A stretch of DNA of 45,406 nucleotides from a virus. Location: IMG/VR virus record IMGVR_UViG_3300036760_000059, positions 1-45,406 of that record; one strand, 5' to 3'. Position numbers and translations under genes: made by a program. This document shows, piece after piece, positions 1 through 45,406 of the stretch; position 1 is the stretch's first letter; each line of letters opens with the position of its first letter. The notes under the pieces are model-generated. The model was not told where the DNA came from and did no database searches. It saw only the letters and a list, made by a program, of their open reading frames with translations.

Positions 1-1
1 A

Positions 2-532
2 TTTATAGTATTTTCAAAGATTGCCAGACTCTCACGAGATTGTGTAATTACAGAAAAAATCGACGGAACCAACGCTCAGATTGTTATTAAGAATGGTGCT
101 ATCATAGGGGTAGGCAGCCGCAGCCGCTATCTTGATCAGGTTCATGATAACTTTGGTTTCTTTATGTGGGTTCAGCAGAACTACCAGGAATTATTGAAAT
201 TGGGAGATGGAACGCATTTTGGAGAATGGTGGGGAGTTGGTATTCAGCGTAAGTATGACTTGTTTGAAAGACGTTTTAGTTTGTTCCAGGCCCCAAAGGC
301 AATGATTGAAAAGCCAGTCTGTGTTAGTTTCGTTCCTGTCCTGTTTGAAGGGCCATTTACAACAGAGAATGTCAATACAGTAATGGACAGACTTAAGTCT
401 CTAGGCAGTGCTGCGGCCCCTGGTTATATGAACCCAGAGGGAATTGTTATCTACCACAAAGCAGCTAGAGTCAGGTTCAAAAAAACTTTTGACAAAGATG
501 ACGCAGAAAAGGAGCAAACCGATGCAATCTAA
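2..532 (+). CDS. RNA ligase family protein (5' end cut by the window)
   Basis: The frame is open from base 2. It carries the nucleotidyltransferase motif TEKIDGTN (codons 17-24), with the lysine of KIDG (nt 56-58) as the predicted AMP-accepting residue. Near the C-terminus EGIVIYHKA followed by RFKKTF matches the conserved EG(I/V)V and K-x-K end motifs of the Rnl2/RNA-ligase family. Such enzymes seal nicked or broken RNA through an enzyme-AMP intermediate, and phages use them to repair RNA cut by host defences. Family members usually start only a few residues before the first visible segment, so little is missing. The stop overlaps the endolysin start. The family call is firm; the RNA substrate is unknown. 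Confidence 0.85.
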   Translation, partial: FIVFSKIARLSRDCVITEKIDGTNAQIVIKNGAIIGVGSRSRYLDQVHDNFGFFMWVQQNYQELLKLGDGTHFGEWWGVGIQRKYDLFERRFSLFQAPKAMIEKPVCVSFVPVLFEGPFTTENVNTVMDRLKSLGSAAAPGYMNPEGIVIYHKAARVRFKKTFDKDDAEKEQTDAI

Positions 533-1004
533 CTGGGAGAAGTCAGTAGACTTTATACTGGAACAAGAAGGGGAGTATACAAACGATCCTCGCGATCCAG
601 GGGGAGAGACTAAATGGGGTATTTGTAAGAAAAGCTACCTTAATCTTGACATCAAAAACTTGACTAAAGACCAAGCGAAAGAAATTTACAAAAAGAATTA
701 TTGGGATGCTGTGAGGGGTGATGAGTTACCAGATGGTCTGGATCTCGCTATGGTAGACATGGCGGTTAATCAAGGTGTAACTACAGCGATTAAGCTTCTT
801 CAGAGGCACGTTGGAACACTGGAAGATGGTATCCTTGGTTCTACGACCTTAGCTAAAGCTAAGGCGCTAACACCACGCCAGATACTTGTCTTTTTAGCGC
901 GACGTATCGAGGCCTATATGAATCTCATGAATAAGAATCCTAAACTAATGTGCTATGCAACTAACTGGTTTTTCAGGGTAGTTGCTTTAGCAAGGAGAAT
1001 ATAA
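522..1004 (+). CDS. Endolysin, glycoside hydrolase family 108-like
   Basis: This 160-residue protein has the N-terminal GH108 signature: an E-G-x-Y element (E16, the predicted catalytic acid, in EQEGEYTNDP) followed by DPGG and TKWGI. A downstream helical part with DMAVNQG and LLQRHVG matches the peptidoglycan-binding half of the family. It should cleave the glycan backbone of peptidoglycan at lysis. No signal peptide is seen, so it would need a holin for export. The start is ATG 522, preceded by GGAG at 511-514. The frame extends upstream to a TTG at 444, but that lies inside the ligase gene. It overlaps the ligase by 11 bases and the next gene by one. Confidence 0.88.
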   Translation: MQSNWEKSVDFILEQEGEYTNDPRDPGGETKWGICKKSYLNLDIKNLTKDQAKEIYKKNYWDAVRGDELPDGLDLAMVDMAVNQGVTTAIKLLQRHVGTLEDGILGSTTLAKAKALTPRQILVFLARRIEAYMNLMNKNPKLMCYATNWFFRVVALARRI

Positions 1005-1201
1005 TGAAAAAGACAGAAGAGAAATACAGCCTTACATTCAAGGGATTTTGCACATTACAATTTAAGTTTGATGAAGTGGTTACTGACCATTTCCTGGATG
1101 CCTTAGAACTATGGATGAGACGGGCTGACCTAAACGCCATCTTGCTAGATCCCAAGACCGGGGGGTTTGATGCCAAGAAGATTTATCTGGAGGTTAGTTA
1201 A
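1004..1201 (+). CDS. Hypothetical protein, 65 aa
   Basis: Not recognised. The start overlaps the endolysin stop (TAATG), with AGGAGA just upstream, so it is translationally coupled in the same operon. The product is mixed-charge and soluble, with no Cys motif, signal or membrane segment. The next gene starts directly after its stop. Confidence 0.65.
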   Translation: MKKTEEKYSLTFKGFCTLQFKFDEVVTDHFLDALELWMRRADLNAILLDPKTGGFDAKKIYLEVS

Positions 1202-1453
1202 ATGAAGATTCAAATTCAGCGCATCACTCGTTCCGAGCAGTATAACGAACACAGTATCGACCATCGACTGATGGAAGGCACAGTCACAGCCCTTCACCCC
1301 GGTATAGAGCTGGATGTACAGTTTGCCCACATGGATGAAGGAAATTGGCGTGCCACCAATATCACGAAAATCGAATACGCAGGTGAGAGTATGAAACTAG
1401 TTCATACCAAGAATTCTGTATATCTAATTATCAAGGGTTGGAGGGAAGATTAA
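1202..1453 (+). CDS. Hypothetical protein, 83 aa
   Basis: Not recognised. It begins immediately after the previous stop with a GGAGG-type site nine bases upstream. It is a soluble, beta-looking protein with several histidines, and it sits in a tight plus-strand operon between the endolysin and the MazG-like gene. The spacing and strong ribosome site support a real gene. Confidence 0.65.
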   Translation: MKIQIQRITRSEQYNEHSIDHRLMEGTVTALHPGIELDVQFAHMDEGNWRATNITKIEYAGESMKLVHTKNSVYLIIKGWRED

Positions 1454-1597
1454 ATGAAAACATATAGTGTAACGTACAGTATGACAACTAGCTATGAAGC
1501 AGTTGTTAGAGCGAAGAATCAAGAAGGCGCCAAAAAGAAAGTTATCGAAGTCATTGGCGAGCCTGTGGAGGTGGAAAATGTTGTCGAACTCAGATAA
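1454..1597 (+). CDS. Hypothetical small protein, 47 aa
   Basis: ATG 1454 follows the previous stop directly, with GGAGGGAAG upstream. The product begins MKTYSVTYSMTTSYEAVVRA and continues with a lysine-rich helix and a short strand. This resembles a ferredoxin-like beta-alpha-beta mini-domain, but no family is recognised. The frame is short but well placed in the operon. Confidence 0.55.
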   Translation: MKTYSVTYSMTTSYEAVVRAKNQEGAKKKVIEVIGEPVEVENVVELR

Positions 1598-1619
1598 GGT
1601 ATTACGAGAGGATAAGTAA

Positions 1620-2075
1620 ATGCCTTTAGACGCTTTGCCAGAACGGCTACAAGATCCTGCAAACTGGGCTGGTACCGACATGGACAATTGGTATCAACGC
1701 TGGATTCTAAACTATATCCACGGGTGGTTTGCCTATGGACCGCGCAGTAAACGATGGTGGGCTACATGGCAAGTTCCGCCAAAGACCTTACTTAAGCTTG
1801 GTGGTGATCAAAATTGGAGACTCGAAAATGATCCCTGGACTGGATTGAAATATACGTCTCGGATTCAATACTGGAAACGCTGGCACGTTCAAGTTCAATG
1901 GCCATTCATGTTGGCATTTCATTTCTACTTCAAGGAATCAGATGTTCTCCCGACTTCGATAAACTCTGGGGCCTCAGTAGACGGAAAACTTTTCTACTTC
2001 TATATAGGGGCGCATTATGACCAAGACTGTGTTTATTGGTTCCCCTCAGCGTTCGGGGGATTAGTATGGAAGTGA
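1620..2075 (+). CDS. Hypothetical aromatic-rich protein, 151 aa
   Basis: Not recognised. It is unusually rich in Trp, Tyr and Phe, with clusters such as WWATWQVPP and FHFYFKESD. This suggests a compact beta-rich fold or a membrane-surface protein rather than a classic transmembrane segment. The start is ATG 1620 with GAGAGGATAAGTAA upstream. The end overlaps the next start by ten bases. Confidence 0.65.
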   Translation: MPLDALPERLQDPANWAGTDMDNWYQRWILNYIHGWFAYGPRSKRWWATWQVPPKTLLKLGGDQNWRLENDPWTGLKYTSRIQYWKRWHVQVQWPFMLAFHFYFKESDVLPTSINSGASVDGKLFYFYIGAHYDQDCVYWFPSAFGGLVWK

Positions 2076-2254
2076 ATAAGAAACCCGCGAAGTGGAACTG
2101 GCCTCAAATCAGATTTGCTGAGCTGCAGTGTCCTCATAATGTAGGCCACGGCAAGCACATCCACGGGTGTGATGGCTGTTGTAATGAACTAAAGTTTATA
2201 AAGAAGATTGAAACAATTGCCTCTCGTATAGGAGATCGTAATGAGACTAAATGA
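2066..2254 (+). CDS. Small Cys/His-rich protein, probable zinc binding
   Basis: This 62-residue protein has a CPHNVGHGKHIHGCDGCC cluster, i.e. C-x(13)-C-x2-CC with interspersed histidines, which is consistent with metal binding. The start ATG 2066 is preferred because GGGGGA lies at 2055-2060. The frame also extends to a TTG at 2036. It overlaps the MazG-like gene at its 3' end. Function unknown. Confidence 0.6.
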   Translation: MEVNKKPAKWNWPQIRFAELQCPHNVGHGKHIHGCDGCCNELKFIKKIETIASRIGDRNETK

Positions 2255-2552
2255 ACTATCTAAAAAAGCGTATATACAGGCACATAAGAATGGATTTTAC
2301 GATCATGCAATACTTGATCCTGATGTCAGTACAATTTTACTGAAGTTACTTCTGATAAATGGAGAGGTAGCAGAGGCAGTGGAGGTATTGCATAAATCCC
2401 AGGGATCAGAGAGATTGCACGAAGAGTTGGCAGACATCATGATAAGGTTGTTGGATTTAATGGGGTATGTTCAGATGGATGTTGAGAGTGTTGTGGAAAA
2501 GAAGATGGAGTATAACAGCACAAGACCCTACCGTCACGGAAAGGCCTTCTAA
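2241..2552 (+). CDS. MazG-like nucleotide pyrophosphohydrolase
   Basis: This 103-residue all-helical protein has the MazG-type metal-binding pattern: E42 and E45 in INGEVAEAVE, then E62 and D65 in EELADIMIR. A closing helix contains KKMEYN and RPYRHGKAF, as is typical of single-domain phage MazG-like proteins. The family hydrolyses (d)NTPs to monophosphates and pyrophosphate. In phages it is linked to nucleotide-pool control or to lowering ppGpp-type signals. The exact substrate cannot be read from sequence. GGAGATCGTA precedes the ATG. Confidence 0.82.
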   Translation: MRLNELSKKAYIQAHKNGFYDHAILDPDVSTILLKLLLINGEVAEAVEVLHKSQGSERLHEELADIMIRLLDLMGYVQMDVESVVEKKMEYNSTRPYRHGKAF

Positions 2553-2593
2553 GCTGCCTAGGATTCGATTTAAGAGGTGAAAGGGAGAAAAAC

Positions 2594-2893
2594 ATGGCAC
2601 AGTACCTAGGAACGACATTAGTGGCAGGGGCACTGTTTTTAGACGTTTTGTCCTACTACCAGCAAATCCGCAAAACGCGAATAACCAAGAAGAGTAATCA
2701 AGTCTCTTCTTCATCATTTCTTTACAAGATTGCTAAGGCTTTTTGTGCTTTGGGTGGGTTGGCTCTGTACAGTAATTGGGTTGGATTTGCAATGGAGTGC
2801 TTTATGTTGGTCGTATATGTGGTTTCTCTGGCGGTAATTGCTCACCACAAGCCAAAGGGCTGGTCTTTGTTTGAATCGGGGTGGTTACGATAA
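2594..2893 (+). CDS. Small membrane protein resembling a PQ-loop/SemiSWEET repeat
   Basis: The protein has 99 residues and about three hydrophobic helices (roughly 5-20, 42-62, 65-85). Between helices 1 and 2 it reads YYQQIRKTRITKKSNQVS, which follows the PQ-loop pattern (P/Y-Q-x2-K-x5-KS-x2-VS) of SemiSWEET-like transporters, with Tyr in place of Pro. If the resemblance is real it would form a small transporter-like dimer in the host membrane. It could instead be an unrelated holin-like protein. AGGGAGAAAAAC lies before the ATG. It is the last gene of the left plus-strand block. Confidence 0.5.
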   Translation: MAQYLGTTLVAGALFLDVLSYYQQIRKTRITKKSNQVSSSSFLYKIAKAFCALGGLALYSNWVGFAMECFMLVVYVVSLAVIAHHKPKGWSLFESGWLR

Positions 2894-2905
2894 AGTAGGA
2901 CATAT

Positions 2906-2922
2906 ATGACACTTAATGTCAT
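2906..2922. terminator. Weak hairpin between convergent operons
   Basis: ATGACA-CTTAA-TGTCAT forms a perfect 6-bp inverted repeat in the short gap where the plus-strand block (ending 2893) meets the minus-strand block (ending 2953). It has no T-run on either side and is A+T-rich. It may reduce read-through both ways but is not a typical intrinsic terminator. Confidence 0.3.
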
Positions 2923-2952
2923 CGAAGAAAATACACCAAGGACAGCGCTCAG

Positions 2953-3198
2953 TTATTTCTGACAATTCAAACACGAACATTTTCCTCGTGACTTAACTGG
3001 ATGGTTTTTACAACTAATAGGAAGGTCTTCTTTCTTTGAAAAAAAATAGTCTGTGTCACAATCTTTGCACCACACTTGCAGTACTTCCCTCACTCCGGGT
3101 ATATGGAATATCGATTTACACACTGGGCAGACCTTTACGTAGATTATGCGGTCAACTGGGTCGTGATTACCCCCTGTCTCTTGAATAAATTCAAACAT
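2953..3198 (-). CDS. Small zinc-ribbon-like protein
   Basis: This 81-residue protein has CPVCKS, then CKDCDTDYFF, then two further Cys pairs near the C-terminus (CSCLNCQK), so two potential zinc sites. GGGAG lies six bases before the ATG. It is the last gene of the leftward late operon, after the XhlA-like gene. No function is known. Confidence 0.65.
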   Translation of the reverse strand: MFEFIQETGGNHDPVDRIIYVKVCPVCKSIFHIPGVREVLQVWCKDCDTDYFFSKKEDLPISCKNHPVKSRGKCSCLNCQK

Positions 3199-3210
3199 AG
3201 ACTACTCCCT

Positions 3211-3429
3211 TTATTTAAAGAACGCTATTGCAGTAGACAATCCTACCGCTATTAAACCTCCTACACCTGTAATAATCTTGGCTGACATCCTTGTATCAGC
3301 TTTTAAAACCGCGACCGCTATCTTCAAGTCAGGAATATCCACTTCCCTAACCTGTTTAATGCCTTGATGAATCTCATTCAGTTTATCTGAGATTGAGTAG
3401 ACCTCGACTTTCTTCTTACATTTAGACAT
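3211..3429 (-). CDS. XhlA-like / holin-associated small membrane protein
   Basis: The 72-residue protein has an N-terminal amphipathic helix (about 12-48, heptad-like) and one C-terminal hydrophobic segment (about 52-71, AKIITGVGGLIAVGLSTAIA). This is the architecture of haemolysin XhlA and related phage lysis accessory proteins, which anchor at the inner membrane. AAGGAG precedes the ATG. It follows the ejection-protein genes, while the endolysin and the three-helix holin lie in other blocks. The call rests on architecture only. Confidence 0.5.
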   Translation of the reverse strand: MSKCKKKVEVYSISDKLNEIHQGIKQVREVDIPDLKIAVAVLKADTRMSAKIITGVGGLIAVGLSTAIAFFK

Positions 3430-3440
3430 AGTCTTGCTCC

Positions 3441-6068
3441 TTATTTAACTACCTTAAAGTTTAGTTCTTTCCTTTCTTTCTTAATCCCCTTCTGCAAAAG
3501 TTCTACATCTGGCGTTAAAGTAAAGACCTTCTCTACCTGCTTTGGTAGTGCCTTCGTAAGAAAAGTTTTATCTTCTTTCGAGATTCCTTTATGTTGCATC
3601 CTCTTACTGAACTCTGTATCAATCTCTGCCATTTGGCCTTCCTTCTTTATCGCTTGAAACATCAAAGATTCTTGAGGATCAATCCCGCGAGTTTTCAGCC
3701 CTAGTCCCGTAGATAACAAGGCTTCCGGTACAGACTTGACACTCTTATTAGGGTAACTAGGTTCTCCCTTGATACTATCGAATAGTTCACGGAAGTGATA
3801 ACCACCTTTAAAAGGTGATTTAATTCCCGCCACACCAGGAGTGAGGTTAGGTAGCAGGGCTTTACCAAGATAGTCTGTCATAGCAGCAGCTTTAACCTGC
3901 CACGGGTCAGTTTCTTTAAACAGTTCCTTTTTCATAAAAGGGTCGTAGTGAGCAAGAAGGGCGTTGTTTAAAGCAAACAAAGGACCAGATGGAGTGAATG
4001 GCTGTGGAAGTCCTGAGTTGCTGAGAGAAGCAGATTCACCCCACGGTGTTAAAAACTTGAGATCTAAGGTCTGTACTTTCTTATCTCCACGTTTCCAGGG
4101 CACAAGGGTAACGTCATATTGATCCTTGATAGCCTTATGTGCCTCATCAGAGATTCCTGCATGTTGAGCACCTACATTGTCTAATGCATTAAAGAAGGAC
4201 ACATATTTATACACACCCAATGGATTCTGTACCGCAGCTTTCCCTAACTGAGGAATAGCTTTAGCAAAGTAAGTAGCAAACGGAATAACTGTCTCACGAG
4301 CAAGTTTAACTGCGGGTGAGATCTTCCCATAGTTAAAGATCCATTGCTCTGCATCCAAAGCAGCTTCTTTAGCCGGCAGTCCCTTCTTCATATTGTCCAT
4401 GAATTTAACCATCTTGAACAACTGCTCTTCACTCTGGTAAGTATCACCCATCTTACGTGCAGCTTCCTTGCCATAATGTAGGGCTTTCTTTACTAGATTC
4501 ATGGGAGTGTTGGGTGCACCCCCCATTAAATAGTTCTGCTGTAACTTAATGACATCTTCACCCACCATCTCTGTCCCGACTAATCCCAGGCTCTTTGCTT
4601 GTTGATATATTGGTCCATTAAGTTTCATCTCTCTAATGGCTTGAGGAAAGAGCTTGGCTTGGGTCAAAGGCCCAGTTCCACTCACATCTAACCAGAACAT
4701 ATTGGTAAACATATTACGAGCATGGGTAGCTGGTGACAGAACAACCTTCCCATACTTCCACATCCCTAGCAGTTTCTTGTAGCCTTTCTCTAACTCACTC
4801 TTCTCCCGTATTAATGAGTTGAGGTCTTCAGCTACAGCGGGATCTGCATACTTGCCGGACATATCCCCAAGTTTAGGAGTAACTGGCATCTTAATCCAGC
4901 CCTTTGCTAATCCCTGAGTTTCATCGGTAGTAACTAAATTAGACATTTCCGATACTTGCCTAAACATCTTTCCTTTCTCTACAGCTTGATTAAGTTGCAG
5001 CAGCCCTTTAGATGTAGGATAACCTGCTTCTAGTATTTCACCGTAAGCCTCCCTAACATCTTGAGGTATGTCGGTCCTCTTCTTTAAGCGGTCGATATTC
5101 ATCCGCATTGGTTTCTTAGTCCCCAACTTAGGAGTTTCTAAACCGAGTTCCTTAGTTTTATACATTCTAGGAAGGTAGGTATTGACATTTGCAGTGAACG
5201 TCTTCTCATCCAACATGCCTAAATCTACAAGATCTTTACCAAGTCGTTTAAATTCTCCACGAGCTGCATCAGCAGCAAGCTTTTGATCAGGTGTGAGATC
5301 TTTAGCAAAGAACCCCTCCTCACCTTTAAGATACCCGGCAATCTTACGTTGGACATCAGCAGGATACTCCATGATGGTTTTAGAGATCGTACCTACTTTC
5401 TCCGTACCAACACGCATATTGATTTGAACTTGTTCGGCGGCCTCAATGTACTCTGGCGTTTGACCAAATCGGTAGGTAAAGGCTTTCTTGAGTGTAGGGA
5501 TATTCTCATCCGTCCATTGAGCCACCTTACCTAATGCCTTAACTCCGCCAGGAGTTTTAGCGGCTATTCCAGCCCCCTTTAATAATCCTGAACCAAGTAA
5601 CACTTCGGGGCTAAGAAAGTCTGGGGCCATATCCGCGACAATCTCTGCGGTTGTTTTAGGTAGTGCTCCCAATAGACTACCACCACCCTTCTGAACAATG
5701 GGTGGTTGTGTTGTGTGATCGGAAGTGTTAACCTCAAAGTTAGGGTTAGCAGGTTGGTTAACAAAGGTTGTCGGTTCAAGATTAGGCTCAGGAATCATAC
5801 CTACCAACTGTTTCAACCCCTTCCTAGACATCTCAGCTGGGACGTGAGCAGCAGCCCACATATCTTGAAGGATGGTATTAGGAGCAGTTTTAGTCTGATC
5901 TTCAGGGAGCTGGCTACTGGTAGGATCTGTCCCAAGAACCTGGAAGTTTAGTTCAGGTGCTTTAGGGGCTTGTTCCTCCTTCATACTGAGATCAGTAAAC
6001 CGCAGTTCAACCCTTTCTTTCTTAGGTTGATCCTTAGTTCCACCGACAATTTGGAAGTTAAGCGCCAT
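3441..6068 (-). CDS. Large internal virion / DNA-ejection protein, LPD38-like C-terminal half
   Basis: An 875-residue protein, the largest of the internal-virion group. The first 150 residues are low complexity and repeat a short (L/V)NFQ(I/V)xG element near the N-terminus, and LNFKVV recurs at the extreme C-terminus. The middle and C-terminal parts (about 430-650) are helical, with HARNMFTNMF, FNYGKISPAVKLARE and VIPFATYFAKAIPQL. This resembles the LPD38-type region of large phage proteins thought to enter the cell with DNA. Its position after adaptor, nozzle and fibre genes parallels T7 gp16. No lytic transglycosylase motif was found. Its role in ejection is inferred. Confidence 0.62.
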   Translation of the reverse strand: MALNFQIVGGTKDQPKKERVELRFTDLSMKEEQAPKAPELNFQVLGTDPTSSQLPEDQTKTAPNTILQDMWAAAHVPAEMSRKGLKQLVGMIPEPNLEPTTFVNQPANPNFEVNTSDHTTQPPIVQKGGGSLLGALPKTTAEIVADMAPDFLSPEVLLGSGLLKGAGIAAKTPGGVKALGKVAQWTDENIPTLKKAFTYRFGQTPEYIEAAEQVQINMRVGTEKVGTISKTIMEYPADVQRKIAGYLKGEEGFFAKDLTPDQKLAADAARGEFKRLGKDLVDLGMLDEKTFTANVNTYLPRMYKTKELGLETPKLGTKKPMRMNIDRLKKRTDIPQDVREAYGEILEAGYPTSKGLLQLNQAVEKGKMFRQVSEMSNLVTTDETQGLAKGWIKMPVTPKLGDMSGKYADPAVAEDLNSLIREKSELEKGYKKLLGMWKYGKVVLSPATHARNMFTNMFWLDVSGTGPLTQAKLFPQAIREMKLNGPIYQQAKSLGLVGTEMVGEDVIKLQQNYLMGGAPNTPMNLVKKALHYGKEAARKMGDTYQSEEQLFKMVKFMDNMKKGLPAKEAALDAEQWIFNYGKISPAVKLARETVIPFATYFAKAIPQLGKAAVQNPLGVYKYVSFFNALDNVGAQHAGISDEAHKAIKDQYDVTLVPWKRGDKKVQTLDLKFLTPWGESASLSNSGLPQPFTPSGPLFALNNALLAHYDPFMKKELFKETDPWQVKAAAMTDYLGKALLPNLTPGVAGIKSPFKGGYHFRELFDSIKGEPSYPNKSVKSVPEALLSTGLGLKTRGIDPQESLMFQAIKKEGQMAEIDTEFSKRMQHKGISKEDKTFLTKALPKQVEKVFTLTPDVELLQKGIKKERKELNFKVVK

Positions 6069-6071
6069 AGG

Positions 6072-6881
6072 TTATTTCCCTGTAAACAGTTTGAATCCTT
6101 TAGCTAGATATTCGTCTCTATTCTGCGCCCATTCTATTGGAGTGACTTCAGCTTTACGTCCATCCGGCATACTCAAGATGAGTTTTTTCTTGTCTCTGAT
6201 CTGCTTCATTTCTTCAAAGCGTTGAAGAGCATCTGCCTTAACCTTAGGTAAGAAACCCTCATCAGTCATCTCTCCATACTTGTTAGCTGCTTTGGCACTA
6301 TCCAAAGCTTCTTTGGTTGCATTTTGGTACAACTCAAGATCAGTAACTGGTTTCTCTGGTTTAGGAACTTCCGGTTTACCTGATTTCAAGAAGTTAGTTT
6401 GTTCGTTGTATAAACCGGTACGAGCTGTATCCAGAGCACTGATTGGTGTTGGTTCTTGAAACATAGCCTTAGCTTGTTCTTTAGCAAACTCATCTCCATA
6501 TAATCCAGCAAACTCAGCTTTAAGCCTGTTCTTGTATTCTGGGGTAATCTCCATCTTTGGAACAGAGTGAACACCCGGAAACTGAGAACTAGACATAGGT
6601 GTAATCCCACCTGTTGGTCCATACTCTGGAAACTGCAAATCAGCCAAGAAAGCCTTCTTAGCTTCTTTCTGTTGTCGTTGAGCAGACATGGTAACGCCTT
6701 GTTGCACTAATCCCGCAGCCATTTGAATAGTCTGCAGTACTTCTTGATGCTTCTGGTTGTTAACCTGCTGCTGTTGTTGTTTAGCTTGATATTCCTGCAT
6801 AGCCTTTTGCTGGTATGCTTGAATAATAGCAGCTGTGGGAACCTGCCCTTGAAAGTCGTATTTCTGTGGGGTGTAAGCCAT
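6072..6881 (-). CDS. Internal virion protein (Gln-rich, helical)
   Basis: A 269-residue protein with a Gln-rich helical N-terminus (about 15-65), then a Pro/Gly linker and a charged helical C-terminus. Two in-frame ATGs lie close together. The second (6881) is chosen because AAGGAGG ends seven bases upstream of it but only one base before the first. It sits between two ejection-type genes with gaps of a few bases. No family is recognised; the role is inferred from position and composition. Confidence 0.6.
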   Translation of the reverse strand: MAYTPQKYDFQGQVPTAAIIQAYQQKAMQEYQAKQQQQQVNNQKHQEVLQTIQMAAGLVQQGVTMSAQRQQKEAKKAFLADLQFPEYGPTGGITPMSSSQFPGVHSVPKMEITPEYKNRLKAEFAGLYGDEFAKEQAKAMFQEPTPISALDTARTGLYNEQTNFLKSGKPEVPKPEKPVTDLELYQNATKEALDSAKAANKYGEMTDEGFLPKVKADALQRFEEMKQIRDKKKLILSMPDGRKAEVTPIEWAQNRDEYLAKGFKLFTGK

Positions 6882-6893
6882 ATACATTCCTCC

Positions 6894-7976
6894 TTATGCT
6901 TTACCAGCGACGGAACTACCTAGACTCGCCACTGACATTCCAGCCTGTAGATCTTGTATTCCACCCTTACTGTTTCCAGCATATGGAGTAATAGGAGTAA
7001 CGGTTTGACCTAGTTCTTTAGAAGCTTGCATCTGACGTGCCCAATCTTCAAGAGAGAAACCACGACTCAAAGCACCTTCTCTACCTTTAAGGTACTGATC
7101 GGTGATACCAGTCAAAGCGTCAGTTCCACCGTATTGATCCTGAATAGCTTGAAGAGCGAGTTGTTCATTCACCCCAGCAGACATCTTGGATCTTTCCGTT
7201 GCGAGTCTATCTCCTAGAGCTGAACTACGTAAAAGACCACGTGTGTTCAAATCTTCAAGATAACTTGGCATCTGATCGTTAAACTGTCTGTCCATTTGAG
7301 AGTTAAGAGTCTCGGCTAAGGATCTTCGAGTGTTTTCTTTCATGGATTGTTGCTGATTCCACAGGTCCATTTGAGTTTGTCTGGCTCTTTCTGTTTCATC
7401 TAAGATCTTCTTAATGTCCACACCACCTTGACCGCTAACATCTATATTGCCCATACCAGGACGAATAGTGGGAGTAGTGATGTCATTACCAGGATTATAG
7501 ATATCAACAGGAGGCGGTATTTCAGGTGCAGGTTGTCCAGGTTGTGGTGGAGAAACAGCGAGTATAGGATCAGCTGGCGTATTTACCACCGGAGACTGTG
7601 TACTGTCTGGAGGAGTATAAAGAGTGGGGTTATCAGGATTATTTGGATCAGTCGGAAGATAAGGAGCAATAATGTCGTTAAGATTATTTCCTGCCGTATT
7701 CCTCTCTGCTTGCTGACGTTCAGCATCTACTCGCGCAGCTTCTTCTGCAGCCTTGCGTTGTTTAGCAGAATAACCGGCAACACCACCAGCCAATCCGCCT
7801 AATAAAGCCATATTACCTGCGTTGCTCAAAGTACCTGTAGCGCCCATAAGTTGACCAGCTTTACCAAGAGCAGCACCGCCGAGTGCTCCACCAGCGAGTC
7901 CAATTAATGGACGTTTCCAGTTGTTTACAAAGTTTGCGAGGGAACTATTATCCCATGCTTTGCTTAGTTTACTCAT
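6894..7976 (-). CDS. Internal virion protein with glycine-zipper N-terminus
   Basis: A 360-residue protein. Residues 24-70 are a Gly/Ala-rich hydrophobic stretch (LAGGALGGAALG, LLGGLAGGVAG) of the glycine-zipper type seen in membrane-inserting phage ejection proteins. Next comes a Pro/Asn/Asp-rich linker (about 105-170) and a helical C-terminal half with many Gln/Arg. AGGAGG lies before the ATG. The composition and position fit a T7 gp14-like or P22 gp7-like pilot protein. No catalytic motif is visible. Confidence 0.6.
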   Translation of the reverse strand: MSKLSKAWDNSSLANFVNNWKRPLIGLAGGALGGAALGKAGQLMGATGTLSNAGNMALLGGLAGGVAGYSAKQRKAAEEAARVDAERQQAERNTAGNNLNDIIAPYLPTDPNNPDNPTLYTPPDSTQSPVVNTPADPILAVSPPQPGQPAPEIPPPVDIYNPGNDITTPTIRPGMGNIDVSGQGGVDIKKILDETERARQTQMDLWNQQQSMKENTRRSLAETLNSQMDRQFNDQMPSYLEDLNTRGLLRSSALGDRLATERSKMSAGVNEQLALQAIQDQYGGTDALTGITDQYLKGREGALSRGFSLEDWARQMQASKELGQTVTPITPYAGNSKGGIQDLQAGMSVASLGSSVAGKA

Positions 7977-7993
7977 ATACCTATCCTCCTATA

Positions 7994-9679
7994 CTAACGC
8001 CACAACGACTGTTGACCCGTTGTGGTTAATCCTACTTGTCCCGCCTTTCCTGTAAAAGGTGAAGCAGTTGGATTCTTGATATTACTTCCAAAGGGTTGAG
8101 GAGTTGAAGACACGATCCCAGAGTTCATTTGATTGGTATCTCCATAAAGTTTACTAAGTCCAAAACTAGGTTGAGAGTTGCTATTGATGTTTCCAGTAGA
8201 AACTGTTGGATTACTCAAGATCTTGATGTAATCATCTAAACTTGATTTAAAGCCCCCTACCTGTGCCAGTAAACTGGTTTCAAATTCCTTGCTCCACGGA
8301 AACGTGCTAGCCATAGCCGTTGAAGCTGGTTCTGGTGCTCCTGTCGTAGCTATCATATTCGTTGGTGTCACCATCTCCTGCGCATATTCTGCAGTAGTGG
8401 GAGTAACAGCTGTAGGAACATTAGTTTGTGCGGGTTTTGCACTATCTACTGTTGAAGCGGGTTGAGTAACTGCAGCCTTCTTAGGAACCAGTGTCATCAC
8501 ACCGTCCACCATCTCCACTGTCTTCCCTGGATTGTTGCTTTCAAAGAAGGTCACTGTTGCTGGATCAATAAGCCCCTTCTTCTGATCTTCGATAGCTTTC
8601 TGTTTCGCCTGTTGCTGCTCCACTTCCCAACTCTGTACATTAGGATTCATGCTGTACGCTGTAGCCATATCATCAGCCGGAGCTGTTTTAGGACCGTACT
8701 TAGCCATCAGATCCGACCAAGGATCTTTAGGTTCCATGCCCTTTAAAATAGCTTCTTTCACATCTGGGTTAAGGCCTTGGTTATCCATGATGGCTTGACG
8801 ATCAGACCCCATCTTCTGGTCTGGGGTCATCAACATCCCCTGTAAATCTTTAAATTGGGTCTTTAGAGAACCGTAAAAATCATCTTGATATTGAGAACCA
8901 AGCCTACTCTGCGCATTCTTATATGCTTGCTCCATGTACATCGAAGCACCAGTTGTATCATTCGAGTTGTTGAGAATCTTATACTGTTTGAATAGTTCTG
9001 GATTAGCTTTTTGAATATACTGGTCAATGGAACTGTCATTAAAGCGATAGCGAGAAGCTTGGTTCTTTAAATAGGTATCAGTAGGGGTGGCATTCATTGG
9101 AGCTGCCCAGTCATTCAAACTCATCCCACTACCCTTCTGTTCGATTGAGTAACTTGGAGTGATAGCGCCAGAAGAAATACCCTGGTTAATGGTAGAATCA
9201 ATCTTATCCCAGATGTCTTTTTGCCACTTATCTGCCGCAGTGTAGTCTTCTTCGGTCATACCCAAAGCAATTCGAGGATCCAAAGCTCCAGCTATCTGTG
9301 TACCATAGATTGAAGACTTATTCTGATTCGGGTCATATCCAAAGGCATATGACTGCATCCCTGTACCACCTTGATTCTTAACTGAATAGGAACCTGTAGT
9401 AGGGTTATATTGAATTCCGTTAGCCCTATCCAGCATGATGGCTTTATCTGTTTCGTTTACATCCAACCCCAGCTCATCCCGCATCCTCAAGAGTTGGTCA
9501 TAAGATTGTTGATCTGGTGTAAGTTGCGTTTTAGGCGCAAGGGCAGACGTAACCTCATTCGGAGGAATGTTCATCCCACGAGCCTGTTCATATCTAGTAA
9601 CTAATGCCTGATCCCCTTTAACTCGTGCAGCGAGAATCAGTTCATTGTACTTATTATCGTCTGCTAGCGTAAAGGCCAT
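7994..9679 (-). CDS. Internal virion / ejection-type protein, 561 aa
   Basis: Not assigned to a named family. It has a soluble helical N-terminal 380 residues and a low-complexity Thr/Ser/Pro/Ala C-terminal region (about 390-561). The start is ATG 9679 with AAAAGGATATCTA upstream, overlapping the last base of the preceding gp13-like gene. Size, position and disorder fit a structural protein packed with DNA or forming part of the ejection channel. Confidence 0.58.
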   Translation of the reverse strand: MAFTLADDNKYNELILAARVKGDQALVTRYEQARGMNIPPNEVTSALAPKTQLTPDQQSYDQLLRMRDELGLDVNETDKAIMLDRANGIQYNPTTGSYSVKNQGGTGMQSYAFGYDPNQNKSSIYGTQIAGALDPRIALGMTEEDYTAADKWQKDIWDKIDSTINQGISSGAITPSYSIEQKGSGMSLNDWAAPMNATPTDTYLKNQASRYRFNDSSIDQYIQKANPELFKQYKILNNSNDTTGASMYMEQAYKNAQSRLGSQYQDDFYGSLKTQFKDLQGMLMTPDQKMGSDRQAIMDNQGLNPDVKEAILKGMEPKDPWSDLMAKYGPKTAPADDMATAYSMNPNVQSWEVEQQQAKQKAIEDQKKGLIDPATVTFFESNNPGKTVEMVDGVMTLVPKKAAVTQPASTVDSAKPAQTNVPTAVTPTTAEYAQEMVTPTNMIATTGAPEPASTAMASTFPWSKEFETSLLAQVGGFKSSLDDYIKILSNPTVSTGNINSNSQPSFGLSKLYGDTNQMNSGIVSSTPQPFGSNIKNPTASPFTGKAGQVGLTTTGQQSLWR

Positions 9680-10143
9680 TAGATATCCTTTTTAATTAAC
9701 GTAACATACTCATGAAAACCTTCACCAACAAATCTCAGATATGGTTTAACATTTCTACTAGCTGGAAACATTATGTGACTACAGAGGCATCTCTTAGCTT
9801 CATCTTGTAACTGCTGCCACCAAACCTTCACAATCTTTGTTCCTCGTAGTGACTTATCTACCCATGCTTGTGAAATAGTATAGGTAAGTCGGTCATCTAC
9901 GTCCACCCCAATATGAGTAAGAGCGTAAGCCATTACTTCGTAGCCATTGTCAACCATCCAGAATTGCTGTTTATCTGAAGTATCAAAAATGATACTTTGA
10001 GCGATTGACTTTAAGGACTGATTATACATCCCCTCAATGTTTATATTCTTAACTCTACTGTCAACTATGAACTTCTTCACTGCATCCTCAATTGCTCCTT
10101 TGCGAAGGTACTGAGGCATTGTCTTAACCTTCTTTAATTCCAT
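9679..10143 (-). CDS. T7 gp13-like protein with GNAT-type fold
   Basis: A 154-residue protein with a GNAT-like order: a beta hairpin with FWMVDNGYEVMAYALTHI, a strand/helix unit LTYTISQAWVDKSLRGTKIVK, and a closing ASRNVKPYLRFV then FHEYVTLIK. The end resembles T7 gp13 (DUF2833), where an asparagine/serine segment is followed by a late FxxxG-type strand. In T7 the protein is needed for virion morphogenesis rather than known acetylation. GGGGAGGACAG precedes the ATG. It sits between the tail fibre and the internal virion genes, as in T7. The family call is moderate. Confidence 0.55.
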   Translation of the reverse strand: MELKKVKTMPQYLRKGAIEDAVKKFIVDSRVKNINIEGMYNQSLKSIAQSIIFDTSDKQQFWMVDNGYEVMAYALTHIGVDVDDRLTYTISQAWVDKSLRGTKIVKVWWQQLQDEAKRCLCSHIMFPASRNVKPYLRFVGEGFHEYVTLIKKDI

Positions 10144-10169
10144 CTGTCCTCCCCAGGACTTCTTTCTTT

Positions 10170-12896
10170 TTATGTTGTTTGATAGAAAAATTGTCCTGCT
10201 ACGTATTTTTCATTGGCGTTAGTCCATGCTGTTTCCGTTATATTTTTATAACAAGTAACTGTCGAAGAATTATTTGGTAATTCGGCTATACCTACAGTAA
10301 AAGCACCGCCGTTATCAATGGCCTGAACAATAACTCTCATAGGTACATCATTTGAAGACGTGAATGGTAAAGTAAAGGTCAGGGCAGTACTATCACTAGT
10401 ACCATCAAGATAAAAAAACACCCACACTAATTTTCCTACCTTCTTATAATAAAGTTTTTTGGTACTAAAACTACTCCACCCGACTATAGTTGACGTTGCC
10501 GAATAGTCCGTGTAAGCAACAGTAAAAATATCTTGAGTAAACGTAGTTGTTCCATTTATCGTCTGAGTCCCTTCTGTCATTACAAAAGAAGCATTTGTTC
10601 CAGCATCAGGAATTGTGTAGAGTCTACTAGCTGATAATGCTGCATTTGTAATTTGTAATAAATAATTTCCACTAGAAGCAGTAGCATAAAGATACATATA
10701 GCCTGTCGATGCTGTTGATGGATAAATAGAAAGCGAACCTGATAATCCTGATCTGCCTGCTTCAAAAGCACTTGAATAAGTTATAGCCCACTGTAAACTT
10801 GATGATCCTAAATTTGTGGTATTATCTATCGCTGGACTAATAGTACCACTAATCGTAGTTGTTCCACTGAAGGTCTTTGTTCCACTGACTGTCTGTGTTC
10901 CCGCTGTCATGACAAAGTCACAATTAGCTCCAACATCAGCCAGGTTGTAGCTCTTACTTGAACCAGCAGGTACTGCGTAGGTAATGAAAATATCCCTAGC
11001 TCCAGGGAATCCCAATGACGTAATCCAAGCAGTACTCATTGAATAAGCGCCATTCATGTTAAAATTACCCTCAGTTAAGACAAAACTCGCACTAGCCCCC
11101 GTGTCAGGAATTGTGTATACTCGATTAGCAGCCAACGTAGCATGGGCAGCAATAACAACGTTGATGTTCTTGGTATTCTGAACATACGTGTCGGATACAG
11201 CTGTAGTAGTTGTGGCATATAAAGCAAGTCTTCCAGCTGTTCCTGAGTTAACGGTACCAGATGCAGCAGCAGCCCATCCTAAAGTTCCTGCCCCATCGGA
11301 GTCAACTAAAATCTGGTTAATCGTTCCATGATTTGTAGGAAGAGTCATTGTCCAGTTATTGCTCACCGCAGCCATAGCAATTTGAACAAACCGAGTTAAA
11401 CCACCATCATGAAACACAATATGCTTCGCAATAGGTAAATAAAGATCTCCGGTAAGTTCTTGTCCTGATCCTGCAGACAATGCTAGATTCCCACTAGCTG
11501 TACCCGTCAAGGTCGCTGTGATGGTTCCAGCTGAAAAGTTATTAAGATTCTTATTAATTGCAACAGTATCAGCTAAGTTAGAGAGGGTGTTATTTGCACC
11601 TCCAGCAGCAGAGACACTTACCCAAGTGGTAGTGCCAGCTCCGTCTGTTCTAAGAATGTAATCTACAGTTCCTGCGTCTGGGGGAAACTTTAACGTGTAA
11701 GGAGTTGTCGTATTTCCAGCAGCTAGAGTCAACGTACCTGAAGTAGAACCAACCATCGAAATTGTTTTTCCTGCTGATGTACTTGCAAAATTCCCAGTCA
11801 GTTGTACACCAGTCGAGGTAAACCGAAAAACCTCTGCCCCAGCTGTCACTGCACTCCAAGTGTTGGCTGATACTAAAAAGAACCCATTGTCTGGATCATT
11901 AACAAAACTCAAAGATGGGGTTCCCACTAACCCGTCCGCTAAATAAATAACTCCGGTTCCTACTAAATCACTAATTGTCTTAGTGCCAGTAATTGTCTGA
12001 GCAGTGTTGTCCATTACAAAACTGGCATTATTATCAGTACGGGGAATGGTAAAAGTCCTATGACCAATTTGAGAGGCATGAGTTAAAATTATAGTGTCGG
12101 CTCCAGTGTTGTCTGCAGCTTCAATAAAGAACTGACCTTTTCCAATTGTAGGCGGATAGATTTTAATTTGTCCGGCCAGATTGTCTTTTCCAATAATAAG
12201 CTCTGTAACGTATGCCTCGCTCCACGGATAGGTAAAAGATCCGAGTTGCGTATCATTAGCAGAATCAGGAATAAGATGTGCATTTATAGCGGTTGAAACT
12301 AGATTATCTAAAGCCTTCGTCGCCCCACCAGCTAACGTGGCTGCCGAAGCCCACGCCATGTGTCCTGACCCATCAACTGACAACACCTCATTCGCATTAC
12401 CAAGAGTAGAAGGCCAACTAAAAGTTAAATCCGCAACATCTGGTTTTCCAGAAGCATTAACAAAAGCAGTCGTATACCCCGTGATGCTATTAATGAACCT
12501 AATAGAAGTATAGATATTATAAATTCCACCATTAATAGTTCCACCTGTTCCAACAGAGAGTCCTGTTAATGTAGGTGAAGATGTCCAACTCAACACTCCG
12601 CCTGTAGTTGATTGTAGAATACTAGTAGCTGTTGGAGGAACAGCTGTAGGCCATGTGTATGTTTGATTAGCAGATGCTACACCAGATTGAATTGTCGTGT
12701 AGTAGCCATTGGTACTATTGTAAAGAGTAATAGCTCCATTAATAGATCCACCAGTTCCCACATACACAGCATCCCACGTAGCTGTGCCGGTGTTGAACTC
12801 ATTAAACTTGGAAACAATAAAGTCCAAGTTCACTCTAACTTTAGAATTTAGAGCAAACCCAGTAGCGGGAAGTGGAAAGGGAATAGCTACGGACAT
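10170..12896 (-). CDS. Tail fibre / receptor-binding protein with repeats
   Basis: A 908-residue Gly/Ser/Thr-rich beta protein. It contains repeated units: FVMTEGTQTINGTTTF, FVMTAGTQTVSGTKTF, FVMDNTAQTITGTKTI and FVLTEGNFNMNGA. It also has repeated tryptophan turns such as ILRTDGAGTTTWVS and VLSVDGSGHMAWAS. This is the usual make-up of trimeric phage fibres. The last ~110 residues (from about TIVGWSSFST) differ and look like a compact beta-sandwich, a likely receptor-binding tip. CGGAGGACTA lies before the ATG. It follows the nozzle gene with no gap. The host receptor is unknown. Confidence 0.8.
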   Translation of the reverse strand: MSVAIPFPLPATGFALNSKVRVNLDFIVSKFNEFNTGTATWDAVYVGTGGSINGAITLYNSTNGYYTTIQSGVASANQTYTWPTAVPPTATSILQSTTGGVLSWTSSPTLTGLSVGTGGTINGGIYNIYTSIRFINSITGYTTAFVNASGKPDVADLTFSWPSTLGNANEVLSVDGSGHMAWASAATLAGGATKALDNLVSTAINAHLIPDSANDTQLGSFTYPWSEAYVTELIIGKDNLAGQIKIYPPTIGKGQFFIEAADNTGADTIILTHASQIGHRTFTIPRTDNNASFVMDNTAQTITGTKTISDLVGTGVIYLADGLVGTPSLSFVNDPDNGFFLVSANTWSAVTAGAEVFRFTSTGVQLTGNFASTSAGKTISMVGSTSGTLTLAAGNTTTPYTLKFPPDAGTVDYILRTDGAGTTTWVSVSAAGGANNTLSNLADTVAINKNLNNFSAGTITATLTGTASGNLALSAGSGQELTGDLYLPIAKHIVFHDGGLTRFVQIAMAAVSNNWTMTLPTNHGTINQILVDSDGAGTLGWAAAASGTVNSGTAGRLALYATTTTAVSDTYVQNTKNINVVIAAHATLAANRVYTIPDTGASASFVLTEGNFNMNGAYSMSTAWITSLGFPGARDIFITYAVPAGSSKSYNLADVGANCDFVMTAGTQTVSGTKTFSGTTTISGTISPAIDNTTNLGSSSLQWAITYSSAFEAGRSGLSGSLSIYPSTASTGYMYLYATASSGNYLLQITNAALSASRLYTIPDAGTNASFVMTEGTQTINGTTTFTQDIFTVAYTDYSATSTIVGWSSFSTKKLYYKKVGKLVWVFFYLDGTSDSTALTFTLPFTSSNDVPMRVIVQAIDNGGAFTVGIAELPNNSSTVTCYKNITETAWTNANEKYVAGQFFYQTT

Positions 12897-14374
12897 TAGT
12901 CCTCCGTCTGATCTTTCTGCCCAAAAGACTTACCTGAGATAAGAATACTTTGTATCTCAGTGTCTATTACAGCAGACGACTGGCTAATTTTAAACTCAAA
13001 CGTATTACCTCGTCCGCTTAACACAGTAGACTTTTGACTGTACACTTCGTTTGTGGTATTAACTGTTTGAGCCAGGGTAACAGAAGCACTATTCGCAATA
13101 CCATCGTATCCATAAGCAACAGTGATGTTACCAGAAGCTTTAGGGGTATAATTAATACTTAGTTTTCTAACCTGAGTAATCTTGTCAATATTGTCTGGAG
13201 ATATCCAACCACTTTGCCAGTAACCTGTAATGGTACCTGGACTCGTTTCAGAAGCATCGGCGTAAGTAACTGTGGTGTTAGGAGCATAGATTTTCCCATC
13301 ATATCCACCAAGATAAACTCTATGGAAAGCATTCTCTCCAACCACACTCATCTTGTAACCAGTGGTGCAGCGTAACCAGCATTGATTCTCTAGATCCCAG
13401 ATGATAGCTAGGTTGTTGGTAGTGCTGGTTGTAACAATCCACACCAACCAGTCAAAGTCTGTACCCTTCTGTCTTGTCCCCATGATCTTAGGGTAGTAGG
13501 CAGTGGGGATACTGGCCCACAAATTGTCGGCTTGTTTCGGATAATCCTTCAGAGTTTCACCGTTCGTTGAATACATCCGACCATTGGAAGCAATAAAGTA
13601 AACGATTCCATCCACGTTAACGGCAGCACCCTTACCTACACATCCAATGTTATCAAACAAGGAATACATAGGAAATGGAGCACTAGAAATAACCATCTGG
13701 TACGTGGCTTCTTTCTTGAACACTAAAACGTAGTTTGTAGAAATAACCTTAGCAACTGTAATGGCGGAGTTATCAGCTAAAGAACCAGCAACAGCTGAGC
13801 CACTACCTGCCCCTGTCCAGTCTTCTCCATTGGCAATAATCGTCCAGTACATGGTTGAACCAGCCCAACCAAATACACGGTTATTGGCTGTGAATGCTCC
13901 AGCAAGGGGTGTAGAGGGATTACCTGTAAGCACAACAGCATTACTTGCGCCAGTCCACTTCCATGCAGCATCAGGAGTAGCAGTCGGTCCACCAAAACCG
14001 TAGCAAATATCATTAAAGGTAAAAATATCCCAGTGGTTGGTACCGGTAGTCACTGTTAGTGAGGCACTAATGTCGTCCATTGTTCCATCATAGTTTTCTG
14101 CTTTAAAAATCTTGGTTCCACAAACAGCCATTAACCAGTTGTCTCCATCTGCTTGAGTGTAATCTCCAATGCCTTGAACTGTAGCTCCACTAGCCATGGC
14201 ACTCGTGTTAACTACCGCGTTGCCAAGACGAGTTCTCCAACCCTTACCGCCGGTCTTAATGATAATGTTGTCAAGATCGTAGGCTTGATTGAGAGCTAGA
14301 CCAGTAGACGGAAGGTTACCGGCATAGCCACCCTTAAAATCAGATAGGACGAAGTACTTACCGTTGTAAGCCAT
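12896..14374 (-). CDS. Tail nozzle / DNA-stabilisation-type protein (beta-propeller-like)
   Basis: A 492-residue beta-rich protein. It starts with a conserved-looking FKGGYAGNLPSTGLALNQA-type segment and a GWRTRLGN turn, then repeated W/G-rich strands (NWLMAVCGTKIFKAEN, NRVFGWAGSTMYW, YFIASNGRMYSTNGE). This resembles P22 gp10-like packaged-DNA stabilisation proteins or nozzle proteins of short-tailed phages. It directly follows the adaptor gene, as expected for the next part of the tail. AGAGGTAAGT precedes the ATG. The exact fold is inferred. Confidence 0.62.
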   Translation of the reverse strand: MAYNGKYFVLSDFKGGYAGNLPSTGLALNQAYDLDNIIIKTGGKGWRTRLGNAVVNTSAMASGATVQGIGDYTQADGDNWLMAVCGTKIFKAENYDGTMDDISASLTVTTGTNHWDIFTFNDICYGFGGPTATPDAAWKWTGASNAVVLTGNPSTPLAGAFTANNRVFGWAGSTMYWTIIANGEDWTGAGSGSAVAGSLADNSAITVAKVISTNYVLVFKKEATYQMVISSAPFPMYSLFDNIGCVGKGAAVNVDGIVYFIASNGRMYSTNGETLKDYPKQADNLWASIPTAYYPKIMGTRQKGTDFDWLVWIVTTSTTNNLAIIWDLENQCWLRCTTGYKMSVVGENAFHRVYLGGYDGKIYAPNTTVTYADASETSPGTITGYWQSGWISPDNIDKITQVRKLSINYTPKASGNITVAYGYDGIANSASVTLAQTVNTTNEVYSQKSTVLSGRGNTFEFKISQSSAVIDTEIQSILISGKSFGQKDQTED

Positions 14375-14376
14375 AC

Positions 14377-15276
14377 TTACCTCTGGGGAAAGTCAGGCGG
14401 AAACTGCGCTCCGTGTGGGATTAAACCACTCCGTCTATCCCAGGGCATGATAACGGAATGCTTATCTGGAGTGGGTGATTGCTGTCTAACCATTTCGCTT
14501 ACGAGTTGACGAGCACGAGACTCTGCACTAGACATACGACTATCGTCCATGTACGGATGACCAAACATAGCCAAAGCAACAAATACAATTCCCTGATGCC
14601 ATTTAGCTGGCAACGTAGGAAGGTCGGTGTCACCACTTAAGTCAGCGACAGCTTTATAATACCGATATTGGATGTTTTGTTTAACGCCTGGGATAGGAAT
14701 GAAACTGGTACGCCAGTAGTTGGTTGAGTCAAACCCAAGAAGGGTGTAGGCTTCTGGAGTCCCTGTAACAGTGGGATCGGGGAAAGAGGCATCTAGTTCA
14801 CGAGGGTCAATATAATAGAGTTTACGATCGTCGATAGCTTCATACATATCAATGATGCGGTCAGCATCTGAGGCGAGGGAGTAGTAAACCTTGCGGATTG
14901 TGCAAGCACCAGCCGTTAAATTAGCAGCTCCCACGTAACCGGGAGAAATGGTAACAGCTGTGGCAGCTGCAGTGTGAGCTGTCACAAGATACCAGTCATC
15001 AGTTGTAGCAAATTGAATCATGTAGTCATTGGCAAGAGATTGAGCAGGACCAGCAGAGAGAGTTACTGCCGTACCGGCTGCATTGACGCTTGCCGTTAAA
15101 GTGGTAATATCGGCCACAGTTTGAACAGTCCCGTTCTTAAGCATCCATGGCCATTCTCTAAGTCCAGCTAAAAATCTGTAAGCTTCATTCAGCCACGCTT
15201 TAATCTTGGTGGCATCATTCGTAGCATTTAACCCTGTCTCTTCTGCCACTCTAGTAACCATTACACTAAATTGCAT
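14377..15276 (-). CDS. Head-tail adaptor protein
   Basis: A 299-residue protein with an N-terminal helical segment (MQFSVMVTRVAEETGLN...IKAWLNEAYRFLAGLREWPW). This is typical of phage adaptor / T7 gp11-like proteins, where W-P-W closes the first helical unit. A beta middle part follows, then a C-terminal helix with LPAKWHQGIVFVALAMF, a recurrent adaptor feature. It docks below the portal and supports the nozzle. AAAGGAGATAAT precedes the ATG. A strong RNA hairpin lies just upstream (15296-15335). Confidence 0.72.
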   Translation of the reverse strand: MQFSVMVTRVAEETGLNATNDATKIKAWLNEAYRFLAGLREWPWMLKNGTVQTVADITTLTASVNAAGTAVTLSAGPAQSLANDYMIQFATTDDWYLVTAHTAAATAVTISPGYVGAANLTAGACTIRKVYYSLASDADRIIDMYEAIDDRKLYYIDPRELDASFPDPTVTGTPEAYTLLGFDSTNYWRTSFIPIPGVKQNIQYRYYKAVADLSGDTDLPTLPAKWHQGIVFVALAMFGHPYMDDSRMSSAESRARQLVSEMVRQQSPTPDKHSVIMPWDRRSGLIPHGAQFPPDFPQR

Positions 15277-15295
15277 ATTATCTCCTTTAAAATCA

Positions 15296-15335
15296 CCAGG
15301 AAAGCCGGTAATTCATTAACTACCGGCAATCCTGG
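15296..15335 (-). terminator. Strong intergenic hairpin upstream of adaptor gene
   Basis: CCAGGA-aa-GCCGGTA, a 10-nt loop, then TACCGGC-aa-TCCTGG: 13 base pairs around a symmetric 2x2 internal loop. On the minus-strand transcript it lies between the 208-aa gene and the adaptor start and is followed only by GATTTTAAAGGAG. It could be a partial terminator, an RNase III-type processing site or a stability element in front of the adaptor message. Confidence 0.55.
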
Positions 15336-15346
15336 GAACCCTTCGC

Positions 15347-15973
15347 CTAAGCTTGGGAGTTAGTGACTATTTGAACTTTCTTTGCAGCTTTTGCTTCACG
15401 CGCTTTACGAAGTATTTCTACCCGTACAACCTTCTGTTCTGGCGTTAAAACGCGGGAGGGCTTCTCAGACGCAGCATTACCTGCGGGGGAGATCTGAGTC
15501 GCCACATCCCGATCAATCGGTTTGGGCAAGTCTATCGCCGGAATGAGGTGTTTAGGTTTTGGATTTGACCTTGGATCTCCTGGTAGAGCCGGATAAGGCA
15601 CTCGTTTAGGAATCACAACATCTCGTGGCAATGTTCCTGCTATATACTGGTCAATAGCTTCAAGATGGTTACGACCAATCTCCCTCTTCGTATAAAATAC
15701 AATTGAACCATCTCCGTTTCGACTAACTTCAAGACCTTCCAGCAGTTCCTCAACAAGTTCCCCTGATCTAACTGGGATAAGTGTGCCATCAGCATACCCA
15801 TCACGGTCTACTCTTTGTTCCATCTTTGGTACTTCGCGATACAACAACCGTTTAGGAAGATTCCTGACAATAAACACCTTGTCAATTCCTGCGTTGGTCA
15901 TCTCTTTAATCATCACTTCTTCAATGTTACCTGTAATCATATTAATTAATTTCCCCTTGTACGCCATCCTCAT
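15347..15973 (-). CDS. Hypothetical protein, 208 aa, in head-tail gene cluster
   Basis: Not recognised. It has an N-terminal mixed alpha/beta part (1-120), a Pro-rich linker (about 120-165) and a basic C-terminal helix rich in Arg, Lys and Ala. Two ATGs lie six bases apart at the start (15973 and 15967) and neither has a clear ribosome site, so the first is kept. It lies between a decoration-like gene and the adaptor, so a virion or head-completion role is possible. Confidence 0.6.
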   Translation of the reverse strand: MRMAYKGKLINMITGNIEEVMIKEMTNAGIDKVFIVRNLPKRLLYREVPKMEQRVDRDGYADGTLIPVRSGELVEELLEGLEVSRNGDGSIVFYTKREIGRNHLEAIDQYIAGTLPRDVVIPKRVPYPALPGDPRSNPKPKHLIPAIDLPKPIDRDVATQISPAGNAASEKPSRVLTPEQKVVRVEILRKAREAKAAKKVQIVTNSQA

Positions 15974-16000
15974 ACTGCTGAGGGTGTGCGTTAAAACTAC

Positions 16001-16342
16001 TTACTGAGCAATACCAATTGCGATAGCAAACCCCGTCGCATCTGTTGTTGCACCACTAACTTCTAAACTTAGTGCGTTACCAGATGTTAACGGATAACCC
16101 CAATCTGGATTCTCTGAAAGATCGATGTTCCAAGTATTAGTTGCAGCTGCTGACGCTTGCCACAGTACAGTTCCCGCGACTCCGTCTCTCAATGTTACAA
16201 TTCCTGTCCCACCAGATGAAGCAGTTGTAATCGCCACATACACGTGTTGAACAAATATCACTTTTCCTGTCACCGCCGCTAAAGCACTTGCAGCTTTTGT
16301 CCCATCTGATACTGCAGCTCTACCTGATACATTTGTAAGCAT
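16001..16342 (-). CDS. Small beta-rich virion-type protein, 113 aa
   Basis: An Ala/Thr/Gly-rich, strand-rich protein (GKVIFVQHVYVAITTASSGG, GIVTLRDGVAGTVLWQAS, ALSLEVSGATTDATGFAIAI). This composition is common in capsid decoration or head-fibre proteins. TAGGAGAAAATAT precedes the ATG. It lies between the glycosyltransferase cassette and the adaptor region. The structural role is inferred from composition and context. Confidence 0.55.
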   Translation of the reverse strand: MLTNVSGRAAVSDGTKAASALAAVTGKVIFVQHVYVAITTASSGGTGIVTLRDGVAGTVLWQASAAATNTWNIDLSENPDWGYPLTSGNALSLEVSGATTDATGFAIAIGIAQ

Positions 16343-16352
16343 ATATTTTCTC

Positions 16353-17069
16353 CTATTGTTTAATAGCGTCTACTTGTAATTTATTTGTTGCTAGTTTCTT
16401 GATAAAGTTTTTCTTGGTAATAATTGGTGCGTCTCCGATATGTCCTAACTCAAGATTAGGTGTAGCCCATAGTTCAAAACCCAATTCCTGTGCATTCACG
16501 AAGAAATAGAAGTCTTCGGAGCAAACTCCAGGGAGGAACTTAAACCAGGGTCTATCCATCGTCTCCAATACTGATCTGTGAACTAACACACATCCAAATC
16601 CTGCAGCATGTACTTTAAATGGCTCTTTCTTGTCGGGATCAGGAAAACAAAAAGCTCCTACGTACTTGTTAGTCTTAGCCCTTTGATTTTCCATACCAGA
16701 AAGGCCTACATTTTCTGTTTGTTCTCCTCTACTCCACAAGACAGGAAGATTTTCCCCTCTTCGTTGATAATAGATTCCCGTTACCATTTTAGCATTCTTT
16801 TCTTCAGCCACTTTAAATAATTCGGTAATGGTTTCTTTTGGAAAAGTCATGTCAGAATCAAACCACAAGATCCACTCTGTATCTGAAGTTAAGAACGACT
16901 CGGTTAATCCATTTCGTGCGTCATCAATAAGTTGTCGATGAGTCACTCCAATGTCTCTAATTTCTATTCCATTCACAGCAGCGTAGTTAACAGCAGCTAA
17001 AATTGTCTGAAATGTTTGTACTGGTACACTTTCTGCCACAGGAACTGCAATACTTACCTGTTTTTTCAT
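16353..17069 (-). CDS. Glycosyltransferase, GT-A fold (family 2-like)
   Basis: A 238-residue protein. The start VSIAVPVAESVP is the Rossmann-type strand of GT-A enzymes. DSDM at 71-74 (ILWFDSDMTFP) is the metal/nucleotide-sugar DxD motif, HRQLIDDARN matches the early donor-site helix, and a late GHIGD element may be the third metal ligand. It is predicted to transfer a sugar from a nucleotide-sugar. No membrane helix is present. AAGGGGAGAATAAG lies before the ATG. It belongs to a five-gene cassette with two methyltransferases and a GT-B enzyme inside the virion gene block. The acceptor is unknown. Confidence 0.8.
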   Translation of the reverse strand: MKKQVSIAVPVAESVPVQTFQTILAAVNYAAVNGIEIRDIGVTHRQLIDDARNGLTESFLTSDTEWILWFDSDMTFPKETITELFKVAEEKNAKMVTGIYYQRRGENLPVLWSRGEQTENVGLSGMENQRAKTNKYVGAFCFPDPDKKEPFKVHAAGFGCVLVHRSVLETMDRPWFKFLPGVCSEDFYFFVNAQELGFELWATPNLELGHIGDAPIITKKNFIKKLATNKLQVDAIKQ

Positions 17070-17070
17070 C

Positions 17071-17256
17071 TTATTCTCCCCTTAAAGCCTTAACTAAGTA
17101 CGACGGATGGCAAACTATGTACCATGTCAACTCAATCAATGTTGCACAGACAGGATTAACCCGTTTGCCTCCACATGTACAACTCCCTCGTTTCATTAAA
17201 ACTCTTTCTTCATGTAACCTGGTGCATGTATCACATCGGTAAAAATTTAGATCCAT
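17071..17256 (-). CDS. Small zinc-binding protein in the sugar/methyl cassette
   Basis: A 61-residue protein with C-x2-C (CDTC), then C-x-C followed by GGKR, then later single cysteines: one plausible four-Cys zinc site in the first half. GGGGAGATGAC precedes the ATG. It fits exactly between the GT-A gene and a methyltransferase gene (gaps of one base), so it is likely co-translated with them. Function unknown. Confidence 0.6.
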   Translation of the reverse strand: MDLNFYRCDTCTRLHEERVLMKRGSCTCGGKRVNPVCATLIELTWYIVCHPSYLVKALRGE

Positions 17257-17257
17257 G

Positions 17258-17800
17258 TCATCTCCCCGTCTTTGTAAATAAAAATCTAGTTTCCATAGCT
17301 ACGTTTCTTAGATGCTCAACCATCCAGTCAGTTACAGTTTGTGGCAGATATTTAAGTAACTTTGATGCATATAAAACATGGAAAGGCTGAGCCATCTTAA
17401 CATTGTCCTGAAAGTAGCTGTGATGAAACGAAAGGTGATTAATTGCATTGATATGAGTAAACGCTCCAAGTTGCAGAGAACTTCCATCTGCTGGAACCCA
17501 TACCTCCAGAGTTCCCCCTACTTTCAGCAACCTCCAAAGATCAGTAAATGTCTTTCCCCAATTAGGTATATGTTCTAAAACATGATTTGCTAGAATACCA
17601 TCAAAAGTCTCATCAGAAAATGGTAAGGGCAAGACTGTTAAATCATGAACACAGGTTATACCTTCTCCTTCATGACTGTCTAAATTGACTACGTTAGGTG
17701 CAATATAGTAGGACGTATCACAACCAACGTTTAAAACCCTCTTGCCACCAAACTGGTAGTCTTTTGGATACTTGTAGTATGATTGATACCCCCAGTTCAT
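17258..17800 (-). CDS. SAM-dependent methyltransferase, class I (Methyltransf_11-like)
   Basis: A 180-residue protein. RVLNVGCD (21-28) is motif I, with the usual second glycine replaced (GCDTSYY rather than GCGxG). NLD at 39-41 is the acidic end of strand 2. FDGILANHVLEHIPNW is the post-I/motif IV stretch with the HxLEH signature. Shorter than usual class I enzymes, it ends soon after the Rossmann core. It is a diverged paralogue of the adjacent 226-aa enzyme. The altered motif I could mean weak SAM binding or a non-catalytic partner role. Confidence 0.75.
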   Translation of the reverse strand: MNWGYQSYYKYPKDYQFGGKRVLNVGCDTSYYIAPNVVNLDSHEGEGITCVHDLTVLPLPFSDETFDGILANHVLEHIPNWGKTFTDLWRLLKVGGTLEVWVPADGSSLQLGAFTHINAINHLSFHHSYFQDNVKMAQPFHVLYASKLLKYLPQTVTDWMVEHLRNVAMETRFLFTKTGR

Positions 17801-18480
17801 TATACTTCCCTTCCCGTCTTCTTAAAGAAGTACCCTTCTTCTGATATTACGTTTCTTAAATATGTACCCATCCAGTTCAACATCCAGTCTGGAGCAAACC
17901 AGAGCCACCATTTCATTGCCGGTCTACGACAAGAAGTAATCATCTCCACTTCCTGTAGAGAGTCTGCCTGAGATGTATTTTTCGCAGCATCAAGATTTGT
18001 ACCTGGTCGACGCATGTTCTGTATACCAAAAAATGAGTCTATACCCATGTAATTAATGTGATCTCTGTAAATAAATGCTCCATCACACGCTATTGTAGGA
18101 ACCCACACTTCAATAATTCCATTAGGGGCAACAACCCTAGCCAGTTCTTTAAAGCAATCCCACCATCCAGGTACATGCTCAAGAACATGATTAGCAATTA
18201 TTAAGTCAAAAGTGTTATCAGCAAATGGTAGCGGTTTGGATAAGTCACACACGACATTTACTCCAGGACCAGGGTGTAAATCGCTATTAGTAACATTAGG
18301 TGCTTTGTATGTACATCCACCACATCCTACGTTTAAAACCTTTCTTCCTTCAAAAGTTGAATTGGGCGGGTATTTGACATGAGTAATAGATGGTACAAAG
18401 TCGTACCTACCCAACTTACCGCTTTGCTTCCATCCTCTGTACTGCCTAAGTTTCTCAGGAAAGCTGCTTAAGTAACTCAT
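17800..18480 (-). CDS. SAM-dependent methyltransferase, class I
   Basis: A 226-residue protein with intact motif I KVLNVGCGGCTY (48-59), NSDLHPG after strand 2, and FDLIIANHVLEHVPGWWDCF. WVP and HINYM elements are shared with the smaller neighbour. It is predicted to methylate a small molecule or sugar. The close GT partners make a sugar or glycan likely, but this is inference. GGGGAGGTATCA precedes the ATG. Its last base overlaps the start of the paralogue, so the two are coupled and may form a heterodimer. Confidence 0.8.
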   Translation of the reverse strand: MSYLSSFPEKLRQYRGWKQSGKLGRYDFVPSITHVKYPPNSTFEGRKVLNVGCGGCTYKAPNVTNSDLHPGPGVNVVCDLSKPLPFADNTFDLIIANHVLEHVPGWWDCFKELARVVAPNGIIEVWVPTIACDGAFIYRDHINYMGIDSFFGIQNMRRPGTNLDAAKNTSQADSLQEVEMITSCRRPAMKWWLWFAPDWMLNWMGTYLRNVISEEGYFFKKTGREV

Positions 18481-18505
18481 TGATACCTCCCCAGATATCT
18501 AAAGG

Positions 18506-19552
18506 TTAAATCAGCTCTTTTAACAAACATTCCCACTTCTCCCCGACTTGATCCCAGGTTAGAACACCATTAGGTGCACTGTCTGAGATTGTTTTATGTA
18601 AATCTTTATCTTGTTGTAGTATACACGCCTGTCGCGTAAACTCAACTGTCCAAGAGTGTAGGTCATGGGGTTGCCATTTAGATGTTAGCATACCTGTCTT
18701 TTTATGTTCGATAAATTCTGAGTTAGCTCCAATCCCACTCGCCACTACCGGACACCCACAAGCTCTAGCCTGAAGTAGTAGGTTAGAGCAAATCTCTGGG
18801 TACGAATTAGGCATCAAAAAGGCATACGCTTTACGCATTAAAACAGCCATTACTTTTTGACTTGTCGGAGCATATGTGTGAACTCCAACTTGTGACAACA
18901 TCTTCAAAAAATCCGTCTGAGAAGTAGAGTCTGTCTTTCCGTGTAACTTCTGAGAACTGTATACTCTAAAGTCTAAATCTAGATCATGTCGTTTCAATGT
19001 GAGGTATGTTGGTTCTAAAGCAGCCTGTCCTTTGATTGGAGCTGATGCTGTAATGAACAAGTGTGGGTTTCGATCCTCGTACTTACCAGGAAAATATACC
19101 TCAGGATCTATTCCATTTGGAATAATGATAAACTTGTTAGGATCAATCTCGTAAAAATCAGCAAACGTGTCTTTACAATACTGAGATAAAGCAACTATCT
19201 TATCTACCTTTTTAAATGCCCCATCTTCTAAATATCGCGTATCCACTATATCATGTAACCACCAGACGATCTTTGATCCCTGCTGTTTACAATAGTTAAC
19301 AAAAGGTTCCTGAACAAGATTACGATTTAAAACTGTCACATCCCACTTATCAAGAGTTGTCCCTGGTAAAATATATGTAACTCCGTTAACTACTTCGGCT
19401 ACCTTATGACTACTAGTGACAAATACCTCATGACCTTTAGAAGCAAGATACTCAGGTACCTTAGTGAGAGAAGTGAGAGTCCCACCTGTGGGTTTCTCGT
19501 ACAACTCTTTTGGATTATGTCCCGGCGTCCCGTCAATAAATAATAATCTCAT
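18506..19552 (-). CDS. Glycosyltransferase, GT-B fold (family 4-like)
   Basis: A 348-residue protein. The N-terminal domain contains a GGTLTSLTKVPEYLASKGHEV helix, typical of GT4 acceptor domains. The C-terminal donor domain has IPNGIDPEVYFPGK and then PEICSNLLLQARACGCPVVA, the E-x7-E-like nucleotide-sugar site with the second acidic residue replaced. It is predicted to be soluble and to transfer a sugar. The ribosome site GGGGAG lies within the loop of a 6-bp hairpin (19555-19570), which may limit translation. It is the first gene of the sugar/methyl cassette in the leftward transcript. Confidence 0.78.
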   Translation of the reverse strand: MRLLFIDGTPGHNPKELYEKPTGGTLTSLTKVPEYLASKGHEVFVTSSHKVAEVVNGVTYILPGTTLDKWDVTVLNRNLVQEPFVNYCKQQGSKIVWWLHDIVDTRYLEDGAFKKVDKIVALSQYCKDTFADFYEIDPNKFIIIPNGIDPEVYFPGKYEDRNPHLFITASAPIKGQAALEPTYLTLKRHDLDLDFRVYSSQKLHGKTDSTSQTDFLKMLSQVGVHTYAPTSQKVMAVLMRKAYAFLMPNSYPEICSNLLLQARACGCPVVASGIGANSEFIEHKKTGMLTSKWQPHDLHSWTVEFTRQACILQQDKDLHKTISDSAPNGVLTWDQVGEKWECLLKELI

Positions 19553-19554
19553 TT

Positions 19555-19570
19555 TTCACTCCCCAGTGAA
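19555..19570 (-). promoter_or_regulatory. Hairpin with ribosome-binding site in its loop
   Basis: On the minus-strand RNA, TTCACT-GGGG-AGTGAA places the GGGGAG ribosome site in the loop and stem base, only a few bases before the ATG of the GT-B gene. A 4-nt loop with a 6-bp stem is compact. It could present or hide the site and so tune expression of the cassette. Confidence 0.4.
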
Positions 19571-19622
19571 GAATCTAAATTGTGGACGTTTTTGAAAGGA
19601 AACGCCCAAAACCGTTAAACTA

Positions 19623-20081
19623 TTACAGAGCGCGAATGAAGACCGGCTCTTTGACTGCAGTGCTGATCCCAGAAGCCATGACAGACATCGCTGTCACGAA
19701 GTTCCAAGGATTAGTAACTTCCGTTGTAACAAGGGAAGTGGCACTCACTGGAATGTGGTTAACCAAATGAACTGTCGAAGTAGCTGGTTTAAGTTGATCG
19801 CCAGTAGCCAACGACGTGGTAACTAACACATAGCAAGAACCCTTTCCATACACCTGCACCAAGCCAACTCCATCATCAACAATATCCTCCTGCGGAATAC
19901 CCGCAAACATGAAGAACTGACCTGTCCTGGCTTTACTGACTGCATATCCGTCTTTTCCGTCGGTTGCGTCTGCCGTATCATAAAACACTGGGTAGAAGGC
20001 CGAAACCGTACCACCAGCAATGTTCTTGACAATGACATACACTTTTTCTGCGCTGTTCCTATTTAACTGTTGAAATAACAT
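19623..20081 (-). CDS. Capsid decoration-like protein
   Basis: A 152-residue beta-rich protein (EKVYVIVKNIAGGTVSAFYP, GLVQVYGKGSCYVLVTTSLA). Runs of short strands and Thr/Ser/Val are typical of head decoration or cement proteins. The frame opens further upstream (20114), but ATG 20081 is chosen because GGAGG lies nine bases before it. It is encoded shortly after the major capsid gene in the leftward operon. The role is inferred. Confidence 0.55.
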   Translation of the reverse strand: MLFQQLNRNSAEKVYVIVKNIAGGTVSAFYPVFYDTADATDGKDGYAVSKARTGQFFMFAGIPQEDIVDDGVGLVQVYGKGSCYVLVTTSLATGDQLKPATSTVHLVNHIPVSATSLVTTEVTNPWNFVTAMSVMASGISTAVKEPVFIRAL

Positions 20082-20098
20082 CTGATTAATCCTCCGTA

Positions 20099-20165
20099 GT
20101 TTTTTCACTGACATTCGCTAATTACGTACATACGTACGCAAAATGCGAACCGTTTTTTCACTGAC
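20099..20165 (-). repeat. Direct repeat GTCAGTGAAAAAAC in leader of decoration gene
   Basis: The 14-base element (plus strand GTTTTTTCACTGAC) occurs at 20099-20112 and 20152-20165, 53 bases apart, both upstream of the decoration gene in the leftward direction. Between them lies CGTACATACGTACG, an imperfect palindrome. This could be a regulatory leader, a protein-binding pair or a degenerate terminator/promoter duplication. Confidence 0.5.
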
Positions 20166-20197
20166 GAAGTATTCTCCCCACTACTTCCGTTTTTTTA
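20166..20197 (+). terminator. Terminator-like hairpin with T-run, opposite to local genes
   Basis: GAAGTA, a 10-nt loop, then TACTTC is followed by CG and a run of seven T on the plus strand. The surrounding genes run leftward, so this would stop rightward antisense transcription. Read leftward it is only a hairpin without a T-run. Confidence 0.4.
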
Positions 20198-20198
20198 C

Positions 20199-20429
20199 TT
20201 ACTTTATTGATACAATTAACACATTAGGCGTATTCGCCACTGCAATAGTTAATACTCCTGCAGTGAACGATTGAGCACTAATTATGTCATTCGTAGTTTG
20301 GTTAATCGCAAATGCATTTGTTGCATCCGAGATCTGGACAGTATCACCAGTAACGACACTCGCAAGAGTGTAGCACTTAATGACACCTTGTCCGCCTTCA
20401 ACTGGTGTAGCTGTTCTTAATGAAGCCAT
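20199..20429 (-). CDS. Small beta-rich virion-type protein, 76 aa
   Basis: Not recognised by family. It has a strand-rich Thr/Val/Ala composition (GVIKCYTLASVVTGDTVQIS, GVLTIAVANTPNVLIVSI). GGGGGTAGTGTT precedes the ATG. It lies directly after the major capsid gene in the leftward operon, so a decoration or head-fibre base protein is plausible. Confidence 0.55.
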   Translation of the reverse strand: MASLRTATPVEGGQGVIKCYTLASVVTGDTVQISDATNAFAINQTTNDIISAQSFTAGVLTIAVANTPNVLIVSIK

Positions 20430-20441
20430 AACACTACCCCC

Positions 20442-21395
20442 TTACGCTGTGATGCCAGTGAGTTTACCGAGTCGACGTCGGTTATTGGTAGCGAGTTCAC
20501 AAGCCATAATTAATTGAGCAACTTTGGCAGTTTGGTTCGCTGGTTTGACCCACTCGGTCATTTTCAGGTTGTTGTTTGAAGAAACGTACAGTTGTAGGTG
20601 ACGAGTATCCAAGAAGAACATAACGCCAGAAGTGGCATCATTGTCGAAGATAACTTTCGCATTCTTGAACGCTAATGCACCAAACGACGCATCTGCACGA
20701 TCATTCGAGGTGTAGCGCAATTGTGGAACCAACGAGCCTTCATAGAACCCATGAACAGTCGGGGTCGTGATGATGAGGTCAGTCTTTCCACCTTCAATGG
20801 TCAGAGCATTGTAGAGAGTCAACATGTCAGCGCGACCTCTAGCAGCAAAGCTGCCGGAAGCGTCAACATCTGACTGCCACCACGAATAAGTCGTGGAGTT
20901 AATGTCTCCGATTGAACTTGTCGCATCAATGGTTGTAACCAATGATCCGATTTCAGTTGAGGTTGGCGTAGAATCATAGAGCTGAGTATTAATCAGATCC
21001 TTGAGTGACATCGTCGCTTGTTTAATCTTTTGGTCAACAATACTAAGAACAGCTGATTGCCCTTGATTCTGGATGTTCTCTTCACGGTTAGAAACGGAAA
21101 TAGAAACAGCAGCCTCTTTCCATTTGAACTGCGCCGTGGTGAACCCTTCTTGGGGCGTTGTAACTAACTGATCGTAACCATCATAAAACTGAGCAGTGGT
21201 GTTCGCACCATACATCAACGGGGTAACGATAGAAGCTCCACCATCAAGAATTACTTGGCCTTTTTCTTTGAGAATTGCTAACGTAGGAATATCATCGAAA
21301 ATAGCATCTTGGATATCTTTCCGACGATTCTCTAAGGTTGTGGCCAACAGCGTAGTTGTATACGTTGGGCCATGTGTAAACAGTGTATCTGCCAT
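20442..21395 (-). CDS. Major capsid protein, HK97-fold type
   Basis: A 317-residue protein. Features fit HK97-fold coat proteins of podovirus-like phages: an N-terminal helical arm with ENRRKDIQDAIFDDIPTLAILKEKG, and an E-loop-like ITTPTV and GGASIVTPLMYGANTT region. FKWKEAAVSISVSNREENIQNQG then leads to the long spine helix (QKIKQATMSLKDLINTQLYDS). A later beta P-domain has AKVIFDNDA and FFLDTRHLQLYV. It lies directly after the scaffold gene. No clear ribosome site precedes ATG 21395. A 9-bp hairpin lies upstream (21422-21448). Confidence 0.85.
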   Translation of the reverse strand: MADTLFTHGPTYTTTLLATTLENRRKDIQDAIFDDIPTLAILKEKGQVILDGGASIVTPLMYGANTTAQFYDGYDQLVTTPQEGFTTAQFKWKEAAVSISVSNREENIQNQGQSAVLSIVDQKIKQATMSLKDLINTQLYDSTPTSTEIGSLVTTIDATSSIGDINSTTYSWWQSDVDASGSFAARGRADMLTLYNALTIEGGKTDLIITTPTVHGFYEGSLVPQLRYTSNDRADASFGALAFKNAKVIFDNDATSGVMFFLDTRHLQLYVSSNNNLKMTEWVKPANQTAKVAQLIMACELATNNRRRLGKLTGITA

Positions 21396-21421
21396 TATCT
21401 ATAAATTAAGGTACTCTATTC

Positions 21422-21456
21422 CTGACTGTAAGATAAGACTACAGCCAGTAGTTTTT
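21422..21456 (+). terminator. Hairpin and T-run between scaffold and capsid genes
   Basis: CTGACTGTA, loop AGATAAGAC, then TACAGCCAG pairs over nine positions with one G-T wobble, followed on the plus strand by TAGTTTTT. Leftward it is a hairpin in the long leader of the major capsid mRNA. It may be an antisense terminator, an mRNA processing site or a stability element. Confidence 0.45.
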
Positions 21457-21500
21457 CGCTTAATTCCTCTTTATAGAGAGTTAGAGAAGTGGCAAGAGGT

Positions 21501-22382
21501 TTATTTCTTGTTCTTCTTAACTCTTACGTCTACACGTTTACCCAACACAGCATTTTCATAAGCGACTCTTGTAGCTTCGCTTTCATTCTCAACATAAATA
21601 ACTTTAGGTTCCACTGAGCGAGAGGGTGAAGCGGAGGACGCTTGTTTCTTCTCAGCAACCTTTTTCTGAATCGAATTCTGAGCCTTCTCTATATACTGTT
21701 TCTCAAGTTGTTTAGCCGTATTGTAAGCGCTTTCCAACCCTTGACCTTTAGTCTCTGTTAGAGCCGTCTTCATAATTCGAGGATCTATTTCCCAGAAATC
21801 AGGATGCTTGGTTGCAAATGCATCAATCTCTCGTTCATGCTTGGAAATAGCTAACTCACGTTCCAGATTGTTAATTTTTTGGATAGCCTGGTGAGCAATA
21901 GGGTTCACCATGGCCTGAAGGCGTGAATTCAAAAGACCTTCAAATTTCTTGGGATTAGATTGAGCTTCCAAGAAGTCTTCATCCGACAACTGAACTTGAG
22001 GTATCTCCGCTGGGGATTGAGTAGCTGCAGGATTCTGCTTCTGCTGTCTCCACTGAAGAAACTCATTGAACTCTGGATGATGTAACAATTGCTGAAACGC
22101 ATCAGCTTCTTTTTTATATTGAGCTGCTTGTTGTGTAGCTTCGTGCATTTTGCGAACAGCTGAACGTTCCTTCTCAGTCATGTCCGCTGACAGTGATTCT
22201 TCTACACCTTCATTACCCTTTTCTTGGGTGTCATGTGTGTCGCTTTCGCTGGGAGCTTGAGTTGTCTGCTCTTGTCCCGTAGATTCAACGTTTTGAGCCT
22301 CTTGGCTCTCCCCTGACACTATCCCCGTTGACTGAGTTTCAGTTTGAACGGCTTGTAACTCTCGCGTCATTTCGTCTGACAT
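21501..22382 (-). CDS. Scaffolding protein
   Basis: A 293-residue, highly charged, helical protein. The N-terminal 70 residues are disordered (Ser/Thr/Glu/Gln). A long coiled-coil centre follows (about 75-215, with ATQQAAQYKKEADAFQQLL and LERELAISKHEREIDAF), and the C-terminus is basic (VDVRVKKNKK). That is the normal form of phage scaffolds, whose basic tail binds the coat protein. It lies just upstream of the major capsid gene in the operon. AGGAG lies about 11 bases before the ATG, a long spacing. Confidence 0.78.
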   Translation of the reverse strand: MSDEMTRELQAVQTETQSTGIVSGESQEAQNVESTGQEQTTQAPSESDTHDTQEKGNEGVEESLSADMTEKERSAVRKMHEATQQAAQYKKEADAFQQLLHHPEFNEFLQWRQQKQNPAATQSPAEIPQVQLSDEDFLEAQSNPKKFEGLLNSRLQAMVNPIAHQAIQKINNLERELAISKHEREIDAFATKHPDFWEIDPRIMKTALTETKGQGLESAYNTAKQLEKQYIEKAQNSIQKKVAEKKQASSASPSRSVEPKVIYVENESEATRVAYENAVLGKRVDVRVKKNKK

Positions 22383-22399
22383 ATAATTATACTCTCCTG

Positions 22400-22428
22400 A
22401 CTGGGTAAAGGCTTGAAGCCTTGCCAGT
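22400..22428 (-). terminator. Hairpin in leader of scaffold gene
   Basis: ACTGG and CCAGT close a stem whose core is AAGGCT-TGA-AGCCTT. Leftward it is followed at once by the scaffold ribosome site, with no T-run. On the plus strand it is followed by TTAAATTTATTT. It is one of three strong hairpins placed just before virion genes. Confidence 0.5.
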
Positions 22429-22433
22429 TAAAT

Positions 22434-22757
22434 TTATTTACCGAAGAAATATGTCTTACCTTTCTTCGTTTCGTTTCTTGACCCGTGTTGATGTTCGGCA
22501 CTGGTTGCTTGACGAAGGTTAAGCATCTTCATAATAGCTGCCTTCTCGCGCTTGGTACTAAATGGTATTGGTTGTCCTGTTTTAGGGTTGCACAGATTCT
22601 CATCTGTTTGAATTCCACCCCGACCTCCGAGATACACGTCAGGTAACCAGATAATGGGAACTCGACCACATTGGTCACAAATCTCCCACTTCTTTCCATC
22701 CGTGTATCCTGTCTGACCCCTAACTGCGTGTTGGTTGTTGCAGCCGCTGCAGATCAC
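22434..22757 (-). CDS. Small zinc-ribbon protein between portal and scaffold
   Basis: A 107-residue protein with C-x2-C (CSGC) at residues 3-6 and C-x2-C (CDQCG) near 27-30, a zinc ribbon. The C-terminus is basic, with PFSTKREKAAIMKMLNLR. The start is a GTG that overlaps the portal stop (TAGTG), so translation is coupled to the portal. Its place between portal and scaffold suggests a part in head assembly or packaging, but no function is known. Confidence 0.68.
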   Translation of the reverse strand: MICSGCNNQHAVRGQTGYTDGKKWEICDQCGRVPIIWLPDVYLGGRGGIQTDENLCNPKTGQPIPFSTKREKAAIMKMLNLRQATSAEHQHGSRNETKKGKTYFFGK

Positions 22758-24814
22758 TATTTAGACTCCGGTTTCGGTTTAGGGGCAGTTGCCTGTTTCT
22801 TCTTCATCATAGCAATCTCCGCTTCATTTTTAGCTTGAGCCATCTGTAGTTCATGGCGGGTTCTCATCTCTTCCATTTGAAGTTCATGTTGCAACTTGAT
22901 AGTTTCAAGTTGAGCTTCAAGTTCGGCTTTGCGCTTTGCAATAGCCATTTCATTCTGAGCTTCCATCTGTTCCGCTTGGATCTTGCTTTGAGCTTCTGCT
23001 TCGATACCCTTAGATTCTTTCTGCATTTTAAGGAATTCAACTAGAACCTTATTTTGTTTAGTCGCTGCATTCTCCGCATCCATCTGAGTTTCGGCAGCTT
23101 GTTTCGACAAGGCCAGTTGTTTCATTTCAGCTTCACGTTCCTTACCTTCAGCCTTCTGAGCCATCTGCATCTGTTGTTCTGTATCGAGTGCCATTATAAG
23201 TTCTTGTACGTCCATATTCTCGGCAATAAGTTTGGCCACTGTTCCCATAAAAGGACCACCCGGCATTGCCCCAGCTTTAGGACCAAGTTCGACTAATTGG
23301 AATAATGTCTTCATAAGTTCGGCCTTGTCTAAAGGAGTAGAAGAACCGGAAACAGGTTCTAAGTCAAATTCCCCTTCAATATCCTCAGCTGTAAATGTAA
23401 ATCCTTCTTTATTGGTTACTGAACTTTGGGATTGAGCAGACGCTCTCTCTTTAATAGCTCCCTGAAGTTCTGGCGAATCTTGTCCCACAATTCTCGCATA
23501 ATAAGGAACCGTAACAAACTGTTGAAGAAGAGCAACTAACTTAGTCGCTATATCTTCTACAAAGTCTTCAACCAAGTCAACTTTCTCAGACCGACGATTA
23601 ACAGCTCCTTCCCGCATCATGTTCAATTCACCGACTGTGCGAGTAGAGGTCTTTTGGGTAGCTCCGCGTTCTTGTGGAGATTGACCAGAAACATTTATTT
23701 GATCTTCTTTGATTCTTTCTTCAATAGCGTAAATATCAGTCTGAAGCGGGGGATAAGGCAACGCCATGATCTTGCTAGGATCTTCAGCCAAAGCAATAGT
23801 ACCAGTTACACCCTTCTTAATTTTTGCCATCTCGTCATCATTGATGTTATTAGGAGTTGTTATCAACTGCCGGTTGTATCTCTTGAGATGATCCAAAGCC
23901 ATCGAGCGTACTTTAATTAATTCTAAAACTTGGGGTTCAAACATAGCAACATCAGAAAGACCATAGGCCATATCATTACTAAAGTTAAACTTCAGCATGC
24001 TAAATGGCAATCCACGCATCTGTAACGGCCACTTTTTTTCTTCAAGATACTTCTCCACACCTTCGGTAATAGTACAAACAGTTTGTTTCTCCATATTCCA
24101 CACTTCATGTAACCTAACTTTACCTTTATGAGACTCTTCACTTTCTGACGGCATATCTTTCTCATCTTCAAAACTAGCGGTAAGACCATCAGTATTCTTG
24201 TAGCGGGGGTTACTTTTTACTTCATCAACATCCAACCAAACAGAGTGAGCTATCCACTTTGAATCATATGGTGGGTCCATTGAATCATCATTAAACGTGA
24301 TATCTTCCCAATTCACATGGTATGCGAAAATATCTTCTGATTCGATGGTATCAATGTATCCTCCCATCTCGTCTTCAATACTTCCAAATTTACCAGTGTA
24401 TCCAAGTTTGACCCAACTGTGGCCGATTAAGAGTGCGTCAATAACACACTTCTTAACTTCTCGTTTAATCTTCTTGTACTTCCAAATGTAATTAATAACT
24501 TCCTCAAGTACCTTAGCGGTATTAATAGAAGTTCGATTTTTAGGGTTGACTTTAATATGGGGATCTCTGATGTAGAGAGAGGGTAGTTCTGTCTTAACGT
24601 AGGCAAAAATTAAGTTAATAGGCATGATGTCGATATCAACATTAAACGTAAATTGGCCTTTATATTCGTTGATAAGTTCTGTCCACCGATAGTCCTTCTT
24701 GACTTTGTCTCGGCGATCGCGGGCTTTCTTGATGGCAGATAGTTTTTCTCTAACTGCTTCTGCTTCGTTCTTTGGTTCTTTCTCTTCATCTGTAGGTTGG
24801 TCTGCGTAAGTCAT
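22757..24814 (-). CDS. Portal protein
   Basis: A 685-residue protein. The N-terminal region has a charged helix and an INEYKGQFTFNVDIDIMPIN segment, then FAYVKTELPSLYIRDPHIKVNP, the usual portal wing beginning. WVKLGYTG and a DDSMDPPY beta region follow, then helical core MLKFNFSNDMAYGLSDVAMFEPQVLELIKVR. The last ~130 residues form a long charged coiled coil (about 550-675, Gln/Glu/Lys/Ala-rich). The dodecameric portal is the DNA entry channel and the docking site of terminase and adaptor. AGAGGTAAT precedes the ATG. Confidence 0.85.
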   Translation of the reverse strand: MTYADQPTDEEKEPKNEAEAVREKLSAIKKARDRRDKVKKDYRWTELINEYKGQFTFNVDIDIMPINLIFAYVKTELPSLYIRDPHIKVNPKNRTSINTAKVLEEVINYIWKYKKIKREVKKCVIDALLIGHSWVKLGYTGKFGSIEDEMGGYIDTIESEDIFAYHVNWEDITFNDDSMDPPYDSKWIAHSVWLDVDEVKSNPRYKNTDGLTASFEDEKDMPSESEESHKGKVRLHEVWNMEKQTVCTITEGVEKYLEEKKWPLQMRGLPFSMLKFNFSNDMAYGLSDVAMFEPQVLELIKVRSMALDHLKRYNRQLITTPNNINDDEMAKIKKGVTGTIALAEDPSKIMALPYPPLQTDIYAIEERIKEDQINVSGQSPQERGATQKTSTRTVGELNMMREGAVNRRSEKVDLVEDFVEDIATKLVALLQQFVTVPYYARIVGQDSPELQGAIKERASAQSQSSVTNKEGFTFTAEDIEGEFDLEPVSGSSTPLDKAELMKTLFQLVELGPKAGAMPGGPFMGTVAKLIAENMDVQELIMALDTEQQMQMAQKAEGKEREAEMKQLALSKQAAETQMDAENAATKQNKVLVEFLKMQKESKGIEAEAQSKIQAEQMEAQNEMAIAKRKAELEAQLETIKLQHELQMEEMRTRHELQMAQAKNEAEIAMMKKKQATAPKPKPESK

Positions 24815-24815
24815 A

Positions 24816-25673
24816 TTACCTCTCTTGTAGTAGATCCCCGAATAGTTTGTTAATGCGATCAGACTGTTTAGATTTAGGTGTCTGTTTTTTCCACCAGTTG
24901 AGCGATCCGTGGGGTGACGAATCTACACTAGCTTTGCTTAGTTCGCCAGAACGCCAGAATGGAACCTGATGAGCCAAAGCATCTATGATGTCATCATGAG
25001 TATTGCGTGGGAACTGGATAAGTTGATACTCTAAATCTGTTAATCCTTGTCGATGTTTAATTAGGCCATTTGCATAGAAAGGTAGCATTCCTCGAATTCT
25101 CATGGCTTTTGTTTCTTTGGTACTACGTCCTACTTCTTCTATCGTAAAGAAATCTTTACGTTTAATCATCTCTTGCTTAAAAGCGCTTACAAACACCAAT
25201 TGAGATGAAGTGGTTTCCAACAAAATCTTTGATATGTTATAAGTCTTTCGTAAAGTAAATACCTCATCTATCAGTTGAGGTGGTGACATCCGCTTTTGCA
25301 TTGCTTCCATAACGTAGATCATATTGCCAGGTAAGATCTTTGTAATAGCTATGCCAGTATAGTCATTAACTGTAGATTGTCCTACGGCTGGATCAATTGA
25401 CATGATTCCTGGTGTATTTGTCAGTTGGGTTGTTAAGTCGGAAGTAAAAGAGAACCTCTGTACCCACTCTTGTTTGAACTCAACTGACTCAGCATCAATC
25501 GGATCATTCATATACTGAGAAGAGAATGAGTGCGGACTCTTAGACTTTCTTAAACACTCCAAGCATTTCAGTTTCTCTCTATTTTTATGGTCAACACAGT
25601 TACTACAATACTTACCTGGAAAAATCACTTTACCATGTTCAACAGCCCTTCTAATGTAAACACTTAGCGACAT
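24816..25673 (-). CDS. terL: Terminase large subunit, nuclease half (split gene)
   Basis: A 285-residue protein carrying only the RNase H-like nuclease domain of a large terminase. D94 in MSIDPA, E153 in ILLETT and D227/D228/D231 in HDDIIDALAHQ match the metal-binding acidic residues. It opens with the usual interdomain linker (IRRAVEHGKVIFPGKY, then SSQYMNDPIDAESVEF). The linker contains an added four-Cys cluster, C23-x2-C26 and C37-x2-C40, a possible zinc finger. No Walker motifs are present; these are encoded at 27816-28538. It should cut concatemeric DNA. The ATG overlaps the stop of the 46-aa gene (TAATG). Confidence 0.85.
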   Translation of the reverse strand: MSLSVYIRRAVEHGKVIFPGKYCSNCVDHKNREKLKCLECLRKSKSPHSFSSQYMNDPIDAESVEFKQEWVQRFSFTSDLTTQLTNTPGIMSIDPAVGQSTVNDYTGIAITKILPGNMIYVMEAMQKRMSPPQLIDEVFTLRKTYNISKILLETTSSQLVFVSAFKQEMIKRKDFFTIEEVGRSTKETKAMRIRGMLPFYANGLIKHRQGLTDLEYQLIQFPRNTHDDIIDALAHQVPFWRSGELSKASVDSSPHGSLNWWKKQTPKSKQSDRINKLFGDLLQER

Positions 25674-25813
25674 TACTTCTTCTTTTTCTTCTTAGATCGT
25701 TTTCTTCGTAGTACATCATAAGCAATGGCAATAGCCTGATTTTGAGGTCTACCTGTAGCCATCAATTCAGCAATGTTTCTACCCATATTCTTTTTACCTG
25801 ACAATAACGGCAT
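25673..25813 (-). CDS. Small conserved phage protein, 46 aa
   Basis: It begins MPLLSGKKNMGRNIAELMA and continues TGRPQNQAIAIAYDVLRRKR, ending in a run of six lysines. This matches the common short phage protein with the MPL-x-GK...NI...GRP-x-QAVAIAL pattern. The basic tail could bind nucleic acid. TTTAGGAG lies six bases before the ATG. It is the last gene in the interval that splits the terminase and overlaps the nuclease-half start by one base. Confidence 0.7.
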   Translation of the reverse strand: MPLLSGKKNMGRNIAELMATGRPQNQAIAIAYDVLRRKRSKKKKKK

Positions 25814-25827
25814 ACTAGTCTCCTAAA

Positions 25828-26061
25828 TTACTGTACCTTCCTAAAAACAGAAGGAAGTGACTTCGGTGGAGAAGGAATCTGATTTTGTAGTGACATGATT
25901 TGGTTTATGTAGTTATTTTTTAAAGTAGCCACATCATATTTCTCATTAGTTTGTTTATCTCGGATATCGTCTTGTTGGTGTCCTGTTCCAAACTTGGATT
26001 GTAGAACTTGGTAGATGAGTTCCAAGAGTTGGTCTGAATCTGTGGGATTAGTGTCAAGCAT
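25828..26061 (-). CDS. Hypothetical helical protein, 77 aa
   Basis: Not recognised. Helical, Gln/Asn/Asp-rich, ending in a Pro-rich basic stretch. ATG 26061 is used; a GTG at 26073 is an alternative and neither has a strong ribosome site. The start overlaps the 3' end of the upstream gene, suggesting coupling. It lies inside the terminase-splitting interval. Confidence 0.5.
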   Translation of the reverse strand: MLDTNPTDSDQLLELIYQVLQSKFGTGHQQDDIRDKQTNEKYDVATLKNNYINQIMSLQNQIPSPPKSLPSVFRKVQ

Positions 26062-26350
26062 TGTCTGGACCACCCGACCACACTAAAACTTCGATTACAG
26101 TGTTTGCCGTTTCTGATTGTACATATAAACTATTGTTGCTATGTAAGTTATCATCAGAATAAGTACTTCCAGCTTTTAGTGTTACATACTTAGAAGCAGA
26201 CTCTGATACTTTAAAGGCCAGTTTAACTGCAACACTAGTACGTGCCTGAACCATCAATTTGTGGTAGTTAGATGGTAAACTAATCACGTACTCAACATTC
26301 GCCTCTTCAATAACACCATTAATAATAGTAGGTAATCCCGCATCTCTCAT
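26054..26350 (-). CDS. Small beta-rich protein, 98 aa, in terminase interval
   Basis: Not recognised. Strand-rich (EYVISLPSNYHKLMVQAR, VAVKLAFKVSESASKYVTLK, NTVIEVLVW), resembling a compact beta-sandwich or virion ornament. It starts two bases after the stop of the preceding gene and lacks a strong ribosome site, so it is probably translated by coupling. Confidence 0.55.
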   Translation of the reverse strand: MRDAGLPTIINGVIEEANVEYVISLPSNYHKLMVQARTSVAVKLAFKVSESASKYVTLKAGSTYSDDNLHSNNSLYVQSETANTVIEVLVWSGGPDNA

Positions 26351-26352
26351 AA

Positions 26353-26748
26353 TTAACTCAAGTCAAAGGCAAATATCCTTGCCCGTCGAATTTTAACTGT
26401 ACCCCCAGAAATGGATTGAAACTCAAGGGATATATTTCTAGGACCAGCCAATAAAGATAGAAGACAGTGAGTAGAGTATCCAAACCACTTGTCGGAACTT
26501 TTTATAGACACAATAAATGAAGCTGCTTCAGTAACTCCGTCTATTATTAGTCTAACCTCTAAATCATTGTCCTTCGCTACACATAATCCTTCTGCTGAAA
26601 CAAACACAAGATAGGTGGTTCCAGTAGAATTCAACACCAACTGTAAAGCAGAGACATAGGAAGTGGACTGAGTAGTCTGAACACTCTCATTTAATGCATA
26701 CTGTTCTGTGTTAGTAAGTTGAGACAGGTGAAGTTCTGTCCGAGGCAT
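26353..26748 (-). CDS. Beta-rich virion-type protein, 131 aa
   Basis: Not recognised. A strand-rich fold like a jelly roll or beta-sandwich (ALQLVLNSTGTTYLVFVSAE, DLEVRLIIDGVTEAASFIVS, NISLEFQSISGG). The start overlaps the stop of the 187-aa fibre-like gene (TAATG). Its composition suggests a structural or carbohydrate-binding head ornament. It is one of seven genes between the two terminase halves. Confidence 0.55.
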   Translation of the reverse strand: MPRTELHLSQLTNTEQYALNESVQTTQSTSYVSALQLVLNSTGTTYLVFVSAEGLCVAKDNDLEVRLIIDGVTEAASFIVSIKSSDKWFGYSTHCLLSLLAGPRNISLEFQSISGGTVKIRRARIFAFDLS

Positions 26749-27311
26749 TACATTTTAATGTAGTTAACTCTTATTTTTGACACAGTGTGTGGAGCTTGAT
26801 TAAATGTAATCACAGCACCAGCAATAGTGTAGTCTTCGGAACCGCCGAGATCTTGCAAAAGACCATTTAAAAATACGTTCTCTGTGCCAAGTTCGGGGGT
26901 AAATGCAAGAGTAAACACTGTATTAAGAGAGTTAACTAATCCTGTTGGAATTTCCCGTGTAATAACTTCGTCGAGATTCACGACGTTCACATCCGTATTG
27001 ACAGATGCAATCGCAGTATCTAACTGACCTTTGGTAATAGCGTCTGTAGCAGCAACACCATTCGCCACATTGGTAAGTTTAAAATTACCTGCATCAAAAG
27101 CAGCGGTTAAGGCAACTGATCCATCACGCTTTAAGAATTCTGCTCCATCAGTTAATTTAGATGTAGCAATACTTCCCGCTAGATCTCCGTTAGTGATAGA
27201 AGTGGCGAGAGATAATTTTGAATAAACAATTGCAGCATCCGCCGCAATTTGTGCATTTTCAATCGATGCATCAATAATCTGTGTATTTCCACGGATTTTT
27301 GTATTAGCCAT
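26748..27311 (-). CDS. Short tail-fibre/appendage-like protein, 187 aa
   Basis: The N-terminal half has fibre-like repeats (IRGNTQIIDASIENAQIAAD, LTDGAEFLKRDGSVALTAAF, DAITKGQLDTAIASV). The C-terminal half carries a VFLNGLLQ...DYTIAGAVITF...IRVNYI module, the common phage structural element of the form (E)VFLNG-x2-Q-x(n)-DYT-x-ITF. GGAGGAGTTTAT precedes the ATG. The same module occurs in the next gene upstream. It is likely a virion surface protein, oddly placed within the terminase locus. Confidence 0.62.
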   Translation of the reverse strand: MANTKIRGNTQIIDASIENAQIAADAAIVYSKLSLATSITNGDLAGSIATSKLTDGAEFLKRDGSVALTAAFDAGNFKLTNVANGVAATDAITKGQLDTAIASVNTDVNVVNLDEVITREIPTGLVNSLNTVFTLAFTPELGTENVFLNGLLQDLGGSEDYTIAGAVITFNQAPHTVSKIRVNYIKM

Positions 27312-27322
27312 ATAAACTCCTC

Positions 27323-27604
27323 CTAGAGTTGTTTCTCAAAATACACAACAATTTCATCTCCCGCCGTTAAAATTGTCGCTGTATTAAAAATTATACTTGT
27401 AGACGTGGGTTGATATGCTGCTCCAACACCTCTAATCTGGTAAAGTCCATTTAATAAAACTACATCTGTTTCTGGTGTCAGTGTATTCTCTAAAGCATAT
27501 TCCTTGACATTCGAGTCTGTCACAAAAAACCGCTTCTCTGTAAATGTAGTTGATAACGTTGTTAAATATATATTCACAGTACTAGACGGTGCTGTTATCC
27601 CCAT
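27323..27604 (-). CDS. Small virion-type protein with LNG-x-YQ module, 93 aa
   Basis: The second half reads VVLLNGLYQIRGVGAAYQPT, then IIFNTATILTAGDEIVVYF. It is clearly related in layout to the C-terminal module of the downstream 187-aa protein. The first half is a short Thr/Phe-rich strand region. GGGGAGAATGGGTT precedes the ATG. The pair suggests local duplication of a fibre-tip or ornament module. Confidence 0.58.
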   Translation of the reverse strand: MGITAPSSTVNIYLTTLSTTFTEKRFFVTDSNVKEYALENTLTPETDVVLLNGLYQIRGVGAAYQPTSTSIIFNTATILTAGDEIVVYFEKQL

Positions 27605-27638
27605 AACCCATTCTCCCCTAAGACGTAAGAAATTCCCG

Positions 27639-27812
27639 TTAGTTGCCTGTAGTCAAAACAGGTGTACTTCCGTAAGTCGTCATCTTGTGACACTGAGGGC
27701 ATTCATTACCTTGTTCTAAATCAAGAATGCCGTCGGGATAGAAAACTATCCAGGAACCACATCCACAGGCACATTCTTCAAACCGATAAAAAGATATTAG
27801 CATACTACGCAT
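27639..27812 (-). CDS. Small zinc-binding protein directly after terminase ATPase gene
   Basis: A 57-residue protein with CACGCG and then CPQCH, i.e. three closely spaced Cys followed by C-x2-C-H, fitting a zinc ribbon. It begins three bases after the stop of the terminase ATPase half. ATG 27812 is the longest start; ATG 27803 is an alternative ten bases after AGGA. Function unknown. Confidence 0.6.
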   Translation of the reverse strand: MRSMLISFYRFEECACGCGSWIVFYPDGILDLEQGNECPQCHKMTTYGSTPVLTTGN

Positions 27813-27815
27813 GTC

Positions 27816-28538
27816 CTAAGACGCAAGAAGTTCTCTCCATTTAGATCGTTCAGTAGCACTCACTGGTCGACCATTCAAACTCGTCATCTCATTCTCAATG
27901 AGATAACCATATAAGTCACCCATAGCCCATCTTGTACCGATTATGATCTCTAAACCACCTGGGTCTAGCAAGTCTAGACCATTTTGGCGAAACCGTATAA
28001 TCTTTTGGATTTGCTCTGGAGTACCTATGTTGTTCTCTTCGACTAGGTCGTCATGTATGATAATGTCGAAGTGCATACCGGTTACCGCCTTCTCAACGCC
28101 TCCGGTTTTTATAGTGGGTTCTTTGACAGTGCCGATTGTCCTTTGTGAGATCGTAATCTCGTCTTCAGTAAATTTTGACCCTTTACTGTCGAATGGCCCA
28201 AAAATGTCAGAAAGCGGACTCTTGTCCTGTAACAGTCCTGTAATCTCTCTTAAAAAGGTTCTACTCAAATCCCACACTGCGTTCGTGATAAAGATACGAA
28301 CATTAGGGTCTATGAGGATCTGCTGTATAGTCCAGCCAACTGTAACTATGCTGCTCTTGAGGTGACCGCGTGGAATAAGCAAAAGCTTGTGTCTATCGGG
28401 TAAGGCGAGTTCACGGACTAAGTCGTCATGCAACGTATTGTCCCAATCCTTCATCCCCAAGATGGTCTTACAGAGAAAGCGCAGATCTGTTTGACATCGT
28501 TTCTTTAAAGCGTGTAAGTCAGCGCTGTCTTGAGGCAT
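27816..28538 (-). CDS. terL: Terminase large subunit, ATPase half (split gene)
   Basis: A 240-residue protein containing only the N-terminal packaging ATPase domain. The Walker A-type loop is PRGHLKSS (56-63). Walker B is FDIIIHDDLVEEN (157-169) with E167/E168 as candidate catalytic glutamates. The coupling motif is IIGTRWAMGDLYGYL (199-213). It stops about 27 residues after the coupling motif, just where the nuclease domain should follow; that domain is encoded separately at 24816-25673. The two halves sum to 525 residues, a normal TerL length. There is no strong ribosome site, and the start overlaps the preceding gene by 20 bases. Confidence 0.87.
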   Translation of the reverse strand: MPQDSADLHALKKRCQTDLRFLCKTILGMKDWDNTLHDDLVRELALPDRHKLLLIPRGHLKSSIVTVGWTIQQILIDPNVRIFITNAVWDLSRTFLREITGLLQDKSPLSDIFGPFDSKGSKFTEDEITISQRTIGTVKEPTIKTGGVEKAVTGMHFDIIIHDDLVEENNIGTPEQIQKIIRFRQNGLDLLDPGGLEIIIGTRWAMGDLYGYLIENEMTSLNGRPVSATERSKWRELLAS

Positions 28539-28695
28539 TGTAGTTTATCTCATCAAAAAAGAGTGCCATTAACCTGTGTGTAGTTTTACTAACAAAGAGG
28601 TCTATATGGTCTGTCTGTGCCTTATTGATTTCTTCAATCAGTATTAGTTCTATACGATCTCTCACTGTTTGAGTTAATGGCCTGTATTCGCGCAC
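28519..28695 (-). CDS. Hypothetical small helical protein, 58 aa
   Basis: Not recognised. A helical charged protein (TVRDRIELILIEEINKA). A GTG start at 28695 is chosen because GGGAGAGG lies six bases before it. The longer GTG at 28737 lacks such a site. It overlaps the terminase ATPase start by 20 bases. Together with the next gene it forms a small pair between TerS and TerL. Confidence 0.5.
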   Translation of the reverse strand: MREYRPLTQTVRDRIELILIEEINKAQTDHIDLFVSKTTHRLMALFFDEINYNASRQR

Positions 28696-28746
28696 TCTAT
28701 ACCTCTCCCGAAACCGATGACCCAAGTGCAGAAGCACTATAGGTCT

Positions 28747-28938
28747 TTATTTTATATCTTTACTCTTTATGACCTTTGCCTTCTGTTTAGGTTCATAGGC
28801 CTCATCGAATCTTGTAGGCAGATCTCTCACAGGTCTATGAATAGTCATGTCATACTCTGGAAAATGCTTCGTTTCGCCAGGTTGTAGGTCTTTGATCATC
28901 TTGTTCAATTCTTCTGTACTAGGCGGTTTCTTTTCCAT
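28747..28938 (-). CDS. Hypothetical small charged protein, 63 aa
   Basis: Not recognised. Short, Lys/Glu/Pro-rich and probably largely helical or disordered, with a basic end (KAKVIKSKDIK). ATG 28938 is chosen over an upstream ATG (28956) because GAGG lies nine bases before it. Its start lies within the last bases of the small terminase gene. Confidence 0.5.
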   Translation of the reverse strand: MEKKPPSTEELNKMIKDLQPGETKHFPEYDMTIHRPVRDLPTRFDEAYEPKQKAKVIKSKDIK

Positions 28939-29356
28939 TGTCTTTATCCTCTGCATTGATTTTAAACAGATCCTTCAGTCTCTGGTCTTTATTGGGACCC
29001 CTTTCTTCATAACGGTCTTTCCAGATAGACGGTCTATAGGCTTTCAGAACGCCGAAGGCAGCAGTGGGGTTTCTATGCGCCAAGGTGAATAGAGCTTCTT
29101 CCATGTCATCACATATGTCTTCTACAGCTTTCTTCTTCTCTATCTTGAACTTATCATCCCACCGTAGGTGATCTGTAACGGTATGTCTATTAACCCCGAT
29201 GGTTTCACAAGCTTTCCCGAAATTCGCGCTGGACCTGAAGATTTTCAAAAACTCAACCTTCTGCACTGCAGTAAACCCATTCTTTATGTGCGTTCCAGGC
29301 TTTATGGTGTAAAATCCTGTTTTATCGTCTATTTCGTAGTAATCGTGGACTGACAC
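28919..29356 (-). CDS. terS: Terminase small subunit
   Basis: A 145-residue protein. A helix-turn-helix lies at about 44-68 (ANFGKACETIGVNRHTVTDHL), followed by WDDKFKIEKKKAVEDICDDMEEALF and NPTAAFGVLKAYRPSIWKDR. That is the usual small terminase pattern of a DNA-binding head, a helical oligomerisation part and a conserved W-K-(D/E)-R element. It recognises viral DNA and controls the TerL motor. The start is a GTG at 29356 with GGGGG seven bases upstream. It is the first gene of the leftward late operon, behind the bipartite promoter-like element at 29385-29420. Confidence 0.82.
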   Translation of the reverse strand: MSVHDYYEIDDKTGFYTIKPGTHIKNGFTAVQKVEFLKIFRSSANFGKACETIGVNRHTVTDHLRWDDKFKIEKKKAVEDICDDMEEALFTLAHRNPTAAFGVLKAYRPSIWKDRYEERGPNKDQRLKDLFKINAEDKDNGKETA

Positions 29357-29384
29357 TATAACACCCCCGTAATAAGTACCCCTA

Positions 29385-29420
29385 CACTATATACCCCTTT
29401 AAACGGTCTCACTCACCAAA
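29385..29420 (-). promoter_or_regulatory. Bipartite promoter-like element upstream of terS
   Basis: Read leftward: TTTGGTGAGT, 13 bases, then GGGGTATATAGTG. The same two blocks with exactly 13 bases between them occur on the plus strand at 34165-34200. TATATAG resembles a -10 box, but no TTGACA-like -35 lies at 17 bases. The copy is 28 bases upstream of the terS GTG. Confidence 0.7.
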
Positions 29421-29882
29421 ACAAGCAGACTACGTAGGCTAAAAAGGACAGTAAAGTAGTTGATACTCATGGCTTTAACTTTATTTTTAGTGCACAAAAG
29501 GCACCTCTGAAAAGCGTTGATAATCAAGGGGGGCTATTAAAATTATGCTGGCGGTAGTTTGGGTTATATCACCTAATTAGGGGTGGTAGTGGGATTTGTA
29601 AACCATTTAAACGAAATTAAGCATTCTTTTTCAGGTAGCAAACTAAGGTTGTTTTTACAAAATAGAGGATAATTGTTGGGGTTGCATTCAGCACTATGAC
29701 TAAATTCCTACCCCTTACACAAACTAAGCAGACAAACATAGAGTCCTAGATACAACAGTATTGCCAAAACCTCTTGGTTAACTGTTTCATGATATTATAT
29801 AAGTTAGCTAGTTTATGTATTCGCACTAACTTAGCTAAGATTAATATAAACTAAACAATAATTACACTAAGCGGGGACAGTT

Positions 29883-29991
29883 ACTAATTGTCTTTTAGTA
29901 ACAGCTCTAGATAGTAGTAACAGCTAATTAACTACTACTACTAATTGTTTTTTAGTAACAGCTCTAGCTAGTAGTAACAGCTAATTAACTA
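29883..29991. repeat. 52-bp direct repeat, two copies, period 57
   Basis: Copies at 29883-29934 and 29940-29991 begin ACTAATTGT and end CTAATTAACTA and differ at two positions. Each contains AGTAACAGCTCTAG and TAGTAGTAACAGC. A shorter third match (TAGCTAGTAGTAAC) lies at 30049-30062. Beside copy 2, GCTAATTAACTA and TAGTTAACTAGC form a near-perfect inverted repeat. This fits iterons or a tandem operator. Confidence 0.75.
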
Positions 29992-30181
29992 ATAGTAGTT
30001 AACTAGCTAATATATAATATATACTATATAATAGCTATTAATTATAAATAGCTAGTAGTAACTGTTATATATTATATGGCAATACTTCTATAGTATCGAA
30101 CTATTGCCCTAAGTTTTACAGTAAGCGCAAGCGCGGATTTATGACAAAAGATATCCTTGACAATCCATCAAAAGAAAGTCC

Positions 30182-30210
30182 TTGACAAACTAGGGAATGT
30201 CTGGTAGACT
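30182..30210 (+). promoter_or_regulatory. Sigma-70-like promoter for rightward genes
   Basis: TTGACA (30182-30187), a 17-base spacer, then TAGACT (30205-30210) preceded by TGG, an extended -10. The first rightward gene starts at 30230. A second TTGACA lies 25 bases upstream (30157-30162) within a repeated TCCTTGACAA. This is likely the host-read early promoter. Confidence 0.7.
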
Positions 30211-30229
30211 ACAATGAGTAGGGGGTATT

Positions 30230-30427
30230 ATGAAAACATTAATCTATGTTAGAAGTATAGAACATCCAACAGAAACAGCAAATGATTTTGATACAAAGAG
30301 AGAATTAGTTAATCAAATAGAGTCCTATGGTTTTGTGTGTTGCTTCGCTCCTGGTTCAATAGCAGTATATGCAACAAGACATGACAGCCTATGGACATCT
30401 ATAAAAGAAGCACTGCTGTATAGATAA
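30230..30427 (+). CDS. Hypothetical early protein, 65 aa (paralogue of 30731 gene)
   Basis: Not recognised, but it is related to the 89-aa product encoded at 30731. Both start MKT-x-I, share a D-x-DT(K/R)REx(L/V) segment, a central GF followed by PG and (A/D)VY, and a final helix. It is the first gene after the divergent region, just behind a sigma-70-like promoter. AGGGGG precedes the ATG by four bases. Early host-interaction genes are often this small. Confidence 0.6.
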   Translation: MKTLIYVRSIEHPTETANDFDTKRELVNQIESYGFVCCFAPGSIAVYATRHDSLWTSIKEALLYR

Positions 30428-30466
30428 AATAACTACAACTTTACAAAAACAGGAGGATTGACTGAT

Positions 30467-30694
30467 ATGAAATTGATAACAATAGGTGCAAATCAAATGC
30501 AACTTGAAACGAGTGAATGGCGTATATATTTCAGCTACAATACTCCGGTTGTCTCTGAAAACTTGGTAACTGGGCGGACAATCGTCACCGAAAAGAAATG
30601 GAGCAGAACCACAAGCCGGCACATTAATAAATTCCTAGACGGAAATACAGACTTTGACAAGGTGCCACAAGAAAGTTTTAATAATCTAATCTAA
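30467..30694 (+). CDS. Hypothetical early protein, 75 aa
   Basis: Not recognised. A strand-rich N-terminal half (MKLITIGANQMQLETSEWRI) is followed by a basic middle and an acidic end. AGGAGG lies ten bases before ATG 30467; a TTG at 30458 lies too close to it. It sits in the first rightward operon. Confidence 0.55.
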   Translation: MKLITIGANQMQLETSEWRIYFSYNTPVVSENLVTGRTIVTEKKWSRTTSRHINKFLDGNTDFDKVPQESFNNLI

Positions 30695-30730
30695 GGGGCG
30701 TAATATGATAGGCAATCCGAGGCGAATCAA

Positions 30731-31000
30731 TTGAAAACTTATATCCGAACATTACAGGGAAAGGATCCAAAACCCCTATGGGATAACGACACACGGCGCG
30801 AAAGGTTGCGCCTATATCTAAACGACAAGGGGTTTTATGTCTTTACAGGCCCGGGCGATTCACTAGACGTTTACATAAGTGATCATACTAAAATACGGGA
30901 TATAAGACTAGCACAAAAAATCCTTGATAAACTTGAGAGGATTCAGTATACTTTAATCATGAAACAAAAGGAAGCTACACCAAAAAGACACAAAATTTAG
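30731..31000 (+). CDS. Hypothetical early protein, 89 aa, TTG start (paralogue of 30230 gene)
   Basis: It starts MKTYIRTLQG and is alignable with the 65-aa protein encoded at 30230 over almost its full length, with extra charged residues at the C-terminus. The start is TTG at 30731, with GAGG eight bases upstream; no ATG fits. An overlapping 9-codon ATG frame (30704) may feed ribosomes to it. Function unknown. Confidence 0.55.
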   Translation: MKTYIRTLQGKDPKPLWDNDTRRERLRLYLNDKGFYVFTGPGDSLDVYISDHTKIRDIRLAQKILDKLERIQYTLIMKQKEATPKRHKI

Positions 31001-31016
31001 TACGGAGGTAGATAAT

Positions 31017-31619
31017 ATGAAAATTACATTGAGCTGGTTACAAGAGCGTGATGCTTGTCAAGGGGGAAAAAAATGGTTTTCTAACCAAGATGAAACCCAC
31101 TCTATAAAAATTGTGGACTCTTTGATACAAGAAAAACGTTATGGTTGGAGTAACTGGCTTATTTGTAGGTTGTTGACATACAAACAAACCATATTATATG
31201 TAGTGTTTGTGACTGAATTAGTTCTAGACGCTTATGAGCAAGCAAAGCCAAATGATAAACGGCCACGATTGGCTATTGAGGCTGCAAAACAGTGGGTGAA
31301 GAATCCAACAAAAGAAAACCGTAATACCGCTTATACCGCCGCCCATGATGCTATGGCCGCCGCCAATGATGCTGATGCCGATGACGACGATGACATTGAT
31401 GCCGTCGCCAATGCTGCCTGTGTCGCCGCCAATGCTGCCTTTATCGCTAGCTGTGGTGTCGCTGATGATACTGCCATTAATACTCCCTATGCTGCCAACA
31501 AGGCCACCCATACCATCAGCCATATCACCAGTTATGCTAGTGATGCCGAACTTAAGAAGTTACAGCTTAAAATACTTACTTTTGGTAGAGATTTACTTCA
31601 TGAAGGAACCGAATACTGA
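31017..31619 (+). CDS. Alanine-rich helical-repeat protein, Imm5-like (copy 1)
   Basis: A 200-residue protein. The N-terminal part has MKITLSWLQERDACQGGKKW, NWLICRLLTYKQ and then KRPRLAIEAAKQW. This conserved part is shared with the gene at 32045 and resembles proteins that databases list as putative immunity proteins (Imm5-like). The C-terminal half is Ala/Asp-rich with an acidic insert (about 120-130, ADADDDDDID) and repeated AANAA units coded by GCC/GCT runs, prone to slippage. CGGAGGTAGATA precedes the ATG. Its function in a phage is unknown; it could counter a host toxin. Confidence 0.6.
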   Translation: MKITLSWLQERDACQGGKKWFSNQDETHSIKIVDSLIQEKRYGWSNWLICRLLTYKQTILYVVFVTELVLDAYEQAKPNDKRPRLAIEAAKQWVKNPTKENRNTAYTAAHDAMAAANDADADDDDDIDAVANAACVAANAAFIASCGVADDTAINTPYAANKATHTISHITSYASDAELKKLQLKILTFGRDLLHEGTEY

Positions 31620-31693
31620 ATCCACTTCTGCTGTTATTGAAAAAGCAATTGTAAGGTACAGGTTTTCTCGATATTCATGCACGGGGGTTAAAC

Positions 31694-32044
31694 ATGAGTC
31701 TCATTCTGATGAGTATATTCCTTGGTAACTTACAAGTTACGTCGTATAGAAGTGTGCCACAGCAAACTGATGACAGCCCATTCATCACGTCTACAGGAGA
31801 ACGGGTGTGTAGGGATGGAGTGGCCGTTAGTCAGGACTTACTCCAAAGCAAGAAAGTTAGATATGGAGACTGGCTCTATATTGAAGGAGTTGGACTGAAA
31901 AGGGTAAATGACACAATGCACCGTCGCCACAAGGATCATATTGACATTTGGGTGCCAACACTAAAAGCAGAAAGTGAGTTTCATGCTAAGTTTAAATGTA
32001 GAAAAGTAAATGTGTGGTTGATTAAATCTACGGAGGATAACTAA
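31694..32044 (+). CDS. 3D-domain (double-psi beta-barrel) protein
   Basis: A 116-residue protein. From residue 15 it reads VTSYRSVPQQTDDSPFITST and GERVCRDGVAVSQDLL, then YGDWLYIEGVG, VNDTMHRRHKD and HIDIWV. These are the three conserved Asp of the 3D domain (DxxP, xDTM, xDIW), also found in YabE/RpfB C-termini and related to MltA. Such domains act on or bind peptidoglycan. A short hydrophobic start (LILMSIFLG) could be a weak signal peptide. GGGGG lies six bases before the ATG. It sits between two alanine-rich paralogues. Confidence 0.8.
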   Translation: MSLILMSIFLGNLQVTSYRSVPQQTDDSPFITSTGERVCRDGVAVSQDLLQSKKVRYGDWLYIEGVGLKRVNDTMHRRHKDHIDIWVPTLKAESEFHAKFKCRKVNVWLIKSTEDN

Positions 32045-32599
32045 ATGAAAATAACATTGACACAACTGAAGTCTATGCACGCTTGCAGAGATGGGATAGT
32101 ATGGTTCAAGAAACAAAAGAACAAAGAGGCTAAACACATCTTAAGACAGTGTGTAAAAAAAGCACATTCTAACTACGCTAATTGGCTTGTGTGTAGCTTA
32201 TTTACACATGATCAACTTGTAACTTACAGTATTTATAACGCCGAGCCGTGCCTACATAAATATGAGACTATGTATCCAAGTCTAGCACCTAGACAAGCAA
32301 TTGAGGCCGCAAAACGGTGGTTACAAGATCCGAGCGAAGCAAATAAGGTTGCTGCTAGTGCTGCTGCTAGGCTTGCTATGTTTGCTGCTAGAACTGCTTA
32401 TTCTATGGGGCTTGCTTCTGCTGCTAAGGCTGCTGAATTAGCTTCAATTACTGCTAGTGCTGCTGCTTGGTCTGCTGTGTTTGCTGCTAGAACTGCTTAT
32501 TCTATAGGGCTTGCTTCTGCTGCTACTTGGTCTGCTTCTGCTGCTAGGATTGCCGAGTCTACTGCTATTGAAAAAGCAATCGAAATTCTTGGGCTATAA
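32045..32599 (+). CDS. Alanine-rich helical-repeat protein, Imm5-like (copy 2)
   Basis: A 184-residue paralogue of the 31017 gene: MKITLTQLKSMHACRDGIVW, NWLVCSLFTHDQ and APRQAIEAAKRWLQDP are shared. The second half is a perfect-looking Ala repeat; FAARTAY is repeated with MGLASAA / IGLASAA, a unit of about 32 residues duplicated once. It ends ESTAIEKAIEILGL. It starts one base after the 3D-domain gene stop, with GGAGGATAACTA upstream. GCT codons dominate, unlike copy 1, which suggests separate repeat expansion. Confidence 0.62.
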   Translation: MKITLTQLKSMHACRDGIVWFKKQKNKEAKHILRQCVKKAHSNYANWLVCSLFTHDQLVTYSIYNAEPCLHKYETMYPSLAPRQAIEAAKRWLQDPSEANKVAASAAARLAMFAARTAYSMGLASAAKAAELASITASAAAWSAVFAARTAYSIGLASAATWSASAARIAESTAIEKAIEILGL

Positions 32600-32628
32600 T
32601 AATGTAAATTTACTTAGGGGAGGAAAAC

Positions 32629-32970
32629 ATGACTAGAGATTTTATAGGCGAACTAAAAACATTCTGTAAGAAATTGGAGGCAGAGAAACCAGCTTCTGTA
32701 GTAATAGATGGCAATCAAAAAATGTATAATATACATAAAATAACCCTTCCGCCCGAGCCAACTCTAGAGCACGGTAAAGTGGTGATTATTGGAGTAAGTA
32801 AAGAAGAAGCAGATTGGTGGATAGAGAAAAAATTAAAGGCAAGAGTTTATCAAAATAATGATACGGATTCTAAAACATTAGTATTTTATGAAAAATTTTT
32901 ACAGGGTGCAAGTCCAAAAGAACGAAATATTTTCTATAATCCTAAACCTACATTAATTGAAGGGGATTAA
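32629..32970 (+). CDS. Hypothetical protein, 113 aa
   Basis: Not recognised. Mixed alpha/beta and soluble, with VVIIGVSKEEADWWIEKKL in the centre. AGGGGAGGAAAAC precedes the ATG. It is followed at once by a GTG-started zinc protein. Confidence 0.6.
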   Translation: MTRDFIGELKTFCKKLEAEKPASVVIDGNQKMYNIHKITLPPEPTLEHGKVVIIGVSKEEADWWIEKKLKARVYQNNDTDSKTLVFYEKFLQGASPKERNIFYNPKPTLIEGD

Positions 32971-32971
32971 T

Positions 32972-33136
32972 GTGAGTTGTTTAGAGTCAAAATGTAGTAA
33001 TTGCCAATGGTCTTCATTTGATAACAACCTCTGGAAGGAATGCCCTATTTGTAAGTCAACAGAAGTTCGTTCTTGGTTTGATGAGTCAAATGAGAGCTTA
33101 AGTGGTGATGATTATGAGCAAAACGAAGACGAATAA
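32972..33136 (+). CDS. Small zinc-ribbon protein with acidic tail, 54 aa
   Basis: GTG start at 32972 with AGGGG six bases before it. The product has C-x2-C (CSNC), then CPICKS, followed by a strongly acidic tail. The first Cys pair and the second pair lie 12 residues apart, fitting a zinc ribbon. Function unknown. Confidence 0.6.
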   Translation: MSCLESKCSNCQWSSFDNNLWKECPICKSTEVRSWFDESNESLSGDDYEQNEDE

Positions 33137-33151
33137 TAAAAGGAGAATAAA

Positions 33152-33262
33152 ATGACACTTGATCAATTAAACTATGTCTTAGGGACTATTGATGTTATTA
33201 TCGTTAGTGGGATTCTATTGTGGGTTGTTTATCAATTAATCTTGTCATACTCTGTAAGATAG
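33152..33262 (+). CDS. Single-helix membrane microprotein, 36 aa
   Basis: It begins MTLDQLNYVLGTIDVIIVSG and continues with LLWVVYQLILS: one transmembrane helix with a short polar N-terminus. AGGAGAATAAA precedes the ATG. The frame is short, but spacing and ribosome site are good. Stop is TAG. Confidence 0.5.
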   Translation: MTLDQLNYVLGTIDVIIVSGILLWVVYQLILSYSVR

Positions 33263-33273
33263 GGGGGCGTATT

Positions 33274-33558
33274 ATGATAGATAATACAAACGACACGCGT
33301 TGGGATGAGTCAGAGGATAAACAAATGGATAACTTCTATGGTGATAACGGTACCTTTTCAGAGGATGAGCTTAATCAATTCTACGAAGTAACGGAATCGA
33401 ATAGCGGATACATTAGACCGTCTTATATGCGGAATAAACTTGAAGACATGTATAAAAAAATTAACTTAATAAGAGAATCATCAAGTCACTTAAAAGCTAC
33501 CCCAGACGACTGGCTAGATACTGGCCTTTGGATTAAAAGCTTAAAGGAGACTACATGA
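33274..33558 (+). CDS. Hypothetical acidic protein, 94 aa
   Basis: Not recognised. Acidic, Asp/Glu/Asn-rich first half and helical second half. ATG 33274 is chosen for GGGGGG seven bases upstream; the frame extends further 5' over the preceding gene. It overlaps the following zinc protein by four bases (ATGA-type overlap). Confidence 0.58.
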   Translation: MIDNTNDTRWDESEDKQMDNFYGDNGTFSEDELNQFYEVTESNSGYIRPSYMRNKLEDMYKKINLIRESSSHLKATPDDWLDTGLWIKSLKETT

Positions 33559-33788
33559 TTATCGACGGACACTGCAGAGATTGTGGACATTCATTTAATG
33601 CTCATTGGCACCAATACCCAGACTTATCTACACAAAGCGCAATATTATCGCCGTATTGTTTCAAATGCAAAAGTAGAAACGTCACTACTACCACCGATGA
33701 GAGCAACGACCTAAAGCGTGATGCTTGGGAAGAGAAACATGGCAAAATTGAGGATGAAGAAACAGACTCTAATGAGGAGGATACTTAA
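33555..33788 (+). CDS. Zinc-ribbon protein, 77 aa
   Basis: It has CRDCGHSF (7-14) and CFKCKSRNV (about 35-43), a clear zinc ribbon, then a strongly acidic C-terminal tail. It starts inside the stop of the upstream gene and ends directly before the sigma-like gene, so it is co-translated with it. It could be a small transcription-associated protein, but no direct sign of this is visible. Confidence 0.62.
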   Translation: MIIDGHCRDCGHSFNAHWHQYPDLSTQSAILSPYCFKCKSRNVTTTTDESNDLKRDAWEEKHGKIEDEETDSNEEDT

Positions 33789-33789
33789 T

Positions 33790-34164
33790 ATGAAAGCACG
33801 ACGTGTAATAGACAGTTTAGACTATGGATGGAATGAAGGGGAGTTTTATTTTCCTCACGGGCACCCTCCTTATTCTCTAACTCTAACTGAAGATGACAGC
33901 CTTGAGGCTTGGCATACAAGGCAAGGCGAGTATGACACAGAAAGTCAAGCATTCTTTGCAATAGCACGAGCGCGGTTAAGAACTGCTTTTGAAGCTGGCC
34001 TATTAAAAAAAGAGTTATCCATGCAACAATACGGTATTCTTTATCTGCTCTTCAGGGAGGGAAAAACTATGCGAGAAATAGCAGAGTTGTTGCATACACC
34101 AATTGAAAATGTTGATAATCAAGTAATTAAACTCGTAAAAAAACTTCAAAGATTCTTCAAATAG
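33790..34164 (+). CDS. Sigma-70 region-4-like DNA-binding protein (probable transcription regulator)
   Basis: A 124-residue protein. Residues 75-120 form a helix-turn-helix of the sigma region 4 type: LSMQQYGILYLLFREGKTMR then EIAELLHTPIENVDNQVIKL, with the usual L-x3-EG-x(T/S)-x2-EIA-x-LL-x(9)-V pattern. The N-terminal half has no recognisable sigma region 2, so it may act as a late sigma-like or co-activator protein. GAGGAGG precedes the ATG. The bipartite promoter-like element at 34165-34200 starts at the base after its stop, hinting at autocontrol or control of the next block. Confidence 0.68.
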   Translation: MKARRVIDSLDYGWNEGEFYFPHGHPPYSLTLTEDDSLEAWHTRQGEYDTESQAFFAIARARLRTAFEAGLLKKELSMQQYGILYLLFREGKTMREIAELLHTPIENVDNQVIKLVKKLQRFFK

Positions 34165-34200
34165 TTTGGTGAGTAGAGGCAGTAGACGGGGTATATAGTG
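34165..34200 (+). promoter_or_regulatory. Bipartite promoter-like element upstream of replication block
   Basis: TTTGGTGAGT (34165-34174), 13 bases, then GGGGTATATAGTG (34188-34200). It shares both blocks and the spacing with the minus-strand copy upstream of terS. The first microprotein gene starts 25 bases downstream and the primase-helicase follows at 34505. Confidence 0.7.
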
Positions 34201-34224
34201 CCCCCTAACAAAAAGGAGAAGGAA

Positions 34225-34296
34225 ATGAAAAAGCCAAAGCGTAAGAAAAAACCAGTAAACAAACCATCGTATCCCGAATGGGACTTCTTAGACTAA
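34225..34296 (+). CDS. Basic microprotein, 23 aa (duplicated copy 1)
   Basis: It begins MKKPKRKKKPVNKPSYPEWD and ends FLD: a basic N-terminus and an aromatic/acidic end. AAAGGAG lies upstream. A second copy of the KRKKKPVNKP...WDFL unit is present at 34418-34492; 29 bases are identical between the copies (34237-34265 and 34442-34470). Too short for a family call, but the conserved duplication supports translation. Confidence 0.5.
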   Translation: MKKPKRKKKPVNKPSYPEWDFLD

Positions 34297-34306
34297 CGAG
34301 AAACAT

Positions 34307-34492
34307 ATGAATGTAATTGGTTGGAAAATCAATGCATCTGAAGTAGACAAATAGGCTATTCTAGTCTCACAAAAAAATCATACAACAATTATACAATTAG
34401 GAAATGTAAAAACCACTATGAAAGGCATTCTTCCTAAGAAAAAGCGTAAGAAAAAACCAGTAAACAAACCCCCATGGGATTTCTTAAATTAA
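34307..34492 (+). pseudogene. Microprotein copy 2 with in-frame amber codon
   Basis: From ATG 34307 the frame reads MNVIGWKINASEVDK, then TAG at 34352-34354, then continues AILVSQKNHTTIIQLGNVKT and on to an ATG at 34418, ending KKKRKKKPVNKPPWDFLN. The post-amber part looks like genuine protein, and the internal ATG lacks a ribosome site. The frame is either a nonsense mutant (CAG to TAG would fit), an amber read-through gene, or a 24-aa gene started at 34418. Other genes here use TAG as a normal stop. Confidence 0.5.
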
Positions 34493-34504
34493 CAGGGAGT
34501 TAAA

Positions 34505-36046
34505 ATGAACTGCTCTACTGCACTTGAATATTACGACGGTGGTTTGGTACCTATTCCTTTGGAAGGCAAGAAGGCACTTGTCCAATGGGGTGAGTACTAT
34601 AACACCCGTCCGACTAGAGAGCAAGTGACGCAGTGGTTTAAAAAATTCCCTGAATCAAGGATCGGGATTATCACAGGACCGGTATCTAATCTCTTGGTTC
34701 TAGACGTAGATGGTGAGGAAGGAATTACACAGGTGAAAAACAAGGAGATACCATTAACCTGGACTGTTAAAACTCCACGAGGTTATCACTACTACTTTAA
34801 TTTTCCAACGGTTTTGAAGGGTGTGAAGACCACGCTCGTAGCTATCTTACCTAAAGTAGACGTTCGAGGTTATGCTGGCTATGTTGTTTCAGTAAACTGC
34901 TATAAAGATTACAGTTGGATTCATCATCCAGCCGATTATGATATAGCAGAGGCACCCCAATGGTTAATAGACCTACTTTTAGACAAAGACACGACACACG
35001 CCTCAACCATGACAGACCCAGCTTTCAAATGGATCTCGACGTTGCAGCAAGGCGTAAACATAGGTGGTCGGCACGCAGCATTAGTTAAACTTGCTTCTTA
35101 CTACTTCAGCCGACTGCCTAGTGATGTGTCAGCACAACTTATAAGAGACTGGAATCAAAAGAATACCCCCCCTATAAACGACGATGACTTAGAAGATCAA
35201 ATAGATGATATATCACATCGATTTGAGAGTGGAAAATATTGTACGAACCAGTCCAACGAAGTAACTCCTGAAGATGAAGAAATTATGTCAATGGATGACG
35301 TACTAGAGAATGTTCCAGAGCCTAGCTGGATCGTGAACAACTACATACCTAAATCAGGCATGGTCTTACTGTGTGGTGAGGCGGAGAGAGGTAAGACGTG
35401 GGTAGCATTAGACTTAGCACTAGAACTTACGAGAGGTGGAAAATGGCTAGGACAATTCCCTACAAGCATAAGCAGGGTTCTTTACATCGACGAAGAAAAA
35501 CCGAAAGCCTTTTTCAAAAAGCGTTTAAGACTCTTAGGAAATGGGAAGAATTACAAAGCACCGAAAGGTACACTCTTGTTTTCGTTCCAGAAGGGTATGA
35601 AATTAGACAAGGAACGGGGGATAAAACTGTTTATAGGTCTTCTCGAAAAGCATCAACCCGACGTAGTAATCCTTGATGCATTTGCAGACTTTTTAACTGG
35701 TAAAGAAAATGACGTTACGGACATTTTAAAAATCTACGACTTACTTAAAGCGATGCGCAAGAAGTACAACACGACATTTATTATCATCGATCATGAAAAG
35801 CAAGCAACGATGGACAGGCAGGGAAACGTGATTATTAATGAAGACTACGTCGGTAATGACGTAAGAGGATCGAAGGCAAAACGTAATGTTGTGGATACTC
35901 AATTATCATTCAAAAGTGTTGGTGGTCAGATAAAAGTGTTTCATTCAAAAACAAGCTGGACTATAAGACAAAGGCCGTTTATCATTAGCATCGATGACAT
36001 TGTAAAAGATGAGAGCACTAAAATTGAATTTAAAGGCTATGTTTAA
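34505..36046 (+). CDS. Bifunctional primase-helicase (Prim-Pol plus RecA-like ATPase)
   Basis: A 513-residue protein. Residues 1-165 are a Prim-Pol domain: D67 and D69 in VLDVDG, H95 in TPRGYHYYF and D119 in KVDVRGYAGYVVS are the expected catalytic residues. Around 170-240 lies a helical primase C-terminal region. Residues 270-480 form a RepA/AAA_25 RecA-like ATPase with Walker A GEAERGKT (291-298, K297), the aspartate of DVVILDAF (D391) as Walker B, and a late IIIDHEKQ (helicase motif 3 region). It should prime and unwind at the replication fork. CAGGGAG precedes the ATG. Confidence 0.85.
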   Translation: MNCSTALEYYDGGLVPIPLEGKKALVQWGEYYNTRPTREQVTQWFKKFPESRIGIITGPVSNLLVLDVDGEEGITQVKNKEIPLTWTVKTPRGYHYYFNFPTVLKGVKTTLVAILPKVDVRGYAGYVVSVNCYKDYSWIHHPADYDIAEAPQWLIDLLLDKDTTHASTMTDPAFKWISTLQQGVNIGGRHAALVKLASYYFSRLPSDVSAQLIRDWNQKNTPPINDDDLEDQIDDISHRFESGKYCTNQSNEVTPEDEEIMSMDDVLENVPEPSWIVNNYIPKSGMVLLCGEAERGKTWVALDLALELTRGGKWLGQFPTSISRVLYIDEEKPKAFFKKRLRLLGNGKNYKAPKGTLLFSFQKGMKLDKERGIKLFIGLLEKHQPDVVILDAFADFLTGKENDVTDILKIYDLLKAMRKKYNTTFIIIDHEKQATMDRQGNVIINEDYVGNDVRGSKAKRNVVDTQLSFKSVGGQIKVFHSKTSWTIRQRPFIISIDDIVKDESTKIEFKGYV

Positions 36047-36047
36047 T

Positions 36048-36242
36048 ATGAAACAAACTAAAGTTTTTCACAAAAATAAAATCGTAGTTAAAAATAAAGC
36101 TACTGGAGCTAAGTGGTGGGTTACGGATAAAGGAAGGGTATTTCCTACTAATTGGAAACTTCAATGTTACTTTTATGCGCAACCAGTGCATCAAGCAGAA
36201 GCACAAAAGCAAATTGACAGAAAACGGGGTAAGAAGTCATGA
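36048..36242 (+). CDS. Hypothetical basic protein, 64 aa
   Basis: Not recognised. Lys/Trp-rich with ATGAKWWVTDKGRVFPT in the middle, suggesting a small nucleic-acid-binding fold. Starts right after the primase stop; ATG 36039 is an alternative. It overlaps the next gene by four bases. Confidence 0.55.
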   Translation: MKQTKVFHKNKIVVKNKATGAKWWVTDKGRVFPTNWKLQCYFYAQPVHQAEAQKQIDRKRGKKS

Positions 36243-36757
36243 AGATTAGAATCTATTTAGCACAGGCAATGACAGGGTTCACCTGTAAATCTATTCGTCA
36301 AAAAGCACTCAAGGCCACTAGAATTTTAAAGTCACTTGGATTTGAAGTTTGGAGTCCGGCCTTACTTGAGAAAGTCCCAAACACAGAACAGAAACTAAAC
36401 ATGTTGAGCAAAGAAGACCTCCTATCTAAATGGATCATTGACAAAAACGTGGGGATGCGGACTTGTCATGTGATTGTAGATATTGACGGTGATATCCGAA
36501 GTGAAGGAGTAAGTATTGAACGCGGATACATGAGATGGTATGCTTGGAGGCCGGTGGTTCGAGTTAAATCTATTGGCCATGCCTATAGCATCTCGGATAT
36601 CGAAGATGATTTTATCGCTCCATCAGTTAAACAAGCGGGGATGTTTATTAAACGACGCTGGAGCAATCGCAGTAAATGGGTCATGTGGAAACTCACTCAC
36701 ATCTTGTTCGGAATTCCCAAGTTAATTTACGTTCAAGTGAGCAGCTTATGGCTCTAA
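36239..36757 (+). CDS. Nucleoside 2-deoxyribosyltransferase-like protein
   Basis: A 172-residue protein. RIYLAQAMTGF, a helix with KALKATRILKSLGFEVWSP, and RTCHVIVDIDGDIRSEGVSI then ERGYMRW follow the order of the NDT/DUF4406 fold: YLA-x-PM, then A...L...G-x2-V-x2-P, then S-x-G-x3-E. The C-terminal 60 residues are basic and less conserved, with a hydrophobic end. NDT-like phage proteins are linked to nucleotide salvage or base exchange. Catalysis here is not proven, since the central Asp/Glu set is only partly visible. It overlaps its neighbour by four bases. Confidence 0.66.
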   Translation: MKIRIYLAQAMTGFTCKSIRQKALKATRILKSLGFEVWSPALLEKVPNTEQKLNMLSKEDLLSKWIIDKNVGMRTCHVIVDIDGDIRSEGVSIERGYMRWYAWRPVVRVKSIGHAYSISDIEDDFIAPSVKQAGMFIKRRWSNRSKWVMWKLTHILFGIPKLIYVQVSSLWL

Positions 36758-36782
36758 ATTGCCCCATCACAGGAAGAGTTAT

Positions 36783-37016
36783 ATGGCATTAGGTTTTATT
36801 GGAAACGCAGACTTTTTTATAAAGTTCTATGAGAAGTGCATTGAGCTAGGACTTGAGACAGAACAAGACAAGACGGATTTATTACTTACCATGTCTAAAA
36901 ATGACGGACATATTAGTGTGTTTAAGACAAAAAGAAGTAAAGAACAAATTGCACAGGATCTTGCTAAGAATTATGGTAATGTGCTTTACATTAAACCAGA
37001 GGAACAAGACCAATGA
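36783..37016 (+). CDS. Hypothetical protein, 77 aa
   Basis: Not recognised. Mixed alpha/beta and soluble, with IGNADFFIKFYEKCIELGLE at the start. AGGAAGAGTTAT lies before ATG 36783; the frame also extends to a TTG at 36759. Overlaps the next microprotein by four bases. Confidence 0.58.
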   Translation: MALGFIGNADFFIKFYEKCIELGLETEQDKTDLLLTMSKNDGHISVFKTKRSKEQIAQDLAKNYGNVLYIKPEEQDQ

Positions 37017-37126
37017 GAACGCTCGCATATGCGATAGCAGGAGTTATACTAGGATACGGATTCCCTGTCATGTGTAAATACATTGAATTTGTACTTCTCA
37101 AGTTAATTGATTTGGCACGTATGTAA
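37013..37126 (+). CDS. Membrane microprotein, 37 aa
   Basis: It begins MRTLAYAIAGVILGYGFPVM and continues with an aliphatic helix: one, possibly two, membrane segments. GAGGA lies nine bases before the ATG. It starts inside the stop of the preceding gene. Function unknown. Confidence 0.5.
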   Translation: MRTLAYAIAGVILGYGFPVMCKYIEFVLLKLIDLARM

Positions 37127-37132
37127 ACTGAT

Positions 37133-37345
37133 ATGAAAAAAGAAACAAATGGAATATTGGTGGTGTGGCTAATCGTGGCTATTCTATTAGGACTACTTGC
37201 CTATGATATTTGGGCTTGTACAGACTGCAAGAAACGTGAGACAATTAGCAAAATAGTCACAAAAGCCTCATCCAGATATCTCATGATTCCATTGATATTT
37301 GGTATCTTGGTAGGCCACTTTTTCTGGTCACAGCACAATGATTGA
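37133..37345 (+). CDS. Two-helix membrane protein, 70 aa
   Basis: Two hydrophobic segments (about 8-26 and 49-65) flank a short loop with CTDCKK. The topology would fit a small holin or antiholin, but a better holin candidate follows at 37860. Overlaps the next Cys-rich gene by eight bases. Confidence 0.5.
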   Translation: MKKETNGILVVWLIVAILLGLLAYDIWACTDCKKRETISKIVTKASSRYLMIPLIFGILVGHFFWSQHND

Positions 37346-37490
37346 CCTTAAATACTTATACTGCACTCTTTGTGAAAAGAAGGAACTCGAAGTCAAAGAA
37401 TGTCCTATCTGTGAAGGGACCATTTGCAAAGACTGTGAAAAGAATGATAAACATCAAGGTTGTACAAAGGATTTATGGATTCAATCTTAG
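37338..37490 (+). CDS. Small treble-clef/zinc-type protein, 50 aa
   Basis: It has CTLC (9-12), CPIC (22-25), CKDC (30-33) and a later single Cys: up to eight metal ligands in 50 residues, enough for two zinc sites, like a B-box or RING-type mini-domain. Starts inside the preceding gene and ends inside the next. Function unknown. Confidence 0.55.
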   Translation: MIDLKYLYCTLCEKKELEVKECPICEGTICKDCEKNDKHQGCTKDLWIQS

Positions 37491-37729
37491 CATGGATGAC
37501 AAGGTATGAGCCTATATGGCTGTTTTTAGTTTTATTCCCTGAGTTATTGGCCAGCCTATACTCAGCATGGATGTTAAAACGAGAATTTGACTATGACGCT
37601 GACAAAGATTTGGAAAAGAAACAACGTCGGACTAAGACTACTAAAAGAACGACATCCAAACCCGGCGGGGAGTCTACGACTGAAGAAATCAGCGAGACTA
37701 CCGAGCCAGTGGAGCAGAAGGCATCATAG
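37475..37729 (+). CDS. Single-pass membrane protein with charged tail, 84 aa
   Basis: An N-terminal membrane helix (about 11-30, EPIWLFLVLFPELLASLYSA) is followed by a highly charged, Thr/Glu/Lys-rich cytoplasmic tail. This is compatible with a holin-accessory or spanin-like anchor but not diagnostic. ATG 37475 follows AAAGGATTT; a TTG at 37460 is the alternative. Confidence 0.5.
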   Translation: MDSILAWMTRYEPIWLFLVLFPELLASLYSAWMLKREFDYDADKDLEKKQRRTKTTKRTTSKPGGESTTEEISETTEPVEQKAS

Positions 37730-37737
37730 GAGGCAAT

Positions 37738-37863
37738 ATGGAAGACAAGTTTAGATGCTTGACATGTTACGAGGTATTAACCGAGAAAGAATATGAGCGA
37801 CATAAATTAGAAGGCCATGTGACGTTAGAGTATGTAATGTGGGACCAGGAGGAACAACAATGA
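37738..37863 (+). CDS. Single C2H2-type zinc finger protein, 41 aa
   Basis: It reads CLTC, then H-x5-H (ERHKLEGHV), a classic C-x2-C-x(n)-H-x(4-5)-H finger. AGGAGGCAAT precedes the ATG. Its stop overlaps the holin start (ATGA). Confidence 0.55.
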   Translation: MEDKFRCLTCYEVLTEKEYERHKLEGHVTLEYVMWDQEEQQ

Positions 37864-38282
37864 TACCGATACTGGGTTTTTTAGCTCCTTTACTAGGAAA
37901 AGTGTTAGACAAAATTCCCGACGCTGGGAAAAGAGCCGAGGTTGAACTTGAACTTCAGAAGTTGCTTATGGAAAATGAAGATAAGATTCGCACAGCTTTC
38001 ATACAGTCTGACACTAACCAAACGGAGATTAACAAAATTGAAGCTGCAAGTGAGAGTAAGTTTAAATCAGGATGGAGACCTGCATTGGCTTGGGTTGGAG
38101 TATTCGCCATCGCTTGGGCTGGCTTGTTAGCTCCCGTTACGGTGTTTTTCATTGAGCTTTTCATAGGGAAAATAGTGGAATTGCCTAAGATTGACACCGG
38201 ATTGTTTATGACCATCATGACAGGTTTATTAGGACTAGGTTATTATAGAACTCAAGAAAAAAGGGAGGGTATCACAAAATGA
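37860..38282 (+). CDS. Holin, GTA-type three-transmembrane family
   Basis: A 140-residue protein. It has a hydrophobic N-terminus with PILGFLAPLLGKVLDKIP, then a charged coiled segment. FKSGWRPALAWVGVFAIAWA then leads into a second and third membrane helix and ends GLLGLGYYRTQEKREG. The SGWRP entry to the membrane part and the RTxEK exit are typical of the 3TM/GTA holin family. It would open the inner membrane for the endolysin. ATG 37860 is used, with AGGAGG upstream. It is distant from the endolysin gene, which lies at the other window end. Confidence 0.78.
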   Translation: MIPILGFLAPLLGKVLDKIPDAGKRAEVELELQKLLMENEDKIRTAFIQSDTNQTEINKIEAASESKFKSGWRPALAWVGVFAIAWAGLLAPVTVFFIELFIGKIVELPKIDTGLFMTIMTGLLGLGYYRTQEKREGITK

Positions 38283-38734
38283 ATAATACATCATTCGAGA
38301 AAACGGTAACTGTAGAGAAACACGCAAACTATGGAGCGTTCCGTGGAACAGACGCTAAGTTTTACAAGCCGGTGGGAGAGGAGCTTACGCTAGACGCCTT
38401 TCAACTCGGGAAGACTTATAATGTGAAGGGGTATAGCTCGGAATCAGGGAAGACAAACTACATTACCATGATTCTTACTGACGCTCCCGCAGCTGCTACA
38501 TCGGTTGGTAAGAGACGTTTAGACGTGCCTAAAGAAGAGTTGGTAGTTGAAGAAAATCCTAAAGACGACAAAACCCCGAATCGTGAGGTTGGTCGTAGAG
38601 ACTTCAAAAAAGAAGCTAAAGGTAAAACCCTCAGTTTATTCATCGCCGCTCAACTGCATGCTGGTAAAGATACCGGACTTATTGAAACTGCAGAAGACTT
38701 GATTCAAAAAATGGACGAGAAAGGGTATTTCTAG
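38279..38734 (+). CDS. Hypothetical protein next to RecB-like nuclease, possible DNA-binding accessory
   Basis: Not firmly recognised. The first 70 residues look beta-rich (AFRGTDAKFYKPVGEELTLD then TYNVKGYSSESGKTNYITMI), possibly OB-like. A long charged linker and a C-terminal helical part follow. It overlaps the holin gene by four bases and the nuclease gene by one (TAGTG), so it is produced with the nuclease. A role in DNA recombination or binding is only suggested by position. Confidence 0.5.
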   Translation: MNNTSFEKTVTVEKHANYGAFRGTDAKFYKPVGEELTLDAFQLGKTYNVKGYSSESGKTNYITMILTDAPAAATSVGKRRLDVPKEELVVEENPKDDKTPNREVGRRDFKKEAKGKTLSLFIAAQLHAGKDTGLIETAEDLIQKMDEKGYF

Positions 38735-39513
38735 TGTTGATTAAATCTGAAAAAAACGGACATACCTTAGAGCATGATGAGGAGCAGCATACCTACTTCT
38801 TGGACAACAAACCATTGGTTGGAGTTACTACAATCATCTCTCAAGGTTACCCTAAATCTCAGAGAATTGTTGACTGGCAAGTAAAGAAAGGAGCAGAATG
38901 GGCTATTCAACAAGTAGGGAAGATGGAACTACTTGAGATCTTAAAAGCAGCTCCTACAGCCTATAAGATAGAGTTGGACGAAGCAGCAGGCATAGGTACA
39001 ATAGTGCATGATCTAGCGTACAATTATACTAAGTTCGCTAAGTGTGGTGTGGAACAGCACAAACTGCACCCAAAATATGATATTATTGTTCGGTGCTTTG
39101 AGCAGTTCATGGAATGGACTAACACTGCATCAGATGAAATTGTGGCTCTTGAGGAATTAGTTTGTTCCCCCTCCCTCACGTTTGCTGGACGGTTTGATAG
39201 GCTGTCTAAACGAAATGGAGTAATTACCCTATCAGACTACAAGACTAGCTCGGGCTTCTACATTTCTCAGTTTATTCAGCTGGCAGCGTATGCAATTGCT
39301 ATCGAAGAATGGATGGGAATTGAAGTAGAAGACATTGAGATAGTTCGTTTTGATAAGAAATCAGGTACTCTAAGTACCCGAAACCTGTTACAAGTTGCTC
39401 AAACTGTGGGCCTGAAGCCTAAAACTGTCATGAGGCGATTAAAATCTGAATTTGCTTCAATACTTGAGACAGTTCGTTTCAAAGAACAATTCGACAGATA
39501 TATACGAAAATGA
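38734..39513 (+). CDS. PD-(D/E)XK nuclease, RecB/Cas4-like
   Basis: A 259-residue protein. LVGVTTIISQG begins the domain. Active-site elements are the D155 of FAGRFDR, D168 and K170 of LSDYKTSS, and QFIQLAAYAIA (the Q-x2-Q-x3-A motif IV helix). These match RecB-like phage exonucleases. It likely degrades or resects DNA during replication, recombination or host DNA scavenging. The start is GTG overlapping the previous stop; GAAAGGG lies before it. No iron-sulphur Cys cluster of the Cas4 type is visible. Confidence 0.8.
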   Translation: MLIKSEKNGHTLEHDEEQHTYFLDNKPLVGVTTIISQGYPKSQRIVDWQVKKGAEWAIQQVGKMELLEILKAAPTAYKIELDEAAGIGTIVHDLAYNYTKFAKCGVEQHKLHPKYDIIVRCFEQFMEWTNTASDEIVALEELVCSPSLTFAGRFDRLSKRNGVITLSDYKTSSGFYISQFIQLAAYAIAIEEWMGIEVEDIEIVRFDKKSGTLSTRNLLQVAQTVGLKPKTVMRRLKSEFASILETVRFKEQFDRYIRK

Positions 39514-39656
39514 AAACCACACACTTCTGGTTCGCTGTCATGCAATTTGTAGGTTTAAATTGTGCTAAGATTTGTAACATCCAGTGGCTCTGTTACTGGT
39601 GTGCATTCTGGACAATGTACGAAGTGATCGCATACTTACGCTATAAGGAGGATTAA
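39510..39656 (+). CDS. Aromatic/Cys-rich membrane microprotein, 48 aa
   Basis: It begins MKTTHFWFAVMQFVGLNCAK and continues with a Trp/Cys-rich helix. One or two membrane segments are likely. It overlaps the nuclease stop (ATGA). It ends at AAGGAGGATTAAACTG, which serves the next gene. Confidence 0.5.
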   Translation: MKTTHFWFAVMQFVGLNCAKICNIQWLCYWCAFWTMYEVIAYLRYKED

Positions 39657-39659
39657 ACT

Positions 39660-39908
39660 GTGCCCTATTTAGAGAAGTCTCGCAGAAAGGCAGTAGAAAC
39701 AAAACTACTTTGTCTCGACACGGGAGGGGATATTAACTACCTGGTAACTCAAATCTGCCAGACCTTTCTTGAACTGAAGGGTGAAAGTTACTCGACCTAT
39801 AACGAACTTATAGGAGCACTGGAGTGCTGTAAACTAGAGCTTTATCGTAGAAAATGCTCACCCTACGAGGACAAAAAAATTATTGAAAACGGTGACGTAT
39901 GGTTATAA
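39660..39908 (+). CDS. Conserved phage protein of the DUF6899 type
   Basis: An 82-residue protein. MPYLEKSRRKAVE, a middle DINYLVTQICQTFLE, then GALECCKLELYRRKCSPYED and ENGDV follow the pattern of a widespread short phage protein. Its function is unknown, but it is typically next to nucleotide-metabolism genes, as here. GTG start at 39660 with AGGAGG eight bases upstream. It overlaps the next gene by ten bases. Confidence 0.72.
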   Translation: MPYLEKSRRKAVETKLLCLDTGGDINYLVTQICQTFLELKGESYSTYNELIGALECCKLELYRRKCSPYEDKKIIENGDVWL

Positions 39909-40369
39909 CGGAAGGCACTTCTAGTAGTGACTTTACAGCGTTTCATTGCGCGAATTGTGGGTGGTGGACCATAGATAGCCTGGACTGGGAAGCACACGCA
40001 GCCAATCATCGACTAATGGACGCTGCACGGAATCCTGGTCCTGTACCTGTAGAGCAAGGAGGAATGAAATTTGATAAAGAAAAGCCCATGCTGGATCTAC
40101 TTGATCCAAAGGTCATGAATGAAATGGGTAAAGTCTTAACGATAGGAGCAAAAAAGTATGGAAAATACAACTGGAAGAAAGGGCTTACGTCTACTCGGAC
40201 AACGGCTGCAGCGCTTAGGCACATCTTTGCTTATCTTGATGGCGAAGATATTGATGCCGATACTGGGTGTTATCATCTTGGGTGTGCTCTGGTTGAGCTT
40301 ATGTTTACCCTTAATGGTGCTCTTACTCGTAATGATTTGGACGACCGTTTTCGGAAGGAATCAAAATGA
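39899..40369 (+). CDS. dGTP_diPhyd_N (DUF5664)-type protein with N-terminal zinc finger
   Basis: A 156-residue protein. From about residue 56 it reads MKFDKEKPMLDLLDPKVMNE, then IGAKKYGKYNWKKGL, LRHIFAYLDGEDID and DTGCYHLGCALVELMF. This is the family databases name dATP/dGTP diphosphohydrolase N-terminal domain. The first ~45 residues form an added C2H2-like unit (CANC...H...H). A second start at ATG 40064 with AAGGAGG too close suggests the domain could once have been separate. It may act in nucleotide-pool control with the MazG-like enzyme. Confidence 0.74.
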   Translation: MVITEGTSSSDFTAFHCANCGWWTIDSLDWEAHAANHRLMDAARNPGPVPVEQGGMKFDKEKPMLDLLDPKVMNEMGKVLTIGAKKYGKYNWKKGLTSTRTTAAALRHIFAYLDGEDIDADTGCYHLGCALVELMFTLNGALTRNDLDDRFRKESK

Positions 40370-40548
40370 AAGACAAAATCATAGTCTCAGAAATTAGCAA
40401 TGGAATTTTAGTCAAGTTCTTAACTAAAGACAAGTTTGCGGGTGAGTTTGCCTACCATCTTGGTCGTACTGAAGATGTTAAACTGTTAGTAGATAGGTTG
40501 TTAAATGTTTTAGAGCTACAAAATAATATTGAATGGAGGATAAAGTAA
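40366..40548 (+). CDS. Hypothetical protein, 60 aa
   Basis: Not recognised. Mixed alpha/beta (KIIVSEISNGILVKFLTKD then a helix). CGGAAGGAATCAAA precedes the ATG, which overlaps the preceding stop. The following gene starts inside its stop. Confidence 0.55.
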   Translation: MKDKIIVSEISNGILVKFLTKDKFAGEFAYHLGRTEDVKLLVDRLLNVLELQNNIEWRIK

Positions 40549-40748
40549 TGAATAACCCAATTGAAGATCGTTTGTTCTCAATAGAGACAACTTTGAAGGG
40601 TCTAGCGGTGTCTGTGCAACAGCTGGCTGGTGTGGTGAATGTTCTGGATCAGTATATGCTCCTCAACAAGAAGTTCTTTGACCAGATCAAAGTGACTGAA
40701 CCAACGAAACCAGAAGAACCGACGCTCATTCCTGAAGTTGTAAACTAA
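40548..40748 (+). CDS. Small coiled-coil protein upstream of the DNA polymerase
   Basis: A 66-residue protein. Residues 3-45 form a heptad-like helix (RLFSIETTLKGLAVSVQQLA), followed by a Pro/Glu-rich tail. ATG 40548 overlaps the previous stop; GGAGG lies upstream. It lies directly before the polymerase gene, so a small replication accessory role is possible. Confidence 0.55.
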   Translation: MNNPIEDRLFSIETTLKGLAVSVQQLAGVVNVLDQYMLLNKKFFDQIKVTEPTKPEEPTLIPEVVN

Positions 40749-40751
40749 CTT

Positions 40752-42578
40752 GTGAAAGTTTCTATTAATCCTGATATCTCAACTCTAAGTCGAGTATTTG
40801 ACCTACAACGGCCTGTATTTGTAGACTGCGAAACAAATGAGGCTGATGTGATAGTAGGGATTGGATATACCCAGGATGGTATAAACTTCTATTACAGTAC
40901 GGTAATAACTGTCGAACTATGTCAGTTACTTGCAAAAGTGTGCCTTATCGGACATAATTTGAAGTTCGACGCAAAACTATTATTAAAATGGGGTGTTTCA
41001 CTCACGAGTGAAAGTTTGGTTGGTGACACCGCTCTCATGTCCTATAGTTTGTACGGATCTTCGCGTTCGCACTCCCTGAAGGCCTTGGCAAAAGATCTCT
41101 TAGGAATGGAGTGGTCCACGTATGACCAAATGACAACGGTTACTGAAGTGCATGAAAAATTAAAGAAATTCCATACAGTAACTGATGCAAATGGTAAGAC
41201 CAAACGAGTTAAGCTAGATGGACCGGAAGTTATACGTACAGTGAAGACTACTAAAACCACCCTGGATAAACTTCCAGTCGATCAAGTAGCAGCCTACTGT
41301 TGTTCGGATGTTTTAGCGACAAAACGTCTTTACGAGTACTTTCTATCGAGTATGGATAAAGACAGCTTACGTATATACCAAGAGATCGAACTCCCTGTCA
41401 TGAAAGTGCTTTTTGGGATGGAGTGTCGGGGAATTAGCATAGATGTTAACTTATTGAAATCCCTCGACACTAAGGTTAACACTCGGTTAGAGGAAATTCT
41501 TGCAGAGTGTAAGCATCATTGCGGTGACATTAACATTGGGTCCAGCAAACAGTTATCTCCAGTTTTACAGGCGAAGGGATTTCGGTTACCAATGACTTCC
41601 AAAGGTAACTTGAGTGTAAGGAGGGCTGTCTTAGAGCGTTATGTGGGAGATCCATTTATTGATCTCTTGTTAGAACACTCGGTTTTACGAAAACTCTACA
41701 CCTCCTTTACTCAGCCGTTAAGTGCTCTTCCCACGCTTCCCCGTGTGTACGCTACGTTTAATCAGATCACCGAGGAAGACACCAACAGAGATGGGTTGGA
41801 AGGAATCAGCACCGGCAGACTCTCGTGCTCAAATCCAAACCTTCAGCAAATTCCGATACGTTCAGATATCGCTAAGCAAGTTAGGGAGCTGTTTATTGCT
41901 GATGAGAATAAGGTTCTTATTGTAGCTGACTTCAGCCAGATTGAACCTAGAATCCTAGCTCATATTACAAAGGACAGGTACTTACAGGATGTACTCAAAA
42001 CAGATCAAGATCTGTATACAGCACTTATCAGAAACACACCATGGGAGAAAAAACCAGACGGTAGAGACATCGGAAAGACTTTCTACCTTGCTTTATCTTA
42101 CGGGGCGCAAGCTAAAAAACTTGCGAAAGTCTTTAAATGCTCAGTGAATGAAGCGACGCGAATGCTTAATCAGTGCTGGGATAACATCCCGCAGGTTAAA
42201 GAATGGCAAGTTAGGAATGTAGAGGTCGCTAGGAAAGTCGGTTATGTCTCGACTATGTATGGTAGAAAGCGCTATTTACCCGAGATTAATTCAGAAGACT
42301 TTTATATCCGCTGCAGTGCGGAACGGAAAGCCAACAACTCTCCGATTCAGGGATCAGCTGCCGATATCATGAAGCTAACTATGATTCAGTTAACCGCTGC
42401 TGGCTACCGGCTACACCTTGTGGTTCATGACGAGGTACTGATCTCAGTTGATCCAGAGGAAGTTGATTTAGCGCTTGACGACATCAAACACATTATGGAG
42501 AATGTGGTAGAGCTGGATGTTCCACTTAAGGTTAGCATCCATGCAGGGAGGAATTGGAATGAGGCTAAAGGCAAATAA
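40752..42578 (+). CDS. DNA polymerase, family A, with 3'-5' exonuclease
   Basis: A 608-residue protein. The exonuclease domain has D25 and E27 (VFVDCETN), D73 (HNLKFD), and Y182 and D186 (YCCSD). The polymerase domain has motif A VADFSQIEPR (D393), the O-helix GRDIGKTFYLALSYG and motif C VVHDE (H559, D560, E561). In the O-helix the residue at the E. coli F762 position is Leu446. No 5'-3' exonuclease domain is present. It is the phage replicase. A GTG start at 40752 without a clear ribosome site suggests coupling to the upstream small gene. Confidence 0.92.
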   Translation: MKVSINPDISTLSRVFDLQRPVFVDCETNEADVIVGIGYTQDGINFYYSTVITVELCQLLAKVCLIGHNLKFDAKLLLKWGVSLTSESLVGDTALMSYSLYGSSRSHSLKALAKDLLGMEWSTYDQMTTVTEVHEKLKKFHTVTDANGKTKRVKLDGPEVIRTVKTTKTTLDKLPVDQVAAYCCSDVLATKRLYEYFLSSMDKDSLRIYQEIELPVMKVLFGMECRGISIDVNLLKSLDTKVNTRLEEILAECKHHCGDINIGSSKQLSPVLQAKGFRLPMTSKGNLSVRRAVLERYVGDPFIDLLLEHSVLRKLYTSFTQPLSALPTLPRVYATFNQITEEDTNRDGLEGISTGRLSCSNPNLQQIPIRSDIAKQVRELFIADENKVLIVADFSQIEPRILAHITKDRYLQDVLKTDQDLYTALIRNTPWEKKPDGRDIGKTFYLALSYGAQAKKLAKVFKCSVNEATRMLNQCWDNIPQVKEWQVRNVEVARKVGYVSTMYGRKRYLPEINSEDFYIRCSAERKANNSPIQGSAADIMKLTMIQLTAAGYRLHLVVHDEVLISVDPEEVDLALDDIKHIMENVVELDVPLKVSIHAGRNWNEAKGK

Positions 42579-42744
42579 GTTTATGATCTTTATGTGTCAA
42601 CACGACGACCCGAGCTGGTGTGATAGAAGGTGTACGAAAATCATATCAAAAACAAAATGGCTCGATATAATTTATAAAGGGGAAATGGTGAAAATCAATG
42701 GCGAAGGTAAAATTTGTCAAATCAAAAACGCTAAGAGAGTTTAA
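42559..42744 (+). CDS. Small Cys-rich protein, 61 aa
   Basis: It reads CQHDDPSWCDRRC early, a compact Cys/His cluster, then a basic half. GGGAGGAATTGGA precedes ATG 42559; ATG 42583 is an alternative. It overlaps the polymerase 3' end and the HNH gene 5' end. Function unknown. Confidence 0.52.
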   Translation: MRLKANKFMIFMCQHDDPSWCDRRCTKIISKTKWLDIIYKGEMVKINGEGKICQIKNAKRV

Positions 42745-43054
42745 TCTCAAGGGATACCTCTTTGGATCTTTGAGGAAGATCTGGAGATGGTCTCCTGAAC
42801 GAAGACTCGCTCTGCAACTAGCAGAAGTACTCGGCACAGCAGCTAAAGACTCTTACCAGTGTGCTAAGTGTGACAACGTATTCCCTAAGAAGTTAATTCA
42901 AGTAGACCACATTGATCCGGTTATCAGCCCAGCAACCGGATTTACCACCTGGGATAATTACATAGAGAGATTGTTTGTTAAAGCGGATAAATTACAAGTA
43001 CTTTGCAAGGGCTGTCACAAGAACAAGTCCGTAGAGGAAAATAACTGGAGGTAG
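42698..43054 (+). CDS. HNH endonuclease
   Basis: A 118-residue protein. C55 and C58 (CAKC), then QVDHIDPV with D70 and H71, and KLQVLCKGCHKNK with C103, C106, H107 and K110, form a beta-beta-alpha-metal HNH fold. It should nick or cut DNA. It follows the polymerase gene, where free-standing homing-type or packaging-linked HNH nucleases are common. No intron is seen in the polymerase. GGGGAAATGGTGAAAATCA lies before the ATG, with weak ribosome-site spacing. Confidence 0.82.
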   Translation: MAKVKFVKSKTLREFNLKGYLFGSLRKIWRWSPERRLALQLAEVLGTAAKDSYQCAKCDNVFPKKLIQVDHIDPVISPATGFTTWDNYIERLFVKADKLQVLCKGCHKNKSVEENNWR

Positions 43055-43055
43055 T

Positions 43056-43289
43056 ATGAAATTAACGAAAAAGCACATTGGACGACTTTTTGATAATAAT
43101 GCCGACGGAAGTTGGATTTATCAGTTAGTGGATATTAAGAGGGGTAGACTTTTGTTCTATAGTTTTGATGGCTCCTATATAGTTGAAACGAATAAATTTG
43201 CTGACTGGAAGTTCTTTGTACCACGAAAACCATGGCCTCAAACTTGGATTAAACTGGGGTGGGAGCATCCTAAGTTCATAACGAAGTAA
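43056..43289 (+). CDS. Hypothetical protein, 77 aa
   Basis: Not recognised. Aromatic-rich, with a likely SH3-like or beta-barrel pattern (GRLLFYSFDGSYIVE, ADWKFFVPRKPWPQTW). CTGGAGGTAGT precedes the ATG. Starts right after the HNH gene. Confidence 0.58.
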   Translation: MKLTKKHIGRLFDNNADGSWIYQLVDIKRGRLLFYSFDGSYIVETNKFADWKFFVPRKPWPQTWIKLGWEHPKFITK

Positions 43290-43290
43290 T

Positions 43291-43623
43291 ATGAATGAAT
43301 TCAATGTCAAGATTAAAATAGTAGACAAGCTGCCGGAAGGAGATTGTGGCTATTGTACCCGTAGAACTTACAGTAACCGCTCATACGAGATAGCTATCAG
43401 CCAATCTGCACATAAGACTGTAGCTGACTTTGGGTCTACTCTGCTCCATGAGCTTCTGCATCTATGGATCTGTATCCTCCAGGTGTACGGCTATAAAGTT
43501 AGCCTGAAGGTTGAACACCTGTGGATTACAGCTGTTGAGAACATAATCATCAAGTTCATGTATATTTTAAAACAAGGTGAAAAAGATAAGATAAAGAGGA
43601 GTAACCAATATGAAAAATACTAA
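43291..43623 (+). CDS. HExxH zinc-metalloprotease-like protein
   Basis: A 110-residue protein. H53-E-L-L-H57 in LLHELLHLW is a classic zinc-protease motif, preceded by a beta part with YEIAISQSA. A third ligand is not certain; E73 or H75 lies about 20 residues after. It is much shorter than typical proteases and is similar in form to phage ImmA-like or SprT-like minis. Starts two bases after the previous gene and overlaps the exonuclease gene. The substrate is unknown. Confidence 0.6.
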   Translation: MNEFNVKIKIVDKLPEGDCGYCTRRTYSNRSYEIAISQSAHKTVADFGSTLLHELLHLWICILQVYGYKVSLKVEHLWITAVENIIIKFMYILKQGEKDKIKRSNQYEKY

Positions 43624-44386
43624 CCGGTCTAATGTACTCATTCTTGATATAGAAGTAAGTCCACTTTTAGTCTATATCTGGGAATTAGGGAAACAACGTG
43701 TGGGATTTAATCAATTACACACAGACTGGTATATTATGGCTTGGTCTGCTAAATGGTTAGGTGACCCAAAAAGTAAACTTATCTATTACGATCAGCGTAA
43801 TACCAAAATTGGAAATGACAAAGGAATCCTTCAACCTCTCTGGGAATTATTGAATGAAGCAGACATAGTCATTACTCAAAACGGACAGAGCTTTGACAGT
43901 AGAAAGATTGCTACGAGGTTTATGCTTCACGGAATGAATCCTCCTAAGCCTTATATGCACATCGATACTTACCGATTAGTCAAAAAGGTAGCTGCATTTA
44001 CTTCTAACAAACTCGCATATCTTACTGACAAACTCTGTAAAAATCACAAGAAACTAACTCACGGTAAGTTCAAAGGACTGTCTTTATGGATTGAATGTAT
44101 GAAAGGGAATAAGCTTGCTTGGGATGAGATGAAGAAATACAACATAGAAGACGTTCTTGCTACAGAAGAACTTTATATCGCGATTAAAGCTTGGGCACCT
44201 GATTCAATGCCTAAAGTTTATCCACTGACTAACAACACCAACAAATGTCAAACGTGCGGATATTTTGGCCAGATGAGGGCAGGTAGAGATCGTATTCGTA
44301 AGGCGGGTGTATACAAACAAAACAGTTGCCCTAAATGCGGGGCATGGCAGTTTGTAAAAAAGAAGGCTGGGAGTAAACCATGCTAG
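43610..44386 (+). CDS. DEDDy 3'-5' exonuclease-like protein with C-terminal zinc ribbon
   Basis: A 258-residue protein. VLILDIEVSP gives D13 and E15, NGQSFDSRK gives D96, and KYNIEDVLATEELY gives Y177 and D181: the four acidic residues and Tyr of DEDDy exonucleases (RNase_H_2-like). The last 50 residues add a zinc ribbon (CQTCGYFG ... CPKCGAW). The fold is thus exonuclease plus nucleic-acid-binding ribbon. It could process RNA or DNA ends. It overlaps both neighbours. Confidence 0.8.
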   Translation: MKNTNRSNVLILDIEVSPLLVYIWELGKQRVGFNQLHTDWYIMAWSAKWLGDPKSKLIYYDQRNTKIGNDKGILQPLWELLNEADIVITQNGQSFDSRKIATRFMLHGMNPPKPYMHIDTYRLVKKVAAFTSNKLAYLTDKLCKNHKKLTHGKFKGLSLWIECMKGNKLAWDEMKKYNIEDVLATEELYIAIKAWAPDSMPKVYPLTNNTNKCQTCGYFGQMRAGRDRIRKAGVYKQNSCPKCGAWQFVKKKAGSKPC

Positions 44387-45147
44387 AAAGAAAGCCTGTC
44401 TCTAAAAAACCCCGCCTTATGACAAGTTTACTTGTAAGTTTACTTATCATTATAGCAGTAGTATTACCGACAAGTAACCACCAAGCTATCATAAAGAGGT
44501 GGCCTCAGACCCAAGTTCAAAAACTGGTGGCCACCGCTGTTGTTGTCTTCGCTGTAGACGATTCCCAAGAATGGGTAGGAGCTGGTGTAATCATAGATAA
44601 GAAAGGAACAATCTTGACCGCTGCTCACGTAGTGGCAGGACTGCCATCCCCTGTTATCAACATTAAGGTTTTGGAAGGAACCACCTATAGCTGTGAACGG
44701 ATTGCATTTGATTCCCAAAGAGATCTTGGGTTGGTTCGTATATTAAATTCAGCTCAGAACTTCCCCTACGCACGAGTCCAGAAGTCTAATTATTGCCGAG
44801 TTGGTCAAGACCTGCTTGTGATTGGTAACCCCCTCGAACTATACTGGACTGTTACCCAAGGAATTATTTCCCGTATTTGGTGTTATGTTCCGACACTTAG
44901 TTGGAGATTTGACACTGATGCTTTAGTCAATCGAGGCAATAGTGGAGGTCCGGCATTCAATGACAAAGGAGAGGTGGTGGGTATCATCTCTGCCATGCAC
45001 ATCGACTATCGGGGTCGACCAACCGGAATCGGGATTGCTATTCCGATCACTGAGATCCACAAGTTCTTAAAGAACAGTGAAGAACAACTTAATAAACCTT
45101 GGCCTAAACCCCGCTTACGTATTGGAGATAGTAAAAATGCGGTGTAA
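44380..45147 (+). CDS. Membrane-anchored trypsin-like (HtrA-type) serine protease
   Basis: A 255-residue protein. A basic N-terminus and a membrane helix (about 14-30, SLLVSLLIIIAVVLP) are followed by a chymotrypsin-fold protease with H83 (LTAAHVV), D115 (SQRDLGLV) and S188 (NRGNSGGPAF). All three catalytic residues are present. No PDZ domain follows, so it is shorter than HtrA. It likely acts on the outer face of the host membrane. Its reason in a phage is unclear: superinfection blocking or clearing of host envelope proteins are possibilities. Confidence 0.83.
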   Translation: MLERKPVSKKPRLMTSLLVSLLIIIAVVLPTSNHQAIIKRWPQTQVQKLVATAVVVFAVDDSQEWVGAGVIIDKKGTILTAAHVVAGLPSPVINIKVLEGTTYSCERIAFDSQRDLGLVRILNSAQNFPYARVQKSNYCRVGQDLLVIGNPLELYWTVTQGIISRIWCYVPTLSWRFDTDALVNRGNSGGPAFNDKGEVVGIISAMHIDYRGRPTGIGIAIPITEIHKFLKNSEEQLNKPWPKPRLRIGDSKNAV

Positions 45148-45406
45148 TGTTTGTAAGGCAGATGTCTGTGATTCAATGACCTGCTGGGAAGGGGACATCC
45201 CAGTATGCTACTGGTGCTATCATATTCACCACGACAACATCAAACTAGAAAATTTATGGAGGAGGAAGACAATGGGAATCAAAGAGGATGTATCATTCCC
45301 GACGACGTTCAGGGGACAGTGGGCGGTTGATTCAGAAACCAATACCCAATACTTACTAGATATTGATACTAACAAGGTTCTACTACGTAAAGATACTAAC
45401 GGGAAG
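45137..45406 (+). CDS. Zinc-type protein, 3' end cut by the window, possible nested start
   Basis: The open frame from ATG 45137 begins with several Cys pairs (CNVC, then later CYWCYH with HH). An in-frame second ATG at 45272 has the strong site GGAGGAGGAAGACA. So it may be a longer zinc protein or a separate gene starting at 45272. The frame runs past the window end. It overlaps the protease stop. Confidence 0.5.
   Translation, partial: MRCNVCKADVCDSMTCWEGDIPVCYWCYHIHHDNIKLENLWRRKTMGIKEDVSFPTTFRGQWAVDSETNTQYLLDIDTNKVLLRKDTNGK

What the first reader, a model, noticed from the sequence alone, without database searches (positions are those of the whole stretch)
24816..28538. Large terminase split into ATPase and nuclease genes, 2.1 kb and seven genes apart
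The ATPase half (27816-28538) has Walker A, Walker B and the coupling motif but ends 27 residues later. The nuclease half (24816-25673) starts at the interdomain linker and has all acidic residues. The two sum to 525 residues, a normal TerL length. Known TerL interruptions are introns, inteins or a single homing gene. Here seven same-strand genes, several virion-like, lie between. Both halves keep their key residues, so a two-chain motor is likely.
Basis: partly seen in the sequence, partly recalled or inferred. Interest (0 to 1): 0.88.

Follow-up and report, generated by a model that had tools for sequence, protein, structure and literature searches.

The report
Phage DNA-packaging motor split into two genes
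A family of uncultured phages encodes its DNA-packaging motor protein, normally one chain, as two separate proteins from two genes, always cut at the same point, although cutting the phage T4 motor protein in two in the laboratory abolishes packaging.

Summary
On the minus strand, 27816-28538 (240 aa) is a TerL ATPase and 24816-25673 (285 aa) a TerL nuclease. They lie 2,142 nt and seven ORFs apart, between a TerS gene and the portal gene, and the record holds no other TerL.

It is not an assembly error, an intron or an intein. I found 18 distinct split TerLs (down to 35% identity) in 19 contigs from about 16 metagenomes and one Saprospiraceae MAG, all broken at the same point. The DNA between the halves varies from none (ATGA or TAATG overlap in L003, L141, L152) to 2.6 kb. 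Both halves keep their motifs and are under purifying selection.

The break is not at the ATPase-nuclease linker but about 14 residues after the coupling motif, so the "nuclease" chain also carries the last ATPase-side strand, probably the lid (transmission) region, and the linker. The seven genes are a variable cassette, not part of the split. Every split ATPase ends in a conserved tail of about 20 aa (NG...W) that close continuous relatives lack.

Best reading: an obligate two-chain packaging motor. The heterodimer itself is inferred.

The parts
28919..29356 (-). small terminase (TerS), 145 aa; upstream neighbour, canonical order
   Evidence: phrog_4044 terminase small subunit E=5e-9
27816..28538 (-). 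TerL chain 1: ATPase core, 240 aa
   Evidence: phrog_38 E=1.2e-31; model of this half matches PhiV-1, T4 and P74-26 terminase ATPase structures
28350..28373 (-). Walker A, PRGHLKSS (residues 56-63)
   Evidence: sequence; conserved in the split ATPases printed
28047..28067 (-). Walker B, DIIIHDD (residues 158-164)
   Evidence: sequence; conserved
27930..27938 (-). coupling motif, GTR (residues 201-203)
   Evidence: sequence; invariant in the alignment of 12 split ATPases
27819..27887 (-). C-terminal tail of chain 1 (residues 218-240), SxNGxx(I/V)...W
   Evidence: present in all split ATPases, absent from continuous L020-L022 and L143
25673..27812 (-). variable cassette of seven small ORFs between the halves (27639-27812, 27323-27604, 26748-27311, 26353-26748, 26054-26350, 25828-26073, 25673-25813)
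   Evidence: L004 shares five of them (27323 to 25828), L008 the last three, L009 one; none in L003; 26748-27311 has tail-fibre-like matches
24816..25673 (-). TerL chain 2: last ATPase-side strand, probable lid region, linker and RNase H-like nuclease, 285 aa
   Evidence: phrog_38 E=2.7e-37, Pfam Terminase_6C; junction alignment
25554..25607 (-). CxxC-x10-CxxC (C23, C26, C37, C40), zinc-ribbon-like insert in chain 2; subclade-specific
   Evidence: sequence; shared by L003-L009 and L013, not by L015, L018, L019 or L023
24981..25394 (-). nuclease acidic residues D94, E153, D227, D228, D231
22757..24814 (-). portal protein, downstream neighbour
   Evidence: Pfam P22_portal E=4.5e-15

Best explanation
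The phage large terminase is made as two polypeptides that assemble without a peptide bond into one motor. Chain 1 is the ATP-hydrolysing core and ends in a conserved tail. Chain 2 carries the last ATPase-side strand, probably the lid (transmission) region, the linker and the nuclease. The genes sit in the canonical order TerS - ATPase - (cassette) - nuclease - portal, and the nuclease start overlaps or abuts the stop of whatever gene precedes it in most members, so both chains are probably made from one late mRNA with translational coupling. Shown: separate genes, a constant break point, intact motifs in both, purifying selection, and a tail present only in split forms among close relatives. 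Inferred: the heterodimer; that its interface is the engine/transmission junction; that the tail and the N-terminal strand of chain 2 dock the chains; and that the lid can still move the nuclease because those two remain covalently joined.
For: Both halves are TerL and no other TerL is in the record. Same break in 19 contigs. Three members have directly overlapping genes (L003 ATGA; L141 and L152 TAATG). dN/dS about 0.02-0.12 for both halves where dS is not saturated. Conserved order TerS-ATPase-nuclease-portal. Tail conserved across six divergent lineages. Residues 4-22 of chain 2, at a chain end, are as conserved as the nuclease core (0.70 against 0.66), as expected if they pack against chain 1. 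The continuous relative L020 folds as a normal TerL with the break in the loop between helix 210-216 and strand 220-224.
Against: No complex was modelled and nothing has been observed at the protein level. In T4, separating the domains at the linker abolished translocation (PMC3012670), so a working two-chain motor is not a given. The close relatives L020-L022 and L143 use one chain. The lid assignment rests on order and published boundaries, not on coordinates.
Confidence: 0.78

Rival explanations
1. The chains do not form one motor subunit: chain 1 alone translocates DNA, and chain 2 acts apart from the motor as a free cutting enzyme.
For: They are separate genes and could be made in different amounts. 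In T4 the separated domains keep their own enzyme activities (PMC3012670).
Against: Chain 1 lacks the strand and following region that chain 2 carries; that stretch of chain 2 is as conserved as its nuclease core. In T4 the domains split at the linker do not translocate (PMC3012670).
Confidence: 0.13
2. The halves are rejoined before function by an intron, trans-splicing, an intein or ribosomal frameshifting.
For: TerL genes do carry inteins and introns elsewhere: L022 and ctLwi270 hold inteins; Mic1 has two inteins in TerL (PMC7156551).
Against: No Rfam intron in the region or in ten relatives. No intein sequence at either end. Members with overlapping genes keep the stop codon and leave no room for an intron. 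Up to 2.6 kb and several genes between halves exclude frameshifting there. The tail stands between the two parts and is conserved as protein.
Confidence: 0.04
3. Assembly error, rearranged contig or decaying pseudogene.
For: All but one sequence are metagenomic viral contigs, and one relative (L017) does look chimeric, with most of a nuclease on the opposite strand.
Against: Same break in 19 contigs from about 16 metagenomes and one NCBI MAG; conserved gene order; dN/dS far below 1; intact motifs.
Confidence: 0.02

Closest known systems
Single-chain large terminases of the same family (phrog_38; L020, L021, L143 here; solved relatives PhiV-1 TerL, T4 gp17, T7 gp19, HK97, Sf6 gp2)
   Same: Same domains, motifs, order and genomic place between TerS and portal
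   Different: One chain there; here two chains broken near the engine/transmission junction, with an extra tail on chain 1
T4 gp17 cut at the linker in the laboratory (reviewed in PMC3012670)
   Same: ATPase and nuclease on separate chains
   Different: Artificial, cut at the linker, translocation lost; here natural and cut upstream of the linker
Two-gene TerL of ctLwi270 (GenBank MW202554.1, L002) and L111
   Same: Two annotated or predicted TerL genes next to each other before the portal gene
   Different: Broken at the start of the nuclease domain; chain 1 keeps the linker; ctLwi270 also has an intein; not in the window's clade
TerL genes interrupted by inteins or introns (e.g. cyanophage Mic1, PMC7156551)
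   Same: Interrupted TerL gene
   Different: Those are rejoined into one chain; here nothing points to rejoining

Membership tests
Phage large terminase (TerL) | ATPase with Walker A, Walker B and coupling motif | tested here: met
   phrog_38 match, motifs, fold of the half
Phage large terminase (TerL) | RNase H-like nuclease with acidic active site | tested here: met
   Terminase_6C, phrog_38, D94, E153, D227/D228/D231 conserved
Phage large terminase (TerL) | gene order TerS - TerL - portal | tested here: met
Phage large terminase (TerL) | both domains in one polypeptide | tested here: not met
   two ORFs in 19 contigs
Phage large terminase (TerL) | ATP-driven translocation by a ring on the portal | not testable with these tools
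   needs biochemistry
Intron-interrupted TerL | group I or II intron between the parts | tested here: not met
   Rfam: no intron in the window region or ten relatives; overlapping genes in L003, L141, L152
Intein or split-intein TerL | intein N and C fragments at the junction | tested here: not met
   chain 1 ends in a short tail and chain 2 starts within a few residues of the conserved strand; neither end has intein sequence

The most novel reading that the evidence does not exclude
A long-lived clade of phages runs an obligate two-chain packaging motor whose ATP cleft (engine against lid) is itself the interface between the chains, held by a dedicated tail; one sublineage (L020, L021, L022, L143) later fused the two genes back into one and lost the tail.
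Probability: 0.35. Interest if true: 0.85.

Novelty: new variant of a known kind. Interest (0 to 1): 0.7.

Why it matters
In T4, separating the two TerL domains at the linker kept both enzyme activities but abolished translocation (PMC3012670). A natural motor that works as two chains, cut at a different point, would give a direct test of where covalent continuity is needed for force transmission. It would also let ATPase and nuclease be supplied and mutated independently. Practically, annotation and terL-based phage taxonomy may misread such phages as having truncated terminases.

Tried and rejected
Intron: Rfam on the window region and ten relatives gave nothing credible. Cultured relatives with the same split: the six annotated phage hits I read are single-chain TerLs; ctLwi270 is split elsewhere. 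Prokaryote genomes: the ATPase profile found none, the nuclease profile one MAG contig. Published description: six targeted full-text searches found no two-gene TerL of this kind, but most subscription journals are absent from that library. Single origin of the split: the tree nests continuous L020-22 and L143 within the split forms, but the AU test does not reject split monophyly (p=0.305, 0.068), so re-fusion is suggested, not shown. Origin of the tail: distant continuous TerLs (L153 and kin; L165 and L167 with an NG motif) have a loop of similar length at this place, so the tail may be a loop remnant; similarity is too weak to decide. Host: a Bacteroidota-type promoter pattern gave one match against 0.76 expected and there are no tRNA genes, so the host is unknown; the Saprospiraceae bin of L087 is only a hint.

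Full report
WHAT IS THERE. On the minus strand of this 45,406-nt IMG/VR virus record the packaging region reads TerS (28919-29356; phrog_4044), two small ORFs, an ATPase gene (27816-28538, 240 aa), seven small ORFs, a nuclease gene (24816-25673, 285 aa), portal (22757-24814), then further head genes with the major head protein at 20442-21395. Both halves belong to the same TerL family: phrog_38 matches the first over profile 263-466 and the second over 503-713. A profile of the whole TerL finds only these two matches in the record, so there is no intact copy elsewhere in it.

IT IS NOT AN ARTEFACT. Searches with either half found the same arrangement in 19 contigs carrying 18 distinct TerLs: the window, L003, L004, L005, L008, L009, L013, L015 and L016 (identical TerL, different samples), L017, L018, L019, L023, L087, L141, L148, L149, L150 and L152. 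They come from about 16 IMG metagenomes plus one NCBI MAG contig (L087, binned as Saprospiraceae, 42 kb). Identity to the window's halves runs from 95% down to 42% (ATPase) and 35% (nuclease). Between close members dN/dS is about 0.02-0.12 for both halves wherever dS is not saturated. Walker A, Walker B, GTR and the nuclease acids are kept.

THE INTERVENING DNA VARIES. The gap is a 4-nt overlap in L003 (gcgtcATGAgtcta), a TAATG overlap in L141 and L152, 11 nt in L013, 124-873 nt in L149, L150, L148, L018, L017, L005, L015, L087 and L019, and 1,879-2,573 nt in L008, L004, the window, L009 and L023. The genes differ too: the window shares a five-gene block with L004 and only its end with L008 and L009; L009 has a 668-aa gene and L008 a 394-aa lectin-like gene instead. 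The start of the nuclease gene overlaps or abuts the preceding stop in most cases, whichever gene that is. So the split is the constant and the cassette is secondary. Junctions with no intervening DNA exclude an intron in those members; Rfam found none in the others searched.

WHERE THE BREAK IS. Continuous relatives exist: L020 (503 aa), L021, L022 (with a mini-intein) and L143; the first three are 51-54% identical in the ATPase half. Aligned with them, chain 1 ends its homology after the coupling-motif helix (...GTRWAMGDLYGYLIENE) and chain 2 starts within one to three residues of the next strand (SVYIRRA). The AlphaFold model of L020 (pLDDT 89) has helix 210-216, strand 220-224, and the first nuclease strand only at 306; it matches PhiV-1, T4, HK97 and Sf6 TerL structures. 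T4 work places the coupling motif at the junction of the ATPase subdomains NsubI and NsubII, with NsubII acting as transmission to the nuclease across a hinge (PMC3012670). The break is therefore near the engine/transmission junction and not at the hinge. That chain 2 carries the lid is inferred from order and published boundaries; I had no model coordinates.

THE TAIL. Every split ATPase continues for about 20 residues beyond the break with a shared pattern, roughly SxNGxx(I/V)...W. Six divergent lineages align there far better than shuffled tails (score 510 against a shuffled mean of -262, maximum -140; the alignment was made from the same sequences, so the comparison is generous). L020-L022 and L143 lack it. 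It may be a docking element, or the remnant of a loop: distant continuous TerLs (L153 family) have a loop of similar length at this place.

HISTORY. In trees of the joined alignment all split forms and L020, L021, L022, L143 make one clade (100/100) with the other continuous TerLs outside. The continuous four fall among the split forms, which would mean one split and one later re-fusion, but a tree with all split forms together is not rejected (p=0.305 and 0.068).

MECHANISM. Shown: two genes, constant break, constraint on both. Inferred: co-translation from one mRNA, assembly of a heterodimer, and a ring of such pairs as in single-chain terminases. Support for a heterodimer over a free nuclease: residues 4-22 at the very start of chain 2 are as conserved as the nuclease core (0.70 against 0.66). 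In T4, cutting at the linker abolished translocation (PMC3012670); this family cuts elsewhere and leaves the linker intact. T4 ATP binds in the cleft between NsubI and NsubII (PMC3012670), so here that cleft may lie between the two chains; this is inference.

KNOWN OR NEW. Six targeted full-text searches of the open library found no report of a two-gene TerL with this break; the library lacks most subscription journals. GenBank record MW202554.1 has a different two-gene TerL, annotated as such. I class this as a new variant of a known kind.

Noticed in passing
L002 (MW202554.1) 9804-12341; L111 1579-3483: A second kind of split TerL: chain 1 keeps the linker and the break is at the start of the nuclease domain, with one small ORF between. 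ctLwi270 (L002) also carries a LAGLIDADG-type intein in chain 1.
   Followed up: partly
L022 7956-9938: Mini-intein in a continuous TerL at the same site as in ctLwi270 (just before CQYMNNP).
   Followed up: no
L004 12767-13708: The zinc-ribbon-like region near the start of chain 2 is expanded by 32 residues with more cysteines.
   Followed up: no
L017 5645-8828: Most of a nuclease half on the opposite strand plus a partial nuclease start at the contig end: probably a chimeric contig.
   Followed up: no
L115 2559-4148: TerL ORF broken by one in-frame stop; possibly stop recoding or a sequencing error, not the split studied here.
   Followed up: no
window 26054-26350; L019 8681-8950: The 98-aa cassette gene also occurs in L019 far from the TerL junction, so the cassette gene moves independently of the split.
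   Followed up: no
window 24819-28538: Two PHROG terminase families matched by the halves are only about half a TerL long (phrog_4758, 243 columns, ATPase; phrog_5573, 250 columns, nuclease); other split or interrupted TerLs may be hidden in them.
   Followed up: no
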